Position numbers and translations under genes: made by a program | IMG/VR virus record: IMGVR_UViG_3300044712_000071 | Span: 1 to 60,528 of that record | Origin: a virus | DNA length: 60,528 nt | Direction: 5' to 3' (one strand) | Part shown: positions 1 through 60,528 of the stretch, piece after piece | How the letters are laid out: each line of letters begins with the position of its first letter | Position numbering within the stretch: the first letter of the stretch is position 1 | Notes under the pieces: model-generated | The model's input: only the letters and a program-made list of their open reading frames with translations | Told to the model about the DNA's origin: nothing | The model's database searches: none

Positions 1-180
1 GGTCGTAAATTATCACCTATCGAATGCCATGATATCATGTGTAAGATTGGTGAGGTAGTTGTTGTCGGTGGTGTACGTCGATCAGCTATGATCAGCTTAG
101 GTGACCTAGGTTCTTATGACCACGCTACTGCTAAGGCAGGTGCTTGGTGGGAGAATCACGCTGAGAGAGCATTAGCTAAT
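1..180. repeat. Terminal redundancy, left copy
   Basis: These 180 bases match the last 180 bases of the window (60349-60528) with one difference: G at 109 versus A at 60457. The repeat lies inside the ribonucleotide reductase gene and both copies keep its reading frame, so it looks like the overlap of a circular assembly rather than a physical terminal repeat. The mismatch changes Gly to Ser, which suggests strain variation or a read error. Confidence 0.95.
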
Positions 181-1257
181 AACTCAGCTATCTATACACA
201 TAAGCCTTCTATCGGTGAGTTCATGAAGGAATGGTTAGATATTTACAACTCTCATTCAGGTGAGCGAGGTATTTTTAACCGTGAAGCTTCACAGAAACAA
301 GCAGCTAAGTTTGGTTTCAGAGAATACAATGTAGACTATGGTACTAATCCTTGTTCAGAAATTATTCTAAAGCCATATCAGTTCTGTAATCTATCTACTA
401 TTATCGTAGAACCAACCGACACTATCGGTGACCTATATCGTAAGGTAGAGCTAGCTACAATCATGGGTACATTCCAGTCAACATTGACTAACTTTCCTTA
501 TCTTCGTGATGTGTGGAAAACAAACACAGAACAAGAACGTTTGTTAGGTGTGTCTATGACTGGTATTCTAGATAACCCATTACTACGTGGTGAAGGGGTT
601 AACCTAGAAATGTTACTCAATGGTTTGCGAGATCGTGCCAGAGCAGTGAACAAAGAGTGGGCTGATAGGTTGGGTATCCCAGCTTCTGCAGCTATCACCT
701 GTGTAAAACCTGAGGGTACTGTGAGCCAACTTACACAGACTTCTTCTGGTATTCATGCTGGTCACGCACCATATTACATTCGTCGTGTAAGACAAGATAT
801 CAAAGACCCACTAACTCAATTCTTGATTAGCCAAGGTGTTCCTAATGAGCCTTGCTTTATGAAGCCTGATCAGACAGTTGTATTCTCTTTCCCTCAGAAG
901 TCAGAAGGATTTACTCGTAAGGATCTAACTGCATTACAGCACCTAGATATCTGGTTAGCTTATCAGAGACATTGGTGTGAGCATAAGCCTTCAGTAACTA
1001 TCTCTGTTAAAGACCATGAGTGGATGAAAGTAGGTGCATGGGTATGGGAACATTTTGATGAGTGTACTGGTATCTCATTCCTACCAGATGATGGTGGTAC
1101 ATATCAACAAGCTCCTTATGAAGACTGTGATCAATATGCTTACCATAAGATGGCTTCTGAGATGCCTGAACTTGATTGGTCTTTGTTTAAGGAAGACCGA
1201 GACAATGTGGAAGGTGCTCAAACATTAGCATGTACTGCTGGTGGTTGCGAGATTTAA
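1..1257 (+). CDS. nrdJ: Class II (adenosylcobalamin) ribonucleotide reductase, C-terminal part
   Basis: This is the 3' part of the reductase gene that begins at 59740; the frame runs from base 1 and joined to the other end gives 621 residues. The enzyme reduces ribonucleotides to deoxyribonucleotides with a cobalamin cofactor. The motif NPCSEI holds the thiyl cysteine (C321 of the joined protein) and the catalytic glutamate (E323). C332 sits 11 residues later, as in the Lactobacillus leichmannii monomeric enzyme. The tail TAGGCEI follows another cysteine, so C614 and C619 form the C-terminal CX4C pair that re-reduces the active site. It is shorter than the roughly 740-residue Lactobacillus enzyme. 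A structured RNA and a terminator follow. Confidence 0.93.
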   Translation, partial: GRKLSPIECHDIMCKIGEVVVVGGVRRSAMISLGDLGSYDHATAKAGAWWENHAERALANNSAIYTHKPSIGEFMKEWLDIYNSHSGERGIFNREASQKQAAKFGFREYNVDYGTNPCSEIILKPYQFCNLSTIIVEPTDTIGDLYRKVELATIMGTFQSTLTNFPYLRDVWKTNTEQERLLGVSMTGILDNPLLRGEGVNLEMLLNGLRDRARAVNKEWADRLGIPASAAITCVKPEGTVSQLTQTSSGIHAGHAPYYIRRVRQDIKDPLTQFLISQGVPNEPCFMKPDQTVVFSFPQKSEGFTRKDLTALQHLDIWLAYQRHWCEHKPSVTISVKDHEWMKVGAWVWEHFDECTGISFLPDDGGTYQQAPYEDCDQYAYHKMASEMPELDWSLFKEDRDNVEGAQTLACTAGGCEI

Positions 1258-1271
1258 TCCTTGTAAATCAA

Positions 1272-1347
1272 GGCGATAGTAGCTCTGCTCTAAAGGAAAA
1301 GATATGACATTCATTCTAATTCTCCTTTCGAGTGGACCACTGTCGCC
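1272..1347 (+). other. Two-helix structured RNA element downstream of reductase
   Basis: GGCGATAGT (1272-1280) pairs with ACTGTCGCC (1339-1347) as nine base pairs with one G-U. Inside it, CTCTAAAGGA (1288-1297) pairs with TCCTTTCGAG (1323-1332) with one mismatch. A small internal loop separates the helices and the apical loop is about 25 bases. The 5' arm contains the recurrent promoter-like motif. It could be an mRNA processing hairpin or part of a small RNA that ends at the terminator at 1371. It is not a tRNA, since no D or T arm can be drawn. Confidence 0.55.
1281..1298 (+). promoter_or_regulatory. Candidate phage RNA polymerase promoter, copy 1
   Basis: AGCTCTGCTCTAAAGGAA is one of six copies of an 18-base motif found at transcription-unit boundaries. 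It is oriented with the downstream plus-strand operon (1419-3350). The CTAAAGG end resembles the start-site region of T7-class promoters. A terminator lies at 1371, so transcripts from here would either be short or read through. Confidence 0.5.
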
Positions 1348-1370
1348 ACTATAAATATATATTACAGCAA

Positions 1371-1394
1371 GGGGACCTTATGGTTCCCTTTTTT
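1371..1394 (+). terminator. Rho-independent terminator after reductase
   Basis: GGGGACC and GGTTCCC form a seven-pair stem with one G-U wobble around a TTAT loop, followed directly by six T. It would end reductase transcripts, or a short RNA starting at about 1295. Confidence 0.85.
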
Positions 1395-1418
1395 ATTCTT
1401 ACCTAACTAGGAACTAAC

Positions 1419-1826
1419 ATGAACAAACCTAAACAACCTAAGTTTCCAGACAAGACTTATAATAGTAGGAAGTTTCTTAATAAACATTTAGGATTAGCTG
1501 CCATAGAATCACATATTTCTATTGATCGTATTGATGGTGGTGTAGAAGCATCGATTGATATCTCAGATTGTAATAGAAAGATATCTTTGGACTTCTATTT
1601 ATTTAATACTGAAGATAAATATGTTAAGAAAAGGCTTGATAAACTTAATCTTATTGTAGAAGAAGTAACTAAGTTTAGAGATACTTATTTAGAATTCTTA
1701 AAGGAATCTAAAGAACGTAGAGCTATTTATAATAAGTATAGGAAACAGTATGATGCTTGGAAGAAAGCTCATCCAGAAAAGATGTCTAAGAACGAAGCTA
1801 TTTTGGAGGCTCTTCAGCATGACTAG
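1419..1826 (+). CDS. Hypothetical protein, 135 aa
   Basis: First gene of a compact plus-strand operon. The product is soluble-looking and highly charged, with a Lys/Arg/Glu-rich C-terminal half (residues 85-125) likely to be helical. It has no motif I recognise. It starts 25 bases after the terminator T-run and its 3' end overlaps the next gene by eight bases, so the two are probably translated together. Confidence 0.75.
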   Translation: MNKPKQPKFPDKTYNSRKFLNKHLGLAAIESHISIDRIDGGVEASIDISDCNRKISLDFYLFNTEDKYVKKRLDKLNLIVEEVTKFRDTYLEFLKESKERRAIYNKYRKQYDAWKKAHPEKMSKNEAILEALQHD

Positions 1827-2115
1827 GACTAAACGAAAGCACCTTACCTCTGTATATGTCACATGGGCTGATGCAACAGCATCATCATCATGGATAGAAG
1901 TAGGTCAGGAAGAACAGGATGACGAACATAATACAGCTATGATACACACTATGGGATTCATTGTCAAAGAGACAGATGACCTTATAGCAGTAGCAGCAGC
2001 AGTATCTGAGGATAACATGGCTAATGCAGTAATCACTATCCCAAAGGTATGGATTAACAGTATTAAGCGTACTAAGTTATATATCGATAAACCAACAGAA
2101 AAGAAAACCAAATGA
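1819..2115 (+). CDS. Hypothetical protein, 98 aa
   Basis: The start ATG lies inside the end of the previous gene, behind a good ribosome site (TTGGAGG). The product has a basic N terminus, an acidic stretch (EEQDDEH, residues 33-39) and a hydrophobic middle that looks like mixed beta structure. I do not recognise it. The 3' end overlaps the next gene as ATGA, typical of translational coupling. Confidence 0.7.
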   Translation: MTRTKRKHLTSVYVTWADATASSSWIEVGQEEQDDEHNTAMIHTMGFIVKETDDLIAVAAAVSEDNMANAVITIPKVWINSIKRTKLYIDKPTEKKTK

Positions 2116-2294
2116 ACGTAGACTCACTATTAACCCTTGAGGGTATCGCTATTCATATTACACGTTTGAATATTGCATTAGAGAACTTCCCTGCAGATGC
2201 TACGGAAGAACAAATTAAGATGAAGGAAGATTCAGAACAACAAGTAGAATACTGGTTGGCTGTTCTCCGTAGATCAAAAGGATTATTAAAATGA
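2112..2294 (+). CDS. Small helical hypothetical protein, 60 aa
   Basis: Short acidic protein that is probably all helical. Four-base overlaps with both neighbours make it part of one coupled operon with the Dps-like gene that follows. No recognised domain. Confidence 0.7.
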   Translation: MNVDSLLTLEGIAIHITRLNIALENFPADATEEQIKMKEDSEQQVEYWLAVLRRSKGLLK

Positions 2295-2710
2295 ACAACA
2301 AACAATTAATTCAATTATTCGCAGATAATTTTGCGGTATATACTAAAGCACATGGTTACCATTTCAATGTAACTGGTCCTGATTTCTTTCAATACCATAA
2401 ATTATTTGGTGAGATTTATGATTATTTATATGATCAACATGATGTTCTCGGAGAACTCATTCGCCAATTAGGAGATAAAGTTCCTACAGGTTTAGATGAT
2501 ATTTGTGCATTAACTGTTATGGACTGTAAAGTACCTGTAACAGGAGCTTCTAATAAAATGATTTCCGACTTATGTGATGATTTAGAATCTCTTTCTAAAG
2601 CAACTGAGGCACTATGTAAGTCATGTAACAATGCTGCTGTAGAAACAGTATTAGGTGACTATGTAGTTGGTATTAATAAATTCTGTTGGTTCTTACGTTC
2701 AAGCATATGA
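2291..2710 (+). CDS. Dps/ferritin-like protein
   Basis: 139-residue protein of the Dps-ferritin helical bundle type. Its first half carries H24, H36, D51 and E55 at the spacing of the E. coli Dps ferroxidase residues H51, H63, D78 and E82. The fourth ligand position (Dps D67) is G40 here, with E41 next to it. Dps proteins oxidise iron and protect DNA in starved or oxidised cells, so a phage copy may protect replicating DNA or buffer iron and peroxide; that role is inferred. The cysteine-rich C-terminal half (several Cys at residues 75-133) is unusual for Dps. The gene overlaps the downstream glutaredoxin by four bases, which links it to redox control. Confidence 0.7.
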   Translation: MNNKQLIQLFADNFAVYTKAHGYHFNVTGPDFFQYHKLFGEIYDYLYDQHDVLGELIRQLGDKVPTGLDDICALTVMDCKVPVTGASNKMISDLCDDLESLSKATEALCKSCNNAAVETVLGDYVVGINKFCWFLRSSI

Positions 2711-2958
2711 TAACAGTATACGGTGGAAGTAATTGTTCTGCTTGTGAAGGTGTTAAATCAGCTTTAAACGCAGACAAAATTGATTATGAATATATCGATG
2801 TGTTCGATGCGGATATTTCTCAGGAACACAAAGATACTTTCTTTGGTGAACATAACTTTAGGTCGATTCCACAGATATTTGTTGATGGTGAATACATAGG
2901 TAATGCTACGGCAGTACCTGATATCCTTGCTAAAAAGAGAGGAGCTATCAATGAGTAA
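2707..2958 (+). CDS. Glutaredoxin
   Basis: 83-residue thioredoxin-fold protein. It starts MITVYGGSNCSACEG with the redox motif CSAC (C10, C13). It also has the cis-proline stretch SIPQIFVDG and the GEYIGNATAV glutathione-site region. The start overlaps the preceding stop as ATGA. Its likely job is to supply electrons to the phage ribonucleotide reductase encoded just upstream, which ends with a matching cysteine pair; that partnership is inferred from context. Confidence 0.9.
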   Translation: MITVYGGSNCSACEGVKSALNADKIDYEYIDVFDADISQEHKDTFFGEHNFRSIPQIFVDGEYIGNATAVPDILAKKRGAINE

Positions 2959-3076
2959 TCCTACTGGGGGTAAAGGCAGTAAGCCTAGACCTATCCCCAA
3001 CCCTGAACAATTCAGAAGTAATTGGGATCAGGTATTTAAAAAGAAAGAAGAAAAGAATGGAACAGAAAAGCTATAA
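2951..3076 (+). CDS. Small conserved-type phage protein, 41 aa
   Basis: The ORF begins MSNPTGGKGSKPRPIPNPEQ, a Gly/Lys/Pro-rich start followed by FRSNWDQVF. Such short proteins are frequent in T7-like phages, but I know of no function. It overlaps the end of the glutaredoxin gene (ATGAGTAA) and the start of the next gene, so it fits the coupled operon. Confidence 0.7.
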   Translation: MSNPTGGKGSKPRPIPNPEQFRSNWDQVFKKKEEKNGTEKL

Positions 3077-3350
3077 TATACAGGCATTGCGTGGTCATGA
3101 TTACAGTGACCAACAATTCCAACAAGACATGGCTGATGCAGGATTAAATATTCCTGATAATATGCTATATAAACCAGAGTTAAATGATTTTGTTTTACAA
3201 GCTATGTATGAACAGAACATTGATGGTTTACAAACACAAGTTAACCCAAGAACAGGTGTTAATTATACAGCTAAAGAAGCCACAGAAGAAGCAAGACAAT
3301 TAAGAAAGCAAGCATCATCTCATGTAGATACTTTGATGCAACTTAAATAA
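3057..3350 (+). CDS. Hypothetical protein, 97 aa
   Basis: Last gene of the plus-strand operon. The product is Gln-, Asn- and Ala-rich, predicted helical, with no recognised domain. It overlaps the previous gene by 20 bases and is followed within ten bases by the terminator that closes the operon. Confidence 0.75.
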   Translation: MEQKSYNIQALRGHDYSDQQFQQDMADAGLNIPDNMLYKPELNDFVLQAMYEQNIDGLQTQVNPRTGVNYTAKEATEEARQLRKQASSHVDTLMQLK

Positions 3351-3359
3351 ATAAATAAA

Positions 3360-3390
3360 AAACCCCTTAGGATTTTATCCTAGGGGGTTT
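3360..3390. terminator. Bidirectional terminator between convergent units
   Basis: A 13-base arm ending in CCTTAGGA (3360-3372) pairs with TCCTAGGGGGTTT (3378-3390), with A-runs before and T-runs after. It can therefore stop transcripts from both sides. It separates the rightward Dps operon from the end of the leftward virion gene block. Confidence 0.9.
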
Positions 3391-3402
3391 AAAATTTACT
3401 AC

Positions 3403-6400
3403 TTAGTTCATAAAGTAAATTCGATCTTCTGAAGCTAACTTCTGAACAGAAGCCATAGCAGCTTTCTTTTTCTTAAGTCCTTCATCAATCCATTTTTCTT
3501 TTTTGCTTCTAGCGTTTTTCTCTACAGCTCTTCCCATGATTTCTTTGTATAAGATATAATCTTTAACGAGCATTCCAATTTGTTTTCCAGTTAACTGACC
3601 AACAAAGTTTTCTTGGTTGTCTCTATCTTCTACATACTCATATCCATGTTCTTCTACTGATTTCATAAACATCTTTTCTCTTGGAGAAAGATCCTTAGCA
3701 TCTTTTTCTTTTAAGAATTTATATTCACGATCAATATTAGAGAATACACCATAGTACTTTCCATTTTTAGGAATCATTACTGTACCTAATTGCTCAACTT
3801 CTTTTATACCTGCAATAAGCTTTTGGCTAAAGTCTTCCCAGATAGGAGTTTGAATATCCCAGTTAAGAACCTTAGGTGCAGCTTTATTATTAGCGTAATA
3901 CATAAATTGAGCTAGACTTTGTGAGTCAAGAATGAAGTTGTCAAACACAGGTTGAACAAACAACATATCGGTTGCTTTTGCTTTGCTACCATTTACAGCA
4001 AGCATAGTATCAATAAGAACCATTGACTCTCTATATTGACCAAACAAAGGACCAATTTGATTTGCAGCAGCTGAACCTAAATCAGGGTTGTAATCTTCTT
4101 CGTAATACTGCCCTGTTTCTTTATTAAATTTCTTAATAGCTTTTTGTTCTGCTTTTGCTAATGGATCAAATAATGTTCTAGTTAAGTTAATCTTTTTGGT
4201 ATCACCAGTTGGATTAGAAACTAAGACAGAATCACCTGTTGGCATAAACATAGAGCCACCTAAAGGAATTGTTTCATTAAACATACCTTTAAATGAGAAC
4301 ATACTACCAACCATTTGCAATGATCGAACCATATCTTTAGGTAAAGCATATTGGAAACTATCAGTAACCTCTGTTAAACCAGCATAATAAAGCTTATTAA
4401 CTAGCTCTGCTAAAGGTTCAAGCGTATTAGGTAAGCCTGTTACCAAAGCAAGTTCTTCAGCAAACTCAGGATTCTTTAACAAGAATTTACGAGCATCATC
4501 TACGTGATATTGAGCTGCCTTACCATAATCGGTTGTTAACAAAACTGATTTAGCGTAAGACTTAGTAAAGTTTTTATCTTCTTTATATTTACTAAATAAG
4601 TTCTTAACAGAATTAATTACTTCAGGTTTAGAACTATTAAATACTTTGTTAACTGCTTTATCAATTGTAGCTTGAACAAAGAACGATCTAGGATTTCCAA
4701 AAGGTTGAGTTGAAGTTAATTCATTCTCAGTGTAATTCCAGATTAATCCAACTCGTTCTAATATGTTTAAGTTACCAACATCCATAGCAAGGAAAGCTCT
4801 TCCCGCAGAATTCATATCAATTGCAGTAGTTACAAATGGAGTAAACGCAGTTCCATTTTGTTTTGCCTGTAAATAATTATAGGCATCAATGTAACCTTGT
4901 AACTTGTAACCAAAGTTTTCTCTGTCAAATTCTGGGTCAGTAATTAACTTTTTAATTACCGCTTGAAGTTCTTGAGGTAATTGATTAACATCAAAAGCTC
5001 CTTTGCTAGTCCCTGCAAATTCAGCTACTGCTAACTTACCTTCGTCAGAAATCATTCTTGTTATTGCAATTAATTTCTTTCCGATATCAGCATACTGTTC
5101 CATCTTTTCAGGAGTTACTGAAGCAAATAAACTTAGAACCGTCTTATCATCAGTATCTGGCGACATAACATGACCAATAGTTAAAAGGAAATTCATTTCA
5201 GCTGCTTTGCCTTGAGCCTTCTTATCCCAATTACCTTGAGCAATTGAAGACCAAAAAGCTTTTGCCTCAGATAAAGAAACACCTACAAAAGGTTCTGCTT
5301 TAACTTGAATAGGAGTAGGTGTACCTACATAAACAGCTCGTTGAGTTTTACTACGTTGCATATTAGCATCAGTAGAGTCATCATACAAGCGATGAGTTGA
5401 ATTATCTTCAAAGTATTGTGAATACCTAGGATTACCTTCTAAGAAATTACCAGCTAAGTAATTTAAATCTCTATCTAAATCTGCTAAAGCAATCTTAGCT
5501 TCTTTATCTTGCTTACCATCTAAATTAAATAAGCGAGCAGCCCCTGTTTTCTTTGCTGTCTTTTCATCTAAAGCAATACCTGCTTCTAGTTCTTGTCTAG
5601 CTAACTTAGCTAACAAACCAACAATAGTGAACTTAGCAGTAGGAATTTGTTTAGCAATTGAACCAGCAATAACTTTAGCTTGAGTAATAGCTTCAGGTGT
5701 TTGGTATTTATCTTTAGCAATTGTTTGCTTGATCTTATCACCACGTCTAATTTGCGACATTACACCTTGGTAATCCCCTGTACTTGTTACAGGAAATATT
5801 TGAGAACGACCACCTGAACCTTCAGAAAGTTTATTAACTAAACCACGAGAGTTCCAAGCTACTTCAGTACCATAAGGAGTAAGCCTAATTGCTTTTTGAC
5901 CTGTTGCCGTTACTACTTCTTGCATTAACCCAGAATCAATAGCTGCATTCAAAGCAGTTTGTCCTGCTGCCTCGTAACTTGTTACAACATCTTCATCTTG
6001 AGGTGTTATATTTGATATTGCTTTAGCAGCTTTAGCTCGCTCTCCTAAGGCTTTACCTAAGAATTGAGCGGCTTGCTCAGGAGTAACTTCCTTACGCATT
6101 TCTCTAATAGTATCAGGATCTTTATCAGTATTATCCACACCAAACAATTCTTCAATATCCATCTCGGAAGAAAGAACATCTGATTTAATTGTTGTTGCAG
6201 GTAGCATTTGACTAAAAGATAATACAGCTGTAGTAAGAGCATTAGCTGCTTGAACTTTATTTTCTAATCCTAAACTATTTTGAATATAGTTTAAACCAGT
6301 TGTTCCTACAGGTAAAGGTTTCCCAGGAGTTAATTCATAACCAATACTTTGTTTAGTTGCTGAATTAATTAAATCCCCTCTTGTCTTCCAAACAGTTCCT

Positions 6401-6807
6401 TCTTCAGTTGCTTTAATAGCATCGCCAAATACCCCTTTTAACTCTTCTCTGGTTTCAAAATCAATATTACCATAATTAGCACGTTGTTGTTGCTTAATTA
6501 GTTCTTGACCTTGAAGCTCAGGGGTTAATTCTACTTGGGGGATATTAGCAAGAGTAGGGTCTTCTATATTTTCAGAAGTAAATTGAAACTGTTGAGGCTC
6601 TGGTGCTGAAGCTCTTTGCATAGGTACTTCAGGAACTGCTTGTGTAGCAGCTCCACCAAAGTATTCTTGTTCAGCAGCAGAAATCTCTGGTACAACAGGT
6701 TGTAGGGTAGGTTGTGGTACTTGTTTTGCTAATCTCTCTGAAGGAGTTTCTACTTGAACTCCTTGTTGAGGGACTGCAACATTAGTATTAATAGTAATAC
6801 CAGCCAT
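3403..6807 (-). CDS. Internal virion (ejection) protein, 1134 aa
   Basis: The last gene of the leftward structural block encodes a very large hydrophilic protein. Its first 110 residues are Pro/Gln-rich (repeated PQ, PEV and QPT stretches) and the rest is mostly helical. Size and place, after a 1261-residue partner with which it shares a TAATG junction, match the big ejection proteins of T7-like phages (gp15/gp16 positions). Those leave the head with the DNA and form a channel across the cell wall. I see no enzyme motif. The function is inferred from size, order and composition only. Confidence 0.65.
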   Translation of the reverse strand: MAGITINTNVAVPQQGVQVETPSERLAKQVPQPTLQPVVPEISAAEQEYFGGAATQAVPEVPMQRASAPEPQQFQFTSENIEDPTLANIPQVELTPELQGQELIKQQQRANYGNIDFETREELKGVFGDAIKATEEGTVWKTRGDLINSATKQSIGYELTPGKPLPVGTTGLNYIQNSLGLENKVQAANALTTAVLSFSQMLPATTIKSDVLSSEMDIEELFGVDNTDKDPDTIREMRKEVTPEQAAQFLGKALGERAKAAKAISNITPQDEDVVTSYEAAGQTALNAAIDSGLMQEVVTATGQKAIRLTPYGTEVAWNSRGLVNKLSEGSGGRSQIFPVTSTGDYQGVMSQIRRGDKIKQTIAKDKYQTPEAITQAKVIAGSIAKQIPTAKFTIVGLLAKLARQELEAGIALDEKTAKKTGAARLFNLDGKQDKEAKIALADLDRDLNYLAGNFLEGNPRYSQYFEDNSTHRLYDDSTDANMQRSKTQRAVYVGTPTPIQVKAEPFVGVSLSEAKAFWSSIAQGNWDKKAQGKAAEMNFLLTIGHVMSPDTDDKTVLSLFASVTPEKMEQYADIGKKLIAITRMISDEGKLAVAEFAGTSKGAFDVNQLPQELQAVIKKLITDPEFDRENFGYKLQGYIDAYNYLQAKQNGTAFTPFVTTAIDMNSAGRAFLAMDVGNLNILERVGLIWNYTENELTSTQPFGNPRSFFVQATIDKAVNKVFNSSKPEVINSVKNLFSKYKEDKNFTKSYAKSVLLTTDYGKAAQYHVDDARKFLLKNPEFAEELALVTGLPNTLEPLAELVNKLYYAGLTEVTDSFQYALPKDMVRSLQMVGSMFSFKGMFNETIPLGGSMFMPTGDSVLVSNPTGDTKKINLTRTLFDPLAKAEQKAIKKFNKETGQYYEEDYNPDLGSAAANQIGPLFGQYRESMVLIDTMLAVNGSKAKATDMLFVQPVFDNFILDSQSLAQFMYYANNKAAPKVLNWDIQTPIWEDFSQKLIAGIKEVEQLGTVMIPKNGKYYGVFSNIDREYKFLKEKDAKDLSPREKMFMKSVEEHGYEYVEDRDNQENFVGQLTGKQIGMLVKDYILYKEIMGRAVEKNARSKKEKWIDEGLKKKKAAMASVQKLASEDRIYFMN

Positions 6808-9800
6808 TATTGACCTCCAAATTCATTTTGCAAATAATCACCTAATTGATTGATAGGACCAATGATAGGTGCAACACCTGCTACCTTCTTAATTGGTTTA
6901 GTACCTTCATCACTAAATACTGCATTAGCAGCCTTAGCAACCTTAGCTCCAAATGATAATGTTGGAGATTCTCCTTCAAGAATATTATATAACTTCTCTG
7001 CAGGATTAGTTGCTTTCTTTTCTACTAACGGATTAACAAAGTTAATAACTCTTTCTCCTGTTCCTGTTAAACCAGTAGCACCGATAAATCGTTGCATTAG
7101 CTTAGCATCGTCTCCTTTGAGCCATTCAGGAGGAGTCTCACCGTATTTAATCATATCTTTAATTGTTATAGCTAGCATTGTTAACGCAAGCATAGAAGCA
7201 ATAGTTAACATAGCATTCCTTTGATCAGCAGAACCTTTCTTCATTAAGTCTCCGTAGAGTCTTGGAAGAATATTAGCAGTAAATGTTGAGATATAACCTT
7301 GGAACATAGTAAACATTCTCAAATAAGGGTCACTATAGAACTTAGGTCTGTTCAAACTATTAGGATGAACAACAGCTTCATTAATGAAGTTGTATACTCC
7401 TCTTTCCATTGCTTGATTGTAAACCTGTTGATCAACAGCAGGATCATTCATAACAAACGGATCAACACCAACACGAACTAAATGTTCATAAGCATCTTGC
7501 TCTTGCTGAGTAAGCTTATTAAAGTCAGTTGCTTGTAATGTCTGTAACCAATTGTTAATTGCATCAGCACCAATAGCTAAACGAGCGTATCGTGTAGCAT
7601 TAGTATAGCCTTGCAAACCAATTAACTTAAAGAAACCATTAGTCCATTGCTGGAAATAACCTGATTGAACGTCATATCTAGTTGCAGCATTAGTATCACC
7701 TGTAGCAAAACCTAGGCTTGATAATGCTTGACGACTAGTAAGTCCTTGATTACGTTCTCTTGAACCAATCTCTTTAAGAATTACACCCATTTCTTCAGCT
7801 GTATTACTAAGTAATCGCTTATAAGCTTTCAATGCTTGCTTAGTATTTAAACCACGCATCATTTGAGCAGCCTCAGGTAGCGAACTAATTGTAGCTAATG
7901 GTAATGAAGCTAATGTTGAAAAGAAAGTAATAGTATCAATTACACCATTAACAAGCGGACTTTGTATCTGCTTATATTTTCCTTCTCTCATAGATAAGAA
8001 ATCTTTAATTTCTTTAGCCATGAATGAAGCTTCTGCTTCTGTTATTTCATTTTCTCTTACTGCAGATTCTAGTAGGTAAGCTAGATTAATACCATCTTTA
8101 CCAATAACATTATTGTTAACATGCAATACACCGCCTTTGTGAGCTAGTGCTTCCATGTTATCAAAGATATTACCAGAAAAATATTTATCTAATAAACCTT
8201 TAGAGTTAGCATCATGAAGATTTTGGGTAAGCTGTTGCTTAGAACCTTTAGCAGGGTTCATACCCAAGATATCTTCAATAGAATCTTCTGCAGTTAAAGT
8301 GTTTTGGTTATTCATTAGTGATGAGTACATCTCTAATGCTTGTTTGTCGGTTAGTCCTAGTGCTGATTTAACATCACGAATAAATGCTTCTCTATTACGA
8401 GCAATAAACATTTTATTTAAAGGACGATTACCAACAACATCATCAACTGTTTTTGTTAGGTTAGTTTTACGATTAAAAGCACTAATAGTATTATCAATCC
8501 TATTAGCGGCTTCTACAATACTATCTTTATATTTTAGTACATCAGCACCTAACTTTGATGTGTCTATGTTCTGGCTTGCACCAGTCATATCAGAGTCGCC
8601 TTTGTTTTTCTTATATCTTGATAGCTCTTTAATATATTCAATTACATCTTTACGATATAATATAGAAGAAATCTCTGATAGCTTTAATCCACCAAAAGAA
8701 TCTTGTAAGTCTTTAAGATTACCTAAGTTACTGCGAATACCACCAGCAGCTAACTCTTGTTCAGCAAATAAATCTCCACCATTAACAGCATGGTTAGCAC
8801 CTAGTATTGTAGCTAAGGCAGCTGAGAATTTACCTCTATATCCTCGGTCACCAATAATAGTGTTAGAAAATTTACCAAACAAAGATTGTAATCCTTTGTC
8901 ATTGTACCAATTCTTTAATGTACCGATAACACCAGCAGTAGTTCTCTTAGATTCTTCAGGTTCAGCTCGTTTATTTAAATCAACATTAATTCCTACTGGT
9001 GTAGTAGTTAATGCTTCATTAACAATATCACTTGCATTAAGAACAAAGCCTTCTTTGTTACGCATTTCTTCTCTGAACTTTAAATCATTTGGTTTGTTAG
9101 TATTTTCAAAACCAACAAAGGTATTTGCTACTGCTTTACCAGCACCTGCAATACCGCCACCAAGTAATCCACCACCAAATCCAGCGTTCATTAAACGATT
9201 CTTTAATTCGTTTGGATCTTTAATCTCACCAAGGTTAGAACCAAGATACTGAGTAAACTCTTGACCTACTTCAGTAACAGCTTCTGAGGCAGCACCGCCA
9301 GCGCCTGCTTTAACAACATCCATTAATTGCTTAGTAGTCTTTCTAGCTTCAGCAATAATAGCTTGTTCAGCAGCTTCTACAGTCATTCCTTTTTTAACTA
9401 ATTCTTTTACAGCAGCATCACGAGTAGCTTTAACTGATAAGCTTCCTGCAATACCTTTAATACCTAGTGCATCTAATGTTGCAGAAGTAATACCTGCACC
9501 TAAAGCCCATGAAGCACTTTTCTGTCCTTCTGGTTGATCATTCCAAATCTGACCAGTATAAATAGCTGCTGGAACAGATAATGATGCACCAAAAGTAGCA
9601 GGAGCTGCTAATGTAGCTACAATAGATGTAACCATTTGAGGAGCAGATGATGCTGCTGTTGCTACTGCATAATCAAATAACTTACCAAAGCTATCTAATT
9701 TCCATTTACCAGTCTTCATATCAAACGCTTCAGCGTTATTTAAGAAAGGTAAATCATTTAATTCATTTTGTAATCTTCTGCGATTAGCATCAGACCATTC

Positions 9801-10592
9801 TTTTCCAGGCTCATAATCCATAGAGGTACTAACTAAGTCAGCTGTACCGTATAAGCCTTGAAACATTGATTCCCAACCTGACTTTAAACCTGTTTTAAGA
9901 TTGCTACGAGCAAAACCCTTTTCTGTTTCTTCAGGTCTAATAAATGCTGCACCAGCATATTCTTCTGGGTTCATGCCAAATTGTTTGGCAGTTAATGCAA
10001 AAGGTTTAGCTGTTACAGGAACTTTAGAAGTCTCTGCAGTTAGTAAGTCATTATACAAATCACCTGAATCAGAGTAAACATATTCACCACGTTTAGCTCT
10101 TTCAAATCTATCTACAGCATCAGCTTCTTGTCGTTGAATACGATCCAATCGACCAATAGTTACTTTATTAATTTGTTCTTGGGTACTATATTGAGTAGGG
10201 CTAATCAACCCACGAGTTAAAAGATAATCAGTTAACTTCTCACCTTTATCGTTTGTTAAATCACCTACATAGCGAGTACCAGTCGCATCTTTAGTTTTAG
10301 AGTCATATACAGGATTAAAGAAGCCTTGTTCTTCAATTACTCTTTGAACAATCTGTTGTTGTTGTTCTCCACCATATTGACCACCTTTAAACATTTGTTT
10401 TTCAGTATCAAAGCCAGGAACTTCACGAGCATTAACACCTTGCAAACGAACTTTCTCACCAGAAGGCAAAGCATAAGTATCGGCATCAACCAAATAACCA
10501 GCCTTTTCTGAGATGTTGTAATCAGGTAATTGTTCCTGAGCAACTTCTACTGGTTCGATTCCTTGCGATTTAAGGAAATCAGCTACAGACAT
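6807..10592 (-). CDS. Large internal virion protein with N-terminal SNase-like domain
   Basis: 1261 residues. Residues 30-130 resemble staphylococcal nuclease: DADT (D36, D38, T39), VRLQGVNARE (R49, N54, E57) and TGTRYVGDL (R107) match the S. aureus positions D21, R35, D40, E43 and R87, with Asn replacing D40. The rest resembles an ejection protein. It has Ala/Gly-rich membrane-active stretches (about residues 315-350), a glycine zipper near residue 475 and a hydrophobic segment near residue 1150 (MLALTMLAITI). It could cut DNA or RNA, or digest material during entry. The nuclease call is from motif spacing; the ejection role is inferred from size and neighbours. Confidence 0.7.
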   Translation of the reverse strand: MSVADFLKSQGIEPVEVAQEQLPDYNISEKAGYLVDADTYALPSGEKVRLQGVNAREVPGFDTEKQMFKGGQYGGEQQQQIVQRVIEEQGFFNPVYDSKTKDATGTRYVGDLTNDKGEKLTDYLLTRGLISPTQYSTQEQINKVTIGRLDRIQRQEADAVDRFERAKRGEYVYSDSGDLYNDLLTAETSKVPVTAKPFALTAKQFGMNPEEYAGAAFIRPEETEKGFARSNLKTGLKSGWESMFQGLYGTADLVSTSMDYEPGKEWSDANRRRLQNELNDLPFLNNAEAFDMKTGKWKLDSFGKLFDYAVATAASSAPQMVTSIVATLAAPATFGASLSVPAAIYTGQIWNDQPEGQKSASWALGAGITSATLDALGIKGIAGSLSVKATRDAAVKELVKKGMTVEAAEQAIIAEARKTTKQLMDVVKAGAGGAASEAVTEVGQEFTQYLGSNLGEIKDPNELKNRLMNAGFGGGLLGGGIAGAGKAVANTFVGFENTNKPNDLKFREEMRNKEGFVLNASDIVNEALTTTPVGINVDLNKRAEPEESKRTTAGVIGTLKNWYNDKGLQSLFGKFSNTIIGDRGYRGKFSAALATILGANHAVNGGDLFAEQELAAGGIRSNLGNLKDLQDSFGGLKLSEISSILYRKDVIEYIKELSRYKKNKGDSDMTGASQNIDTSKLGADVLKYKDSIVEAANRIDNTISAFNRKTNLTKTVDDVVGNRPLNKMFIARNREAFIRDVKSALGLTDKQALEMYSSLMNNQNTLTAEDSIEDILGMNPAKGSKQQLTQNLHDANSKGLLDKYFSGNIFDNMEALAHKGGVLHVNNNVIGKDGINLAYLLESAVRENEITEAEASFMAKEIKDFLSMREGKYKQIQSPLVNGVIDTITFFSTLASLPLATISSLPEAAQMMRGLNTKQALKAYKRLLSNTAEEMGVILKEIGSRERNQGLTSRQALSSLGFATGDTNAATRYDVQSGYFQQWTNGFFKLIGLQGYTNATRYARLAIGADAINNWLQTLQATDFNKLTQQEQDAYEHLVRVGVDPFVMNDPAVDQQVYNQAMERGVYNFINEAVVHPNSLNRPKFYSDPYLRMFTMFQGYISTFTANILPRLYGDLMKKGSADQRNAMLTIASMLALTMLAITIKDMIKYGETPPEWLKGDDAKLMQRFIGATGLTGTGERVINFVNPLVEKKATNPAEKLYNILEGESPTLSFGAKVAKAANAVFSDEGTKPIKKVAGVAPIIGPINQLGDYLQNEFGGQ

Positions 10593-10613
10593 AATACCTC
10601 CTATGAGAAAGAA

Positions 10614-10629
10614 GGGTACTGTTGTACCC
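10614..10629 (-). terminator. Hairpin between ejection protein genes
   Basis: GGGTAC and GTACCC form a perfect six-pair stem around four bases in the 45-base gap after the 833-residue protein gene. On the minus strand it is followed by TTCTTTCTC, a weak T-rich run, so it would attenuate rather than fully stop leftward transcription. Confidence 0.55.
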
Positions 10630-10637
10630 CTCTTTTA

Positions 10638-13139
10638 TTACTTAGATTTAATATAATCATTAACAAAGAGGTAAAAACCTGCATCTTTGCTTGTTGATTG
10701 ATACTTCTTACGTAGTTGTTCACTAGCTAACCATTGTCTCTGTAAGTCTGCATATTCTTTAAAGAGCTTATCATTGATTTCTTGGGCACTAGCTTTTGGA
10801 TTCTCTTTATATAATTTATTTTCAAGATTATCCTTTTGTTCAGCAATTTTATTTGTTGCAGTCATGTTCTTCTTGTCATCAGTTAAGAATAAAGAATTAT
10901 CAATTCCTGTTTTAGCAACAAGTAATTGCTTAGTAATGTAAGGTTCAATAGATTTAATTTGAGCACCTGGATTAGCTCGCTTTTCAGCGATCATATCACG
11001 AGTAGCTTGAGAAACAATCTTATCCATTTCTACTTGTGCTTCAGGTGTATTTGGGTTATAACCAAATGCTTTAAAGGCTGAAACAGATTGAGAAGATATT
11101 TCACGACCTTTAGGAATACCTGATCGGGCAGGATTAGCTTTATTGGTTTTAGAATCTCTTGCTCTTCCAAGTTCATCATCAAGAATTTCTTCAGAAGTCT
11201 TACCTGAATTATCAGCCCATGTTCTATAGCTATCAGCAATACCTTCTTGTGTGTATTGTCTGCTCCAAGGAACCATTGGTCGATTGCCTGCTTCAGCAAC
11301 TAATTGAGCTTCAGATTTACCTGATACTTGATCAACCCAAACTGTGTCACCAGTAATCTTGTTCTGTCTCTTAATAAGATTAATTTGCTTATTCCTAAAT
11401 GGACCAGAATCAAAAGTAACTTCTCTAACCTCACCAGCAGTAATAATAGGAGCAACCCATTGACCTTGAGCGTTCTTAGTAAAACCTTTATTAATATAGT
11501 TTTGTTCAGTAGCAGCTTTAGTGTCAGCACGTTTATCAATACGACCAAGAGTATATTTACCTGCATACAATGCAGCTCCACGCTCTCTTACACCTATTGC
11601 TCTTTGAGCATAATATAAAGCAGCATATCGAGCAGCATCAGAAGCTTCTAAACCTAAAGTATCTTTAAGGAAAGAAGTTGTAGCAGCAACAAACTTATTA
11701 GGATCTTTAATAGTATCAAAAGCATTTGCTAAACCATCAACTACACCATTAGTAATAAACTTAGTCCAACCCTCAGTTTCTGGTTTAGGTACTGAAGCAA
11801 CTTCAGTCTCTTGCTTACGCAACATTTCTTGTTGTTCTGTACCACCTGTCTTAGGAATATTACCTAAGTAAGTTTCTTGTTGAGCAAAAGCCCCTTGAGG
11901 TGTATTACCCATAAACTCTGGAACAGAAGGGTCATTTAATAACTGAGGACCTTTTTCTTCTTCTTCTTTAGCTTTAACTTCTTCTGCCTTCTGTTTAGCA
12001 TTAGCTACATATTTACCACCAGATTCTACTCTAGTAATAACATCTGCTACCATAGGAATCTTATCAGCAGGAATCTTATCTGTTGGTTTAATGCCTAATT
12101 CTTTAGCAATAGTTTGAGCATAACCTTTAGGATCGTTATTATCTGAAGCTGGGGCATACTTACTAATGAACTTATCAAGAGGCATTCCTCTTGTTTGTGT
12201 ATCTAAAACAATTTGCTTTTCTAAAGCACTACGACCTGACTCATGATCAGGGAAAATAGCAAAGCCTGTTTTAGGATCGACACCTGTTTGACCTTCTAAA
12301 TATTTACCTGTATCTTCGTAAATACCTTTTTCTTTATTGTATACACCACCAAATCTTAAATTGCCTGGATTATTATTTCGCATAGCAACAGTATCAGGGG
12401 AGCTAACAACAGGAACTTCTGGTGTCTTTAAACCAGTTGCACTTACAGGAACTTCATCTGTAAGATTAGTACTAAGCTTAGGAACCTCTACTTCTACAGG
12501 CTTATTAACATCAGCATAAGTAGTAGGTGCAAATAAGTTTTTAATACCTTCCACTAGTGAATTGCTATTAGTATTGCTTTGAGCATTAATTGCAGCAATA
12601 TCTTCATCACTATACCCATAAGCATTGGTTGTACCTAGCTCATAACCTTTTAATACACCATAACCTTCACTATCTGATAACTCAGCGTTGTGATAACCAA
12701 CCTCATTACCTGATACCTCAGGAGAACCCCATTGATAACCTTTAACCTTATCAGTACCACACATAAACCCTTTAGGTTTAGGAATAGACATATTACGATC
12801 TGATCGACCTTCACGAACTAAGGCTTTAATTAATGGTTTGTTTTCAGGTTTTTGTGCAGCCTTCGCAGGAATAACAGCTTCTCCTGGAGCTAGCAATGCA
12901 GGGATTTTATCCTTAGGACCTGCTTCAGGGTTAGTAGGTTTAGGCATTTGTCCCATCATAGGAGGAACATTCATTGAAGATAGTTTTGCTTGTTGTGTTT
13001 GTTCTTTATGATTCATTTGTTGTTTAGACAATGAATCTTTTCTTTGTTGGTCTTTCTTAAGAGCAACTGTTTTGCGTAACTCATCAAAGAGAAACTTCAT
13101 ATCTTCTCTTTTCTGTTTACCCGATAACGGAGCAGCCAT
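10638..13139 (-). CDS. Internal virion protein with lysozyme-like NNPGNLR domain
   Basis: 833 residues from the ATG that follows a strong ribosome site (GGAGG, 9 bases upstream). Near residues 80-91 it has PALLAPGEAVIP, a stretch common in phage tail and virion proteins. Around residues 254-375 it has RNNNPGNLRF followed by a helical domain, the signature of virion-associated lysozyme/transglycosylase-like domains that open the cell wall during DNA entry. The C-terminal 400 residues are hydrophilic and helical with many Lys and Gln. Its place beside the two giant ejection proteins supports a role like T7 gp16. No catalytic residue is proven. Confidence 0.65.
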   Translation of the reverse strand: MAAPLSGKQKREDMKFLFDELRKTVALKKDQQRKDSLSKQQMNHKEQTQQAKLSSMNVPPMMGQMPKPTNPEAGPKDKIPALLAPGEAVIPAKAAQKPENKPLIKALVREGRSDRNMSIPKPKGFMCGTDKVKGYQWGSPEVSGNEVGYHNAELSDSEGYGVLKGYELGTTNAYGYSDEDIAAINAQSNTNSNSLVEGIKNLFAPTTYADVNKPVEVEVPKLSTNLTDEVPVSATGLKTPEVPVVSSPDTVAMRNNNPGNLRFGGVYNKEKGIYEDTGKYLEGQTGVDPKTGFAIFPDHESGRSALEKQIVLDTQTRGMPLDKFISKYAPASDNNDPKGYAQTIAKELGIKPTDKIPADKIPMVADVITRVESGGKYVANAKQKAEEVKAKEEEEKGPQLLNDPSVPEFMGNTPQGAFAQQETYLGNIPKTGGTEQQEMLRKQETEVASVPKPETEGWTKFITNGVVDGLANAFDTIKDPNKFVAATTSFLKDTLGLEASDAARYAALYYAQRAIGVRERGAALYAGKYTLGRIDKRADTKAATEQNYINKGFTKNAQGQWVAPIITAGEVREVTFDSGPFRNKQINLIKRQNKITGDTVWVDQVSGKSEAQLVAEAGNRPMVPWSRQYTQEGIADSYRTWADNSGKTSEEILDDELGRARDSKTNKANPARSGIPKGREISSQSVSAFKAFGYNPNTPEAQVEMDKIVSQATRDMIAEKRANPGAQIKSIEPYITKQLLVAKTGIDNSLFLTDDKKNMTATNKIAEQKDNLENKLYKENPKASAQEINDKLFKEYADLQRQWLASEQLRKKYQSTSKDAGFYLFVNDYIKSK

Positions 13140-13140
13140 A

Positions 13141-13788
13141 TTATTTACCTCCAACAGCACTACCTAATTGTGAACCAATAACAGAACCGATAACTGTGCC
13201 AGGTCCAGGAAGTATCATAGAACCAACAGTAGCACCTGCAGCAGCTCCTGCACCTGCACCAACACCTTTCTTAACATCACCAGTGCGAGCATATTCTACT
13301 GCACCAGCAAGAGGTCCTGCAGTACTTGCAGCCATACCTGTTGAAGCATCAGCAGCACCAGCGGTACTAGCATCCATTAAACCTGTTTGAGCAACTTCTG
13401 TAGGTGCTAAGGCAGTACCCTCAACACCTAACTGCATAGGAGCTTCAGCTAAAGGAGCATTGAAAGCGGCTACATCAGCTGCTGTAGGCTCCATTAAACC
13501 TGTTTGAGCAACTTCACCTAATGGTGCTTGACCTGTTAATTGCTCAGGTCCCTGCATACTATTATACATATTCTTTGCTTGATTACCAGCATAAGAAATA
13601 CCTTTATCTAATTGTTTAGATGCTTGACCCATTGCATATTGCTTACCTAATTGTTCAGCAACTCCAGGTTGTGCAGGTTTTTCTTGAATAGGAGCTGGAG
13701 CAGCTTCCCCTGTCTGATAAGGCATACCAGCTAAAGGAGCACCAATCATTCCTCTTAATCTTTTTTCTTCTTCTTGGTAGTTATACAT
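13141..13788 (-). CDS. Small ejection-type protein with glycine zipper
   Basis: 215 residues, Ala/Gly/Pro-rich. The C terminus (about residues 176-213) is a glycine zipper made of GxxxG-like steps (VGAGAGAAAGATVGS, then GTVIGSVIGSQLGSAVGG), which suggests membrane insertion. The short phrase VAQTGLMEPT recurs as VAQTGLMDAS. It sits between other ejection-protein candidates, with one-base overlap upstream. The role in the ejection channel is inferred. Confidence 0.6.
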   Translation of the reverse strand: MYNYQEEEKRLRGMIGAPLAGMPYQTGEAAPAPIQEKPAQPGVAEQLGKQYAMGQASKQLDKGISYAGNQAKNMYNSMQGPEQLTGQAPLGEVAQTGLMEPTAADVAAFNAPLAEAPMQLGVEGTALAPTEVAQTGLMDASTAGAADASTGMAASTAGPLAGAVEYARTGDVKKGVGAGAGAAAGATVGSMILPGPGTVIGSVIGSQLGSAVGGK

Positions 13789-14489
13789 TACTTACCTCCA
13801 CTATTGGTAGCCACTGTTTGTTGTCTTGCTGGATTACCATAAATAGTACTAGCATAACGATTAAGAGCTTGCCAATCAGCATCAGCTAATTGTTGCTCAA
13901 TAGCTCTTTCTTGACCGCCTAAATTAGCCATAGTAGTAGCACCACCAGTAGCAATATTAGCACCTGTAGTTGCCGCTGATCCAATGCCTTGTTCAGCAGC
14001 TAATTTTGTTCGAGCATCTTCTTTAGCAATATCGTAATCAATACCTGCAAATTTAGCAGCTAAATCTGTTTCTACTGCTTTGTTAGCAATAGCATTACGA
14101 GCAGAACCTAATGTACCAGCACCACCAAATTGAGTAGACAAACCTGAAATAGCTTTACCTGCTTGTTCTGCAGCACCCGCTTTAAGAGCCTGACCACCAG
14201 TAAATCCTGTTCCTGTTCTAGCCATTTCACCTAAACGTGACATGGAGTCTGCTGTAGCGGTTGTCCCAGCACCTACAGCTGACCTTAATCTATCAGCACC
14301 AGAACCAAAGGCTTCTTCTTGTAAACGAGAAGCACCAGCAACATTATCTAATCGCCCTTCACCGTAAAGCATTTGGGCTTCTTTTCCAACACCTTCCATG
14401 TAAGGTCTTGCCCACTCAGGAATTGTTGAATTGGTTTGAGTACCACCACCACCGCCTTTATGACGAGTTACGAATTGAATTCTTTTCAT
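13788..14489 (-). CDS. Internal virion protein candidate, Ala/Gly-rich
   Basis: 233 residues. It starts with a basic segment and GGGGG (residues 12-16), then a long Ala-, Gly- and Thr-rich helical region. This composition is typical of the small proteins that escort phage DNA (T7 gp14 position). Its stop overlaps the next start (TAATG). No domain recognised; the call rests on composition and gene order. Confidence 0.55.
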   Translation of the reverse strand: MKRIQFVTRHKGGGGGTQTNSTIPEWARPYMEGVGKEAQMLYGEGRLDNVAGASRLQEEAFGSGADRLRSAVGAGTTATADSMSRLGEMARTGTGFTGGQALKAGAAEQAGKAISGLSTQFGGAGTLGSARNAIANKAVETDLAAKFAGIDYDIAKEDARTKLAAEQGIGSAATTGANIATGGATTMANLGGQERAIEQQLADADWQALNRYASTIYGNPARQQTVATNSGGK

Positions 14490-14493
14490 TTAT

Positions 14494-14913
14494 TTATTCT
14501 CCAATGTTTTTACGCATGACCACATAGGCTTGTTCAAACCCAGGTACTAATTTAGGTAATACCTTAGCCCAGCCAGGTCTACCCCATTGTTCAATTGCTT
14601 TGCACTCGGCATCTTTAGCGAATTGTTCTATTGTTGGATACAAATGTACCCACAACTCAAAATCATTACCACTTAAAGTAATGATATGTAGTGTTTTGTG
14701 TTGAGTATACTGAAGAAACTCTGTCAGTATTACTCCTTTAACTTCCTCATCGTTAGTAATTAACCAACAATGAGTACTAAAATTTAATAATCTTTTCATA
14801 TGATCAAGGAGAGTATTCTCTCCCTGACCTTTATCAAGTGCTTCTTGAATAAGAGGAGATAGTACTAACCATTCCTTAAGGACTTCCTCAGGATGTAGTA
14901 ATCTTATCTTCAT
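14494..14913 (-). CDS. GNAT-fold-like protein
   Basis: 139 residues. The pattern of strands and helices (an N-terminal helix, CWLITNDEEVKGVILTEF, then HIITLSGNDFELW and a C-terminal AYVVMRKNI strand) resembles small GNAT-like proteins found in podovirus structural blocks, including the T7 gp13 position. The acetyl-CoA loop is not clear, so it may lack transferase activity and act in virion assembly. It lies between fibre genes and ejection proteins. Confidence 0.45.
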   Translation of the reverse strand: MKIRLLHPEEVLKEWLVLSPLIQEALDKGQGENTLLDHMKRLLNFSTHCWLITNDEEVKGVILTEFLQYTQHKTLHIITLSGNDFELWVHLYPTIEQFAKDAECKAIEQWGRPGWAKVLPKLVPGFEQAYVVMRKNIGE

Positions 14914-14921
14914 TTGTTTCC

Positions 14922-15650
14922 TTAGTCGTATTTTGCCGCATCGATCACAAATAATGGTCTTGCGGAGTTATCGCTGAATTGTTGAAAGGTAATACTTCCA
15001 GGAGCTAAACCAAAGTTATTAGTCTTTCTCCATATCTTACCAAATGAATTACCATTACGATAAGCTAAAGCATGGAACGCATTATAAACAGTACTTAGGT
15101 TATTAAAAGTATAATTAGTGAATCCTCTTGTTTGATAGAAGAAAGCAGCTCTTGTTGGTAGTGTTCCTAAATTAATACTAGAATCATTTAACTCTGTGTT
15201 CTGACCACCACTAGTAGGAGCAGCAGAGCCGCCAAAAGAAGTCTGAGTATGTAAAGCAAGAGGTCCTCTTGTACTATCAAAAGCTATTGTACCATTTGAT
15301 CTATATATCAATAAACCAGTATTTTCTCCAGGAGTAGTTGCACTAAGAGTAGAAAACGAATGTATCTTAGGAGGAGTTCCTGTGTATAACACTAAAACAC
15401 GCCAAGTGCCTGTTCCTGTATTTGTGACAGCATACACCATAAAACGATTTGTACCTGTAGGTTCTGCAAATATAAGTGGTTTATTAGGGGCTGATACGTT
15501 GTAATAAGCCATTGTAGTTAAGTTGTTATATCCTGTACTACCTGTAAAAGTAGTATACGCAGTAAATGATCCTGTGTAATGATAATTAGCAGTTGAATCA
15601 GTAATAGCTAATTCACCTGAATTGTTTGTTATAATTGTACCGTAGCTCAT
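14922..15650 (-). CDS. Tail-associated beta protein, MSYG family
   Basis: 242 residues from the ATG that overlaps the previous stop as ATGA; the frame extends upstream but only through an unlikely leader. It begins MSYGTIITNNSGELAITDS, like its neighbour that begins MSYGFEVFKANGTLQFSS. The rest is rich in Thr, Ser, Gly and Asn, typical of beta-structured fibre or tip proteins. Probably virion-surface; exact role unknown. Confidence 0.6.
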   Translation of the reverse strand: MSYGTIITNNSGELAITDSTANYHYTGSFTAYTTFTGSTGYNNLTTMAYYNVSAPNKPLIFAEPTGTNRFMVYAVTNTGTGTWRVLVLYTGTPPKIHSFSTLSATTPGENTGLLIYRSNGTIAFDSTRGPLALHTQTSFGGSAAPTSGGQNTELNDSSINLGTLPTRAAFFYQTRGFTNYTFNNLSTVYNAFHALAYRNGNSFGKIWRKTNNFGLAPGSITFQQFSDNSARPLFVIDAAKYD

Positions 15651-16012
15651 ATAGCGTAAACATAAAGAGTTGAACCTGCACGAGGTTGAATAGTAGTAGT
15701 ACCTGAAGAACCACCAGAGTAAAAAACAGAAGTAGCATAATCCCAAGTAACAGTTGCCTGACTTGAGTTACCTGATACAGTAATTCTATGACCAACACCA
15801 AAGAAACTTAAATCAGGGCAATATAATTGTGTATTAGGACCCTCATCTACACTAGCAGCAACAAACACTCTAGAGCTATCATATCCAGGATAATTCCTAC
15901 TTCCTGTTTCGGTAGAGTTAATTGTAAAAGTATCTATCAATACAAATGTTCTATCACTACTACTAAATTGTAATGTGCCGTTTGCTTTAAATACTTCAAA
16001 CCCATAACTCAT
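15647..16012 (-). CDS. Tail-associated beta protein, MSYG family (short)
   Basis: 121 residues, beta-rich, with an N terminus (MSYGFEVFKANGTL) shared with the next gene, pointing to an old duplication. Four-base overlaps on both sides place it in one translation unit with two fibre-like genes. It is likely a small tail-tip or fibre-associated protein; inference only. Confidence 0.55.
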   Translation of the reverse strand: MSYGFEVFKANGTLQFSSSDRTFVLIDTFTINSTETGSRNYPGYDSSRVFVAASVDEGPNTQLYCPDLSFFGVGHRITVSGNSSQATVTWDYATSVFYSGGSSGTTTIQPRAGSTLYVYAI

Positions 16013-16995
16013 GCTGTTAAATCTCCTATCCTTACACGAAGAACACCAGCAGCATCAAATACCTTAATTGCTCGATCAGTAATAACTGTTCTAGCCCCTG
16101 TAGTTCCTGATTGAATAGTTGTATTACCAGAACTATCAACAATAAATTTGTTATTAATATTTAAGCTACCACCAGTAATACTAGTACCTGAAATAGTACC
16201 ACTAGCAAAACTACTAGCAGAAATATTTACAGCACTAACAGTACCTGCTGTTATTGTTCCTAAGTTAGCAGAAATAGCACTTAAAGAACCTACTCTTAAA
16301 TTAGATAAGTAAGGAAGATTCCAAGTAGTTAATCCTGTTGATGGGTTGTATATACCATCACTCTGATATAATGCCTCACCTACGCTTAATGTAGGAGGAG
16401 TAGCAACCCATGTTTCTCCACCACCCCAACTGTTAACAGGAGGAAAAGAAGTATTACCAATAGTTGTTAATGAAGCAGGGGTAGTACTTAATGTTGGTGA
16501 AGAGGTTTTAGCATAACATACTCTTGCAGAAGAACCATCAGAACCAGTAATAACATCTAAGTTAATTGCTGCTCCACTATCCTTAACATATATAAATGTA
16601 GGACCATCTGTACCAACAAAGTAATTAATCTGTCTTCCACCAGTAGATATGTACCAAAAGAATTTAGTAGTACCAAATCCTCCAGCTACTTCATACCAAG
16701 TATAATCAGCGGGATTAGTAGATTCAGTTGATGAAGCACTATTAAACAAACCAAAATAAGCTTTGTTTGTTGATGTGTTACTTAAATTAGTTCCGTTATT
16801 ATCATCTGCATATTTAACGTGCATATACTGATATAAATAACTAATAATAGTTCCTGAGGCAGGATCATATACCTTACCACTAGTTGCATCAATAGTTAAC
16901 CCACCACCATCTCCTGAACCAGAAATACCACCTAAATGTATTTGATATAGATATGCATCTAAATCAGCATTACCTGTTACTGGTGGGCTACTCAT
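16009..16995 (-). CDS. Tail fibre-like protein
   Basis: 328 residues from the ATG after AGGAGATAAT. The product has a Gly/Ser/Thr-rich N terminus and a C-terminal region of the type seen in the ends of phage host-specificity and central fibre proteins (SLNINNKFIVDSSGNTTIQS, then ITDRAIKVFDAAGVLRVRIG). Probably a fibre or tip component positioned by the nozzle protein encoded just upstream. Confidence 0.6.
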   Translation of the reverse strand: MSSPPVTGNADLDAYLYQIHLGGISGSGDGGGLTIDATSGKVYDPASGTIISYLYQYMHVKYADDNNGTNLSNTSTNKAYFGLFNSASSTESTNPADYTWYEVAGGFGTTKFFWYISTGGRQINYFVGTDGPTFIYVKDSGAAINLDVITGSDGSSARVCYAKTSSPTLSTTPASLTTIGNTSFPPVNSWGGGETWVATPPTLSVGEALYQSDGIYNPSTGLTTWNLPYLSNLRVGSLSAISANLGTITAGTVSAVNISASSFASGTISGTSITGGSLNINNKFIVDSSGNTTIQSGTTGARTVITDRAIKVFDAAGVLRVRIGDLTA

Positions 16996-16996
16996 A

Positions 16997-18541
16997 TTAT
17001 CTCCTATCTGAAGATTTAACGTCAACACCTATTAAGGATAAACGCCAATATCCTGTACTAGATATTTTAAAGTTTAATAAACGACCATTTACTCTAGGAT
17101 CTACTTTGTAACCAGTACTTCCTAAATCATTAGGTTCAATTACAAAAGAATCTCTGCCATCTGCATTAGACCAATCAGGAGCAGCAATATAATTGTTGTT
17201 TCCTGTGACTGTAATAGTAATACTTGAATCACTTGGTACATTATCAAATATAGGATACAAAGAACCTAAGGTATTTGTAGAAGCTAAATCACCAATAGAT
17301 AATTTTTCTTTTGTTACATAGCTAGTATAGTTAGCTAATGCAGTACCATTCCACATCTGATATCCACGATCCATTAAGAATACTCGTGTAGTTCCTGTGG
17401 TAGAATAAATAGTTTCTTTACCATAAAAGAAAGAATTATTTTCAGGGCTAGGACCAACAAAAGAACTTGTTGTATTTGGTGCATCCCTGAATGACCAGCT
17501 ATCTAATCGATATTGATAGATAGCTATTTTATTACAAGTAGTACTAGAACCTGTTGGATAATGAATCCATATCTCATCATTACGAGCATTACGTTCTACA
17601 TACACTTTATCAATTGCTGCTTGGTTAATTTGGTTAAAGAAAAAATCTCTAATTTTAAAATTAGCTACAGATTTAATCCCACCAGAACCACCATGCACAT
17701 ATATATCATTACGATCAACAACAAAATGTTGACCATCAAATTCTGCTAAACAACGAGTATTAAGAATACCATAACCTTTTGCATATGGCTGAACTCGTGT
17801 TGCTGATTGACCAAGAGTAACTACGTTAATAGCATCAGAAGAATACACATAAAGGTTTCCTCTTAATTCAGCTGCTTCTAGAATAGGCGATGTTGAACTT
17901 AATTCAAATTCATCAGCTGTATCTGTTGTAGTTCCAGGTTGCCATACCGCAGGAATATTTCCAGGAGCTGCTTGAGCAGATATCCTGATTGTATTCGGAG
18001 CATTAGTAACAATACTATCTTGGGTTAAAGTTAAATTACAAGCAACTAAAGCATAACCTAGTTGTCTAATAATCTTAGCATTAACAGTTAATCCTGGAAG
18101 GTAATTCCAGCCAGGAAGATCTTGAAAGCTTGATCCCGCTGTTGTACTACCATATAAGCAATACTTAGGTGTTGTAACACCGTTATTAAGAACAATTGCG
18201 TAACCACCATTGAAAGTACAACCATCCCACTTACTATTATTATAAGCAGCATCTGTACTAGTAAACATACTTGAGGTATTACCTGCAGCATCTACTCTAA
18301 CAATATTACCATTCTTAGCAAAGATGTTATATCCTTGGTCAGGTCTTCTCCAGTGAATACCATAGTCAGGAGCAATAGCTACTGATGTAGGATAAATAGT
18401 TTCTCCAGTAATAGTCTGTACGGAATTGTTATCAAATCTAACATTGTTTGCATCAGTAAAAGCATTAGGAGCTAAACCGAATGGAGGAAGGTCCTTAATG
18501 ACTCCTAAAGTACCTAGATTATTGATTGTAGTAATAGGCAT
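16997..18541 (-). CDS. Tail nozzle/stabilisation-like protein
   Basis: 514 residues from the ATG after GGAGGTAGGTTG. The sequence has the repeated short beta strands expected of a propeller (for example NLYVYSSDAINVVTLGQ, GQHFVVDRNDIYVHGGSG, DEIWIHYPTG). Size and pattern recall P22 gp10 (packaged DNA stabilisation) and T7 gp12-type nozzles that close the short tail. It is the first gene behind a candidate phage promoter, so it may open the tail transcription unit. Family assignment is by overall pattern, not a diagnostic motif. Confidence 0.55.
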   Translation of the reverse strand: MPITTINNLGTLGVIKDLPPFGLAPNAFTDANNVRFDNNSVQTITGETIYPTSVAIAPDYGIHWRRPDQGYNIFAKNGNIVRVDAAGNTSSMFTSTDAAYNNSKWDGCTFNGGYAIVLNNGVTTPKYCLYGSTTAGSSFQDLPGWNYLPGLTVNAKIIRQLGYALVACNLTLTQDSIVTNAPNTIRISAQAAPGNIPAVWQPGTTTDTADEFELSSTSPILEAAELRGNLYVYSSDAINVVTLGQSATRVQPYAKGYGILNTRCLAEFDGQHFVVDRNDIYVHGGSGGIKSVANFKIRDFFFNQINQAAIDKVYVERNARNDEIWIHYPTGSSTTCNKIAIYQYRLDSWSFRDAPNTTSSFVGPSPENNSFFYGKETIYSTTGTTRVFLMDRGYQMWNGTALANYTSYVTKEKLSIGDLASTNTLGSLYPIFDNVPSDSSITITVTGNNNYIAAPDWSNADGRDSFVIEPNDLGSTGYKVDPRVNGRLLNFKISSTGYWRLSLIGVDVKSSDRR

Positions 18542-18593
18542 CAACCTACCTCCTTTAATTAATATTATTAATATATACCCCTAAGGAGGGATT

Positions 18594-18611
18594 CTCCCTT
18601 AGAGCTGGGCT
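18594..18611 (-). promoter_or_regulatory. Candidate phage RNA polymerase promoter, copy 2
   Basis: On the minus strand this reads AGCCCAGCTCTAAGGGAG, a close match to the six-copy motif. It lies in the only sizeable gap between the lysis genes and the tail block and points at the nozzle gene. CTAAGGGAG then pairs with a nearby CTCCTTAG to make a hairpin at the presumed transcript start, as at two other copies. Confidence 0.65.
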
Positions 18612-18642
18612 AAATCCCTTATATAACATATAGTTATTAAAC

Positions 18643-19119
18643 TTAGGACTCAAACATTTCCTTCTCGTGAGTGCGTCTTTTGACTAAGCCTGGCAGAACT
18701 TTACCCCCTGCTTTAGTCCATACTAAAAACTGTTCTGCAGCTCCAGCATAATCTTCACGATTTACTTTCATTCTAAGTGTAGAGTTTTGTAAATTACCTA
18801 AACCTACGTTAAAACTAAAACTTACTAAAGCATCAAATTGACCTTGAGTTAAAGGAACTTTAATTAATCTTAAAACTCCTGCTTCAAACCTAGCTAAGTC
18901 TTGACGTAGTATTTCATCTATCTCATCTGCGCTTAAAACTCTATCCCATCCTGCAGGAATAGGTAATGCTTTTCTTTCAGCCATTGGTACTTTAGCATGG
19001 TTAGGATCGATTACATGACCAACCCCAACCGTCCACAAAAGTGCAGGACATTGATAAGGTTTGTTACGAACACCCTCATCTTTTTTAATTTGTTCAATAC
19101 ACTTCTGGCTTACTTTCAT
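18643..19119 (-). CDS. Endolysin, GH24 lysozyme
   Basis: 158-residue T4/lambdoid-type lysozyme that cleaves peptidoglycan. The catalytic triad is E15, C24 and T30 with the family spacing E-8-(D/C)-5-T. The middle position is Cys, as in some P1- and 21-like endolysins. LVSFSFNVGLGNLQNSTL (residues 93-110) and RR near residue 149 are further family marks. No signal peptide is visible, so export probably needs the adjacent holin. The start overlaps the holin stop as ATGA. Confidence 0.93.
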   Translation of the reverse strand: MKVSQKCIEQIKKDEGVRNKPYQCPALLWTVGVGHVIDPNHAKVPMAERKALPIPAGWDRVLSADEIDEILRQDLARFEAGVLRLIKVPLTQGQFDALVSFSFNVGLGNLQNSTLRMKVNREDYAGAAEQFLVWTKAGGKVLPGLVKRRTHEKEMFES

Positions 19120-19619
19120 TTCTTAGACCAGCCTCTTGAACCAAACCAGTAGCCAATAATAGCACCGAGCATAGCCATCTCATCTTCACTGAAAATCATG
19201 TCAGTAGCTTTGATGAAGTCATCTACACTAGTAATTAAAGTACCGTGATTAAAGATATAAACACCCATACCAATATTAATAATAAACAACTCAGCAACAA
19301 ACAAGTAAGTTACTAATGGTCTAACTGTTGCTATAAAAGTAGAAGCCCAAGGAGCAGCTTTCTCAAGTACCTTAGCATCGTGTGCATAAGCAGCCTTAGT
19401 CATGTCTGCATCTGTCTGCATCATTACTTGGTCTGTACGAATCTCTTCTACTTTAGCCTGAGCTAAGAAGCCCTTCTCCATCATCTGAAGCTCTCGCTCA
19501 GTCTGCATCTTAGCAAGCTCTAACTCATGAGCTTTGTCAGACTTGTCTTGGAAGAATCCTAATAAACTAGGTAAACCTGAAACTAACAATCCACCTAATG
19601 TTGATAACAATGAAAACAT
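19116..19619 (-). CDS. Holin, three-TM (GTA holin) type
   Basis: 167 residues. An N-terminal hydrophobic segment (LLSTLGGLLVSGLPSLLGFF) is followed by a long charged helix (residues 25-85). Two further membrane segments follow (PLVTYLFVAELFIINIGMGV and MAMLGAIIGYWFGS). This layout matches the 3TM holin family found in gene-transfer agents and marine phages. It lies directly before the lysozyme gene with a four-base overlap, which fits a lysis cassette. Confidence 0.75.
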   Translation of the reverse strand: MFSLLSTLGGLLVSGLPSLLGFFQDKSDKAHELELAKMQTERELQMMEKGFLAQAKVEEIRTDQVMMQTDADMTKAAYAHDAKVLEKAAPWASTFIATVRPLVTYLFVAELFIINIGMGVYIFNHGTLITSVDDFIKATDMIFSEDEMAMLGAIIGYWFGSRGWSKK

Positions 19620-19621
19620 AC

Positions 19622-20050
19622 TTACTCCTTATTATTCGCTAATGGATTATCCAAAGCTCTTTTAATTTTTATGTCTACTTCTTTACGAATCTCTCTGACA
19701 TCATCTCTGGCTTCTTTTTGCATAGCTCTTGAGTCGTTACGAATAATCTTAACCTCAGTATCTAATGCACGAATCTCGTTCTTTAGGTCATTCTTAATGT
19801 CTTTAGTGTATTCATTTACTTTATTAGTATTATCTTCTAACAAAGCAATCTTTTTGTCATACTCTGTAAAATCAGGAGAAACATAGTTCTTAATGGCAGA
19901 ACGCATAGACATATAGTCATTGTAAAACTCAAAAGCACCCCAGAAAGCACCACCAACAACAGGTGCAATCGTGATAATCATGACCATAAGCTTGTTAGTT
20001 AACTTAAAACTAAAACCAGCTACACTAATTTCTTTTTCTATACTGCTCAT
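19622..20050 (-). CDS. Membrane-anchored coiled-coil protein, possible spanin-like lysis protein
   Basis: 142 residues. One N-terminal membrane segment (residues 21-42, LMVMIITIAPVVGGAFWGAF) is followed by a long charged coiled coil (about residues 60-135) with alternating Lys/Glu/Arg. An inner-membrane anchor plus coiled coil is the shape of an Rz-type inner spanin, and it sits directly before holin and lysozyme. No outer spanin partner is identified. Its start is inside the previous gene, behind GGAGATGG. Confidence 0.5.
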   Translation of the reverse strand: MSSIEKEISVAGFSFKLTNKLMVMIITIAPVVGGAFWGAFEFYNDYMSMRSAIKNYVSPDFTEYDKKIALLEDNTNKVNEYTKDIKNDLKNEIRALDTEVKIIRNDSRAMQKEARDDVREIRKEVDIKIKRALDNPLANNKE

Positions 20051-21320
20051 CTACCATCTCCTCGTGTTTAATTTGGCTATTCATTATTAAGTTATACATA
20101 GCTCTGTTATTATCTGTTATAGGTTTCTTAACCATTTTTTGGTAAGCTAAATCTAAGATGATAGGTGCTTTGTACTCGTGTACTGGTTGAGTTATCTGAG
20201 GAGCTGTACCTACTATTTCATTTTTAACTTCAGCTTTTCTAGTTGAAGTTGTTGTTGGTTTAGTTTCTGTTTTCTTTTCTTGCTTAGTCTCTGCTTGTGC
20301 TACTGACTGTGTTTGACTGTTATTATTGTTGCTAGTTTGTGTAGGAGAAGCTACGCTTACTGTGGGTCTAGTAATGACTTCGTTGACAACTGGGTCAGAC
20401 ACGACAGGAGTTGTAACGCTAACTGTGCCTGTTGAACTGACTTGAAGTACTGGCGCTGAAACACTTGCTGTTGGTGTTGAGACAATGTTATTAAGTGCAT
20501 AAGCTTCTGCGTATCCACTACATCCTCTGTCATACAACGGATTAAGGCTGCATTGTTGATTGAAATAAGCCTGAGTATAACCTGAACATCTTGTATCATA
20601 TAAAGCGTTTAACCCACATTGTTGTGTTAAATAAGCTTCTGCATATCCAGGACATTGTTGGTTGTACAATGTGTTTAAATTACATTGTTGTAATAAGTAA
20701 GCTTGTTCGTAACCTGCGCATGAAGGACTATATAAAGGATTATTTACACACAGATCAACAGTACCTTGTGTAATATAACTTGTTACTTGATTACTTACAA
20801 ATCCAGGACCATGGTAAGTCTGAGTATATTCACCAAGTGAAGTATTACCAGTCATACCTATTGTTACAGGTCTTCCTGCACTAATATTAACTTGCTCATA
20901 GTGCATACCAATATAACCTGTTGGTCTTATTTCTAATCCAAAAGTATTTAAGTTTTGGGGTCTACCATACTCACTAATATTTTCCCATTTATATCTTTGA
21001 TACTGTGTAGTTCCTTCGCTTAAAAACCTACCTTGACCATAGTTAATAAGGTCAGTTTGCAAAGGCATAATAGCAAAGTTAAATGGAGTTCCATTATTAA
21101 CTCTTAAGTCAAATCCTGTACAACACCAACTATTTGTCGGATTGAGGAAACCAACAACACCGTTACTGAACATATAAGATTCAGTAAACACACTACCATA
21201 GTAAGGAAATCCAAATTGAAGGGGTACTCTAGCATATCCATCATCCGATATATTATGTTGAATAATCTGTGCTTGTCCTAAGCTACAGCTTAATAGCAAT
21301 AGCATCAGTAACTTTTTCAT
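20025..21320 (-). CDS. Secreted protein with four Cys-rich 22-residue repeats
   Basis: 431 residues with a clear signal peptide (MKKLLMLLLLSCSLGQAQ). Residues 30-185 form a beta-rich domain (GFPYYGSVFTES, then SYMFSNGVVGF) that recalls NIDO-like extracellular domains. Residues 191-278 are exactly four 22-residue repeats of the form C-x2-N-x-L-Y-x3-C-x-G-Y-x2-A-Y. The C-terminal 150 residues are Thr/Val/Pro-rich, then charged. It should act outside the cytoplasm, perhaps in the envelope at lysis or on the virion. Function unknown. ATGA overlap with the upstream secreted protein suggests they work together. Confidence 0.75.
   Translation of the reverse strand: MKKLLMLLLLSCSLGQAQIIQHNISDDGYARVPLQFGFPYYGSVFTESYMFSNGVVGFLNPTNSWCCTGFDLRVNNGTPFNFAIMPLQTDLINYGQGRFLSEGTTQYQRYKWENISEYGRPQNLNTFGLEIRPTGYIGMHYEQVNISAGRPVTIGMTGNTSLGEYTQTYHGPGFVSNQVTSYITQGTVDLCVNNPLYSPSCAGYEQAYLLQQCNLNTLYNQQCPGYAEAYLTQQCGLNALYDTRCSGYTQAYFNQQCSLNPLYDRGCSGYAEAYALNNIVSTPTASVSAPVLQVSSTGTVSVTTPVVSDPVVNEVITRPTVSVASPTQTSNNNNSQTQSVAQAETKQEKKTETKPTTTSTRKAEVKNEIVGTAPQITQPVHEYKAPIILDLAYQKMVKKPITDNNRAMYNLIMNSQIKHEEMVDEQYRKRN
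20487..20750 (-). repeat. Four tandem 66-bp coding repeats
   Basis: Encodes four in-frame 22-residue units with paired cysteines (for example CNLNTLYNQQCPGYAEAY). The units differ at the DNA level, so the repeat is old and kept by selection on the protein. Confidence 0.85.
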
Positions 21321-21778
21321 TTTATCTTAGGTCTACTAGGTTTCATATCAGGATTAGCATCCCAATGTTCTTTAGCAGCCATGCCTACTTTTCCTTCAAT
21401 AGGACAATAAGTACCTGCATCCCACATACCCCACCAGTTATTAGCATCTTGGCACATAACGGCAACAGCAGCAGTCTTCATTTGCATATTAAACAATGAT
21501 TCTGCTTTAATAATCATTTCACAATTAGCATCTCTTACAGTAGTACCCATAGAGATACCAAAGATTTGAGTCTGTACCGCTGCAGCTACACCACTACTAC
21601 ACATTTTGTTATTAATAGTTGTAATAGCAGGACTAATTGCTGATGGTGGTGGTGACTTAACTGTAGTCTCTGATTTAGAAGTAGAGTCAGTTACAATAGG
21701 TTGAGCTAATACTTGTTTAGCAGTTAAACTAATACATACAACAACAAGGAGTCCCCAGAAGTATAGTATAGTCTTCAT
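21317..21778 (-). CDS. Secreted hypothetical protein, 153 aa
   Basis: N-terminal signal peptide (MKTILYFWGLLVVVCISL, ending VLA before QP) and then a soluble domain with four cysteines, probably two disulfides in the periplasm. The start ATG is coupled to the upstream stop (TAATG). It lies next to the Cys-repeat secreted protein, which suggests a shared envelope role such as lysis or exclusion of other phages. No family recognised. Confidence 0.65.
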   Translation of the reverse strand: MKTILYFWGLLVVVCISLTAKQVLAQPIVTDSTSKSETTVKSPPPSAISPAITTINNKMCSSGVAAAVQTQIFGISMGTTVRDANCEMIIKAESLFNMQMKTAAVAVMCQDANNWWGMWDAGTYCPIEGKVGMAAKEHWDANPDMKPSRPKIK

Positions 21779-22029
21779 TACCACTTCACCTTATTAGCCC
21801 AATAAGCCGCTGATAGAGGTCCCTTAGAGATATTTTTTGCATGACGAGCCTTCCAAGCTTCATTACGCTTAGATCCATCAGGGCTTCCTTGTACACCTTG
21901 AGCACCAAAACGAATTAGCTTTTCTGTACTACCAGACTTAGCTAAGACAGCATGGGATTTAGTAGGATGGTTAGGTGTTCTTTTTGGTTTGTTATAACCA
22001 GAGAAAGTCTCTTTACCTTTTTTAATCAT
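21778..22029 (-). CDS. Small basic hypothetical protein, 83 aa
   Basis: Lys- and Gly-rich protein with a conserved-looking C terminus (SKRNEAWKARHAKNISKGP, then SAAYWANKVKW). Pairs of small basic proteins like this and its upstream neighbour occur in many podoviruses, but I know of no role. The charge would suit nucleic-acid binding. Start overlaps the previous stop as ATGA. Confidence 0.65.
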   Translation of the reverse strand: MIKKGKETFSGYNKPKRTPNHPTKSHAVLAKSGSTEKLIRFGAQGVQGSPDGSKRNEAWKARHAKNISKGPLSAAYWANKVKW

Positions 22030-22172
22030 TTTTTCCTCGCTGTCTTTGCTGAATCTTTAAATGCTTTAGCAGTAGGAGCGCCTTTAGTTCCTGGCTTACG
22101 CATTGTTTCGCCAGATCCTTTAGCTATTCTCTTTCTTTTTGCATGTATATTAGAGTATAACCCTTGTTTCAT
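22026..22172 (-). CDS. Small basic protein, 48 aa
   Basis: Begins MKQGLYSNIHAKRKRIAKG and continues with a Lys-rich, Gly/Thr-containing tail ending AKTARKK. Very basic. The ribosome site GGAGG precedes the ATG. It is coupled to the next gene by ATGA. Similar short proteins are common in phage genomes; function unknown. Confidence 0.65.
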   Translation of the reverse strand: MKQGLYSNIHAKRKRIAKGSGETMRKPGTKGAPTAKAFKDSAKTARKK

Positions 22173-22174
22173 GG

Positions 22175-22384
22175 TTATCCTCCAAAGAACTTTTTAATTA
22201 ATAAAGTAATACCTGAACCTAGTACTCCTGCTGTTAGCAAGAGAACATACAGACCACCTTTACCTTGGTTAATTACTGCATTTACTTGTGCCATCTCCTT
22301 ACGCAGAAGATGGACTTCATTAATCAGAATAGATACTTGTGCTTCTAAAGCACCAATATCTTTTCCTGTTACTTCGTCTGTCAT
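22175..22384 (-). CDS. Small coiled-coil membrane protein, 69 aa
   Basis: An N-terminal coiled coil (residues 10-38, EAQVSILINEVHLLRKEM) is followed by a single C-terminal membrane segment (LYVLLLTAGVLGSGITLLI) and KKFFGG. It may be a holin accessory or antiholin, given the lysis genes downstream, but no motif proves this. Start and previous stop overlap as TAATG. Confidence 0.65.
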   Translation of the reverse strand: MTDEVTGKDIGALEAQVSILINEVHLLRKEMAQVNAVINQGKGGLYVLLLTAGVLGSGITLLIKKFFGG

Positions 22385-22545
22385 TATTGCTCCTCTGCAG
22401 GTTCTGGGGTATTACCCTCTTCAAGCCACTTTAGGTACTCTTGGTAGTCTGTGTTGTCTTGGTCAAATGGGATGCTAATGTTTTGACCAACAATGGTTAC
22501 AGCACAGGCTTGACCTGCCAAGTTGTTTTGAAGTTTATATTGCAT
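22384..22545 (-). CDS. Small acidic protein, 53 aa
   Basis: Starts MQYKLQNNLAGQACAVTIVG and ends in an acidic stretch with NTPEPAEEQ. It lies in the gap between a fibre gene and the membrane protein gene, joined by overlapping stop/start. Such short proteins behind fibre genes are sometimes fibre chaperones; that is a guess. Confidence 0.6.
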   Translation of the reverse strand: MQYKLQNNLAGQACAVTIVGQNISIPFDQDNTDYQEYLKWLEEGNTPEPAEEQ

Positions 22546-22547
22546 TA

Positions 22548-23621
22548 TTAAAGCTCCGCAGAAAATGTAATACGAGCGTTTGCATTGTTAGTAGAAAACC
22601 AACCAGCCTGCCCTACTGTAAAACCTGTGTTTGTTGTATTAAATCCAGCAGTCTTTCTTGAGCCTTCACTCCAAACTAACGCTGAAGGACTAGCCACACG
22701 AGCTGGAAACACATCCCTAAACATAGACAAATCCGTTGTTGTGATTGTCGGTATTGCTCTCATCTCTACAGGAAAAGCAGTTTGATAGACAGCAACTGTT
22801 GTAGTGAAAGAAGACCCTGGTGCAATTCTGCTAAAATCCTGGTCTTGTGTGTAAACAATACAATACCTCTGACACAACGCCAACTCAGTACCATAAGGTC
22901 TGTAATCAAAGCTAGTGGCAGTAGAGCCTTTTTCTAGTTGAACACCTGTGATGTAGAAGGTTGCTCCTGAATTAGTAGCCCATTGAGTTTGACCTGTTAC
23001 TGCCAATTTAGGTGTTGATGACCACGCTCCGTCTGTTCCGCCACCATAAGTTGAACCCATGCTTAGAGCAAAATAGACTTTTATGCCAATGCTGTTATCA
23101 GTAAGCCATGTGCCACTAGTATCACCTGTAAATGTTATGGTTTTATATTCCCAAGTGTTTGCAGCATTTATTGTATATCCTTTTGCACAAGTCCTATTAA
23201 AAGCGGCATTGTGTAAAGCCACGCTATATGTGCCTGTAATACTTGACCTTACCCAAAACGATACTGTAACTGATTGAGCGTTCGCTGTGCCAAAGCCAAG
23301 GTCTGAAGTATTAAAACCTTCAATAGCTTGGGCATTTCCACAATAATCTCCAGCTCCTATAGTCATAGTGCTAGATACAGTAAGTATTTGTGAATTTATA
23401 AACCCAACAGGAGCGGTTGATGAACGCTGAACTGTAATTTTACTTGCTTGTGAAACAGAACCCTGAAATCTGTCTAGATTATAGATTCCATCTGCTAAAC
23501 TAACACTCGCACCATTGTTACGCTGGTCAATGCGCATATCGCCATTGATGATTCTATTCTTAAATCCCGTATATTGCGAGTCCGAGGATAACAATCCTGG
23601 ACTAACCTGAGTTAGTGGCAT
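22548..23621 (-). CDS. Tail fibre/receptor-binding protein
   Basis: 357 residues from the ATG after AGGAGAAC. The N terminus contains FKNRIINGDMRIDQRNNGAS, a very common phage fibre opening, followed by a jelly-roll-like domain rich in Thr and aromatic residues (TFTGDTSGTWLTDNSIGIKV). The stretch FYITGVQLEKGSTATSF with FDYRPYGTELALCQRY is also typical of carbohydrate-binding tail proteins. It probably binds the host surface. Confidence 0.75.
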   Translation of the reverse strand: MPLTQVSPGLLSSDSQYTGFKNRIINGDMRIDQRNNGASVSLADGIYNLDRFQGSVSQASKITVQRSSTAPVGFINSQILTVSSTMTIGAGDYCGNAQAIEGFNTSDLGFGTANAQSVTVSFWVRSSITGTYSVALHNAAFNRTCAKGYTINAANTWEYKTITFTGDTSGTWLTDNSIGIKVYFALSMGSTYGGGTDGAWSSTPKLAVTGQTQWATNSGATFYITGVQLEKGSTATSFDYRPYGTELALCQRYCIVYTQDQDFSRIAPGSSFTTTVAVYQTAFPVEMRAIPTITTTDLSMFRDVFPARVASPSALVWSEGSRKTAGFNTTNTGFTVGQAGWFSTNNANARITFSAEL

Positions 23622-23623
23622 AA

Positions 23624-23986
23624 TTAGTTCTCCTCGTTTGCTGGGACTTCTTCCCAATTAATTGTTTCTTCGTTCCACATATAGTCTTTACCATCTGTAG
23701 GATAAGCTACAGGAGCTTCCCATAAGCAAGTATTTTCATTAAGAATCCAACTTGCAAATGGTTTAGGAGGAATAAAGGCATCAAGAGTACGATCATAGGT
23801 AAAACCAATCCCTGCGTAGTTTTTCCGCAGAGGAGTTCCACCTAATACATGCTGATTACCATAAGTATTATAAGATGTTTGAATCCATTCTCCTGGAGAT
23901 GAGTCCACGAATGTCTCAAAGAATTCTGGTTCAGCAACAATAACCTGAGTTACTACATTGTTTACTACTTTTGCGAAATGACTCAT
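23624..23986 (-). CDS. Virion or fibre-associated protein, 120 aa
   Basis: Starts MSHFAKVVNNVVTQVIVAEP and continues with Trp- and Pro-containing segments (PPKPFASWILNENTCLWEAP). This small family is widespread beside fibre genes in aquatic phages and may be a fibre-bound accessory or chaperone. The name reflects position and resemblance, not a known activity. Confidence 0.6.
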   Translation of the reverse strand: MSHFAKVVNNVVTQVIVAEPEFFETFVDSSPGEWIQTSYNTYGNQHVLGGTPLRKNYAGIGFTYDRTLDAFIPPKPFASWILNENTCLWEAPVAYPTDGKDYMWNEETINWEEVPANEEN

Positions 23987-23995
23987 GTTATCTCC

Positions 23996-24973
23996 TTATG
24001 CTGTAAATGTACCAGATGATGTAAATGTATGGATTGTGTAACCACCAGCAGATGTAACCGTACCACCTGTACCACGTTGCGAGCCTAAGTAGCGAATGAT
24101 TACAACTCCTGAGCCACCAGCTCCACCAAAACCAATATTGGAGTGAATGCCCCCGCCACCGCCGCCTGTGTTAGCAGTACCAGAGCCACCTGTACCAGTT
24201 CCAACACCATTTCCACCGCCGCCACTTCCGCCAGATCCGTGCGTAGCAGTTTGTGAACTTCCACCACCGCCACCACCGCGGGTTACCGCAGTTCCATTAA
24301 TAGAAGAACTTAATCCATTTCCGCCGTTACCAGCATTGCTCCCAGAACCATTACCACCAGCAGCACCTGCGCCACCACCGCCACCTGTCCCCCAGTTGTT
24401 TGAGTTTGTGCCGCCATTAGTACCTTGCCCCAAAGTGCCAGAACCGCCAACCAAAGCAGAAGTTGCGCTTGCACCGCCAGAACCAGAACCGCCACTATTT
24501 CCTACGCTATCCGTGGCATTGCCCCTTCCGCCGCCGCCGCCAAGTGAAGTTATTGTCGTTAGTCCTGATCCAACAATAGAAGAATTTGATCCATTTGAAG
24601 CAGTTGCGTTTTGAACGGCAGCCGCTCCAGCACCAACAGTAATTATGTATGAAACTGATGGTGTAAAAAGTGCAGGCGTTTCAGCAGAAGAGTTTCCACC
24701 AGACAATTCTCCAGTAACAGAATTTCTATACCCGCCAGCACCGCCGCCAGATCCTGCATGAGCGCCACCAGCTCCGCCACCAGCAATAACTAAGTATTCA
24801 ACGGTATACGGAAACGTAAAGCTTGTAGCCCATCCAGTGGTTGAGCCTGTATAAATCTCAACCGTATTTAAAGTAGTGTTTACACCCTGCTGACCAACAG
24901 CAGGGCTTGCGGGTCTAGTTGCAGTAGTCCATGAAGGCAAAGTTGTAGATGCTACGTTTACTGCTTTTGTCAT
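23996..24973 (-). CDS. Glycine-rich adhesin/tail fibre tip
   Basis: 325 residues. A short N-terminal attachment part (to about residue 55, with PASPAVGQQGVNTT) and YTVEYLVIAGGGAGG lead into a long region of Gly runs (about residues 70-290). The protein then closes with GGSGVVIIRYLG and a final beta strand. Such polyglycine sandwich domains are found in phage receptor-binding proteins. The DNA here is much richer in G+C than its surroundings because of the Gly codons. Probably a variable host-recognition tip. Confidence 0.75.
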   Translation of the reverse strand: MTKAVNVASTTLPSWTTATRPASPAVGQQGVNTTLNTVEIYTGSTTGWATSFTFPYTVEYLVIAGGGAGGAHAGSGGGAGGYRNSVTGELSGGNSSAETPALFTPSVSYIITVGAGAAAVQNATASNGSNSSIVGSGLTTITSLGGGGGRGNATDSVGNSGGSGSGGASATSALVGGSGTLGQGTNGGTNSNNWGTGGGGGAGAAGGNGSGSNAGNGGNGLSSSINGTAVTRGGGGGGSSQTATHGSGGSGGGGNGVGTGTGGSGTANTGGGGGGIHSNIGFGGAGGSGVVIIRYLGSQRGTGGTVTSAGGYTIHTFTSSGTFTA

Positions 24974-25191
24974 AGCGAAATACCTTTCAATTCTTCTAGT
25001 GTTTCTGCTTCATCAGCTAATTTAGTAATATCCCTTAGTCTTTGTTTCTCAGCAACAATCTCTGTAGTGTCTTCACCACTCTCTAAAGCTCTTTGAAAAG
25101 CTATATCTTGAGCTTGTAACAAAGGAGTTCTCTCAAGACGTAAACGTTCTTTAGTAATTTCTTTTGCTTTATTTAAATTAATAGTAATCAT
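24970..25191 (-). CDS. Small helical protein, fibre-cluster accessory
   Basis: 73 residues starting MITINLNKAKEITKERLRLE, highly charged and helical. The start overlaps the preceding stop as ATGA. Proteins with this opening are common beside phage fibre genes and may help fibre assembly, but this is unproven. Confidence 0.6.
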   Translation of the reverse strand: MITINLNKAKEITKERLRLERTPLLQAQDIAFQRALESGEDTTEIVAEKQRLRDITKLADEAETLEELKGISL

Positions 25192-25385
25192 TCTTGATAC
25201 TCCCAAGCATCTCTAAAAGTTCTATCTGTAGGAATGTCAGCAACGTCTATAATCTTATAAGGCTTGCCCTCAGGTACATCCTTGGAAGCTAGTTCTTCAA
25301 TTGTATGCGTTTCAAGATACTCAGGAGCTGGAATAATAATAGCAACACCGCCATCATCAGTAGGGTAAATAATTCTTTGATTCAT
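25188..25385 (-). CDS. Small protein, fibre-cluster accessory
   Basis: 65 residues starting MNQRIIYPTDDGGVAIIIPA and ending TFRDAWEYQE. The last part is a phrase often seen in small proteins encoded next to fibre genes. Coupled to the next gene by ATGA. A chaperone or fibre accessory role is inferred from position. Confidence 0.6.
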   Translation of the reverse strand: MNQRIIYPTDDGGVAIIIPAPEYLETHTIEELASKDVPEGKPYKIIDVADIPTDRTFRDAWEYQE

Positions 25386-25400
25386 AATTAGTCCTTTTAA

Positions 25401-26627
25401 TTAACGGAAGAAAGCAAGTTGCACTCTTGGAAAATCAGCACCACTTCCATTTGCAAAAGTTTCAACTCTTGTTGAGCTTGTACCTCTATTAAAACCTTCG
25501 TTAATAAAGTCTGATGTTCCACTTCTTTGTTGTCCCATAACGCAAGCATAATTTGTATCTACCATTGCTGTAGAAAAATTAACTGCATAACTACCAAGAC
25601 CAATATCAGTTATTGAGCTTACGTTACCTGCCCCCTGAATAGCTACTGTTCCATCACCCCTGAAACAAACCCATGCACGACATCCGTAAGCAGTAGCAAC
25701 TGAACCGTATCCTGAGTTGAATTGAAAGTTGCCATTATTTTCAAAGCCACCAAGTTCTGCTCTTGATGTGAAAGTTCCACCCCAAAAGCGAATACCTTGG
25801 CTTGCGTCGTTATCATAGTTAAATACATGTAAACCACGAGCGCCACCAGCTAATTGTGGTACGCCAGAAATGCCTTTAAAGTATTGGTTTAAACCACCAG
25901 ACCACTGAAAACCAATTGTTTTATCAAAATCAGCAATTATATTTCCACCAGTAACCGCTAGTTTCGCCCCGTACACTGTTGATGGGCTAGTAGTACCAAC
26001 ACCTATATTGCCTGAAGCATCCCAAAAAGGACCACCAGTACTTAAGTCAGCAGGTATTACAGCACCTGGAGCAATCTTAGCAGTAGTCACTGAGTTATCC
26101 GCTAGGTTATTAGTACTCACCGATCCAGCTGCATTTGGAATAGCATTGAGAACTGAACTAACTTGAAAGCTAATTACCTCAACTAAATCTCCTGCTGTAC
26201 ATCCATTAGCTAATACAACTGTTAAACCACTTGTTGCTGTATAATCAGCGGAACCAAGCATGACTCCGTTGCGATATACATCAATATACCCTACTGTGTA
26301 TGAGGGTACTGAGAAAGATGTCTGACCAGCAGTAGCTGTAAACTCAGTAACTGTGCGGTAGGCTGTAGTAGTAACTCCTGAAGCAGGTACTCCAAGAAAT
26401 CTAACAGAGATATTAGCTGTTCCTGTTGGAGGTGCTGGAGAGAAAGTTAGAGTTGTACCCGATACACTGTATGTGCTTGGGTCTTGTAATACACCAGAGA
26501 TAGCTACAAGAATTGAGCTTGTATTCGCTGGTGCTTGCGTTAAAGTAAACGCTGTTTGAGAGCCATTGCCGCTGAAGGAATCCGTAAGGAACGCTACAGA
26601 GGTAGGGCTATTGCCGATATATGACAT
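25401..26627 (-). CDS. Modular tail fibre protein
   Basis: 408 residues. The N-terminal module (MSYIGNSPTSVAFLTDSFSG, residues 1-85) is shared with the fibre gene at 27806-28849 and so probably attaches both to the same tail site. A linker with NSVTTAKIAPGAVIPADLST is also shared. The C-terminal part is unrelated and beta-rich. This arrangement, constant base with swapped tips, suggests several alternative receptor-binding proteins. Confidence 0.75.
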   Translation of the reverse strand: MSYIGNSPTSVAFLTDSFSGNGSQTAFTLTQAPANTSSILVAISGVLQDPSTYSVSGTTLTFSPAPPTGTANISVRFLGVPASGVTTTAYRTVTEFTATAGQTSFSVPSYTVGYIDVYRNGVMLGSADYTATSGLTVVLANGCTAGDLVEVISFQVSSVLNAIPNAAGSVSTNNLADNSVTTAKIAPGAVIPADLSTGGPFWDASGNIGVGTTSPSTVYGAKLAVTGGNIIADFDKTIGFQWSGGLNQYFKGISGVPQLAGGARGLHVFNYDNDASQGIRFWGGTFTSRAELGGFENNGNFQFNSGYGSVATAYGCRAWVCFRGDGTVAIQGAGNVSSITDIGLGSYAVNFSTAMVDTNYACVMGQQRSGTSDFINEGFNRGTSSTRVETFANGSGADFPRVQLAFFR

Positions 26628-26635
26628 TTATACTC

Positions 26636-26890
26636 CTATAATCTATTAGCATTTTCTTCTTGTTGCATCTGGTAGTTTTGAATTACTTCTTCTGTCCATA
26701 CTGCTGCTGCAATTGCTTGTACATTTGATGGCATAGCTGATACATCAGAGCCAGGAGCAAAACTCCAGCGGTGATATGTCTGAGCAATTTGCTCACCGTC
26801 TTTCATGATACGAGTAGCTTCACGCACCTGAACGATGCTATTTTCAATCACTTCAATACGGTCAATTACTTTGGTTTCTGTTAATGACAT
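26636..26890 (-). CDS. Small fibre-cluster protein, 84 aa
   Basis: Starts MSLTETKVIDRIEVIENSIV at the ATG behind AAAGGATT; an upstream in-frame start lacks a ribosome site. Charged, with a strand-rich first half (QVREATRIMKDGEQIAQTYH, then WSFAPGSD). This protein type is common between phage fibre genes. Function unknown; probably assembly-related. Confidence 0.6.
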   Translation of the reverse strand: MSLTETKVIDRIEVIENSIVQVREATRIMKDGEQIAQTYHRWSFAPGSDVSAMPSNVQAIAAAVWTEEVIQNYQMQQEENANRL

Positions 26891-26919
26891 TTTTAATCCT
26901 TTATACAAATTTTTTACGC

Positions 26920-27504
26920 TTACACCCTGTACGAGCAACCAAAATAAAATTCTGTTCCATTTAACAAGTTGGCTTGTGTTGGAAGTCCTGATACACCCGT
27001 GTTTGAAAACGCATGGAATCTTAAGTAAGTTGTGCCAGCTTCTGGACCTAAAATAGTTAAACTTCCACCACTGCCATAAGCTGATAAATTGTTAAAATAG
27101 CCGATAGTTGAATGCCCAAACCAACCTACAGTATTAGCTGCTGTAAACGGAAGTCCAAAAATTTGTAATGTTCCACTGCCACCAGAAACGGTTGAGCTTG
27201 CTTGAACACGCCCCCAGCATGTAACCATATTTCCAATTTTTGTATACCCACCTTGTTGCAAAGCGTACGTTAAAGTGCCGTTACCGCCAGCGCCTCCCAA
27301 AATTGGTGTCCAAGTACCTTCTTCATAATCATCTAACGTATTTGCATCAGCGCTTAATACTTGAGTAGCAGGAAATTGAATACCATTTAAAGCAAGGGTT
27401 TGTCCTGAAGCAATCTTAGAAGAAGTAATAGAGTTATTAGCTAAATCATCAGCAACAACAGCTCCGTTAGCAATACTATTTGTTACTATCTGACTAATCG
27501 GCAT
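26920..27504 (-). CDS. Tail fibre-like protein, 194 aa
   Basis: The N terminus has the repeat-rich fibre opening (NGAVVADDLANNSITSSKIA). The middle carries DDYEEGTWTPILGG, a marker common in phage and prophage tail proteins, followed by a compact beta domain. Likely a receptor-binding tip or short fibre. Confidence 0.7.
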   Translation of the reverse strand: MPISQIVTNSIANGAVVADDLANNSITSSKIASGQTLALNGIQFPATQVLSADANTLDDYEEGTWTPILGGAGGNGTLTYALQQGGYTKIGNMVTCWGRVQASSTVSGGSGTLQIFGLPFTAANTVGWFGHSTIGYFNNLSAYGSGGSLTILGPEAGTTYLRFHAFSNTGVSGLPTQANLLNGTEFYFGCSYRV

Positions 27505-27505
27505 A

Positions 27506-27787
27506 TTAAACTTCCTGTTCTGCTAGTCTTGCTTGAGCTTCAGCTTCCATTCTAGCTTGTCTTTCAGCAGCAGATTCAATATCAGCTGCCATTACGATAT
27601 CCTCTTTAGAACCTGTAATAGATTCTCCGTTAGATAGTTTACGTTGTACTTCTGCATTGACGATTTCATCAATAGCAATTCTGCAACGTTCATGTACTGC
27701 GTTATCAATCCAGTCTTGTGCTGATAATGATACTACGTGTAATGCCTTATCTTCGGCATCACTTAAAGTAATTGTGTAAGTTACCAT
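27506..27787 (-). CDS. Small fibre-cluster protein, 93 aa
   Basis: Starts MVTYTITLSDAEDKALHVVS and ends in an Ala/Glu-rich helix (ERQARMEAEAQARLAEQEV). It is a common small phage protein beside fibre genes, perhaps a chaperone. Tight spacing to both neighbours. Confidence 0.6.
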   Translation of the reverse strand: MVTYTITLSDAEDKALHVVSLSAQDWIDNAVHERCRIAIDEIVNAEVQRKLSNGESITGSKEDIVMAADIESAAERQARMEAEAQARLAEQEV

Positions 27788-27805
27788 TTTATTTCCTTTA
27801 AAATT

Positions 27806-28849
27806 TTAGCCTAAAAGATACCCTAAAAACGTTGAATAGCCACTACCGTCAACACTACTAGACCCTTCTATTTGTCTAACTGTTACGTAATCATTAGCAT
27901 TCAAAGAAAGTATTACACTAGTTTGTTGCTCTTTAAAATTTCCTGTTGAATTTTCAATTCTTAATTGGTAAGCACCATCAATTCCACTGCCTCGACCAAG
28001 AACTGTACCATTTCTTACAAAGTAAAAACGAATAACTGAACTAGTATTTGTCTGCAAATTTTTCATTGAAAAGAAATAAAGACCAGCTACAGGAGCTGTA
28101 AATCTACCTGAGCTAACGTTATAATGACTACCTCTGTTTACTGGAACGTCGTTATAAACAATATCGTTACCTACTGTATAAGCACCATTAGTTATCACAA
28201 AAAAGGCTGGTTGATTTGGCATTGTAATTTGCCCACCAGAATTTATTTTAAGGCGATTTAAATTAGAAGGAGTAATTACAAATTCACCGTTTGAACCTGT
28301 TTCGGTAGTATTTAATGAACCAATTAATATATCCGCAGAAGTAGTAGTTAGGGATGCCGAAACACCTCCTGCACTTTTAAATCCTAAAGACGTATAACCA
28401 CCAGAACCCGACTCAACTAGTAATCCTTTTGTATCAGTAATTATATGTGCTTTTGAAGTTGGGTTAGTAGTACCAACACCTAAGTTGCCACTAGTATTCC
28501 AAAAAGGACCACCTGTACTTAGGTCAGCAGGAATAACCGCACCATTTTGAATCTGCGCTGTACCTACAGTACCTTGTCCTGGCTGAATCACCTGAGTAAT
28601 AGGACTAGTGTAATACACATAAATATTATTAGTACCGCTTGGTGGCGCACCATCAAACGTAATTGTATTACCAGATACAGTAAATGCTGATCCTGGATTC
28701 TGAGGTACGTTCTCAATAGTAACCTGTACCTGAGCTACTGAAGCAACAGGGCGGGATAAAGTAAAAGCAGTTGTTGAGCCATTACCACTAAAGTAATCTA
28801 CAACAGGGGAGAACCCCTGAGTAGTAGGGGTATTACCGATATAACTCAT
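27806..28849 (-). CDS. Modular tail fibre with C1q-like tip
   Basis: 347 residues. Residues 1-85 (MSYIGNTPTTQGFSPVVDYF) match the attachment module of the fibre at 25401-26627. A shared linker (GAVIPADLSTGGPFW) follows. The C-terminal 130 residues (from PAFFVITNGAYTV through GRFTAPVAGLYFFSM to YSTFLGYLL) have the C1q/TNF-like jelly-roll pattern used as a trimeric binding head. Probably an adhesin for host surface recognition. Confidence 0.75.
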   Translation of the reverse strand: MSYIGNTPTTQGFSPVVDYFSGNGSTTAFTLSRPVASVAQVQVTIENVPQNPGSAFTVSGNTITFDGAPPSGTNNIYVYYTSPITQVIQPGQGTVGTAQIQNGAVIPADLSTGGPFWNTSGNLGVGTTNPTSKAHIITDTKGLLVESGSGGYTSLGFKSAGGVSASLTTTSADILIGSLNTTETGSNGEFVITPSNLNRLKINSGGQITMPNQPAFFVITNGAYTVGNDIVYNDVPVNRGSHYNVSSGRFTAPVAGLYFFSMKNLQTNTSSVIRFYFVRNGTVLGRGSGIDGAYQLRIENSTGNFKEQQTSVILSLNANDYVTVRQIEGSSSVDGSGYSTFLGYLLG

Positions 28850-28858
28850 AATACCTCC

Positions 28859-29185
28859 TTAAGATATATTTAGTACTGATGTAACCGTATCAACAGAAGA
28901 TGCTGCAGAGCTAACTACTCTAAGAGCATCTCCCGCAATTAAAACAACTTTTTGATCTCCACCAACAATAACCAAAGAACCACCTACAGGTACTGTTGCA
29001 CCTCTAATGAGATAATAATTTACTGAAGAACGAGTAATGTAAGCATCTACAGATACTGGTGCTGTTGTTGTATTTGAACAAGACATACCAATAACAGTAG
29101 TTTGTACTCCTGAACCTACAGTAACAACAGTAGCTGCTGATGTTCCTACATCTTTATTTACATACGATGTGAATGTATTTGCCAT
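28859..29185 (-). CDS. Small virion protein candidate, 108 aa
   Basis: Beta-rich, Val/Thr/Ser-rich protein (MANTFTSYVNKDVGTSAATV, then VPVGGSLVIVGGDQKVVL). Similar small proteins sit near fibre genes in aquatic podoviruses and may decorate the tail or fibre. No motif with known activity. Confidence 0.6.
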   Translation of the reverse strand: MANTFTSYVNKDVGTSAATVVTVGSGVQTTVIGMSCSNTTTAPVSVDAYITRSSVNYYLIRGATVPVGGSLVIVGGDQKVVLIAGDALRVVSSAASSVDTVTSVLNIS

Positions 29186-29195
29186 ATATTTTTCC

Positions 29196-31613
29196 TTAAC
29201 CTAAAGCAATTGCAAGAGCTACTGCTGTACCTGCTGGGTCTGCATCAACTGTTACTGTAGCCCAAGCACTGTTTGTTCCATCTGTTGTTAAATATTTACC
29301 TGAGTTACCAGACATTGAAGGTAATACTTTACCATCATCTAAGCTAGTAATCCATGAAGGATCAGCATAACTTCCTGTAGTAACTACACCATTAGTAACT
29401 GTCCCTGCGTTACCGCTAATAGAGCCAGTAATAGTAGAACTAAATGTTTTAGTTCCTGATATTGTTTGATCACCACTTAACTTTACAACTGTACTATCTG
29501 AAGCGTATCCCGCAGAAGCATGATTACCCCAGCCATATGCAGTGTTCCAGTTAGCAGAGTTATTAGTGGTTGAGTACCAAGAAGAAGCTACATAAATAGG
29601 ATCTGTTTCGGTATAACTAGTTAGATACCCCGCTGTGGCATGGTTGCCCCATCCGTAAGCTGTATTCCAATTAGCTGAATTGTTTGTTGTTGAATACCAG
29701 CTAGATGCTACATAAACAGGATCTGTTTCTGTTTGAATAGCAGTATCTGCCTTAGCACCTTGTGCTGCTGTAGCATAAGCAGTACTATTAGTAGTTGCTG
29801 CTGTGCCTAAACCTAAAGAAGTTCTTGCTGTAGCTGGTGATTGGTTAACCCAAAGATTAGAACCATTACGAACTAAGAAATCATTTTGAGCAACACCAGA
29901 AATAGCTACATCGTGAATCTCATCTAGTTCATATCCATTTTGAATACGTGTTTGAATAGAACCTTGAGTAGCATGCACTCTAGTAACAATACCAACATAC
30001 ACTAAATGATTAGGTGCTGATGGTTTTGTTTGTGTATATCCACCAGCTACTGTAGGGCTAAGGTAAACAATACCGCCTTCAGTTAACCCTAAAGTATTTA
30101 ATCCAGATACAACTCCTGAAATAGTTACATAACCATTTTGATTGTTAGGTATATCAGCAGTAACCATACCAAAGGTTTGTGCTGAGGTAGCATCACTAGT
30201 AGCTAATGCTCTAAGCACTAGCATTTTATTACCAGAAGCACCACCAGAATAAACAACAGTACCTTTAGTTAAAGTAGAACCTGTTTCATTTCTTACTGAA
30301 GCTACTAAAGTAGATGCAGGAGAATCAGCTGATACTATTACATCAATAGAAGTACCTGTAGGAGTAATTAAAAGACTAGCATCACTAGAAGTGATTGTTT
30401 GGATAGCAGTATCTGCTTTAGTACCTTGAGCAGCAGTAGCGTAAGCTGTACTGTCAGTAGTTGCTGCTGTACCTAATCCAAGATTAGTTCTTGCAGTAGC
30501 TACGTTTGTTAAATCACTTAAGTTACTTGTCTTTAATAAATAATCAGCACCAGATACATAAGCTGCTACCCAAGCAGAGCCTGTGTATACCTTCATAATT
30601 CCTAATGTGGAATTAAAGTATAAAGCACCTGCTACAAGAGCATTACCATCATTATCTAATGTTGGGTCTGTTGTTTTAGTACCTAGGTATCTATCATCAA
30701 AATTATCATAAGCTGTAAGTGTAGCATCACGAGCTGCTTCTGCTGAAGCTTGAGCTGCTTGAGCTGCATTACGAGCTGCTATTGCCCCCGCTTCTGCTGT
30801 TTCAGCATTAGTCTCGGCTGTCTCAGCACCTGCACGAGCAGTCTCTGCATTAGTCTCAGCTAACTCTGCTGCTACTTGAGCCGCAAGAGCTGCATCACGA
30901 GCTGCTTCCGCATTAGTCTCTGCAGTTTCAGCGTTAGTCTCAGCTAATTCTGCTGCTGTCTTTGCTGTTTGAGCTGCTATTTTATATGTGTTTGCTAAAT
31001 CTCTGGCAGCTTCTGCAGCTGCTTGAGCTGCTTCAGCGTTTACTTCAGCTAACTCAGCATTTGTTTCCGCAGTTTCTGCATTAGTTTCTGCAACAAGAGC
31101 CGCATTGCGAGCCGCTTCAGCTGCTGCCTGAGCAGCTTCCGCATTAGCCTCTGCTGTCTCTGCGTTTGTTTCGGCTGTTTCTGCATTAGTCTCTGCAGTT
31201 TCTGCTCTTGACTGAGCTAACTCTGCAGCTGTCTTAGCAGCTTCTGCAGCTATCTTATAAGTATTTGCTAGGTTTCTTGCTGCTTCTGCTGCGGCTTGAG
31301 CTGCTTCAGCATTAGTCTCAGCAGTCTCTGCATTAGTTTCAGCAGTCTCAGCATTTGTCTCTGCTAACTCTGCATTAGCTTCTGCTTGTTCAGCAGCTAC
31401 TTTTGCGGCTAAAGCTTCATCTCTATATTGTTTTGCTAATAGGGCAGCTTGTTCTGCTCTACTTAGCGTATTATATTCTTGGCTAGGTGTTTGGTCTTCA
31501 TAGACACCACCAGTAGTATTACCTTCGTAAATACCACCTTCGCCATTATATCCTTCGTAGTTGCCTCCAGTAGGATTACTTAAGTAAATTCCGCTAGAAT
31601 TATTATAAGCCAT
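29196..31613 (-). CDS. Long coiled-coil tail fibre, 805 aa
   Basis: Residues 1-45 are a Gly/Tyr-rich attachment segment. About residues 45-300 form a very long Ala-rich coiled coil of seven-residue units (AETNAET and variants), which makes a stiff trimeric rod. The rest is a fibre body with beta repeats, including two copies of the unit SSWYSTTNNSANWNTAYGWG followed by NHA and AGY. It is probably the main tail fibre, encoded directly after the adaptor gene. The repeats make it a likely site of length change by slippage or recombination. Confidence 0.85.
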   Translation of the reverse strand: MAYNNSSGIYLSNPTGGNYEGYNGEGGIYEGNTTGGVYEDQTPSQEYNTLSRAEQAALLAKQYRDEALAAKVAAEQAEANAELAETNAETAETNAETAETNAEAAQAAAEAARNLANTYKIAAEAAKTAAELAQSRAETAETNAETAETNAETAEANAEAAQAAAEAARNAALVAETNAETAETNAELAEVNAEAAQAAAEAARDLANTYKIAAQTAKTAAELAETNAETAETNAEAARDAALAAQVAAELAETNAETARAGAETAETNAETAEAGAIAARNAAQAAQASAEAARDATLTAYDNFDDRYLGTKTTDPTLDNDGNALVAGALYFNSTLGIMKVYTGSAWVAAYVSGADYLLKTSNLSDLTNVATARTNLGLGTAATTDSTAYATAAQGTKADTAIQTITSSDASLLITPTGTSIDVIVSADSPASTLVASVRNETGSTLTKGTVVYSGGASGNKMLVLRALATSDATSAQTFGMVTADIPNNQNGYVTISGVVSGLNTLGLTEGGIVYLSPTVAGGYTQTKPSAPNHLVYVGIVTRVHATQGSIQTRIQNGYELDEIHDVAISGVAQNDFLVRNGSNLWVNQSPATARTSLGLGTAATTNSTAYATAAQGAKADTAIQTETDPVYVASSWYSTTNNSANWNTAYGWGNHATAGYLTSYTETDPIYVASSWYSTTNNSANWNTAYGWGNHASAGYASDSTVVKLSGDQTISGTKTFSSTITGSISGNAGTVTNGVVTTGSYADPSWITSLDDGKVLPSMSGNSGKYLTTDGTNSAWATVTVDADPAGTAVALAIALG
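30715..31480 (-). repeat. Degenerate heptad-coding repeat region
   Basis: DNA encoding the Ala/Glu/Thr/Asn heptads of the long fibre (GCAGAAACTAACGCT-like units with many synonymous changes). It is a protein-level repeat, not a CRISPR or mobile element. Confidence 0.85.
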
Positions 31614-31623
31614 AAGTTACTCC

Positions 31624-32481
31624 TTAGATTAAGCCACGAGAATTAAAGTTTGTTTGTACGTTACCACCTAATGCTCTACGATATTTTTCTTCTTTATTTA
31701 AATTAGCCAATGTATCAAGGAACATTTTATTGTACTTAACCATCATAGCATCATCTTGAAGATAAGCACCTACGTTAAAAAGAGCACCCCATAAGAGTAG
31801 TCTTTCGTTATTTTCTTTTAACCAGTTTTGTACTTCTTTACCTGTAAAGTATTTAGTTACATATGATTGACCAGCAGGAACATCTGCTACATTGTTGTAA
31901 GCAGCAGTAGAAGTTACATACAAAGGAGTTCCTAGGGTAGAATTAGATACATCAAAGAAAGGTTGTAATGCATCAGAAGTACCCATCTCATAGTTCTCTT
32001 TAATAACTAAATAAGTAGCATTTAAAGGAGCTAATCTTCTGTAATAATGAATTTCAATAATTTGCCCCTCTTCTAATTGAGGGTGAATACAAATATTGTT
32101 TCCTCTTCTAACCCAATTGTATCTGCTATATTTATCAGAATAGGAATCAAAGAAAGTTCTTTCATCTGTGTATTCTTGAAACACAATTGATTCTTTATTA
32201 GTAGAAGGAGCTTGTCTAATATAAACAAACTGAATTAAGTCTTCTGGAATAGGAATAATAGAATATTTGTTTTCGTCAGTTGTAACACTACCAGCGTTAT
32301 CAAGAGAAGTAATTGTGTAAGTAACAGTCTTTTCTAAAGGAGGAATGCGAAGAGTTCTGTAAATCTCATCCGCTGAATAGTCTAAGCAGTCTTGAATGAC
32401 GCTTGTCGGAATAGTAGCTTCCAAGGGCTTGTTCGCCCAGTCACGTACCTTTGTAACTAGAGCATCATATTTAGCTGCCAT
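31624..32481 (-). CDS. Head-tail adaptor (gp4/tail tubular A-like)
   Basis: 285 residues. The helical start (KYDALVTKVRDWANKPLEAT, then IQDCLDYSADEIYRTLRIPP) followed by strands (IPIPEDLIQFVYIRQ, IIEIHYYRRLAPL) matches the adaptor proteins that bind the portal in P22- and T7-like phages and connect it to the nozzle. It lies between capsid and fibre genes, as expected for a connector. Assignment rests on pattern and position. Confidence 0.7.
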   Translation of the reverse strand: MAAKYDALVTKVRDWANKPLEATIPTSVIQDCLDYSADEIYRTLRIPPLEKTVTYTITSLDNAGSVTTDENKYSIIPIPEDLIQFVYIRQAPSTNKESIVFQEYTDERTFFDSYSDKYSRYNWVRRGNNICIHPQLEEGQIIEIHYYRRLAPLNATYLVIKENYEMGTSDALQPFFDVSNSTLGTPLYVTSTAAYNNVADVPAGQSYVTKYFTGKEVQNWLKENNERLLLWGALFNVGAYLQDDAMMVKYNKMFLDTLANLNKEEKYRRALGGNVQTNFNSRGLI

Positions 32482-32490
32482 ATTAGTTCC

Positions 32491-32826
32491 TTAATAAAAT
32501 GTTTTACTATTAACAATAGTATTTGTTAATAACTCTGGGTAATCTGTTTTTATAATTTGTTTTACTCTTTTAATAAGAGCAGGATTACTCATGAAGTCGT
32601 TACTATGAATATCAATCTGATACTTAGTTAATATATCGATTGCTACAATATCGGGAATAATACAGAACGATCTGTATTGTTTGCTTCCACCGAAGTATTG
32701 GTTGGCTTCACGACTTTCAGCCGCAAAGTCCTTATATGCTTGAACATCTTGTTCTAAGCGAAAATCATTTTTACTTTCCTTAACAGTAAAACTATAAGGA
32801 TTGTATTCTTGTGATTTGTATTCCAT
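32491..32826 (-). CDS. Hypothetical structural-block protein, 111 aa
   Basis: Hydrophilic, with Tyr- and Phe-rich N terminus and an Ile/Val-rich middle (FCIIPDIVAIDILTKYQIDI). It sits between capsid and adaptor genes, where head-completion proteins are usually encoded. No recognised domain. Confidence 0.65.
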   Translation of the reverse strand: MEYKSQEYNPYSFTVKESKNDFRLEQDVQAYKDFAAESREANQYFGGSKQYRSFCIIPDIVAIDILTKYQIDIHSNDFMSNPALIKRVKQIIKTDYPELLTNTIVNSKTFY

Positions 32827-32850
32827 AATTAGTGTGTCCTCCGTTGTTCT

Positions 32851-33099
32851 TTACCTATTTGAAAAGATAACTTGTAACTCTCCATGGTCAGATAAACGAC
32901 CATATTCGTATAGAATGTTTGTTCCATTATATTGTGGAATGCTTGTAACGCTAGTACCTGCGTAATCAACACGAGTAATACGACCTTGTTTCAGAATACC
33001 ATTTGTTGTAGTATAAGGTGTTGTATAAATAATAATTTCCGTGTTCTCAGATACAAGTGTAATATTTTTATCAGCAGCTGTGATTCTTAAATAAGACAT
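32851..33099 (-). CDS. Hypothetical structural-block protein, 82 aa
   Basis: Beta-rich small protein (ITLVSENTEIIIYTTPYTTT) directly downstream of the capsid gene. It could be a head decoration or completion protein by position. No motif recognised. Confidence 0.65.
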   Translation of the reverse strand: MSYLRITAADKNITLVSENTEIIIYTTPYTTTNGILKQGRITRVDYAGTSVTSIPQYNGTNILYEYGRLSDHGELQVIFSNR

Positions 33100-33118
33100 A
33101 TTTTTCCTCGAATTTAAT

Positions 33119-33144
33119 AAGGAGAGAGAATTACCTCTCCCCTT
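33119..33144 (-). terminator. Hairpin after the major capsid gene
   Basis: AAGGAGAGAG and CTCTCCCCTT form a ten-pair stem with one mismatch, in the 65-base gap after the capsid gene. The following minus-strand sequence is AT-rich without a real T-run. It may partly terminate transcription or protect the capsid mRNA end. Confidence 0.5.
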
Positions 33145-33164
33145 ATAGGTTACTTAATTTTTAA

Positions 33165-34187
33165 TTAAGCGCCAGTACCTACGATTAGACCACAACCTTT
33201 TGGATTGCGGCACTCTAAAGTACCTTCTTCGATCAATTGACCGATGATAGAGTCACCTAATTGACCCAAGTCAACTTCTTGCATTGGACGCAAAGAAGCA
33301 TAGTTGAACCACATTGGATCGTAAACCAATACTGATGTATCAGCGTTAGTACCAAGACCCATAATGTAGTTAGGAACAACCATAACATCACCGAAATCTG
33401 ATTCGTAGATTTCTACTGATTGACGTAGCTTGCCGCTCTCGTCGATGTTACGACGTACGTTTGAGCCAGCAGCTTGTGCCTTAGCAGAAAACTGACGACG
33501 AACCTTTGGTGAAGCCATTAGTTTAGTTGCCTTACCACCGTTCTGGTAGATCTCTTGCATTACTTGGTCAACATGAGATAGCTCTAGTGAACCCAAGTTA
33601 GCATCAGCTGAACCACGAGTAATTGTACCAGCATCGCCAATACCTTTAGTTGTAGGAGCTGTGTAAGCACCTGAAGCACCAGCGTTAACTACTACTTGGT
33701 TAGCCCAAGCTTGGTAGCCACCGAAAGTACGTGTGCCTGAACCGTTTGAATCGTTCCATGAACCAACCATGTCGAACTCAACGTCACGACGTAGTTCTGT
33801 ACCACGTTTCTTCAACTGATATGCGTATTCGTCAGCAACACCAGCTTGATCCACAGCACGCTTAGTACCAGTAACAGTAACAGTCTTGCTGTTAATCTGT
33901 GTGTAGTTACCTAAACGAGTACGGATTGGTTCGTTAGCTTGAGCAGTTGCTACTGTTGAGTAGCTTACGCCTTCAGCTACAGCACCTGAAGTAGGTGAAG
34001 CTAATTCGTCAGTTTGCCACTCGTGCAATACTGCAGTTGCTTTTGTCTTACCGATAGATGACAAGAAAGGAGTCTCGTCACGGCTAATCATTGAAATAAA
34101 GTTTGCTAGATCTTCACGCTCTGAAGCGTTTACTGATGCAGCGCCAGCAGCGGCTTTAGGACCGCCTGTTGCGAATGTACGTGCCAT
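33165..34187 (-). CDS. Major capsid protein, DUF5309/SU10-like
   Basis: 340 residues. The N terminus (NASEREDLANFISMISRDET followed by PFLSSIG and a WQTDEL motif) and later segments (SGTRTFGGYQAWANQV, then SPKVRRQFSAKAQ and FGDVMVVPN) match the HK97-fold capsid family seen in SU10-like and many aquatic podoviruses. It forms the icosahedral head. It follows a scaffold-like gene and has a hairpin after it, consistent with high expression. Codon use leans to C- and G-ending codons more than neighbours, as in strongly expressed genes. Confidence 0.88.
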   Translation of the reverse strand: MARTFATGGPKAAAGAASVNASEREDLANFISMISRDETPFLSSIGKTKATAVLHEWQTDELASPTSGAVAEGVSYSTVATAQANEPIRTRLGNYTQINSKTVTVTGTKRAVDQAGVADEYAYQLKKRGTELRRDVEFDMVGSWNDSNGSGTRTFGGYQAWANQVVVNAGASGAYTAPTTKGIGDAGTITRGSADANLGSLELSHVDQVMQEIYQNGGKATKLMASPKVRRQFSAKAQAAGSNVRRNIDESGKLRQSVEIYESDFGDVMVVPNYIMGLGTNADTSVLVYDPMWFNYASLRPMQEVDLGQLGDSIIGQLIEEGTLECRNPKGCGLIVGTGA

Positions 34188-34223
34188 ATTAAATATTCTC
34201 CAAAAGAATTGTTTTTAAAATTA

Positions 34224-35366
34224 TTATAGTTTCTTGGATATCGAAGAAAGATTCTTTAAGAAATCAATTTGATCTCTTTCTGAACCTTCACCAGTTAAAA
34301 CTTTAGCTCTCATTGATTTTGTTTTAGTTGCTTTAACATCATCAATCGATTTACCTTTCTTTACAGGTATCGACTTTTTAGTTGGAGCAGCCTTGCGTTT
34401 CTCAGCACCTTTGTCTTTAGCGGTTTTGAGTAAACGATAATCATTTAAGACTTTAATTACTTTAGCATCGTAGATATTGTTCAATAGTTCCTCTGGGAGT
34501 CCTTCATTAAGAGCGAACTCTCTAATTTCCTTTGCTACCTTCTCGTTAAAGTCAGGCATATAATTAGGAATATCTTCTTGGAACTTCTCAAGCAATTGTT
34601 GCTGTACTTGTGCTTGCTCTTGGCGAAGCTTCTCAGCAACTGCTTTGATTTGTGATTCACGCTGGTTACGTACTTCCCAGTACTTTGCCTGCGCTTCTTC
34701 TACTTGATCTCGTAATTCACGAGCAGTGTAGGTATCACCATCATCTCTAGCCTTCTGCAGTTCGGCATTAAGTTTGTGGTATTCACCTGCTAGTTTAGTT
34801 TCTTCCGATGTAAGTGTGTCATGTAAGGAAGCACCTAACTCTACTAACTCGTTAAGTTTTTCTGTTCTTTCAACCTCGATTTGCTTTTTAAGCTCACCAA
34901 GTTCTCGCCCTTTTTGAGATAGATGTTGATCAGTGGAATAACCTTTACGTACTTCTTCAAGAGTTACGTATTCAATCTTACCATCAACCTTGATAGGAAT
35001 TCTATATTCCCAGTCGATATCTTCTTCGGAAGGCATGTCAGCATCTTGGGTAGACGTATCATCCTCATCTGCATCTTCTTCTGAATTATCTTCTTCGTTT
35101 TCTTCCTCATCTACATCAGCAGATTCTTCATCGTTCTCTTCGGGGTCTTCTTCTTCCGATGAATCATCTGGAGTCGGGTCGCTACTATCGTCATCTTCTG
35201 GTAGAGATTCTTCTGGCAATCCTAGCTTATCACGCATAGGAGAGTTACGTAGAATGTCATCGAGACTCTTCGCTTCTGACTCTGAGTTAGTATATCCGTC
35301 ATCCACGATTTCAGGATTTGACTCCGTAATATCGGTTCGGGTAGAGAGATCTGGTACTGTACTCAT
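34224..35366 (-). CDS. Scaffolding protein candidate
   Basis: 380 residues with an extremely acidic N-terminal third (about residues 55-115, runs of Glu, Asp and Ser), then a long charged coiled coil (about 165-265) and a basic C-terminal tail (AEKRKAAPTKKSIPVKKGKS). Acidic plus helical with a basic end is the usual build of scaffolding proteins that guide capsid assembly. It is directly upstream of the capsid gene. Confidence 0.75.
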   Translation of the reverse strand: MSTVPDLSTRTDITESNPEIVDDGYTNSESEAKSLDDILRNSPMRDKLGLPEESLPEDDDSSDPTPDDSSEEEDPEENDEESADVDEEENEEDNSEEDADEDDTSTQDADMPSEEDIDWEYRIPIKVDGKIEYVTLEEVRKGYSTDQHLSQKGRELGELKKQIEVERTEKLNELVELGASLHDTLTSEETKLAGEYHKLNAELQKARDDGDTYTARELRDQVEEAQAKYWEVRNQRESQIKAVAEKLRQEQAQVQQQLLEKFQEDIPNYMPDFNEKVAKEIREFALNEGLPEELLNNIYDAKVIKVLNDYRLLKTAKDKGAEKRKAAPTKKSIPVKKGKSIDDVKATKTKSMRAKVLTGEGSERDQIDFLKNLSSISKKL

Positions 35367-35390
35367 AATTTATTTGTCCTTTGTGTCCTG

Positions 35391-35624
35391 TTAAGCAGCT
35401 TTTTTAGCTGTTGAAACCTTAGGAGCAACTTCTTTAGTTTTCTCCTTAGGTGAATTTTGTTCTTGTAATGCCTTAATTTCGGCAATAGCCATACTTACAT
35501 AATGGAATGTAGGGGCATGTAGTCGTGCTCGACCATCTGCAATACTGATTTCATTAAGTAAAGCTACTTGAGTTTTCGATAAGTTTTCAATAGCTTTTGT
35601 GTATACATCTTTATTGTTCATCAT
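35391..35624 (-). CDS. Small head-module protein, 77 aa
   Basis: Helical protein starting MMNNKDVYTKAIENLSKTQV, ending in a Lys-rich tail (KVSTAKKAA). Its start lies within the end of the previous gene. It sits between portal and scaffold genes. Function unknown. Confidence 0.6.
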   Translation of the reverse strand: MMNNKDVYTKAIENLSKTQVALLNEISIADGRARLHAPTFHYVSMAIAEIKALQEQNSPKEKTKEVAPKVSTAKKAA

Positions 35625-35961
35625 CAACTTTCTCTTCTTTTTGTTGGATGTAAGCAGCGTTCTTACCGAATTGCTCGATTTGAACTAATCTTTCTTTGAC
35701 ACTACCTAATGCCATAGCTACATGGTATAGGTACTCACGTTCTTTTGTGCAATGCGGTTCTGTCTTTAACCATTGAACAAATAGTTCGGTTAAGATATCC
35801 GCATAAGCATCAGAGAAAAACTGCTCTCTGTCTTGTTTAGCAAATGAAGCTCGTGTTAAAGCGAACTGTGCATCTCTAAACGGGTTTACTTTCATTTCAC
35901 CATCTTCATGGTCTACCTTTGGTTTGACTTTTTCTTCAAACCGTTTCTTATACTTTTCCAT
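35611..35961 (-). CDS. Head-module hypothetical protein, 116 aa
   Basis: Basic N terminus (MEKYKKRFEEKVKPKVDHED) and a helical body with an acidic C terminus. It follows the portal gene. No domain recognised; position suggests a role in head assembly. Confidence 0.6.
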   Translation of the reverse strand: MEKYKKRFEEKVKPKVDHEDGEMKVNPFRDAQFALTRASFAKQDREQFFSDAYADILTELFVQWLKTEPHCTKEREYLYHVAMALGSVKERLVQIEQFGKNAAYIQQKEEKVDDEQ

Positions 35962-36021
35962 AATCCTCTTCTTGAGTTGTGTATAAGTAATAGACAGGGA
36001 GATATTTCACTCCCTATCTGT

Positions 36022-38238
36022 TTACATCATCGGTTGTTGTTGCTCAGGTTCTTCTTGAGCTTCTTCCATTTCACCTGCATCGTCTCCTAGCCCAACTAGC
36101 TTCCCAGCTATTTGTAGTAGTTCTTCTGCACTAGGTCTTGCAGGGAGATCGACCCCCTCCTTTGCCGCTTCAATATAAAGTTTAGACCATTCTTGGTAGC
36201 TCTTATCGAGTGATACCATAAGTTGCCTTGTATTATCTTGTAACGCATTTTTGGTTTGTATGTTAGTAAAGTCGATATTAGCTTGTTTCAAACCAGCTTC
36301 CATTTGCTGAAGCTGTTTAGCTAACATCTTTTGTTCTTCTGCTTCTTGTTGTTCTTTTTGTCTTGACTGCGCAGCTTGTTCTACAAACTTCGGGTCAGTA
36401 AAGTCAACAATAAAGTCTAAAGGATCTAGGTCAAGAGCCTCAATAGTCTTAGATGCTATAACAGCAGCGGCAGCAGGATTAATAACTGCTCCAGCTCCTG
36501 CCTGCATTAGCGCAGGGAAGATCTGTTGACCAATAAGAGTCATCTTTTTAATTGTATTTTGATTTGAATGTTCACCTACGTCAACATCTGCTATCACCAT
36601 CATATTGTCTGGTAGTGTAGCTAAATCAATAGTCTGGAAGAAATTATTAGAGTCAGAGTATCTAAACTTTTTACCCTTAAGATTCTTCTTCATCGTCTTA
36701 TAAACACCTTCAATAAGACGTTTAATACCTGTTTCTGCATATCGTCTTGCAATATGTTGAATACGGATTTGTGCAGCAGATTGTACTTGACTTACTTTCT
36801 GTTCAGAGTTACCTGATACGTATAATGTATCATTTAAGCCTTGAGCAGCTTTACTCAAACCTGTTGCTTGTTCTTTGTGTTTCTGTAAATACTCTAACAA
36901 AGGAACTGTACCTGTGCTAATAGTATCAGGAGTCAAAGCAGATACTGCATTCATCGGATTACCGTTGGTTGCAATAATTTGCTTAGGCTTCATATTTTGT
37001 AGCGCACTAAAGTCTACAACGTTAGGATCAGCTAGCTTAGGTGAGTAGTTAGTTAAATAAGTATTCTCTACAAAGCCACGTAAAATAGCAGTAGTAGCAA
37101 GGGTAGATGGTCGAGCCATATCTGCCATAGATAAACCATGGAACTCATGCGGAATCTCAAATGGACATAAAGAAGCAAGCTGTACACAGTCGACATCCTC
37201 CTCGGAAAGAATGACGTTACCTGCAATCATGAACTTCTTAAGTTCAGCAATACCATCACCGTCACGATCTACTCGTAACCAGCATTTAATAATTGTTACT
37301 TCTTGGTTAGCTTCCAGCGGGAATAACTCTTTAGCGTTACCGCCTATCCAGTATTCTTCACCTACTACGTTCTTACGTGCAGATTCCTCTTCCGTATACT
37401 TAGTAGCCCAATCAGCAGAACCATCCCCAATAGAATCCCAATCGATAGAATCAGCAATTTCAGGATATTCTTTACGTACATCACTACGTGTAGCAGTAAA
37501 TTGGATACCCACGAAAGCGGCATCATCAAGTGAATTAGCGTCTCTCGTAATACGGAAAGACTCTGGAGGAATATTCGTAAGCTTAACTCTTGATTTATCA
37601 TAAGTCCTTTTTAAACGAACATCCTTGTAAACCATTTGGTATTCAGCTTGACCTGTTTCTTCGTTGGTCTGTAATTCTTGATCGTAGGTTAATTCTCCTA
37701 CAATTTCTACATCAGGATCAGCAAGAATAATATCTAAATTAGCTTGGCTAATCTCATCATATTCTTCAAAATCATAACAGTAATCCTCAATATATTCCCA
37801 TTCTACAATGGAATTCTTCCATAACAAAGAGCTTTTAACCCATGTGTTAAGTACTTGCCATCCAGGATTCTGTTTGAAGATACAGTAGTTTACAAGGTCA
37901 GAAGCTTTACGAGCATCTGAATAAGCCTTAGGACCTGTGCCTAAAGGAATAAACCTTGCAATCTTATTATTGTTAAACATTAATTCGGAAAGAACAGCGC
38001 TGTAACCTTCTACAGCTTCTACTGTATCAGAAGAAACAATGCGAGATACTCCATTAGGTTCTAAGTGACCCCATGGTTGCATTGCATATTCATAAGTAGA
38101 CTTCTGTCTTTCTTTCGCAAGAGATGAACTATTTAGGAAGTCTCCTACAGAGTTCATAACTCCTTGTTCGATCATAGCAACTAGTTCTTCATCAGATACT
38201 TTTTGCTTATAATCAGTATTGTATTTTGTAATACCCAT
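36022..38238 (-). CDS. Portal protein
   Basis: 738 residues. The N-terminal helical region, a Trp/Asp/Glu-rich wing (VKSSLLWKNSIVEWEYIEDY, residues about 133-152) and the middle segment with PPESFRITRDANSLDD fit podovirus portals. So does the C-terminal Gln/Glu coiled coil (about residues 620-660). The portal forms the ring through which DNA is packaged and ejected. It lies downstream of the terminase and upstream of scaffold and capsid genes, the standard order. The length matches P22-like portals (about 725 residues). Confidence 0.82.
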   Translation of the reverse strand: MGITKYNTDYKQKVSDEELVAMIEQGVMNSVGDFLNSSSLAKERQKSTYEYAMQPWGHLEPNGVSRIVSSDTVEAVEGYSAVLSELMFNNNKIARFIPLGTGPKAYSDARKASDLVNYCIFKQNPGWQVLNTWVKSSLLWKNSIVEWEYIEDYCYDFEEYDEISQANLDIILADPDVEIVGELTYDQELQTNEETGQAEYQMVYKDVRLKRTYDKSRVKLTNIPPESFRITRDANSLDDAAFVGIQFTATRSDVRKEYPEIADSIDWDSIGDGSADWATKYTEEESARKNVVGEEYWIGGNAKELFPLEANQEVTIIKCWLRVDRDGDGIAELKKFMIAGNVILSEEDVDCVQLASLCPFEIPHEFHGLSMADMARPSTLATTAILRGFVENTYLTNYSPKLADPNVVDFSALQNMKPKQIIATNGNPMNAVSALTPDTISTGTVPLLEYLQKHKEQATGLSKAAQGLNDTLYVSGNSEQKVSQVQSAAQIRIQHIARRYAETGIKRLIEGVYKTMKKNLKGKKFRYSDSNNFFQTIDLATLPDNMMVIADVDVGEHSNQNTIKKMTLIGQQIFPALMQAGAGAVINPAAAAVIASKTIEALDLDPLDFIVDFTDPKFVEQAAQSRQKEQQEAEEQKMLAKQLQQMEAGLKQANIDFTNIQTKNALQDNTRQLMVSLDKSYQEWSKLYIEAAKEGVDLPARPSAEELLQIAGKLVGLGDDAGEMEEAQEEPEQQQPMM

Positions 38239-38398
38239 CGTAACCTCTCAGGTTCTATCAGTCTATCTATCAAGGTCACAATGACCATATGTTAGTCTTC
38301 GGTCATAGAACTTACTTTGTTCAAGAGCAAAGACTGCAATTAGTTCCACTTCTTACTTCCCAGACACGAGTGGACAGCATCTGAGGACACAAGGGGAA
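38239..38398 (-). other. Intergenic region with three hairpins, upstream of portal
   Basis: 160 bases without a gene. Three inverted repeats are visible: TCCACT/AGTGGA (about 38335-38380), CTTTG/CAAAG (about 38313-38333) and ATGACC/GGTCAT (about 38278-38310). No copy of the 18-base promoter motif and no T-run is present. It may be a processing or stability region between terminase and portal messages. Confidence 0.4.
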
Positions 38399-38542
38399 TT
38401 ATTTAGATCTAATCGGTAGGTTTTTAAACTCACCCTTAGAAATCTTTTTATCTTCCTTATTCACTAATTTAACTTCTTTAGGAGGCTTAATTAGTTTCTT
38501 CAGACTTTCTTTTTCTTCCTTAGACATTGGTAAAATACTCAT
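38399..38542 (-). CDS. Small Lys-rich protein behind terminase, 47 aa
   Basis: Starts MSILPMSKEEKESLKKLIKP and ends FKNLPIRSK. Strongly basic. The start ATGA overlaps the terminase stop, so translation is coupled. It is too short to classify and could assist packaging. Confidence 0.65.
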   Translation of the reverse strand: MSILPMSKEEKESLKKLIKPPKEVKLVNKEDKKISKGEFKNLPIRSK

Positions 38543-40173
38543 AGCCATTGCCCTTTCTCTTCATAGTGGTAACTACCTACCTGTTGAGACCACGGAACTC
38601 TTGTATTAGTCAACTTATGACCATGAGTTCTTAATATCTCAAGTGCAATAGCAAGAGCAACTACAGTATCATCGTGATGACCTGTGATAGCATTAGTCTT
38701 ACCATTAGCATCAGCTACGTAATTCATTAATTCATCTATCATAATCCTAGATGGAATCCAAATATCGTCATTCTCAATAGCATTCTTTAAATATCCAATA
38801 ATCATAGGTTTAGTTTGTGAAGTAGTTCTCCATCCTAACCTTTGACCTTCTTCTTCAGATACATTAGCTACTTTTGTTTGATGATATAAGTTTTGATAGT
38901 TCATCTGCTTTAATCTATTTAGAGTAGCAATACCCATAGAATTAGATTCTACACCTAATAAAGCATTATTAAAATATCTTCCTAGGTAAAACAATAGGTC
39001 TCCATATTTACTTGGATCGATTGTATTATTCCTATATACAGCACAAACTTCCCTGTGGTTATTCATAACAACAGCACAGGAGTAGTCCTGTCCAACACCC
39101 AGACTAACATCGCCAGCAATAACAAAAGAATCCTCAAATGTAGGATACTTATAAATCTCCAGGGAACCCCTAGGAGCATCTTCGAAGAGACACGACTCGT
39201 AATCAAATTCCCTTTGAGCCAATATAGGCTGGGGAACAAGATTGTTTAACTTCTCTATGTCGAATACGTTACTACCACTGACAATAAACGCTTCCTCAGG
39301 CGTGGAAGGATATTCTTGTCGGAACTTATCACCACCAGATTCAGCTATTTTTAGCCTTCTCCAGTAGATTTGTTCATCATCTAAATTATATTTTTCTTTT
39401 AATGCTGTTTCTTCTTCGGTACATTCAAACCCTTCAAATACCTTCCTACGATATTCAGGAGTCATAAACCACGGAATAAAGATGGGAACATACTCGTTCT
39501 CACCCTTCATAGCTCCCACCCATAATCTGTGGAAAGCATTTCCTACACCGTTAGCTGTGCTCTCAAGGATAACTTCAGTACCTTCAGCTTCAGAAATACC
39601 CTGAAATAAACCAGCAAGGATCTTCTCATCATGAGTCCAGAAGGCTACCTCAGAGAGGTGAGCAATGGTCGGAGTAGTACCTCGACCAGCTTCAGGAGAA
39701 CCCGCAGTATACAGTCTATAGCCAGAATCATTATGTTCAAACATAATCTCTTTAGCGTTAGACTTCTTAAATTCTGGTCGGTATTCGTCGCTCATGTACT
39801 GAATAGTATTTCTACTCATGGTAAACAGAGCGTCAGAAGTAGCTGAGTCATGAGCCATAACAACAGACTTATTGAAAGCGTTAAAGTAACTCTTCCAGTA
39901 TACCCTAGCAGTCGCATAGGTAGATAAACCTTGTTGTCTAGATTTCAGAATGATAGCTCGAACCTTACCCATCTTCTGGGATTGTTCTTCTAACTTCTCG
40001 TGTACTATTCTTTGTGCAGCATTAAACTCAAAAGGAATAAACCCTTTGGAAGAATCTTTAGGTAGAATCTTGATTTGTTCTTTGGCGAACAATTCGAAAT
40101 TCCCTTTGTATTCTTTGAGTTTCTTTCTTTTAAGTGCTTCTTTAGCAAGTAATAATTTTTGATTATTATTCAT
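38539..40173 (-). CDS. terL: Terminase large subunit
   Basis: 544-residue DNA-packaging motor. The ATPase part has a Walker A variant KSRQQGLST (77-85), a Walker B region ending LSEVAFW (173-179, E175) and a coupling stretch ESTANG (204-209). The RNase-H-type nuclease part has D355 (IAGDVSLG), E409 (GVESNS) and D501/D502 (GHHDDTVVA). It cuts and pumps genome DNA through the portal. It is the first gene of the leftward virion block, right behind a candidate phage promoter. The small terminase is not adjacent; 43140-43589 is a candidate. Confidence 0.95.
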   Translation of the reverse strand: MNNNQKLLLAKEALKRKKLKEYKGNFELFAKEQIKILPKDSSKGFIPFEFNAAQRIVHEKLEEQSQKMGKVRAIILKSRQQGLSTYATARVYWKSYFNAFNKSVVMAHDSATSDALFTMSRNTIQYMSDEYRPEFKKSNAKEIMFEHNDSGYRLYTAGSPEAGRGTTPTIAHLSEVAFWTHDEKILAGLFQGISEAEGTEVILESTANGVGNAFHRLWVGAMKGENEYVPIFIPWFMTPEYRRKVFEGFECTEEETALKEKYNLDDEQIYWRRLKIAESGGDKFRQEYPSTPEEAFIVSGSNVFDIEKLNNLVPQPILAQREFDYESCLFEDAPRGSLEIYKYPTFEDSFVIAGDVSLGVGQDYSCAVVMNNHREVCAVYRNNTIDPSKYGDLLFYLGRYFNNALLGVESNSMGIATLNRLKQMNYQNLYHQTKVANVSEEEGQRLGWRTTSQTKPMIIGYLKNAIENDDIWIPSRIMIDELMNYVADANGKTNAITGHHDDTVVALAIALEILRTHGHKLTNTRVPWSQQVGSYHYEEKGQWL

Positions 40174-40197
40174 ATGTCCTCATCTATCGGAGCTTCT

Positions 40198-40215
40198 CTC
40201 CTTTAGAGCAGGGCT
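40198..40215 (-). promoter_or_regulatory. Candidate phage RNA polymerase promoter, copy 3
   Basis: On the minus strand it reads AGCCCTGCTCTAAAGGAG, identical to the motif consensus, 25 bases before the terminase start. GGAG then AGAAG then CTCC makes a small hairpin at the expected start of the transcript. This is the natural promoter for the whole packaging and capsid block. Confidence 0.7.
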
Positions 40216-40453
40216 AAGTTGTTGATTTATAAGGGGTTGTTTTCGGTAGATTTATATATAATTTTTCTTAGAAATCATGGGGTTAGTGGGATAATTTGGG
40301 TATCCCTCTGGGAGTTTATATTGGTGTTTCTTTGTGTGTGAGAAAGAATTAGCCCTTCGTTCCTTGTACCCCTGTTTGCTTTCGTGGTCCCCCTCGTTTG
40401 CGTTTCGTGGGTTTGTGGTTCGTTTTCTTTCTTCTTTCTTTCGGAGGTGTCCT
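40216..40453 (+). promoter_or_regulatory. Divergent region between virion and early blocks
   Basis: About 240 bases. From 40250 there is an AT-rich stretch with TATATAAT (40255-40262), a possible -10 box for host polymerase reading right; its -35 is weak (TTGTTT at a short spacing). A hairpin GGGATA/TATCCC lies at 40288-40306. From about 40330 the plus strand becomes very pyrimidine-rich and A-poor. An early promoter here would serve the first rightward genes. Confidence 0.4.
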
Positions 40454-40738
40454 GTGTCTTTCTCTTCTTCTCTCTTGCGTTCTCCTTCTGTTGTTTCCTT
40501 TGTTCCTTCTTCCTTCCGTGTGGGTCGTGCGGTTCCCTTGCCTGAGTGGGACTCTCCTGCTTGTCGTGCTCTTTGCCAGTCCCGTGCTTACCGTACTGCT
40601 CGTGCCAACGGTGTTCGTTACCAGTTCGCCATGGCTTACGCTGTGTTGGTAGCACTTAAGTACCATCGCCCTGAGTTTGCCCACATTGAGATTGAAGAAC
40701 CTGTTTTGAAGTCTGATCCTAACTACACAGGTGATTAA
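40454..40738 (+). CDS. First early-region protein, 94 aa, biased composition
   Basis: I choose the GTG at 40454, six bases after GGAGG, although the frame is open from ATG 40334 as well. Codons are almost all C- or T-ending, very unlike the AT-rich neighbours. The N-terminal half is Ser/Arg/Val-rich. The C-terminal half (SRAYRTARANGVRYQFAMAY, then LVALKYHRPEF) looks like a folded domain. It may be a strongly expressed early host-takeover protein or a recent import. The hammerhead ribozyme begins at the base after its stop codon. Confidence 0.6.
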   Translation: MSFSSSLLRSPSVVSFVPSSFRVGRAVPLPEWDSPACRALCQSRAYRTARANGVRYQFAMAYAVLVALKYHRPEFAHIEIEEPVLKSDPNYTGD

Positions 40739-40788
40739 GGTCGAAACACCTTCGGGTGTCTACACGTAATGCGTGTACTGATGAGACC
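40739..40788 (+). ncRNA. Type II hammerhead ribozyme
   Basis: All core parts are present in the type II order. Stem II: GGTC (40739-40742) with GACC (40785-40788). Core GAA (40743-40745). Stem III: ACACC (40746-40750), loop TTCG, GGTGT (40755-40759). Cleavage base C40760. Stem I: TACACG (40761-40766), loop TAATG, CGTGTA (40772-40777). Core CTGATGA (40778-40784). Self-cleavage is expected between 40760 and 40761, in the transcript between the 94-residue early gene and the small membrane protein gene. It would separate the two messages and leave a defined 5' end upstream of the latter. Confidence 0.92.
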
Positions 40789-40819
40789 AGTTCGTCTAAC
40801 CAACTCAAGGAGTAATACA

Positions 40820-40987
40820 ATGAAGTCATTAATCTATTTCGGTAACTTGTTCTTCTTCGGTGCCTTTATCTTTTCTATCTTAGAGGTATCAGAGAACCCA
40901 GCACCAATGTACATCGGTATATTGGTATTATCAACCATCGGCTTGGTTATTGCTTTCATTGACCATTGCTATAACTATGAGGCATAA
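40820..40987 (+). CDS. Small two-TM membrane protein, 55 aa
   Basis: Starts MKSLIYFGNLFFFGAFIFSI at the ATG behind AAGGAG; an upstream in-frame ATG at 40769 lies inside the ribozyme and is not used here. Two hydrophobic segments (residues 4-20 and 30-47) cross the membrane. Its 5' leader carries the hammerhead. It may act early on the host membrane, for example in superinfection exclusion; unproven. Confidence 0.7.
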   Translation: MKSLIYFGNLFFFGAFIFSILEVSENPAPMYIGILVLSTIGLVIAFIDHCYNYEA

Positions 40988-40989
40988 TC

Positions 40990-41076
40990 ATGGATAATGA
41001 TATGATGTTTGTTTGTGTAGTAACAGGTTTTAGTCTATTGTTTGCATTAATTTCTTTTCTTAATGTAGTTCTATAA
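40990..41076 (+). CDS. Tiny membrane peptide, 28 aa
   Basis: Starts MDNDMMFVCVVTGFSLLFAL and is one hydrophobic segment. It directly follows the previous membrane protein gene by two bases. Short and without a clear ribosome site, so support is modest. Confidence 0.4.
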   Translation: MDNDMMFVCVVTGFSLLFALISFLNVVL

Positions 41077-41084
41077 GGATTAAT

Positions 41085-41231
41085 ATGACCATAGATCAAT
41101 ATAAAGAGCATATCAAAGGGAATTACTTTCTCTTTGAAGCATATCTCATCTTAATTAAGAAGGGATATTCAGAGCAGCAAGCAGTAAATAAGTTGTATTC
41201 TAAACTAAAGGAGGATGTATGTACTATTTAA
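41085..41231 (+). CDS. Hypothetical protein, 48 aa
   Basis: Starts MTIDQYKEHIKGNYFLFEAY, mixed charge, predicted helical. Ribosome site AAGGAT lies upstream. Its end overlaps the next start by 13 bases. No function recognised. Confidence 0.55.
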   Translation: MTIDQYKEHIKGNYFLFEAYLILIKKGYSEQQAVNKLYSKLKEDVCTI

Positions 41232-41338
41232 TAGACAAAGAAACAAGAATAGTAGTAGGAAGATATTATAGTTACTATGTGGCTAATTTAGCACGTAGCA
41301 ATTATGATGGTGCAGTATCAATTCAGTACGTAGTTTAA
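41219..41338 (+). CDS. Hypothetical protein, 39 aa
   Basis: Starts MYYLIDKETRIVVGRYYSYY, Tyr-rich. It sits behind AAAGGAGG inside the end of the previous gene. Likely a small early protein; function unknown. Confidence 0.55.
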   Translation: MYYLIDKETRIVVGRYYSYYVANLARSNYDGAVSIQYVV

Positions 41339-41364
41339 TTTAATTTTAACAAAGGAGTTTTATC

Positions 41365-41706
41365 ATGGGTAAGTTCAATCAAATGGTCGTAGAAATGTCA
41401 GAGAATGCTTCATATGTTTCAGATGAGGTATTTCTAGGGACATCAAAGTCAGAGGTAACTGTATTATCAACACTATACGTAGATAGTAAGAAAGAGTATA
41501 TCTACGCTGTAGATGATAAGAATATCATTCGTAAGATGAAGATCGACAAGGATGACAAAACAGAAGCCAGAATCGTCTTTGCTAAGGCTAAATCACTAAT
41601 CAACAAACCAGTAATATTCCTCACCAGAGATACTATCGACAGATTCGGTAATATCCGCAAGTGGAAGAATAGCAATTGGTTCTGTGACATCATAGGAGTA
41701 GAATAA
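41365..41706 (+). CDS. Hypothetical early protein, 113 aa
   Basis: Starts MGKFNQMVVEMSENASYVSD behind AAAGGAG. Soluble with alternating strands (EVTVLSTLYVDSKKEYIYAV) and a Lys/Asp-rich middle, and a C terminus with WKNSNWFCDIIGVE. No recognised domain. One-base TAATG junction with the following frame. Confidence 0.7.
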   Translation: MGKFNQMVVEMSENASYVSDEVFLGTSKSEVTVLSTLYVDSKKEYIYAVDDKNIIRKMKIDKDDKTEARIVFAKAKSLINKPVIFLTRDTIDRFGNIRKWKNSNWFCDIIGVE

Positions 41707-41759
41707 TGAGCAAGTGTTACCTAACCAACCCAGAAATTAATCAACCAAAGGAGTCCAAG

Positions 41760-41996
41760 ATGCAAACATTCATGCTACTCAACCAAGTCTCAGCCAAAGA
41801 CTTCTTCCTCACCGAGAACGAGTACAAAGATGTCCTCAGAGAACACGGGATTTGGTCCATGGATGGGTTTCTCTGTGCTCATAACATCGAGGCTCTCAAG
41901 TTTGTAGCCATCGAAGCATGTATTCCAGGCAAGATAGTAGAATACACAGAGATCTACCCAGTAAATCACGAGGGTTATGGTGAAATCTACCCTTAA
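41760..41996 (+). CDS. Hypothetical early protein, 78 aa
   Basis: Start chosen at the ATG six bases after AAAGGAG (MQTFMLLNQVSAKDFFLTEN). The frame is open to ATG 41706, which overlaps the previous stop, so a 96-residue form is possible. Mixed acidic protein without known domain. Confidence 0.6.
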   Translation: MQTFMLLNQVSAKDFFLTENEYKDVLREHGIWSMDGFLCAHNIEALKFVAIEACIPGKIVEYTEIYPVNHEGYGEIYP

Positions 41997-42213
41997 TGCA
42001 GTGATGGTGGTACTCTCCGTGGTATTTCTTGCTGTGACTATCATAGTTTCTACAGCAATGTACCACGAGGAGGTACCATTAAGAGACTGTCCTCAGCAGA
42101 AACACTGGACAACACACAGATCAGTACAAAATGGTATTGTTTATTGCTTTCTGCTAGAGGATAGACACCCAAAACGAGCTAAATATATGGGAATCGCACA
42201 TGTATACTATTAA
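41977..42213 (+). CDS. Membrane-anchored or secreted protein, 78 aa
   Basis: N-terminal hydrophobic segment (residues 5-28, LNAVMVVLSVVFLAVTIIVS) acts as signal or anchor. The outer part has two cysteines (C39, C57) that could pair. It overlaps the previous gene by 20 bases. Possibly an envelope-acting early protein; inferred from topology only. Confidence 0.6.
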   Translation: MVKSTLNAVMVVLSVVFLAVTIIVSTAMYHEEVPLRDCPQQKHWTTHRSVQNGIVYCFLLEDRHPKRAKYMGIAHVYY

Positions 42214-42251
42214 ACCGAGTGGAACGAGGTCAGGCTCCAAGGAGGTTCACG

Positions 42252-42593
42252 ATGTTCACTATTAACGTAGGGCTAGACATAGAAAAGATTCAACCAAACC
42301 TATGGAAAAGCATCATATTAACCCAAAAATGCTGTGGAGAACTACTCCAGACCTGCCTTTATAACACCACACCAGAGGTTTGTACAGTAGTTTGGGTCAG
42401 CGAGAGACCAGAACTGATCGATCTCATCAGAGAATCCCTAGGACTCAGCTCAATTACATCAACCGAGGAAATAACCGAGGAAGAAGTACTAGAGTTTTCT
42501 CCAGGATTATCCGAGGAAGAACTACTCGTGCTTGCTCGGACTATATCTGAGGAGAAAATACTAGGAGATGACCAACAGAAGTGGTTGAATTAA
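42252..42593 (+). CDS. Acidic hypothetical protein, 113 aa
   Basis: Starts MFTINVGLDIEKIQPNLWKS behind AAGGAGG. The C-terminal half is very acidic, with repeated EEITEEEV, SEEELL and SEEKIL helices. Small acidic early proteins often mimic DNA to block host enzymes; that is a possibility suggested only by charge. Confidence 0.65.
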   Translation: MFTINVGLDIEKIQPNLWKSIILTQKCCGELLQTCLYNTTPEVCTVVWVSERPELIDLIRESLGLSSITSTEEITEEEVLEFSPGLSEEELLVLARTISEEKILGDDQQKWLN

Positions 42594-42669
42594 GTGGGAA
42601 AAAGTGGGAAATTGTGGGATTCTGCGAAGATTTCTGCGAGATTCCTAGTTTTGTGGGTTGTTTTGTGGG
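42594..42669 (+). repeat. Iteron-like GTGGG repeats
   Basis: GTGGG occurs at 42594, 42604, 42614, 42653 and 42665; the first three are exactly ten bases apart, one DNA turn. Between them lie two CTGCGA copies at 42622 and 42634, 12 bases apart. Short phased repeats in a 160-base non-coding gap suggest protein binding, such as replication initiation or transcription control. Confidence 0.5.
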
Positions 42670-42752
42670 TCACTCAAAAGTTGCACCATAGGACTCCATA
42701 AACATACCACCTTGACATCCTTTTAACTAACCTATTACGGAGTAATACCATT

Positions 42753-42938
42753 ATGAAAGTAGCACTAAGCGACAAAGCATTCACACCAGTGACCATCACT
42801 CTAGATAACCAAATAGAAGTTGATTTCTTGTCTGATGCACTATACGACATGAACATCGACCACTTCTTAAAGGATAAACAAGACTTCCTAAGAACCTTGC
42901 GAATGGACTTGTATGAATACAATACCGACTACAAATAA
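42753..42938 (+). CDS. Hypothetical protein, 61 aa
   Basis: Starts MKVALSDKAFTPVTITLDNQ behind ACGGAG. Acidic soluble protein (LYDMNIDHFLKDKQDFLRTL). It lies between the GTGGG repeats and a promoter cluster. No recognised function. Confidence 0.65.
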   Translation: MKVALSDKAFTPVTITLDNQIEVDFLSDALYDMNIDHFLKDKQDFLRTLRMDLYEYNTDYK

Positions 42939-42944
42939 CGAATC

Positions 42945-42954
42945 ATGTTAAAAT
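42945..42954 (+). promoter_or_regulatory. Host-type extended -10 element
   Basis: ATGTTAAAAT gives TG-T-TAAAAT, an extended -10 box. Nearly the same context (CATGTTATAAT) occurs before the RNA polymerase gene at 57459. No good -35 is seen. It lies just upstream of promoter motif copy 4, so both polymerases may use this region. Confidence 0.4.
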
Positions 42955-42964
42955 CTCGCTATTT

Positions 42965-42982
42965 AGCTCTGCTCTAAGGGAG
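42965..42982 (+). promoter_or_regulatory. Candidate phage RNA polymerase promoter, copy 4
   Basis: AGCTCTGCTCTAAGGGAG matches the six-copy motif and points at 43140 and later genes. CTAAGGGA (42974-42981) pairs perfectly with TCCCTTAG (42989-42996), a hairpin at the predicted transcript start. Confidence 0.65.
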
Positions 42983-43017
42983 TATCCTTCCCTTAGGGAG
43001 TTATTCCTATCTATAAT

Positions 43018-43068
43018 ATATTCTTTAAAGAATATCTTAAAGAGTATTAATTAAGAGATTAATTAATA
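43018..43068. repeat. Two AT-rich palindromes
   Basis: 43018-43035 is a perfect 18-base palindrome (ATATTCTTT then its complement). 43045-43054 and 43059-43068 form a perfect inverted repeat (TATTAATTAA, loop gaga, TTAATTAATA). Both lie in a very AT-rich 150-base gap that could unwind easily. This fits a replication origin or a regulator site; no initiator box is identified. Confidence 0.55.
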
Positions 43069-43139
43069 GACCTATCAACAGACTATACTTGAGAGATATT
43101 CTTGAGAGAGTCTAATCCACATATACATGAGAGGAGATT

Positions 43140-43589
43140 ATGCCATATAATCCCAAGTCACTAGCTAATCTTAAAATTATTACTCCTGAGATAGCTAGAG
43201 AGAATCAAAAGAAATCAGTAGAAGCTAAAAGAATCAATAAAGAGATGAGAGAGAAGTTTAAACTTCAAGCTAAGAATATGCAAGAAGTTATTAATGAGCT
43301 TCCTCAATTAGATGCCTTAGGTATTCTTAATCTAGGTATGATTAAGGCTCTTGAAGATGATGATTACTTATTAGCTGCACAGTTAGCTGAGAAGATAGCT
43401 GAATATCAGAAACCTAAGCTACAAAGAATAGACCAGACTAATATCAATAAGAGTTACTCTGATTTATCCGATGAAGAATTAGAAGCAGAGCTTAATAAAC
43501 ATAATATGTCTTCTTTAGTAGATGATACCAAGCAGAAGATTGATACCATCAAAGAAGGTTTAGAGAAGTCATTAGGAGAAGATTTTTAA
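43140..43589 (+). CDS. Possible terminase small subunit
   Basis: 149-residue helical protein starting MPYNPKSLANLKIITPEIAR. The opening with N-P-K-S-L-N-L-K, the long charged helices and the C-terminal acidic/Lys coil (residues 105-147) resemble phage small terminases, which bind the packaging site. It is far from the large subunit and on the other strand, unlike most phages. It might instead be a regulator. It is the first gene after promoter copy 4. Confidence 0.4.
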   Translation: MPYNPKSLANLKIITPEIARENQKKSVEAKRINKEMREKFKLQAKNMQEVINELPQLDALGILNLGMIKALEDDDYLLAAQLAEKIAEYQKPKLQRIDQTNINKSYSDLSDEELEAELNKHNMSSLVDDTKQKIDTIKEGLEKSLGEDF

Positions 43590-43655
43590 TATAGTCTGTT
43601 AAGACTACAAATAGAATCCTCAATCTCAGTCTTTCAAACATCGATAGGAGTCATA

Positions 43656-43880
43656 ATGAGAACCACCAACAAACTTATCAACACACTAATCAATTATCTC
43701 GTTGTAGGCAAGAGTTACTCTACCAAGAGTGCTACTTGGCGACAATATCCTACTTCCGTTAAGCTTATTCCCACAGATAAATCTATGCCTATCATAGAGT
43801 ATCGTTATGGTCATAAGCATTTCTCAGAACATTTCCTAAGAGTATCTCGCTTAGGTAATACCATTCACCGTAACAAGTGA
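43656..43880 (+). CDS. Hypothetical basic protein, 74 aa
   Basis: Starts MRTTNKLINTLINYLVVGKS behind GATAGGAG. Basic, with Arg/His/Tyr in the second half (EYRYGHKHFSEHFLRVSRLG), which may bind nucleic acid. A terminator follows. A small hairpin (TAGTCT/AGACTA, 43592-43607) lies upstream. Confidence 0.65.
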   Translation: MRTTNKLINTLINYLVVGKSYSTKSATWRQYPTSVKLIPTDKSMPIIEYRYGHKHFSEHFLRVSRLGNTIHRNK

Positions 43881-43887
43881 ACCCAGA

Positions 43888-43915
43888 AGACTAATCAATA
43901 ATGGTTAGTCTTTTT
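43888..43915 (+). terminator. Rho-independent terminator upstream of SSB
   Basis: AGACTAA (43888-43894) pairs with TTAGTCT (43905-43911), followed by TTTTATTTTT. It would end transcripts from promoter copy 4 before the single-strand binding protein gene, or reduce read-through. Confidence 0.8.
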
Positions 43916-43929
43916 ATTTTTAGTCTTTA

Positions 43930-43956
43930 CCAGCATAGCTGGCGAGCCTTAGCTCG
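43930..43956 (+). other. Two abutting hairpins in the SSB leader
   Basis: CCAGC-ATA-GCTGG (43930-43942) is followed with no gap by CGAGC-CTTA-GCTCG (43943-43956). Both stems are perfect five-pair helices and could stack end to end. They lie 30 bases before the ATG of the single-strand binding protein and may be an RNA site for autoregulation or message stability. Confidence 0.5.
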
Positions 43957-43985
43957 TAATTAACTTAACTTAAAGGAAACATACC

Positions 43986-44510
43986 ATGACAACTAAGTCA
44001 ACTAAAGCAGTAGCAAACACAGAAGCTAAACAGAATGTTATCATCAAAGATGTAGAACTTCGTTGGGCTAAACTAAATAACCCTGTATCACCTTTCGGCA
44101 CATTACAGTGGGAATTACAAGTAGTAGCTGATAAATCTAGAACTAAAGAACTAGAGCAATTCGGTAAAGTAAAAGCAACAACTGATGGTAAAGTATCAGT
44201 TAACCTTAAGAAGAAAGCACTTAAAGCTGATGGTTCTCCAGCAGAACCTGTTCGCTTAGTAGATGCTAAGAAAGAAGCTATCCAGGACCGTAGTATCGTA
44301 GGTAACGGTTCTAAAGGTAATGTGATGGTATTCCTTCGCCCTTATGAAATGATGGGTAAGAAAGGTACTTCAGTAATGCTTGTAGCTGTTCAAGTAACAG
44401 ACCTACAAGAATACCGAGCAACTTCAGGTGTAGACTTTGATATGTTAGATTCTGATGAATCTAATGTAAGTGCGAAAGCACCTACAGAAACTGAAGAATC
44501 ACCGTTCTAA
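43986..44510 (+). CDS. Single-stranded DNA-binding protein (T7 gp2.5-like)
   Basis: 174 residues. The start of the fold (VIIKDVELRWAKLNNPVSPF, then GTLQWELQVVADK) matches the OB-fold of phage ssDNA-binding proteins of the gp2.5 type. Aromatic and basic residues on the strands bind DNA. The last 25 residues are acidic and end in ESPF. A negative tail with a terminal Phe is the hallmark by which gp2.5 contacts polymerase and helicase. Genes sit between two strong terminators, so it is probably its own transcription unit with high output. Confidence 0.85.
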   Translation: MTTKSTKAVANTEAKQNVIIKDVELRWAKLNNPVSPFGTLQWELQVVADKSRTKELEQFGKVKATTDGKVSVNLKKKALKADGSPAEPVRLVDAKKEAIQDRSIVGNGSKGNVMVFLRPYEMMGKKGTSVMLVAVQVTDLQEYRATSGVDFDMLDSDESNVSAKAPTETEESPF

Positions 44511-44524
44511 TAGTCATTTAATCA

Positions 44525-44555
44525 AGAGAATCTCTGCAAAGAGGTTCTCTTTTTA
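44525..44555 (+). terminator. Rho-independent terminator after SSB
   Basis: AGAGAATCTCT (44525-44535) pairs with AGAGGTTCTCT (44540-44550) except at one position, followed by T5 and an AT-rich tail. It closes the single-strand binding protein message. Confidence 0.88.
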
Positions 44556-44574
44556 TTTTCCTTAGGAGTCTTAA

Positions 44575-44781
44575 ATGAATAAACAACAAGAGCTAATTGA
44601 GAGTATGCACTGCGGATTATTTGCTACTCCAAATAGTATAGCTGCTGCATATCAACAAGCAGATGACTACATTAAATCCCAAAATGATTCTGCTTATTTG
44701 TGGGTTCTTATTTATGGTATTCTCAATGCTTACCATGCTGAATTTAAAAGGTTAAATAATGAAGAAACTAAAGCAAAGTAA
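44575..44781 (+). CDS. Hypothetical protein, 68 aa
   Basis: Starts MNKQQELIESMHCGLFATPN behind TTAGGAG. Predicted all helical (YQQADDYIKSQNDSAYLWVL). First of a run of very small overlapping genes. Function unknown. Confidence 0.65.
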   Translation: MNKQQELIESMHCGLFATPNSIAAAYQQADDYIKSQNDSAYLWVLIYGILNAYHAEFKRLNNEETKAK

Positions 44782-44902
44782 ATACACAAATGAAAATCCA
44801 CCTATCAATGATAAAGCTTGGCAATATCATAAATTCAATGATATCCTAGCCAGATTTAAAGCTATGGGTTGGACTCCACCTACAGAGAAAGCTAAGAAAT
44901 GA
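44759..44902 (+). CDS. Hypothetical protein, 47 aa
   Basis: Starts MKKLKQSKYTNENPPINDKA and ends MGWTPPTEKAKK. Basic, Pro-containing, with a helical middle (AWQYHKFNDILARFKAMGW). Overlaps both neighbours. Function unknown. Confidence 0.55.
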   Translation: MKKLKQSKYTNENPPINDKAWQYHKFNDILARFKAMGWTPPTEKAKK

Positions 44903-44967
44903 TTGCACTTATTTGTATTGCTGTTGTATATTACTGTTGGTATCGTTTAACTTATCAAAAGGATTAA
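44899..44967 (+). CDS. Tiny membrane peptide, 22 aa
   Basis: Starts MIALICIAVVYYCWYRLTYQ with one hydrophobic segment and two cysteines, then ends KD. Coupled to the previous stop by ATGA. Its size makes the call tentative. Confidence 0.35.
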   Translation: MIALICIAVVYYCWYRLTYQKD

Positions 44968-44968
44968 C

Positions 44969-45289
44969 ATGACTATTATCAATATGAGAGAATGGCGTAT
45001 TTACGAAGTAAATCGACCACTCAATAACTCCGACCAACCAACTATGCTAGGCTTACCACCTATTATAACTGAACATTTCCTTGTAGGAATTACCGACTAT
45101 GATGCTATTGTTAAGTCTGCTCCTGTTCGCTTTGTCGATTATTCTAACCAACAAAGAATCCTTGAAGATTCTCATGGAAGAAAGTATAACATCAGTAAAG
45201 AAGCTGATATAAATAAATACAGCTATGCACCTGAATTAATCCTTAAACAATATCCCGATGCGGATGATATTACAGCGGAGTTCCTATGA
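44969..45289 (+). CDS. Hypothetical protein, 106 aa
   Basis: Starts MTIINMREWRIYEVNRPLNN behind AAAGGAT. A beta-rich middle (HFLVGITDYDAIVKSAPVRF, then GRKYNISKEAD) and an acidic C terminus. No family recognised. ATGA overlap with the next gene. Confidence 0.65.
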   Translation: MTIINMREWRIYEVNRPLNNSDQPTMLGLPPIITEHFLVGITDYDAIVKSAPVRFVDYSNQQRILEDSHGRKYNISKEADINKYSYAPELILKQYPDADDITAEFL

Positions 45290-45489
45290 GCGTATATGTA
45301 GTCTATGATAAACTGCTAAGAGCTTACTATGTCTATGATTCCGATGACAAAGAAATCCTTGCAGGTTCTGATGATAAAGTCATGTATGATAATCTAGATG
45401 ATTTACCTGAAGAGTTCTTCGGTAGAGTCCATAGTTATACATATGACGAACTAGATTTTTCTCAAGTAAAGGATAACTCAAATGCCTAA
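45286..45489 (+). CDS. Acidic hypothetical protein, 67 aa
   Basis: Starts MSVYVVYDKLLRAYYVYDSD; very rich in Asp, Glu and Tyr. Coupled on both sides. This acidic small-protein type recurs several times in the cluster 45.3-46.9 kb. Function unknown. Confidence 0.65.
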   Translation: MSVYVVYDKLLRAYYVYDSDDKEILAGSDDKVMYDNLDDLPEEFFGRVHSYTYDELDFSQVKDNSNA

Positions 45490-45676
45490 ATATAATGTAA
45501 CATTCCGTGAAGAACAATATTGGTATTATACATATACTGTAGAAGCTGATGATGAAACCGATGCTACTGCTAAAGCATTAACTAAATGGCAAGATGGTGA
45601 ACAATCTGAAGATAGCTATTTAGATGCAGGTTATTCAACTTCTATACCTGAATTCGTAGAAAAACTAGAGGATTAA
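45482..45676 (+). CDS. Acidic hypothetical protein, 64 aa
   Basis: Starts MPKYNVTFREEQYWYYTYTV, followed by EADDETDATAKALTKWQDGE. The pattern of an aromatic strand then an Asp/Glu helix matches the protein at 45833-46003, so the two are probably old duplicates. No known function. Confidence 0.65.
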   Translation: MPKYNVTFREEQYWYYTYTVEADDETDATAKALTKWQDGEQSEDSYLDAGYSTSIPEFVEKLED

Positions 45677-45677
45677 T

Positions 45678-45833
45678 ATGGTAGAGCTATTCGTATTAAT
45701 GACCATCGGTCAAAATCCAACTGTATTTGGTGTATATGATAACCAAGAACAAGCGGTTAGTTTATATAAAGAATGGAGAGATAAACTTGATGGATTGATT
45801 ATCTCTCGTAGATATCTTAACAAGGAGTTTTAA
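45678..45833 (+). CDS. Hypothetical protein, 51 aa
   Basis: Starts MVELFVLMTIGQNPTVFGVY. A strand, then a helix (DNQEQAVSLYKEWRDKL), the same strand-helix order as its neighbours. Stop and next start overlap by one base (TAATG). Confidence 0.6.
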   Translation: MVELFVLMTIGQNPTVFGVYDNQEQAVSLYKEWRDKLDGLIISRRYLNKEF

Positions 45834-46003
45834 TGAACACTTATATGTTTACTGTGGCTACATATGAAAGAGTTTATGTTACTGCTAAAGATGACGATGA
45901 AGCACATGAGTTAGCTTGGAATGGTGATTGGGATTCTTCAGAAGTATTTAACACAGAATATCAACTTGAAGATATAGAATATGGAGAAGAAGATGGCAAT
46001 TAA
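45833..46003 (+). CDS. Acidic hypothetical protein, 56 aa
   Basis: Starts MNTYMFTVATYERVYVTAKD, then DDDEAHELAWNGDWDSSEVF. Similar in layout to the protein at 45482-45676. Ribosome site AAGGAG in the end of the previous gene. Confidence 0.6.
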   Translation: MNTYMFTVATYERVYVTAKDDDEAHELAWNGDWDSSEVFNTEYQLEDIEYGEEDGN

Positions 46004-46187
46004 TGTAACCAGATTCAACCGAGGTAGTGGTGGTGTATATATTATTCTCGGAGATAGTTTTGATGAGGTATCCGAGAAGGCTACCGAATTAAAAAGTGAG
46101 TTAGACCCGTGGAGTAGTCCACATATTGATTTCATTACAAAGACAGCTCCATATAGGGCTGAAGTTATTTATTATGGTTTAGATTAA
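45993..46187 (+). CDS. Hypothetical protein, 64 aa
   Basis: Start chosen at MAINVTRFNRGSGGVYIILG, which follows GGAGAAGAAG; an ATG four codons upstream is also possible. Strand-helix-strand pattern (SFDEVSEKATELKSELDPWS). Function unknown. Confidence 0.6.
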   Translation: MAINVTRFNRGSGGVYIILGDSFDEVSEKATELKSELDPWSSPHIDFITKTAPYRAEVIYYGLD

Positions 46188-46198
46188 GGAGAATTACA

Positions 46199-46471
46199 AT
46201 GACATGGATTACAGTTGATGCTGATTTAGATAATATTTTACCTGAGTTTGATAATAGCGATATTATTCAATATGTTTATTATAATATGGATGTTGAAGAG
46301 GTATTAAACCAATATGACTACGATGATATTCGTAAGTTCTTATTTAAAGAAGTTGGCGATATTGTAATTGAAGATACAGATACACTGAAGGATTTACTTG
46401 ACCCGACATGTGACCCGTATCTACTCAAAGATTTTATTCAAGAGATTTACAAGCTACAACGAGGTGAATAA
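46199..46471 (+). CDS. Acidic hypothetical protein, 90 aa
   Basis: Starts MTWITVDADLDNILPEFDNS behind AAGGAG. Extremely acidic with many Asp and Tyr; no basic domain. DNA mimicry is possible on charge alone. Its stop overlaps the next start. Confidence 0.65.
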   Translation: MTWITVDADLDNILPEFDNSDIIQYVYYNMDVEEVLNQYDYDDIRKFLFKEVGDIVIEDTDTLKDLLDPTCDPYLLKDFIQEIYKLQRGE

Positions 46472-46707
46472 TGAAACAAAAACCTGTTGCATGGATGATG
46501 GTTAGAGATGGAGAGTTTTTTGATGCTATACACCCAGATGAACACACAAGACACGAGGGTGATTACACAGTCCCACTTTACACTGCACCAAAAGAGTTAA
46601 GTGATGAGGAAATAATTGAAATAGGTAATGCAGTTGTAAACCTTATTGATTCCAATGAAGGATGGATTGAATTTGCTAGAGCAATACTAAAGAAAGCGAG
46701 TGAGTAA
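46471..46707 (+). CDS. Conserved phage protein, 78 aa
   Basis: Starts MKQKPVAWMMVRDGEFFDAI and contains YTVPLYTAPKELSDEEIIEI. The K-P-V-A-W-M opening with VPLYTAP is widespread in short proteins of phages and prophages of many bacteria. Function not established. Confidence 0.75.
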   Translation: MKQKPVAWMMVRDGEFFDAIHPDEHTRHEGDYTVPLYTAPKELSDEEIIEIGNAVVNLIDSNEGWIEFARAILKKASE

Positions 46708-46868
46708 TGCACAAGATAGTAAAGGTTGATTTATATATTCGCTGGGATGATGGTCTTGAAGAAGAAATATCTACAAGACTTCCTGATGGAATTAATTCAG
46801 ATTTAGAAAATTTCTTTGATGCTCTTGAAGAAGAAAGAGCCGAAGACGAAGGAGAAATTGATGGCTGA
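46707..46868 (+). CDS. Acidic hypothetical protein, 53 aa
   Basis: Starts MHKIVKVDLYIRWDDGLEEE and ends ERAEDEGEIDG. TAATG overlap with the previous stop. Acidic helix at the C terminus. Function unknown. Confidence 0.6.
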   Translation: MHKIVKVDLYIRWDDGLEEEISTRLPDGINSDLENFFDALEEERAEDEGEIDG

Positions 46869-47049
46869 TATTACTATGTGTAGAGATAGCGAGTGTAAAG
46901 ATAAAATAACTTGTTATCGTTACAATGCTACTCCAAATAAATACTATCAGTCATACTTTCTAAAGAGTCCTCGTGAGCCACATGCCTGTGAGTATTACTG
47001 GGACTACGAAGAAGGTGCTTTAAAATCTAAAATCAATAGAACAAAGTAA
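46861..47049 (+). CDS. Cys-containing hypothetical protein, 62 aa
   Basis: Starts MADITMCRDSECKDKITCYR behind GAAGGAG. Cysteines at residues 7, 12, 18 and 44 (the last in PHACEYYW) could bind a zinc or iron-sulphur centre. The sequence is otherwise Tyr- and Lys-rich. Last gene before promoter motif copy 5. Confidence 0.65.
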   Translation: MADITMCRDSECKDKITCYRYNATPNKYYQSYFLKSPREPHACEYYWDYEEGALKSKINRTK

Positions 47050-47053
47050 TTGC

Positions 47054-47071
47054 AGTCCAGCTCTAAGGGAA
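47054..47071 (+). promoter_or_regulatory. Candidate phage RNA polymerase promoter, copy 5
   Basis: AGTCCAGCTCTAAGGGAA differs from copy 2 at two positions. It lies in a 28-base gap before 47078 and so close to the ATG that the AAGGGA part also serves as a ribosome site. Confidence 0.5.
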
Positions 47072-47077
47072 TCCAAA

Positions 47078-47398
47078 ATGGAAAATGAATTTTACGAAGA
47101 CATCATTGAGATAGCTCTCTATGGTGGTATTGATTATTGGTGTATGACTTACAATCCTACTACCAAAGAAATGTATTACGAGAATCCTGAAGCTGATGGA
47201 TATCTCAGAGCAATTCTAGACATTGATTTAGTTAAGAAAGGTATTGAGAAAGTTCTTACCGATGAAGTGTCTGTGAATAAGTCGTATAAGAACGACATTA
47301 TGCTTGCTGTGTTTAATAAAGATGCAGGATATATTGACGCTATCTCTGCTGACATTATTGTTCAAGCAGGTTTGTTTAACGATGTTGTTTATGGATAA
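47078..47398 (+). CDS. Hypothetical protein, 106 aa
   Basis: Starts MENEFYEDIIEIALYGGIDY. Acidic helical protein (ILDIDLVKKGIEKVLTDEVS, then GYIDAISADIIVQAGLFNDV). The pattern resembles small uncharacterised phage proteins found with deoxyribosyltransferase-like genes. Function unknown. Confidence 0.65.
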   Translation: MENEFYEDIIEIALYGGIDYWCMTYNPTTKEMYYENPEADGYLRAILDIDLVKKGIEKVLTDEVSVNKSYKNDIMLAVFNKDAGYIDAISADIIVQAGLFNDVVYG

Positions 47399-47407
47399 GG
47401 AGAATCA

Positions 47408-47836
47408 ATGTATAAACATAAACAGTATGTATACCTAGCAGGAGCTATGGAAGGTCTTACTGAAGAACAAATGTCTGGCTGGAGAGACTATGCCACAAGA
47501 CAATTCTTCTTGAGAGATATTGATACCTTAGACCCTACAAGGAGAATTAGCTACCACAACCAAGAGAAGAATGATTACACAGCTAATCGTGTAGTTAAGC
47601 ATGACTTACAAGATATTGCTTATAGCTCTGTTGTGTTAGTTGACTTAAGAGATTCTACTCCAGGTCGTAAATGGGGAACAGTATGTGAGATGGCTCATGC
47701 ACATACTAAGAATAAGATTATCATTGTTATTACAGACAGAGAACAATTCAGACATCCGTTTGTAGAGTTCTATGCCACGGAGATATATCATGATTTGGAC
47801 GATGCAATCCACGCTGTCGCAACATACTTCGAATAA
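47408..47836 (+). CDS. Nucleoside 2-deoxyribosyltransferase-like protein
   Basis: 142 residues. YLAGAMEGLT (residues 9-18) and a helix ending near NRVVKHDLQDI are followed by SSVVLVDLRDSTPGRKWGTV and CEMAHAH. This is the fold and active-site layout of nucleoside deoxyribosyltransferase/hydrolase-like proteins, with the Glu of CEMAHA in the catalytic place. It may salvage or degrade nucleosides, feeding the phage deoxynucleotide pool. The 3' end overlaps the next gene by 35 bases. Confidence 0.8.
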   Translation: MYKHKQYVYLAGAMEGLTEEQMSGWRDYATRQFFLRDIDTLDPTRRISYHNQEKNDYTANRVVKHDLQDIAYSSVVLVDLRDSTPGRKWGTVCEMAHAHTKNKIIIVITDREQFRHPFVEFYATEIYHDLDDAIHAVATYFE

Positions 47837-47966
47837 GCCTACACAGGTCTTATTACAGGAGTTAGGTTTTAAATGTATTGAAGATGTCTATTACAAGGAT
47901 GGTCTGAAGTTGTGGACTGTAGGTAATGGTGTTTGGCGTATTGAAAAGGAGAATGAAGATGCCTAA
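47802..47966 (+). CDS. Hypothetical protein, 54 aa
   Basis: Start ATG lies within the end of the previous gene; the frame is open further upstream but with no better start. Contains VLLQELGFKCIEDVYYKDGL, then LWTVGNGVWRIEKENEDA. A short strand-rich protein. Ribosome site is weak, so the start is uncertain. Confidence 0.5.
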   Translation: MQSTLSQHTSNKPTQVLLQELGFKCIEDVYYKDGLKLWTVGNGVWRIEKENEDA

Positions 47967-48606
47967 CTGGTGTGCTAATGGTCTGCAAATTATTGCAACC
48001 ACTGATGAACAAAAAGAGAAACTAAAAGAGCTTAAAGCTTATGCGGATAAAGAAGACAAATTGTTTTCTTTCTTTTATCCTTGTCCTAAAGAACTTCTGG
48101 AAACCACAGCAGGTTTCTTTGGAGACACAGAAGAACAAAAGGAATTAGAACTAAAACAAGAAAGCAACCTAGAAAAATATGGTGCTAAAGACTGGTATGA
48201 CTGGCAGGTAAGTAATTGGGGTACTAAGTGGGAAGTCAGTCCACATGGTAGTACCTTTGATATCGATTGCTTTGAATGTTTCTTTGACTCAGCTTGGAGT
48301 CCACCAATTGAGTTCTACAATAAGTTATCTATTGAAGAAGGCTATCAGGTAACTGCTACATATAATGAATGTGGTTGTGATTACATTGGTGTTTATCGTA
48401 GTGGTGAAGACGAATGTCATAGCTGGGCTGAAGTTCGAGATACTTACGAAGAACAATTTGCTCAAACACAAGACAGTCCTAAACCAGAAGATAAAGACTC
48501 AGATGATTATTGGGAATGGGAAAACATGTTAACTGATTTCTCACAAGAAAAGTTCTTTGATGACGAAGGACTAGCTTGGCTAACACCTAATGGTTGGGGT
48601 GGGTAA
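47959..48606 (+). CDS. DUF1281/api92-like protein
   Basis: 215 residues. The start MPNWCANGLQII is the signature of the api92-like ferredoxin-fold family common in phages and plasmids. LFSFFYPCPKEL, WYDWQVSNWGTKWEVSP and FFDSAWSPPIEFY are further family features. Function is not known. Start chosen behind GGAGAATGAAG. Confidence 0.85.
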   Translation: MPNWCANGLQIIATTDEQKEKLKELKAYADKEDKLFSFFYPCPKELLETTAGFFGDTEEQKELELKQESNLEKYGAKDWYDWQVSNWGTKWEVSPHGSTFDIDCFECFFDSAWSPPIEFYNKLSIEEGYQVTATYNECGCDYIGVYRSGEDECHSWAEVRDTYEEQFAQTQDSPKPEDKDSDDYWEWENMLTDFSQEKFFDDEGLAWLTPNGWGG

Positions 48607-48672
48607 TTGGTTTGGAAGTGTCCACCACTAAACTTATTTAATTGGAATAACCTTTGGAAATGGAAAGAAGAA

Positions 48673-48930
48673 ATGCCTTACATTACAGAAGAAGCAAGAC
48701 AAGCTTTAGATTATAGACCGCCACAAAATGCTGGTGAATTAAACTATGCGTTAACTAAGATGGTTCAAATTTATTTGTATGGTGATTCCGATAGGGATTA
48801 TCAAACAAGTTACCAACGATTCAATGACGCAATGGGTGCATTGGAAGGTTGTAAGTTAGAGCTGTATCGTAGGCTCATAGCACCGTATGAGGATGCGAAG
48901 ATTGAAGAGAACGGTGATGTGTATAAATAA
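48673..48930 (+). CDS. Phage protein of DUF6899-like type, 85 aa
   Basis: Starts MPYITEEARQALDYRPPQNA and continues GELNYALTKMVQIYLYGDSD. The phrase MPYI...GELNY.LT is a common phage protein family of unknown role. An in-frame TTG at 48607 precedes it, but the ATG behind GGAAAGAAGAA fits better. Confidence 0.75.
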   Translation: MPYITEEARQALDYRPPQNAGELNYALTKMVQIYLYGDSDRDYQTSYQRFNDAMGALEGCKLELYRRLIAPYEDAKIEENGDVYK

Positions 48931-48946
48931 CTGAAAGGGAATTAGA

Positions 48947-49549
48947 ATGGAATATATCACAGACATTTATGTGAACAACAACAGAGTAGCCTCACATGCT
49001 CGCTTACATACAGCACAAGAAGATTACAATCAGTATTACGATGACTCTGAGTTGTTTGATATTGTGGAAGCACGAGTAGAACACCACGGAGTTATCACTG
49101 TTATCTCTAACAAAGAACAGTTTGAAGCCTATGTATTAGGTGCTGAAAGAGCACACGCATGGAAGCCTAAGACTGACTCTGACTTAGACTTCTATGATGA
49201 GTATTCGTTAAAGCATGGTCAAGTTAAAGGCTATGTAGCAAGCAGAAGCTTTAACACCGAGAAACCAGAAAAGACTATGATGGAAAAGATTTTTGAAGCT
49301 TCTGCAGAGAAGAACAAAGATCCTATCAATCCACCACACTACAAGGATATCGTTCCAGGATATCAATACATGGAAATGATGGTGTATATGCTTAAAGGTC
49401 TTGATGGTGTTGAGTCTCACTTACTAGGTCAGGTATACAAATACCTTATGCGTTGCGGTAAGAAAGATGAAGAGCTACAAGAGCTTAAGAAAGCTAAGTG
49501 GTATCTTGATGCTCTAGTTAAATATCACGAGCAAGGAAAGGTAATCTAA
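48947..49549 (+). CDS. DUF3310 protein (T7 gp1.7 nucleotide kinase-like)
   Basis: 200 residues. An N-terminal domain (residues 1-95) of unknown type and a C-terminal DUF3310 domain: DPINPPHYKDIVPGYQYMEM, then HLLGQVYKYLMRCGKKDE and KKAKWYLDALV. In T7 this domain occurs in gp1.7, a nucleotide kinase. A role in nucleotide supply fits the neighbours. The kinase activity is by family resemblance only. Confidence 0.8.
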   Translation: MEYITDIYVNNNRVASHARLHTAQEDYNQYYDDSELFDIVEARVEHHGVITVISNKEQFEAYVLGAERAHAWKPKTDSDLDFYDEYSLKHGQVKGYVASRSFNTEKPEKTMMEKIFEASAEKNKDPINPPHYKDIVPGYQYMEMMVYMLKGLDGVESHLLGQVYKYLMRCGKKDEELQELKKAKWYLDALVKYHEQGKVI

Positions 49550-49695
49550 TGAGTGCATGGTTGATTATCCTAACAGGATTAATCTACCTGTATATCGCAG
49601 CTGAACAATCACTCCGAGGTAACATGGGTATGGGTATATGTTACTTCGGATATGCTGTAGGTAACATTGGATTATACCTAATGGCAACTAAATAA
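49549..49695 (+). CDS. Small two-TM membrane protein, 48 aa
   Basis: Starts MSAWLIILTGLIYLYIAAEQ, second hydrophobic part GMGICYFGYAVGNIGLYLMA. Coupled to the previous stop by overlap (TAATG). Possibly a membrane protein acting on host transport or exclusion; unproven. Confidence 0.65.
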   Translation: MSAWLIILTGLIYLYIAAEQSLRGNMGMGICYFGYAVGNIGLYLMATK

Positions 49696-49704
49696 GGGAG
49701 TTGT

Positions 49705-50301
49705 ATGATTAAGATAGGAAGCTTTACAGATAAACAAGGTGGTCGAGAGTTAGTCTTTGATATCTTCAAGTGTGTAGTAGATGAAGTCTCTGATGTATAT
49801 GAAACTTCTTCTGGTAAACAGATGATTGAAATTAAAATCAATGGTCAAACATTTGTAGGTTCTTATGATGAAGAAGTACATGACTTCCTAACAGCTAATG
49901 AGGGCTCTGAGTCTTTTGTTATACTTTGGCGTAGTCATAAGGGCGGTTATATGGTAGCTTATAACTTCTCTTATTGGAAACAATACCAAGAAGGAGTATT
50001 ACAACTAGCTGATGCACCAATAGTATCACCTGCTCCTACAACAGGAGAAGCTTTTGTATATATGTGGGTTAACCTAGAGACAGGGAGGAAGTATATAGGT
50101 TACCATGTAGGAACAGAGGATGATGGATACATTGGTAGTGGTGTTCAGTTTCTTCAGGAGTATAACAAAGGTAAAGATGGTTTTACAAGAACGATCTTAG
50201 CTAAAGGAACTCCTAAGGAAATGTACAAGCTAGAGACTATGCTGTTGTTATTGCTTGAGAATCAAGAAGGTTATTATAACGTAGGAAACAATTTGAAATG
50301 A
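49705..50301 (+). CDS. Fusion protein with C-terminal GIY-YIG nuclease-like domain
   Basis: 198 residues. Residues 1-100 form a beta-rich domain (MIKIGSFTDKQGGRELVFDI, ending HKGGYMVAYNF). After a Pro/Ala linker, residues 114-195 carry AFVYMWVNLETGRKYIGYHV and DGYIGSGVQFLQEY, matching the GIY-YIG layout. The conserved Arg and Glu are less clear, so it may be a free-standing phage nuclease or a degraded homing enzyme. The fused N-terminal domain is unusual. Confidence 0.65.
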   Translation: MIKIGSFTDKQGGRELVFDIFKCVVDEVSDVYETSSGKQMIEIKINGQTFVGSYDEEVHDFLTANEGSESFVILWRSHKGGYMVAYNFSYWKQYQEGVLQLADAPIVSPAPTTGEAFVYMWVNLETGRKYIGYHVGTEDDGYIGSGVQFLQEYNKGKDGFTRTILAKGTPKEMYKLETMLLLLLENQEGYYNVGNNLK

Positions 50302-50666
50302 TTACCTACAGTATTAACTGGATGGGTGTTGTTAATCGCCAATGGTATATCGATAATAGTCTTACTCGTAGAGTAACTAAAGTACTAGAAAAAGATAATG
50401 AACTAACAGGAAAAAAGAAAGGTGACTCATATGAATACGATGAAGTCATTGAAGAATATTCTTGTGGTCGTATCGATGTCAGAGGTACTGATAGTAAATA
50501 CGGAGAAGAAATATCAGTAGATCCTATGAGAGCAGAAGACTGGTATACCTTTGGTAAGTGGTTAAGCACTGTAAGAACAGATGATGTATGGTCACTAAAA
50601 GATTTAGTTGAGATATACGAAAGGACTAACCCTAAAATAAGATGGTGGAAAAAGAATGATGACTAA
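50298..50666 (+). CDS. Hypothetical protein, 122 aa
   Basis: Starts MITYSINWMGVVNRQWYIDN, ATGA overlap upstream. A beta-rich, acidic protein (SCGRIDVRGTDSKYGEEISV). Similar proteins occur as small phage hypotheticals. No function assigned. Confidence 0.65.
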   Translation: MITYSINWMGVVNRQWYIDNSLTRRVTKVLEKDNELTGKKKGDSYEYDEVIEEYSCGRIDVRGTDSKYGEEISVDPMRAEDWYTFGKWLSTVRTDDVWSLKDLVEIYERTNPKIRWWKKNDD

Positions 50667-50814
50667 TTACATGACTAAAGATGAGCTATGGTCTAGGGTA
50701 TTTGAGATGACTGTTCGTCTTCAATGGGTGGAGAAACACGCACCTATGACTTACCAAGCTATGAAAAACAATTTTAGTTTACAGAAAGAAAATGAAGGAA
50801 AGGAATTTATATGA
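50656..50814 (+). CDS. Hypothetical protein, 52 aa
   Basis: Starts MMTNYMTKDELWSRVFEMTV, helical. Overlaps both neighbours. A ribosome site (GGTGGAAAAAG) precedes it. Function unknown. Confidence 0.6.
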   Translation: MMTNYMTKDELWSRVFEMTVRLQWVEKHAPMTYQAMKNNFSLQKENEGKEFI

Positions 50815-51008
50815 TTAAAAATCGTTACACATTTACTCTAACAAGAGTTGATGAAGAAAATTATGATGAAGAATCTCGTATTGAGATGACTAATAATGAT
50901 TTAATTTACTTACCAGATGTTATTAAAGAGTTTGAACACTTCCTTCGTGGCTGTGGTTTTTACTTTGATGGTAGCTTAGAAATCGTAGGAGATAAAGACC
51001 GTGATTAA
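50811..51008 (+). CDS. Hypothetical protein, 65 aa
   Basis: Starts MIKNRYTFTLTRVDEENYDE; a strand then an acidic helix and ending GDKDRD. ATGA overlap. It resembles small phage proteins of the F-T-L-T-R-V type. Function unknown. Confidence 0.65.
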   Translation: MIKNRYTFTLTRVDEENYDEESRIEMTNNDLIYLPDVIKEFEHFLRGCGFYFDGSLEIVGDKDRD

Positions 51009-51297
51009 TCAACATGATTTAGATGATATGGATTATCAAGAGCTTATCAAACAATACTCTAGTGATTACAACACTGATGGTTTAATCTACTACATGGGTC
51101 TCGCAGCAGAAGCTGGCGAGGTGTTAAACGATAAAGTAAAGATGCTTAAAGATGGTAAGGTATTTACTCAAGATGAAATCGCTAGTGAGCTGGGTGATGT
51201 TTTATATTATGTTGCCAGTATTGCTAACATTAATGGTGTTACTCTTGAACAATGCTACTCAAATAATCTAAACAAGATTAAGTCGAGAGCAAAGTGA
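51001..51297 (+). CDS. MazG-like nucleotide pyrophosphohydrolase
   Basis: 98 residues, GTG start inside the previous gene. The all-helical NTP pyrophosphatase motif is present: E37 and E40 in GLAAEAGEV, then E63 and D66 in ELGDVLYYV, the four metal-binding acids. The enzyme splits nucleoside triphosphates or alarmones to monophosphates. Phage MazG proteins are thought to recycle nucleotides or change host stress signalling. Context, beside deaminase and reductase, supports nucleotide recycling. Confidence 0.88.
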   Translation: MINQHDLDDMDYQELIKQYSSDYNTDGLIYYMGLAAEAGEVLNDKVKMLKDGKVFTQDEIASELGDVLYYVASIANINGVTLEQCYSNNLNKIKSRAK

Positions 51298-51482
51298 TAT
51301 ACAAAGATCCTTACAGTAAGCTCACTGTAATGATTAACCAACGTATAGATTGGTTTATTAAGACAGGAGAGATACATCACTTTATGATTATGATGACATT
51401 ACTTTACGAAAGGAATCTAATTGAACAACAATACTTACTTAGAAATAGCGGAACGTATAGCACTGGAATCAAAAGCAAATAA
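51294..51482 (+). CDS. Hypothetical protein, 62 aa
   Basis: GTG start overlapping the previous stop. Starts MIYKDPYSKLTVMINQRIDW. The middle is Met-rich (HHFMIMMTLLYERN). The last 62 bases overlap the deaminase gene. Function unknown; support is moderate. Confidence 0.5.
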   Translation: MIYKDPYSKLTVMINQRIDWFIKTGEIHHFMIMMTLLYERNLIEQQYLLRNSGTYSTGIKSK

Positions 51483-51873
51483 GCTTAAGGTCGGTTGTGT
51501 TCTAGTTAAGAATGGAAATATTATTTCTTTCTCTTATAATGGCACACCGCCAGGCTCGGATAATACTTGTGAAGATGAACATAACCATACTCACCCAGAG
51601 GTTATCCATGCTGAATCTATGGCTATTACCAAGGCAGCTAGAGCAGGTGTAGCTACAGATGGAGCTATTGCTTATGTGACACATCAACCATGTATTGATT
51701 GTGCTAAGTTACTTTACCAAGCTGGTATTAAAGAGGTATGGTTTCGTAATACCTACAAGAACAGTTATGGTATAGAATTCCTTATCAATCAAGGAGTTAC
51801 AGTAGGCTATATTGCTTTCTGGAACAAAGACTCCAGCCCTGCCCTAAAGGAATCCTCAATATGGAAGTCTTAA
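51421..51873 (+). CDS. Deoxycytidylate deaminase-like protein
   Basis: 150 residues from a TTG start behind AAAGGAATC; no ATG fits. Zinc motif H63-A-E65 (VIHAESMAI) and C91-x2-C94 (QPCIDCAK) define the cytidine/dCMP deaminase fold. SYNGTPPGSDNTCEDE is the substrate-binding stretch of dCMP deaminases. It makes dUMP for thymidylate. No thymidylate synthase is seen in this window. The last 40 bases contain promoter motif copy 6. Confidence 0.9.
   Translation: MNNNTYLEIAERIALESKANKLKVGCVLVKNGNIISFSYNGTPPGSDNTCEDEHNHTHPEVIHAESMAITKAARAGVATDGAIAYVTHQPCIDCAKLLYQAGIKEVWFRNTYKNSYGIEFLINQGVTVGYIAFWNKDSSPALKESSIWKS
51835..51852 (+). promoter_or_regulatory. Candidate phage RNA polymerase promoter, copy 6
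   Basis: AGCCCTGCCCTAAAGGAA is within the 3' end of the deaminase gene and points at the metalloprotease-like, polymerase and exonuclease genes. It differs from the consensus at two positions. Confidence 0.5.
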
Positions 51874-52028
51874 TAATTACACTAGTTGGAGCGGCAGTAT
51901 ACATTACTTACCTACTAAACAAGATAGAGAAACAGCGGATACAACTTATAGTTGCTCATCATATGATTAAATCTATGGCAGAAGACTTAGAAGAATTAGG
52001 TCATCCCACTATTATAATAGGAAAGTAA
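51861..52028 (+). CDS. Small membrane-anchored protein, 55 aa
   Basis: Starts MEVLIITLVGAAVYITYLLN, one N-terminal membrane segment, then a charged helix. Directly downstream of promoter copy 6. Function unknown. Confidence 0.6.
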   Translation: MEVLIITLVGAAVYITYLLNKIEKQRIQLIVAHHMIKSMAEDLEELGHPTIIIGK

Positions 52029-52595
52029 ATGACAAAGCAAGCCATTGATAAATGGACTGACAACACAACTAAGCTTAAGATATCCGTGCATACTCTTGCT
52101 GATATGGAAGAGGATATTAAGTTATACTTCAGGTTAATCTTAGAGGACTACTGCAAACGTCATGGTGTTACTAACAAGTATCCCAAAGCTAGAATAAATA
52201 TTTCTTTTATTGTTACACCTACAAGAGTTCAAATTGATTCTTGTTCTTGGTCTGATGAAGAAGAACTAATGCAGATACAATTCTGGGATGCAATCGCTTC
52301 TACTCATACTACAGAAACATATACTCAAACAAAGTTCTTTGAGATTATTGCTCATGAGTTTACTCATGCTTGTCAGTTCCTTACTGAAAGAAAGTTACCT
52401 TCAACAAAAGGTTTCAGAGGTAAAAACTCAGGGCTATATGTATCATCATATAACAATGCAGCTAACAATGATGAATATATGTTTGCTCCTCATGAAGTAG
52501 AAGCTCGTATCATGGAGATGCATTACTATAGTAAGTTTGGTTATTTATTTGATACGATTGACCAACATGAAATCGCTTTACAAACAAATAGTTAA
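52029..52595 (+). CDS. Putative zinc metalloprotease, HEFTH motif
   Basis: 188 residues. IIAHEFTHACQF (H109, E110, H113) is a zinc-binding HExxH motif. APHEVEARIMEM, 45 residues on, offers the third ligand and recalls the E-x2-A pattern of some phage and bacterial peptidases. It might cut a host or virion protein. No signal peptide, so it acts in the cytoplasm. Family not identified; activity is inferred from the motif. Confidence 0.6.
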   Translation: MTKQAIDKWTDNTTKLKISVHTLADMEEDIKLYFRLILEDYCKRHGVTNKYPKARINISFIVTPTRVQIDSCSWSDEEELMQIQFWDAIASTHTTETYTQTKFFEIIAHEFTHACQFLTERKLPSTKGFRGKNSGLYVSSYNNAANNDEYMFAPHEVEARIMEMHYYSKFGYLFDTIDQHEIALQTNS

Positions 52596-52773
52596 TGGTC
52601 ATGGAACAGTAGTAGGAATGTTTAAGTTTCACTCAGATGGTTCTACTTACTGGCTCATGGAAGGAAAGAAAAGAACTCTTGAACCCTATGGTCAGCTAGA
52701 TCAAGCAGGTATTGAAGACCTGTTTACTAAGCTTAAGGACTGGGCGGGATATACTAAGGATAAACCTAAATGA
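52567..52773 (+). CDS. Hypothetical protein, 68 aa
   Basis: Starts MKSLYKQIVNGHGTVVGMFK inside the previous gene. Basic and beta-rich, ending DWAGYTKDKPK. Coupled to the polymerase gene by ATGA, so it may be a polymerase accessory. No motif known. Confidence 0.55.
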   Translation: MKSLYKQIVNGHGTVVGMFKFHSDGSTYWLMEGKKRTLEPYGQLDQAGIEDLFTKLKDWAGYTKDKPK

Positions 52774-54605
52774 AACTTGTATTCGATATCGAGGCAGACG
52801 GCTTACAACCTAATGTCTCTAAGGTATGGTGTCTGGTTGCTATTAACCCTGATACCAATGAACAATTTATTTTCTCGGACTATGATCCTGACTACCCTTC
52901 TTTACAGGAGGGTTTAAAATTCCTTAGCACAGCTAGGGTATTAGCAGGTCATAATATCTGTGGATATGACTTACCTGTTCTCAAACAATTATTTAATTGG
53001 GAACCACCAGAAACAACTAAGTGCTGGGATACATGGATTATGTCACAGACAATCCAGTATAAACGAAAACATAAACATGGTCTTGAAGGATGGGGTGCGT
53101 TCTTTAGCTTTCCTAAGATTGAGTTCAATGATTTCTCTCAGTACACTAAGCAGATGCTTACATACTGTATTCGTGACGTAGAATTAAACGTTATGGTATA
53201 CAACAAGCTTAAAGATGATGCACTTAAATTAAGCAAGATTAACCCTATGTTTCTTAAAGGCTTAGAGGTCGAGATGGAATTCTCTCGTATTGAAGCTGAG
53301 ATGCGTAACAAGGGTTGGGTCTTTGATTTAGAAAGAGCTTATAAGATTAGAGATGAGATTGCTGCTCGTATGACTCACATTGAACAAACAATGGAGCCTA
53401 AGATCGGTATGAGAACTCTTAAGCTAGATAAGCCTGATGAGTTTAAAGAACCTAAGTGGCGTAAGGATGGTTGTTATGCAGTACAAACAGCTAAGTACTT
53501 TGGTATCGAAGTAGAACGAGGTAAGCAAGATAGACCTATTGAAGGTAATTACTGTCGTGTAGAGTTTGCTCAAGCTTCTTTAGGTTCATTAGAAATTGTT
53601 AAAGACTATTTGTATTCTATTGGTTGGGTTCCTGATGAATGGAACGTAGAAAGAATCAATGGTAAGTTCGTTAACAAATCTCCTAAGCTAACTGAATCTT
53701 CATTAGAACCTTTAGGTGAAGATGGTCTTATGCTATCTGAATACTTATCTATCCGTAACAGGAAGTCTGTATTAGAAGGATGGATCGAGCAAGTAGAACA
53801 AGGAGATGGTAGGTTACATGGTAAAGTCTGGACAGTAGGAACACCTACATTCAGATGTCGTCATGAAGTAATCGCTAATCTACCTTCTGTAGGTACTCCT
53901 TATGGTGAAGAGTTACGATCATTACTTACTTGTGAAGAAGGTTACAGCATTGTTGGTGCTGACTCCGCAGGTAATCAGATGAGAGGTTTATGTCATTATA
54001 TTGGTAACGATGAATTTACTAATGAAGTTATTAACGGAGATGTACATCAACGTAATGCTGATGTATTAGGAGTCTCTAGAAAGATTGCCAAGCCTTTCTT
54101 ATATGCTTATCTCTTCGGAGCAGGTGCAGGAAAGATTGGTTTAATATTAACAGGAAAGAGAGATACAAAGATTGGACAAGCCGCAGATGAAAAATTCAAA
54201 GCATCGATTCCAGGATTGGGAGAACTCAAGAGCAAGTTATCTGCTCAGTATAACAGCACAGCTAATAGGTTTGGTAGCGAGAACGCTTACATTCGTGGTC
54301 TTGATGGTCGTATTGTTTTCGTTAATTCTGAACATCAAGTTCTTAATTACTTGCTTCAGACTGCTGAGGGCATTACCTGTAAAGCAGCTATGGTATACGC
54401 AAGGAACAAGATCAAAGAAGCAGGGATACCTGCCTACCCTATTATACACTACCATGACGAAATGGCTTGGGTATGCGAAGACAAGTATGCAGAACTTGTT
54501 AAAGATATCTGTGTAGAAGCATTCAAGGAAGCTCCTAAGTGGTTCGGAGTAACCTGTATGGGTGGTGATGGTAAGACAGGCAAGAACTATGCGGAGGTAC
54601 ACTAA
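52770..54605 (+). CDS. DNA polymerase, family A (T7 gp5-like)
   Basis: 611 residues, replicates the genome. 3'-5' exonuclease: D6 and E8 (FDIEADG), D67 (GHNICGYDLP), D136 (YCIRDVEL). Polymerase: motif A GADSAGNQMRGL (D398), O-helix RKIAKPFLYAYLFG (R437, K441, Y445), motif C YHDEMAW (D563, E564). In motif A the usual glutamate (E. coli Pol I E710, T7 E480) is Gln (Q403), an unusual change that may affect ribonucleotide exclusion. The O-helix residue matching Pol I position 762 is Tyr, typical of lytic phages. It shares ATGA junctions with both neighbours. Confidence 0.95.
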   Translation: MKLVFDIEADGLQPNVSKVWCLVAINPDTNEQFIFSDYDPDYPSLQEGLKFLSTARVLAGHNICGYDLPVLKQLFNWEPPETTKCWDTWIMSQTIQYKRKHKHGLEGWGAFFSFPKIEFNDFSQYTKQMLTYCIRDVELNVMVYNKLKDDALKLSKINPMFLKGLEVEMEFSRIEAEMRNKGWVFDLERAYKIRDEIAARMTHIEQTMEPKIGMRTLKLDKPDEFKEPKWRKDGCYAVQTAKYFGIEVERGKQDRPIEGNYCRVEFAQASLGSLEIVKDYLYSIGWVPDEWNVERINGKFVNKSPKLTESSLEPLGEDGLMLSEYLSIRNRKSVLEGWIEQVEQGDGRLHGKVWTVGTPTFRCRHEVIANLPSVGTPYGEELRSLLTCEEGYSIVGADSAGNQMRGLCHYIGNDEFTNEVINGDVHQRNADVLGVSRKIAKPFLYAYLFGAGAGKIGLILTGKRDTKIGQAADEKFKASIPGLGELKSKLSAQYNSTANRFGSENAYIRGLDGRIVFVNSEHQVLNYLLQTAEGITCKAAMVYARNKIKEAGIPAYPIIHYHDEMAWVCEDKYAELVKDICVEAFKEAPKWFGVTCMGGDGKTGKNYAEVH

Positions 54606-55498
54606 TGAAAGCCTTGATTGATGCTGATAGTATTATCTATACTATTGCTTTTGTAGAGAAGTCTAAGACTAGATGTAAGAAATCTTTTGATGATAAGTTA
54701 AAAGAAATTATTACTAACCTAGAAGCTGATGTTGGTTTGGTTTATATTAAAGGTAAAAATAACTTTAGATACCAAGTCGATTCAGAATATAAGGGTCATC
54801 GTAAACAAGAGTTTGATCCCGATGTTAAAGAACGTATTGATATGCTGTATGAATACGCTAATGAACACGCTATCAAATCAGATGGTGGTGAAGCAGATGA
54901 CTATGTATTCATCGGAGCTATGGATTGTATTGCTGAAGGAGAAGCCTATATCGTTTGTTGTATTGATAAAGACTTACAACAGATTCCTGGCTGGCAATAT
55001 AATTATAGAACCAATGAGTTAAAAGAAATCACTCCTGAGTTTGCTTATAGATTTACTATGAAGCAATTCCTTACAGGAGATGCTACTGATAACATCAAAG
55101 GTATTGCTAAGATAGGTCCTAAGACTGCTGATAAGATCCTTGACCCTGTTCCTACAGAACAGCTATGGGATACTGTTATTAAGACTTGGCAAGAGAAGTT
55201 ACCACGTAATGAATGGAAAGAACCATTTGTTAAATGTGCTAACAACATTTATATTCGTAGGTCATTAGAAGATTTAAGACCTAAAACATTTGAGGAATTA
55301 GAGGAAGATTTTAAATGGATACAGGACACTGGGTCTGGAGAGGAGATGACTTCAACGTCTCAGAGTACTGTGGATTCGTCTACATCGTTAGATGTAACCA
55401 CCCAGATGAACGAAGACTTTACATCGGAAGAAAGTTCTTCCACATTAATTTCGGAAAGAAAAGAAGCCAACGAGAAAGTCCTTGGAGAAAGTATTTAA
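54605..55498 (+). CDS. 5'-3' exonuclease (FEN/T7 gp6 family)
   Basis: 297 residues. Metal site residues D6 and D8 (LIDADSIIY), SDGGEADDYV (about residues 92-101), CIDKDLQQIPG and the helix-hairpin-helix GIAKIGPKTADKIL define the flap-nuclease family that removes primers and trims DNA ends. The last 62 residues (after WIQDTGSGEE) are Ser/Thr-rich and low in complexity. They are encoded over the start of the GIY-YIG gene, so they are probably an added tail. The true domain ends near residue 236. Confidence 0.9.
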   Translation: MKALIDADSIIYTIAFVEKSKTRCKKSFDDKLKEIITNLEADVGLVYIKGKNNFRYQVDSEYKGHRKQEFDPDVKERIDMLYEYANEHAIKSDGGEADDYVFIGAMDCIAEGEAYIVCCIDKDLQQIPGWQYNYRTNELKEITPEFAYRFTMKQFLTGDATDNIKGIAKIGPKTADKILDPVPTEQLWDTVIKTWQEKLPRNEWKEPFVKCANNIYIRRSLEDLRPKTFEELEEDFKWIQDTGSGEEMTSTSQSTVDSSTSLDVTTQMNEDFTSEESSSTLISERKEANEKVLGESI

Positions 55499-55812
55499 CA
55501 AGTAGTGCTAATGTTAAAGACGCTATTAAGAAATATGGAATGAAACATTTCTCATTCGAGATAGTAGATATCTACAAGACTAAAGCTGGCGTAGTAAATG
55601 CTGAAGTAGAATTACAATGGTATGCTAACGTATTACATACTGAATATGCTCCTGACATGAGAGCTTATTGGAATGGTAATATTGGAGCTATCAAATTTAT
55701 TTCTAAGGAAAAAGTAAATGGAACAGCAAGAGAATTTATTCGACAAACATTTATTAAACACTTCGCTTTGGGTATGGAAGAAACAGAACCAGCTCAAAGC
55801 AAAACTACGTAG
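55315..55812 (+). CDS. GIY-YIG endonuclease-like protein
   Basis: 165 residues in a different frame from the exonuclease, overlapping its 3' end by 184 bases. The domain start GFVYIVRCNHPDERRLYIGR (residues 20-39) has the GIY and YIG parts, followed by AIKKYGMKHFSFEIVDIYKT and AEVELQWYANVL with the expected Glu. It starts behind GAGGAAG. It may be a free-standing homing endonuclease that landed on the end of the exonuclease gene. Confidence 0.75.
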   Translation: MDTGHWVWRGDDFNVSEYCGFVYIVRCNHPDERRLYIGRKFFHINFGKKRSQRESPWRKYLTSSANVKDAIKKYGMKHFSFEIVDIYKTKAGVVNAEVELQWYANVLHTEYAPDMRAYWNGNIGAIKFISKEKVNGTAREFIRQTFIKHFALGMEETEPAQSKTT

Positions 55813-55841
55813 AGCATTTATAAGAAAGAAGAAAGAAAAAT

Positions 55842-57443
55842 ATGAGTAGATGGTATCACACTAACTGCCCTAAATGCGATTCATCAGATGCATTTAGCTA
55901 CAAAGATGGTGATGACTTCGGTTATTGTTTCAGTTGCTGTAAGTCGTCTCCTATTAACCCAACCTACATTAAAGAAGAATACAACTACGATATGCACTCA
56001 TTAACAGATATTCAAGATTATGACACAAGAGGATTCCAAGAACGAGGTATTACTAAAGTAGTAGCCTCACACTTCGGAGTTAAAGTTTCCTATGCAGAAG
56101 ATGGAACAATCAGTTCTCACTTCTATCCTTATACAAAGAAGGGTTCTATCGTTGCATACAAAGAAAGAAAGTTACCTAAACAATTTGTTATTCATGGTGA
56201 CTTTAAAGGTACAGAGTTGTTCGGTCAGAACGTAGCTAACGGTTCTCGTACATTGGTTATTACTGAAGGAGAACTAGATGCAATGGCTGTATCACAAGCC
56301 CAATATGATAAGTATCAGAAGTTCTTTCCTGTTGTTGCTATGCCTAGTGCTTCCGCAACTAATCTTATTCTTGAACAGAGAGAGTGGATTCGTTCTTTTG
56401 ATACTGTTATTTTAATGCTTGATAGTGATGATGTAGGTCAACAAGCTACACAGAAGATAGCTAAGATTATTGGCTTTGATAAAGTAAAGGTAGCACAACT
56501 ACCAGAGAAAGATCCTTGTGATGTATTAATTAAACAAGGTAAAGAAGCATTGATGCGTTGTTTGTTTGACGCTAAAGACTTCTCTCCTGTAGGAGTATTA
56601 AGAGGTGATGATATCTGGAATCACTTTAAAGAACTCCAGAACACAGTATCATTACCATATCCACAATGTCTTAATGGTCTTAATACTAAATTAAAAGGTA
56701 TGAGACTAGGTGAGATTGCTTTGTTCACCTCAGGTACAGGCTCAGGTAAATCTACTGTTATTAAAGAGATTGTACTAGAGATTCTAGATAAGACTCCTGA
56801 TATGGTAGGTATGGTATCACTAGAAGAATCTATTGGTGATACAGCTCAGAAGTTTATCGGCATGGCTCTTAATAAGAACATGATGGAGAACAATGTAACC
56901 GAAGAAGAACAATACGAAGGCTTTAAGAAAGTCTTTGGTGATGAACGCTTAGTATTACTTGATCATCAAGGTTCTGTAAGTGATGAGTCATTGGTAGATA
57001 AAATTGAACACCTAGCATTGATGGGTTGTAAGTATCTTATTCTTGATCACATCACTATTGCTGTATCTGAAGGTGCTAAAGGTAAAACAGGTAACGAAGC
57101 AGTTGACTCAGTCATGTCTGACTTACTTAAGATTACTAAGAAGCACAACATATGGTTAGGTATTATCTCTCACTTACGTAAAGGTGAGAAGCCATTCGAA
57201 GAAGGTCACTTACCTTCTATTGATGATATCAAAGGTTCTGGTTCTATTAAACAGATTTCATTTGATATTATTGCTTTTGCTCGTAACATGGTTGCAGAGA
57301 CAGAAGCAGAACGTAACACAATCAAACTAAGAGTATTGAAGTCACGATTCACTGGTCAAACAGGTGATTGTGGTTCTACTAAATATAATACTGAAACAGG
57401 TAGATTATCTGACGTAGGCTTATTAGATTTTGATGTTGCGTAA
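55842..57443 (+). CDS. Primase-helicase (T7 gp4-like)
   Basis: 533 residues. Zinc finger C9, C12, C29, C32 (NCPKC, then CFSC). TOPRIM primase core with E142 (VITEGELDA) and D194/D196 (LMLDSDDVG). RecA-type hexameric helicase with Walker A GTGSGKST (298-305), Walker B LILDHI and the sensor stretch ISHLRKGEK. It unwinds DNA ahead of the polymerase and lays primers. Close to T7 gp4 (566 residues) in build. Confidence 0.95.
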   Translation: MSRWYHTNCPKCDSSDAFSYKDGDDFGYCFSCCKSSPINPTYIKEEYNYDMHSLTDIQDYDTRGFQERGITKVVASHFGVKVSYAEDGTISSHFYPYTKKGSIVAYKERKLPKQFVIHGDFKGTELFGQNVANGSRTLVITEGELDAMAVSQAQYDKYQKFFPVVAMPSASATNLILEQREWIRSFDTVILMLDSDDVGQQATQKIAKIIGFDKVKVAQLPEKDPCDVLIKQGKEALMRCLFDAKDFSPVGVLRGDDIWNHFKELQNTVSLPYPQCLNGLNTKLKGMRLGEIALFTSGTGSGKSTVIKEIVLEILDKTPDMVGMVSLEESIGDTAQKFIGMALNKNMMENNVTEEEQYEGFKKVFGDERLVLLDHQGSVSDESLVDKIEHLALMGCKYLILDHITIAVSEGAKGKTGNEAVDSVMSDLLKITKKHNIWLGIISHLRKGEKPFEEGHLPSIDDIKGSGSIKQISFDIIAFARNMVAETEAERNTIKLRVLKSRFTGQTGDCGSTKYNTETGRLSDVGLLDFDVA

Positions 57444-57464
57444 AAACGAAATTCATGTTATAAT
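57436..57464 (+). promoter_or_regulatory. Host-type promoter before RNA polymerase gene
   Basis: TTGCGT (57436-57441) and TATAAT (57459-57464) are 17 bases apart, and TG at the extended -10 position precedes TATAAT. The -35 overlaps the primase-helicase stop. A promoter for host RNA polymerase is just what the phage polymerase gene needs to be made before phage promoters can work. Confidence 0.6.
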
Positions 57465-57490
57465 TTCAAACTCAACTTCGAAAGGTTAGA

Positions 57491-59725
57491 ATGAATCCAG
57501 TCTCGTATTTATCAGAGAAGATAGGCAAGGTAGTCCTAGACTCTGAGAAGGCTTACAATAAGGGTGCTAAGTTACTTAAGGCTTACCCTAATTGGGAGTC
57601 TAATTTAGAAAGGTTCGTAGCAGAAGCTTGGGATTTAGTTCTCAATTACTGCTCCGCACCAGCAAGAGTAACCAAAGGAGGTTCTCTTAAGTCGTATGTT
57701 AAATTAACTAATGTCTCTATACAGATTGGTGTTGGTATCTGCCGACAGATTGATCTTGATGAGACTGATCCTGGTATTGCTCTGGGTATCGGTGACCTTA
57801 TGCTTGAAGCATTCCTTCAAGATGGTCTCATTGATATCTTCAGAGAATACGATGGTCGTAAAGCCCCTTATGTGGTATCGGTAGTTAACCAACCACTTAA
57901 TATTAAACCTGTTCTTAAAGGAACAGTGTTCGGTCAACCAAGACCTATAGATAACTTGATCAGTCCTATTACCAAAGAGCCTTATATTAAAGGCTGGAAC
58001 AATAGAAGACTATTCAAAGAGTATCTAGATAAACCTTTCATACAAGCTATGGAAGGTCTTAGACAACAGGCTTGGAACATTAATCTGAATGTACTACAGA
58101 CAATTAAGAAGTATCGTAATGAATTCGTTACAGAAACTATTGATGTTGTTGATAGGCATGGTGAAGTATTTAAATATAATATTCACTGGGAAGATGACCA
58201 ACTCCCTACTAAGAAACAGTTCTGGCACTTAGATGGTACTAAGTTCCTACGTAAGAAAGACCCTAGAGTACAAAGAGCTTTGTCTAAGCTATTTGAATTC
58301 GATCAGGTCGTAAAGAAAGCTGACTTCATTGTTGAACATCAGTTACCGTTCTATCAAGAAGTCTCTTGTGATTATCGAGGTCGTATCTACTACGCAGAAT
58401 CCTTTATGGAATTCCAAGGTAGTGATCTTGCTCGTGGTCTATATTTATTTAATGATAAGAAGGAGTTAACTGAAGATGGGCTTAAATGGCTTTACATTCA
58501 TGCTGCTACTTGTTACAACAAGTCTTATACTGTTGATGAGTTATCTAGTCTCACCTGGACTACCACTGACTATATTAAGTACTTGAATGAAGAACAACTA
58601 GATACTATCTCTGTAGACAAAATGACTCTTGAAGATAGAATCAACTGGACTGAATATCATTTAGATGAGATTCGTTTAGCTGGTTTACAAGGTCAAATGT
58701 TTATGGAAGCTGAAAAGCCTGTATCATATTATGCTTGTTGTGTAGAGATTGCTGAGTATCACCTTAGTAAACTTACAGGACAACCATACTTATCTGGTCT
58801 TCCTATTCCTATTGATGGCAGTAATAACGGATGGCAACACTTAGCTGCAATGTCTAAAGACAAACAAGCAGGTGCATTGGTTAGTCTTGTTCCTACTCCT
58901 ATTCAAAAGGATTTCTATGTAGCAGTAGCCAAAGCTCTTATTGAATTGATGCCTAATTGGTTTGACGAAAGACAAATACCTATGAAGCATATTCGTAAAG
59001 GTATTGCCAAGCGAGGTTCAATGACAAGAGCTTACTCAGCAGGTAAGAAGAAGATACAATCTAATATGTATGACGATTGTCACGTAGAAGGTTATACTTC
59101 TAAATATAATATCACTGAAGAAGATACTGATATATTAGCTGGTGGTCTTATCAAGGCTATCAACTCAGTATGTTCAGGACCACTTAAGACTACTAAGTAT
59201 CTACAGAAGATAGCGGAACATGAGCTTAACTGTGGTGAACAAGGTATCGAATGGGTTACTCCTTCAGGCTTCCCTGTTAAATATAAGGTATACCTACAAC
59301 ATGAACGTCGCTACCAAGGCACTATCAAAGGTGTTAACAACAATAAATCCATATCGCACATTGTTAAAGTCGATGTACGCAATAAGGAAACTAATGAGAA
59401 AGTTCCATGCCGAAGATCGTTTGCATCTGGTATTAGCCCTAATGTGGTTCATAGCTATGATGCTTCACATATGGCTAATGTCATTCGAAACTTTGGTGGT
59501 TCTTTCGGTGCTGTACATGATTCATTTAGCACTCATGCTAATGACGTGGATAAGCTCCAGCAAATAACTAAAGAAGAATTCATCAAGCAATATGATTATG
59601 AAAACTTCTTTGATGTAATACAAAATAATTTAATGAAACACAAGGACTCATTCACATACACTCAACCTACTCTAGGAGACTTGAATGTGTCTGATGTAAT
59701 TAACTCACAATATTTCTTCTGTTAA
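57491..59725 (+). CDS. Single-subunit RNA polymerase (T7-like)
   Basis: 744 residues (T7: 883). Palm motif A PIDGSNNGWQH (D442), fingers motif B AKRGSMTRAYSAG (K507, R508, Y515), motif C AVHDSFSTHAND (H676, D677) and DYRGRIYY (294-301) are all present. The shorter N terminus suggests different promoter recognition from T7. It is the likely reader of the 18-base motifs. It is placed near the end of the replication block, not at its start, with its own host-type promoter. Confidence 0.96.
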   Translation: MNPVSYLSEKIGKVVLDSEKAYNKGAKLLKAYPNWESNLERFVAEAWDLVLNYCSAPARVTKGGSLKSYVKLTNVSIQIGVGICRQIDLDETDPGIALGIGDLMLEAFLQDGLIDIFREYDGRKAPYVVSVVNQPLNIKPVLKGTVFGQPRPIDNLISPITKEPYIKGWNNRRLFKEYLDKPFIQAMEGLRQQAWNINLNVLQTIKKYRNEFVTETIDVVDRHGEVFKYNIHWEDDQLPTKKQFWHLDGTKFLRKKDPRVQRALSKLFEFDQVVKKADFIVEHQLPFYQEVSCDYRGRIYYAESFMEFQGSDLARGLYLFNDKKELTEDGLKWLYIHAATCYNKSYTVDELSSLTWTTTDYIKYLNEEQLDTISVDKMTLEDRINWTEYHLDEIRLAGLQGQMFMEAEKPVSYYACCVEIAEYHLSKLTGQPYLSGLPIPIDGSNNGWQHLAAMSKDKQAGALVSLVPTPIQKDFYVAVAKALIELMPNWFDERQIPMKHIRKGIAKRGSMTRAYSAGKKKIQSNMYDDCHVEGYTSKYNITEEDTDILAGGLIKAINSVCSGPLKTTKYLQKIAEHELNCGEQGIEWVTPSGFPVKYKVYLQHERRYQGTIKGVNNNKSISHIVKVDVRNKETNEKVPCRRSFASGISPNVVHSYDASHMANVIRNFGGSFGAVHDSFSTHANDVDKLQQITKEEFIKQYDYENFFDVIQNNLMKHKDSFTYTQPTLGDLNVSDVINSQYFFC

Positions 59726-59739
59726 GGAAAATAAAAATA

Positions 59740-60528
59740 ATGAATCAATACCAAGAATTTATCGCCAAATCTCGCTATGCACGCTACTTACCTGAACAAT
59801 CTCGAAGAGAGAATTGGGATGAGACCTCTCTTAGATGGGTCAGATTCTTTCAGAAAGAATTAGGAGACAAAGTTGATGCTCAAACATGGGCAGACTTAAC
59901 TCATGCTATTAAAGATTTAAAAGTACTACCTTCAATGCGTAGTATTATGACTGCTGGTGAAGCATTAGATCGTACTCACGTAGCAGCATACAACTGTTCT
60001 TATCTACCTATCGATAGTTCACGTTCATTCGATGAAGCTATGTATATCTTATTGTGTGGTACTGGTGTTGGTTTCTCTTGTGAAGAGAAGTATGTTAACC
60101 AATTACCTGTAGTACCTACACTAGAGATGTCTGATAAGGTTATTACTGTACAAGATTCTAAAGAAGGTTGGTGTGAAGCTTATCGTTTATTGATTGCTCG
60201 TATGTACGCTGGTATTATTCCTAAGTGGGATGTATCTTTGGTACGCCCAGCAGGTACTCCACTAAAGACATTCGGTGGTAGAGCTTCTGGTCCTGCTCCT
60301 TTAGTAGCTTTGTTTGATTACACAGTAAACAAGTTTAAGAACGCTCAAGGTCGTAAATTATCACCTATCGAATGCCATGATATCATGTGTAAGATTGGTG
60401 AGGTAGTTGTTGTCGGTGGTGTACGTCGATCAGCTATGATCAGCTTAGGTGACCTAAGTTCTTATGACCACGCTACTGCTAAGGCAGGTGCTTGGTGGGA
60501 GAATCACGCTGAGAGAGCATTAGCTAAT
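59740..60528 (+). CDS. nrdJ: Class II ribonucleotide reductase, N-terminal part
   Basis: Residues 1-263 of the 621-residue reductase that continues at position 1 after circular closure. Starts MNQYQEFIAKSRYARYLPEQ 14 bases after the RNA polymerase stop, behind TAAGGAAA. Contains C86 (AYNCSYLPID), equivalent to the redox C119 of the Lactobacillus enzyme, and LLCGTGVGFSCE. At 60457 an A gives Ser where the other copy has Gly (position 109), within GDL-S/G-SYD. Confidence 0.93.
   Translation, partial: MNQYQEFIAKSRYARYLPEQSRRENWDETSLRWVRFFQKELGDKVDAQTWADLTHAIKDLKVLPSMRSIMTAGEALDRTHVAAYNCSYLPIDSSRSFDEAMYILLCGTGVGFSCEEKYVNQLPVVPTLEMSDKVITVQDSKEGWCEAYRLLIARMYAGIIPKWDVSLVRPAGTPLKTFGGRASGPAPLVALFDYTVNKFKNAQGRKLSPIECHDIMCKIGEVVVVGGVRRSAMISLGDLSSYDHATAKAGAWWENHAERALAN
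60349..60528. repeat. Terminal redundancy, right copy
   Basis: Copy of bases 1-180 with one difference (A at 60457). It shows that the assembled molecule is circular or circularly permuted; unique length is about 60,348 bases. Confidence 0.95.

Follow-up and report, generated by a model that had tools for sequence, protein, structure and literature searches.

Type II hammerhead ribozymes placed between phage genes, and a role for them in mRNA processing, were described in 2011 by Perreault et al. (PMC3088659). The type II hammerheads of bacteria, archaea and phages (PMC3088659, RF02276) have an open stem II, closed stems I and III and the core elements CTGATGA, GAA and H17; in phages they lie between genes, sometimes with several copies per genome, and the loop I-tail pseudoknot is seemingly used by only about 40% of hammerheads (PMC3088659). 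Tandem prophage hammerheads were cleaved in vitro within ~2-kb polycistronic RNAs and a set from Agrobacterium was cleaved in E. coli, with no circular or spliced products in the published tests (PMC3088659). The purpose of bacterial and phage hammerheads was called an open question in the literature of both 2011 and 2017, the role of prokaryotic hammerheads being termed open in a 2017 review (PMC6155905).

We analysed a 60,528-nucleotide stretch of viral DNA, hereafter the window (IMG/VR record IMGVR_UViG_3300044712_000071). Judged by its sequence, positions 40739-40788 are a full type II hammerhead ribozyme located between a 94-codon gene and a membrane-protein gene, and the RNA very probably cuts itself. 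The motifs that make up these positions are listed in order in Table 1: the hammerhead core is present in its entirety (C3UGANGA9, G12A13A14, A15.1-U16.1 and H17), stems I and III are closed by loops and stem II is open. An earlier note on this DNA had proposed a complete type II hammerhead of a kind known from bacteria and phages, which agrees with PMC3088659, and the core motifs, the cleavage base C and the three perfect stems which it named were each found where it had placed them; the exact core and stems, together with the score from an independent model (60.1 bits, see below), bear the proposal out. Its placing of the element at the base after a stop codon and within the leader of the next gene also agrees with the coordinates, as the first base of the ribozyme lies directly 3′ of the TAA (40736-40738) of frame 40454-40738 and 31 nt separate its 3′ end from the start codon of the membrane-protein gene (ATG 40820, 55 residues).

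Table 1 Features of the hammerhead junction in the window (L123 and L290 are relatives of the window).
Feature	Position	Strand	Basis
94-codon upstream gene from GTG to TAA; T 0.53 and A 0.06 at third codon positions	40454..40738	+	Sequence, codon composition
TAA stop; stem II is directly preceded by its last A, a conserved base	40736..40738	+	Sequence; base −1 is A in 117/118 relatives listed
Stem II 5′ strand GGTC	40739..40742	+	Sequence, covariance model
Core GAA (G12 A13 A14)	40743..40745	+	Sequence, covariance model
Stem III hairpin ACACC-TTCG-GGTGT, with A15.1-U16.1 pair	40746..40759	+	Sequence, fold
H17 = C, predicted cleavage between 40760 and 40761	40760	+	Place in hammerhead core
Stem I hairpin TACACG-TAATG-CGTGTA; loop matches T-N-A-N-G	40761..40777	+	Sequence; two compensatory pair changes vs L123
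Core CTGATGA	40778..40784	+	Sequence, covariance model
Stem II 3′ strand GACC, then conserved A40789	40785..40788	+	Sequence, subclass comparison
Ribosome-binding site AAGGAG of membrane-protein gene	40807..40812	+	Sequence
Downstream 55-residue membrane-protein gene, ATG 40820; 91-93% identical in L123 and L290	40820..40987	+	Sequence comparison

We scored the element with two covariance models. The Rfam model Hammerhead_II (RF02276) gave 21.8 bits, which does not reach its gathering cut-off of 37, and an Rfam scan of the whole window did not report a hammerhead at 40739-40788. A second model, for which 49 other phage hammerheads but not the window copy were used, gave 60.1 bits (E 2.9e-16) as its single match in the window; neither this model nor a pattern search, even at relaxed stem lengths, found a second hammerhead there. 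The earlier note had suggested such scoring as a check, and its expectation thus fails for the Rfam type II model and holds for the 49-sequence model. Rfam misses the window copy because the subclass to which it belongs falls below the cut-off too: 0 of 23 members scored in 19 loci reach it, the sole Rfam match in those loci (in locus L025) being a different hammerhead, whereas 19 loci found by a GGC/GCC stem II gave 31 Rfam matches. The lack of a strict covariance hit, which the earlier note would have counted against a hammerhead, therefore holds formally for Rfam but is misleading, given a cut-off that rejects 23 of 23 other subclass members scored. Among 1000 dinucleotide shuffles of the whole window, searched on both strands, there was one look-alike, defined as a core-exact type II hammerhead with stems of at least 4 (II), 5 (III) and 6 (I) base pairs.

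We defined this subclass from IMG/VR using a pattern consisting only of the core and GGTC/GACC. At least 120 stretches matched, representing at least 118 distinct hammerheads, and stems I and III were formed in all of those listed. Three features which lay outside the search pattern recurred among the matches listed: an A directly before stem II (117/118), an A directly after it (94/118) and a loop I of the form T-N-A-N-G (67 of 107 five-base loops). The window copy has all three, and indeed every mark of the subclass including a stop codon at −1 to +4, although most members have a longer stem III than its 5 bp with a TTCG loop. In the 49 phage relatives, whose rows had been pre-chosen for stems III of ≥ 6 and I of ≥ 5, 98.3% of cells were paired and changes on both sides numbered 240 vs 69 after shuffling. 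Stem II was invariant because the search pattern had fixed GGTC/GACC; covariation supports stems I and III, both here and in the syntenic set described below.

The pseudoknotted GGC/GCC set shares the topology and intergenic placement of the window copy, and the pseudoknot is a feature of that set: one of ≥ 4 bp between loop I and the tail was found in 46% of its members vs 16% after shuffling. In the GGTC set the figures were 7% vs 6%, no commoner than chance, which gives this pseudoknot no support in the subclass. None of ≥ 4 bp is present in the window copy (longest complement 2), which differs from the RF02276 type in this respect and in having A-GGTC/GACC-A with the T-N-A-N-G loop; since the GGTC set does not show the pseudoknot, we assign the window copy to a non-pseudoknot subclass. 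It is a further case of the known type II phage hammerheads, with the subclass and its anatomy better defined here. By these sequence marks the GGTC/GACC subclass is abundant in phages, and a large group lying below the Rfam cut-off is likely to be under-annotated.

A variant with a U between A9 and stem II (CTGATGA-T-GACC) was also found, in 36 distinct copies with good stems and the same flanking A's and loop; H17 was A in 11 of the 36. Its coordinates include L128:3300-3375 and 3745-3816, L130:2382-2457 and 2827-2898, and others in L210-L237. Several records contained many hammerheads. The phage contigs L030 (IMGVR_UViG_3300047297_000136) and L109 (whole record, G017) had 10 and 12 model matches, which lay among small genes at intervals of a few hundred bases. 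The short viral contigs L298, L335 and L347 were rich in Rfam type II hammerheads, with up to nine in 6 kb, some neighbours lying head to tail within about 70 nt. Many Candidatus Gastranaerophilales MAGs (L242-L288) carried a GGTC hammerhead, often paired about 360 nt apart and probably in prophage.

The genes on either side of these ribozymes follow a common arrangement. A frame of ≥ 50 codons ended at the ribozyme in 106/112 of the GGTC set, compared to 51/110 on the antisense strand and 237/590 at random places, and a ribosome-binding site, start and ≥ 40 codons followed it in 106/110 (antisense 16/112), at a median of 22 nt. In 81/116 (about 70%) of the matches listed, the distance from the stop codon to the start of the ribozyme was −1 to +4 nt. 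Often a TAA immediately preceded GGTC, or stem II took its first base from the G of a TAG; as the stop codon so often abuts GGTC, the conserved A at −1 is often part of it. Genome compactness by itself could account for some of this abutment. Stop codons are not mentioned in the main text of the 2011 type II hammerhead paper (PMC3088659), and we found no publication on hammerhead stop-codon anatomy in a literature search which left many journals and preprints uncovered. The anatomy of the subclass, with a frame ending before the ribozyme and a ribosome-binding site and gene after it, suits intercistronic cutting.

In the window the ribozyme junction lies at the start of a rightward block which later encodes a family A DNA polymerase, a DnaB/Toprim primase-helicase and a T7-type RNA polymerase, and the terminase and portal genes run leftward, opposite to this replication block. 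This makes plausible the claim of the earlier note that the flanking genes are early genes. The terminase shares 59.5% identity with its counterpart in Roseobacter phage CRP-7, and no near-identical isolate phage was matched at the DNA level. No relatives of the upstream 94-residue protein were found in IMG/VR. The leader block in which it lies (40174-40738, rightward) is T-rich and A-poor, and its counterparts in L123 and L129 code for different short proteins and are T-rich too. Loop I contains an ATG (40769) which shares the reading frame of the downstream gene in the window, L123 and L290; in L129 it does not, and the agreement is probably due to chance.

We compared the junction between the window and its relatives. 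The ribozyme is present in the five close relatives which reach it (L123, L290, L129, L128 and L130). L123 and L290 differ from the window at two compensatory stem I pairs, and the syntenic set had 24 both-side cells vs 8.3 after shuffling. L128 and L130 have two hammerheads each, around a 111-residue gene, and these have an extra U after A9 and an A at position 17. A scan of 10 loci from relatives at the gathering cut-off found no other Rfam RNAs. In ten near-full relatives whose terminase is ≤ 76% identical there was no model match, indicating that phages of this type can in general do without the ribozyme.

Folding of the element was compared with and without its surroundings. The isolated 50-mer folds into the hammerhead secondary structure at −16 kcal/mol, and with flanking RNA added stem II of the window copy is predicted to be lost. 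The same occurs throughout the subclass, in which the median probability of stem II is 0.98 for isolated elements vs 0.03 in context (among the matches listed). The earlier note had asked whether competing folds would be more stable than the hammerhead; the answer is favourable for the isolated element and unfavourable for stem II with its flanks, as in the whole family. We rejected this loss as evidence of inactivity and do not hold it against the window copy, because it is family-wide and because published arrays were cleaved within ~2-kb RNAs.

The explanation we favour, and consider likely when taken as a whole, is that the source is a tailed phage carrying a type II (open stem II) hammerhead which cuts its own rightward early transcript between the leader gene and the membrane-protein gene. 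A cut separating the codon-biased leader gene from the membrane-protein message, as the earlier note had suggested, is the best-supported reading, and one which we infer from sequence. In the newly made rightward early transcript, the segment between the two genes would fold and cut itself after C40760. The upstream message would then end in the stem III UUCG hairpin with a 2′,3′-cyclic phosphate, and the downstream message, with 59 nt ahead of its start codon, would open with the stem I hairpin bearing a 5′-OH. As type II hammerheads cut between two closed hairpins, both products would have a terminal hairpin, a point which we did not find stated in the literature examined; these hairpins should slow exonucleases and decay that depends on the 5′ end. 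The likely use would be to let the mRNA of the leader gene, with its strong codon bias, have a fate separate from that of the long replication operon. Ribosome footprints imply that a ribosome terminating at the abutting codon would cover stem II as well as the 5′ strand of stem III, so at this TAA cutting probably waits for the ribosome to depart. Against intercistronic cutting, a sigma-70 promoter scan near the ribozyme found no clear promoter (a terminator scan gave nothing firm), and stem II is predicted to be lost in context, albeit family-wide; the ten near-full relatives with no model match also weigh on this side.

A role as a recombination joint is possible, though we think it unlikely that an active ribozyme has been selected mainly as a conserved joint between exchangeable gene cassettes, i.e. 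as a constant, short, translation-neutral piece of DNA abutting a stop codon, at which recombination spares expression. Homology with the window resumes exactly at the TAA before GGTC in L123, L290 and L129 and one base later in L128, and the ribozyme and membrane-protein gene stay the same behind three upstream genes that are unrelated. Local sharing with L129 and L128 is confined to the ribozyme and its surroundings (about 55-64 nt), and the genes on both sides are unrelated. Hammerhead pairs with one flank in common break close to the ribozyme, and those sharing the downstream flank alone break ≤ 19 nt upstream of GGTC. One-sided sharing exceeded that at matched junctions from the same viral contigs, with an odds ratio of about 2-2.5 (p 0.002-0.006) that ignores relatedness. 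However, this excess of neighbour replacement is modest after local-region matching and not significant in some identity bands; gene-border swaps are normal in phages, and a functional ribozyme alone would persist as an island of conservation. A strong neighbour-swap signal across all genomes was rejected, as it came partly from many related Gastranaerophilales loci and was modest in viral contigs with matched junctions.

It is quite unlikely that the ribozyme is a cis-regulator, in which cleavage is switched by a protein, a ligand or translation and turns down the downstream operon. The folds which compete with stem II in context would suit such a switch, as would the abutting stop codon, through which translation could gate cleavage. 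However, no adjoining aptamer-like or conserved extra structure was seen, and the competing upstream sequence is not conserved, because every relative compared has a different gene in the upstream place.

Pairing with a second copy, so that the RNA of an intervening gene is excised or circularised, is brought to mind by the two hammerheads around one gene in L128 and L130 and by phage contigs with 6-12 copies, but is highly improbable for this locus; the window has one hammerhead only, so two such ribozymes cannot produce an excision or a circle here, and the published tests noted above (PMC3088659) speak against such products. That the element is an inactive chance resemblance or a decayed relic is barely credible: the Rfam score is below the cut-off and about one look-alike with stems this long arises per 1000 shuffled windows, but the independent model gives E 2.9e-16 and the syntenic copies have compensatory changes.

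Returning to intercistronic self-cleavage, the way in which these ribozymes abut stop codons, lie at a near-constant distance from the next start and have had their neighbours swapped offers a direct test of message-fate separation and of gating by translation. A broader and rather speculative proposal, to which we give only a small chance, is that stop-abutting phage type II hammerheads are standard joints, combining exchangeable genes, a base supplied by the stop codon, ribosome-gated cleavage and, for each message, its own hairpin and its own stability. If this were true, any gene could be inserted between such joints with its own message stability.
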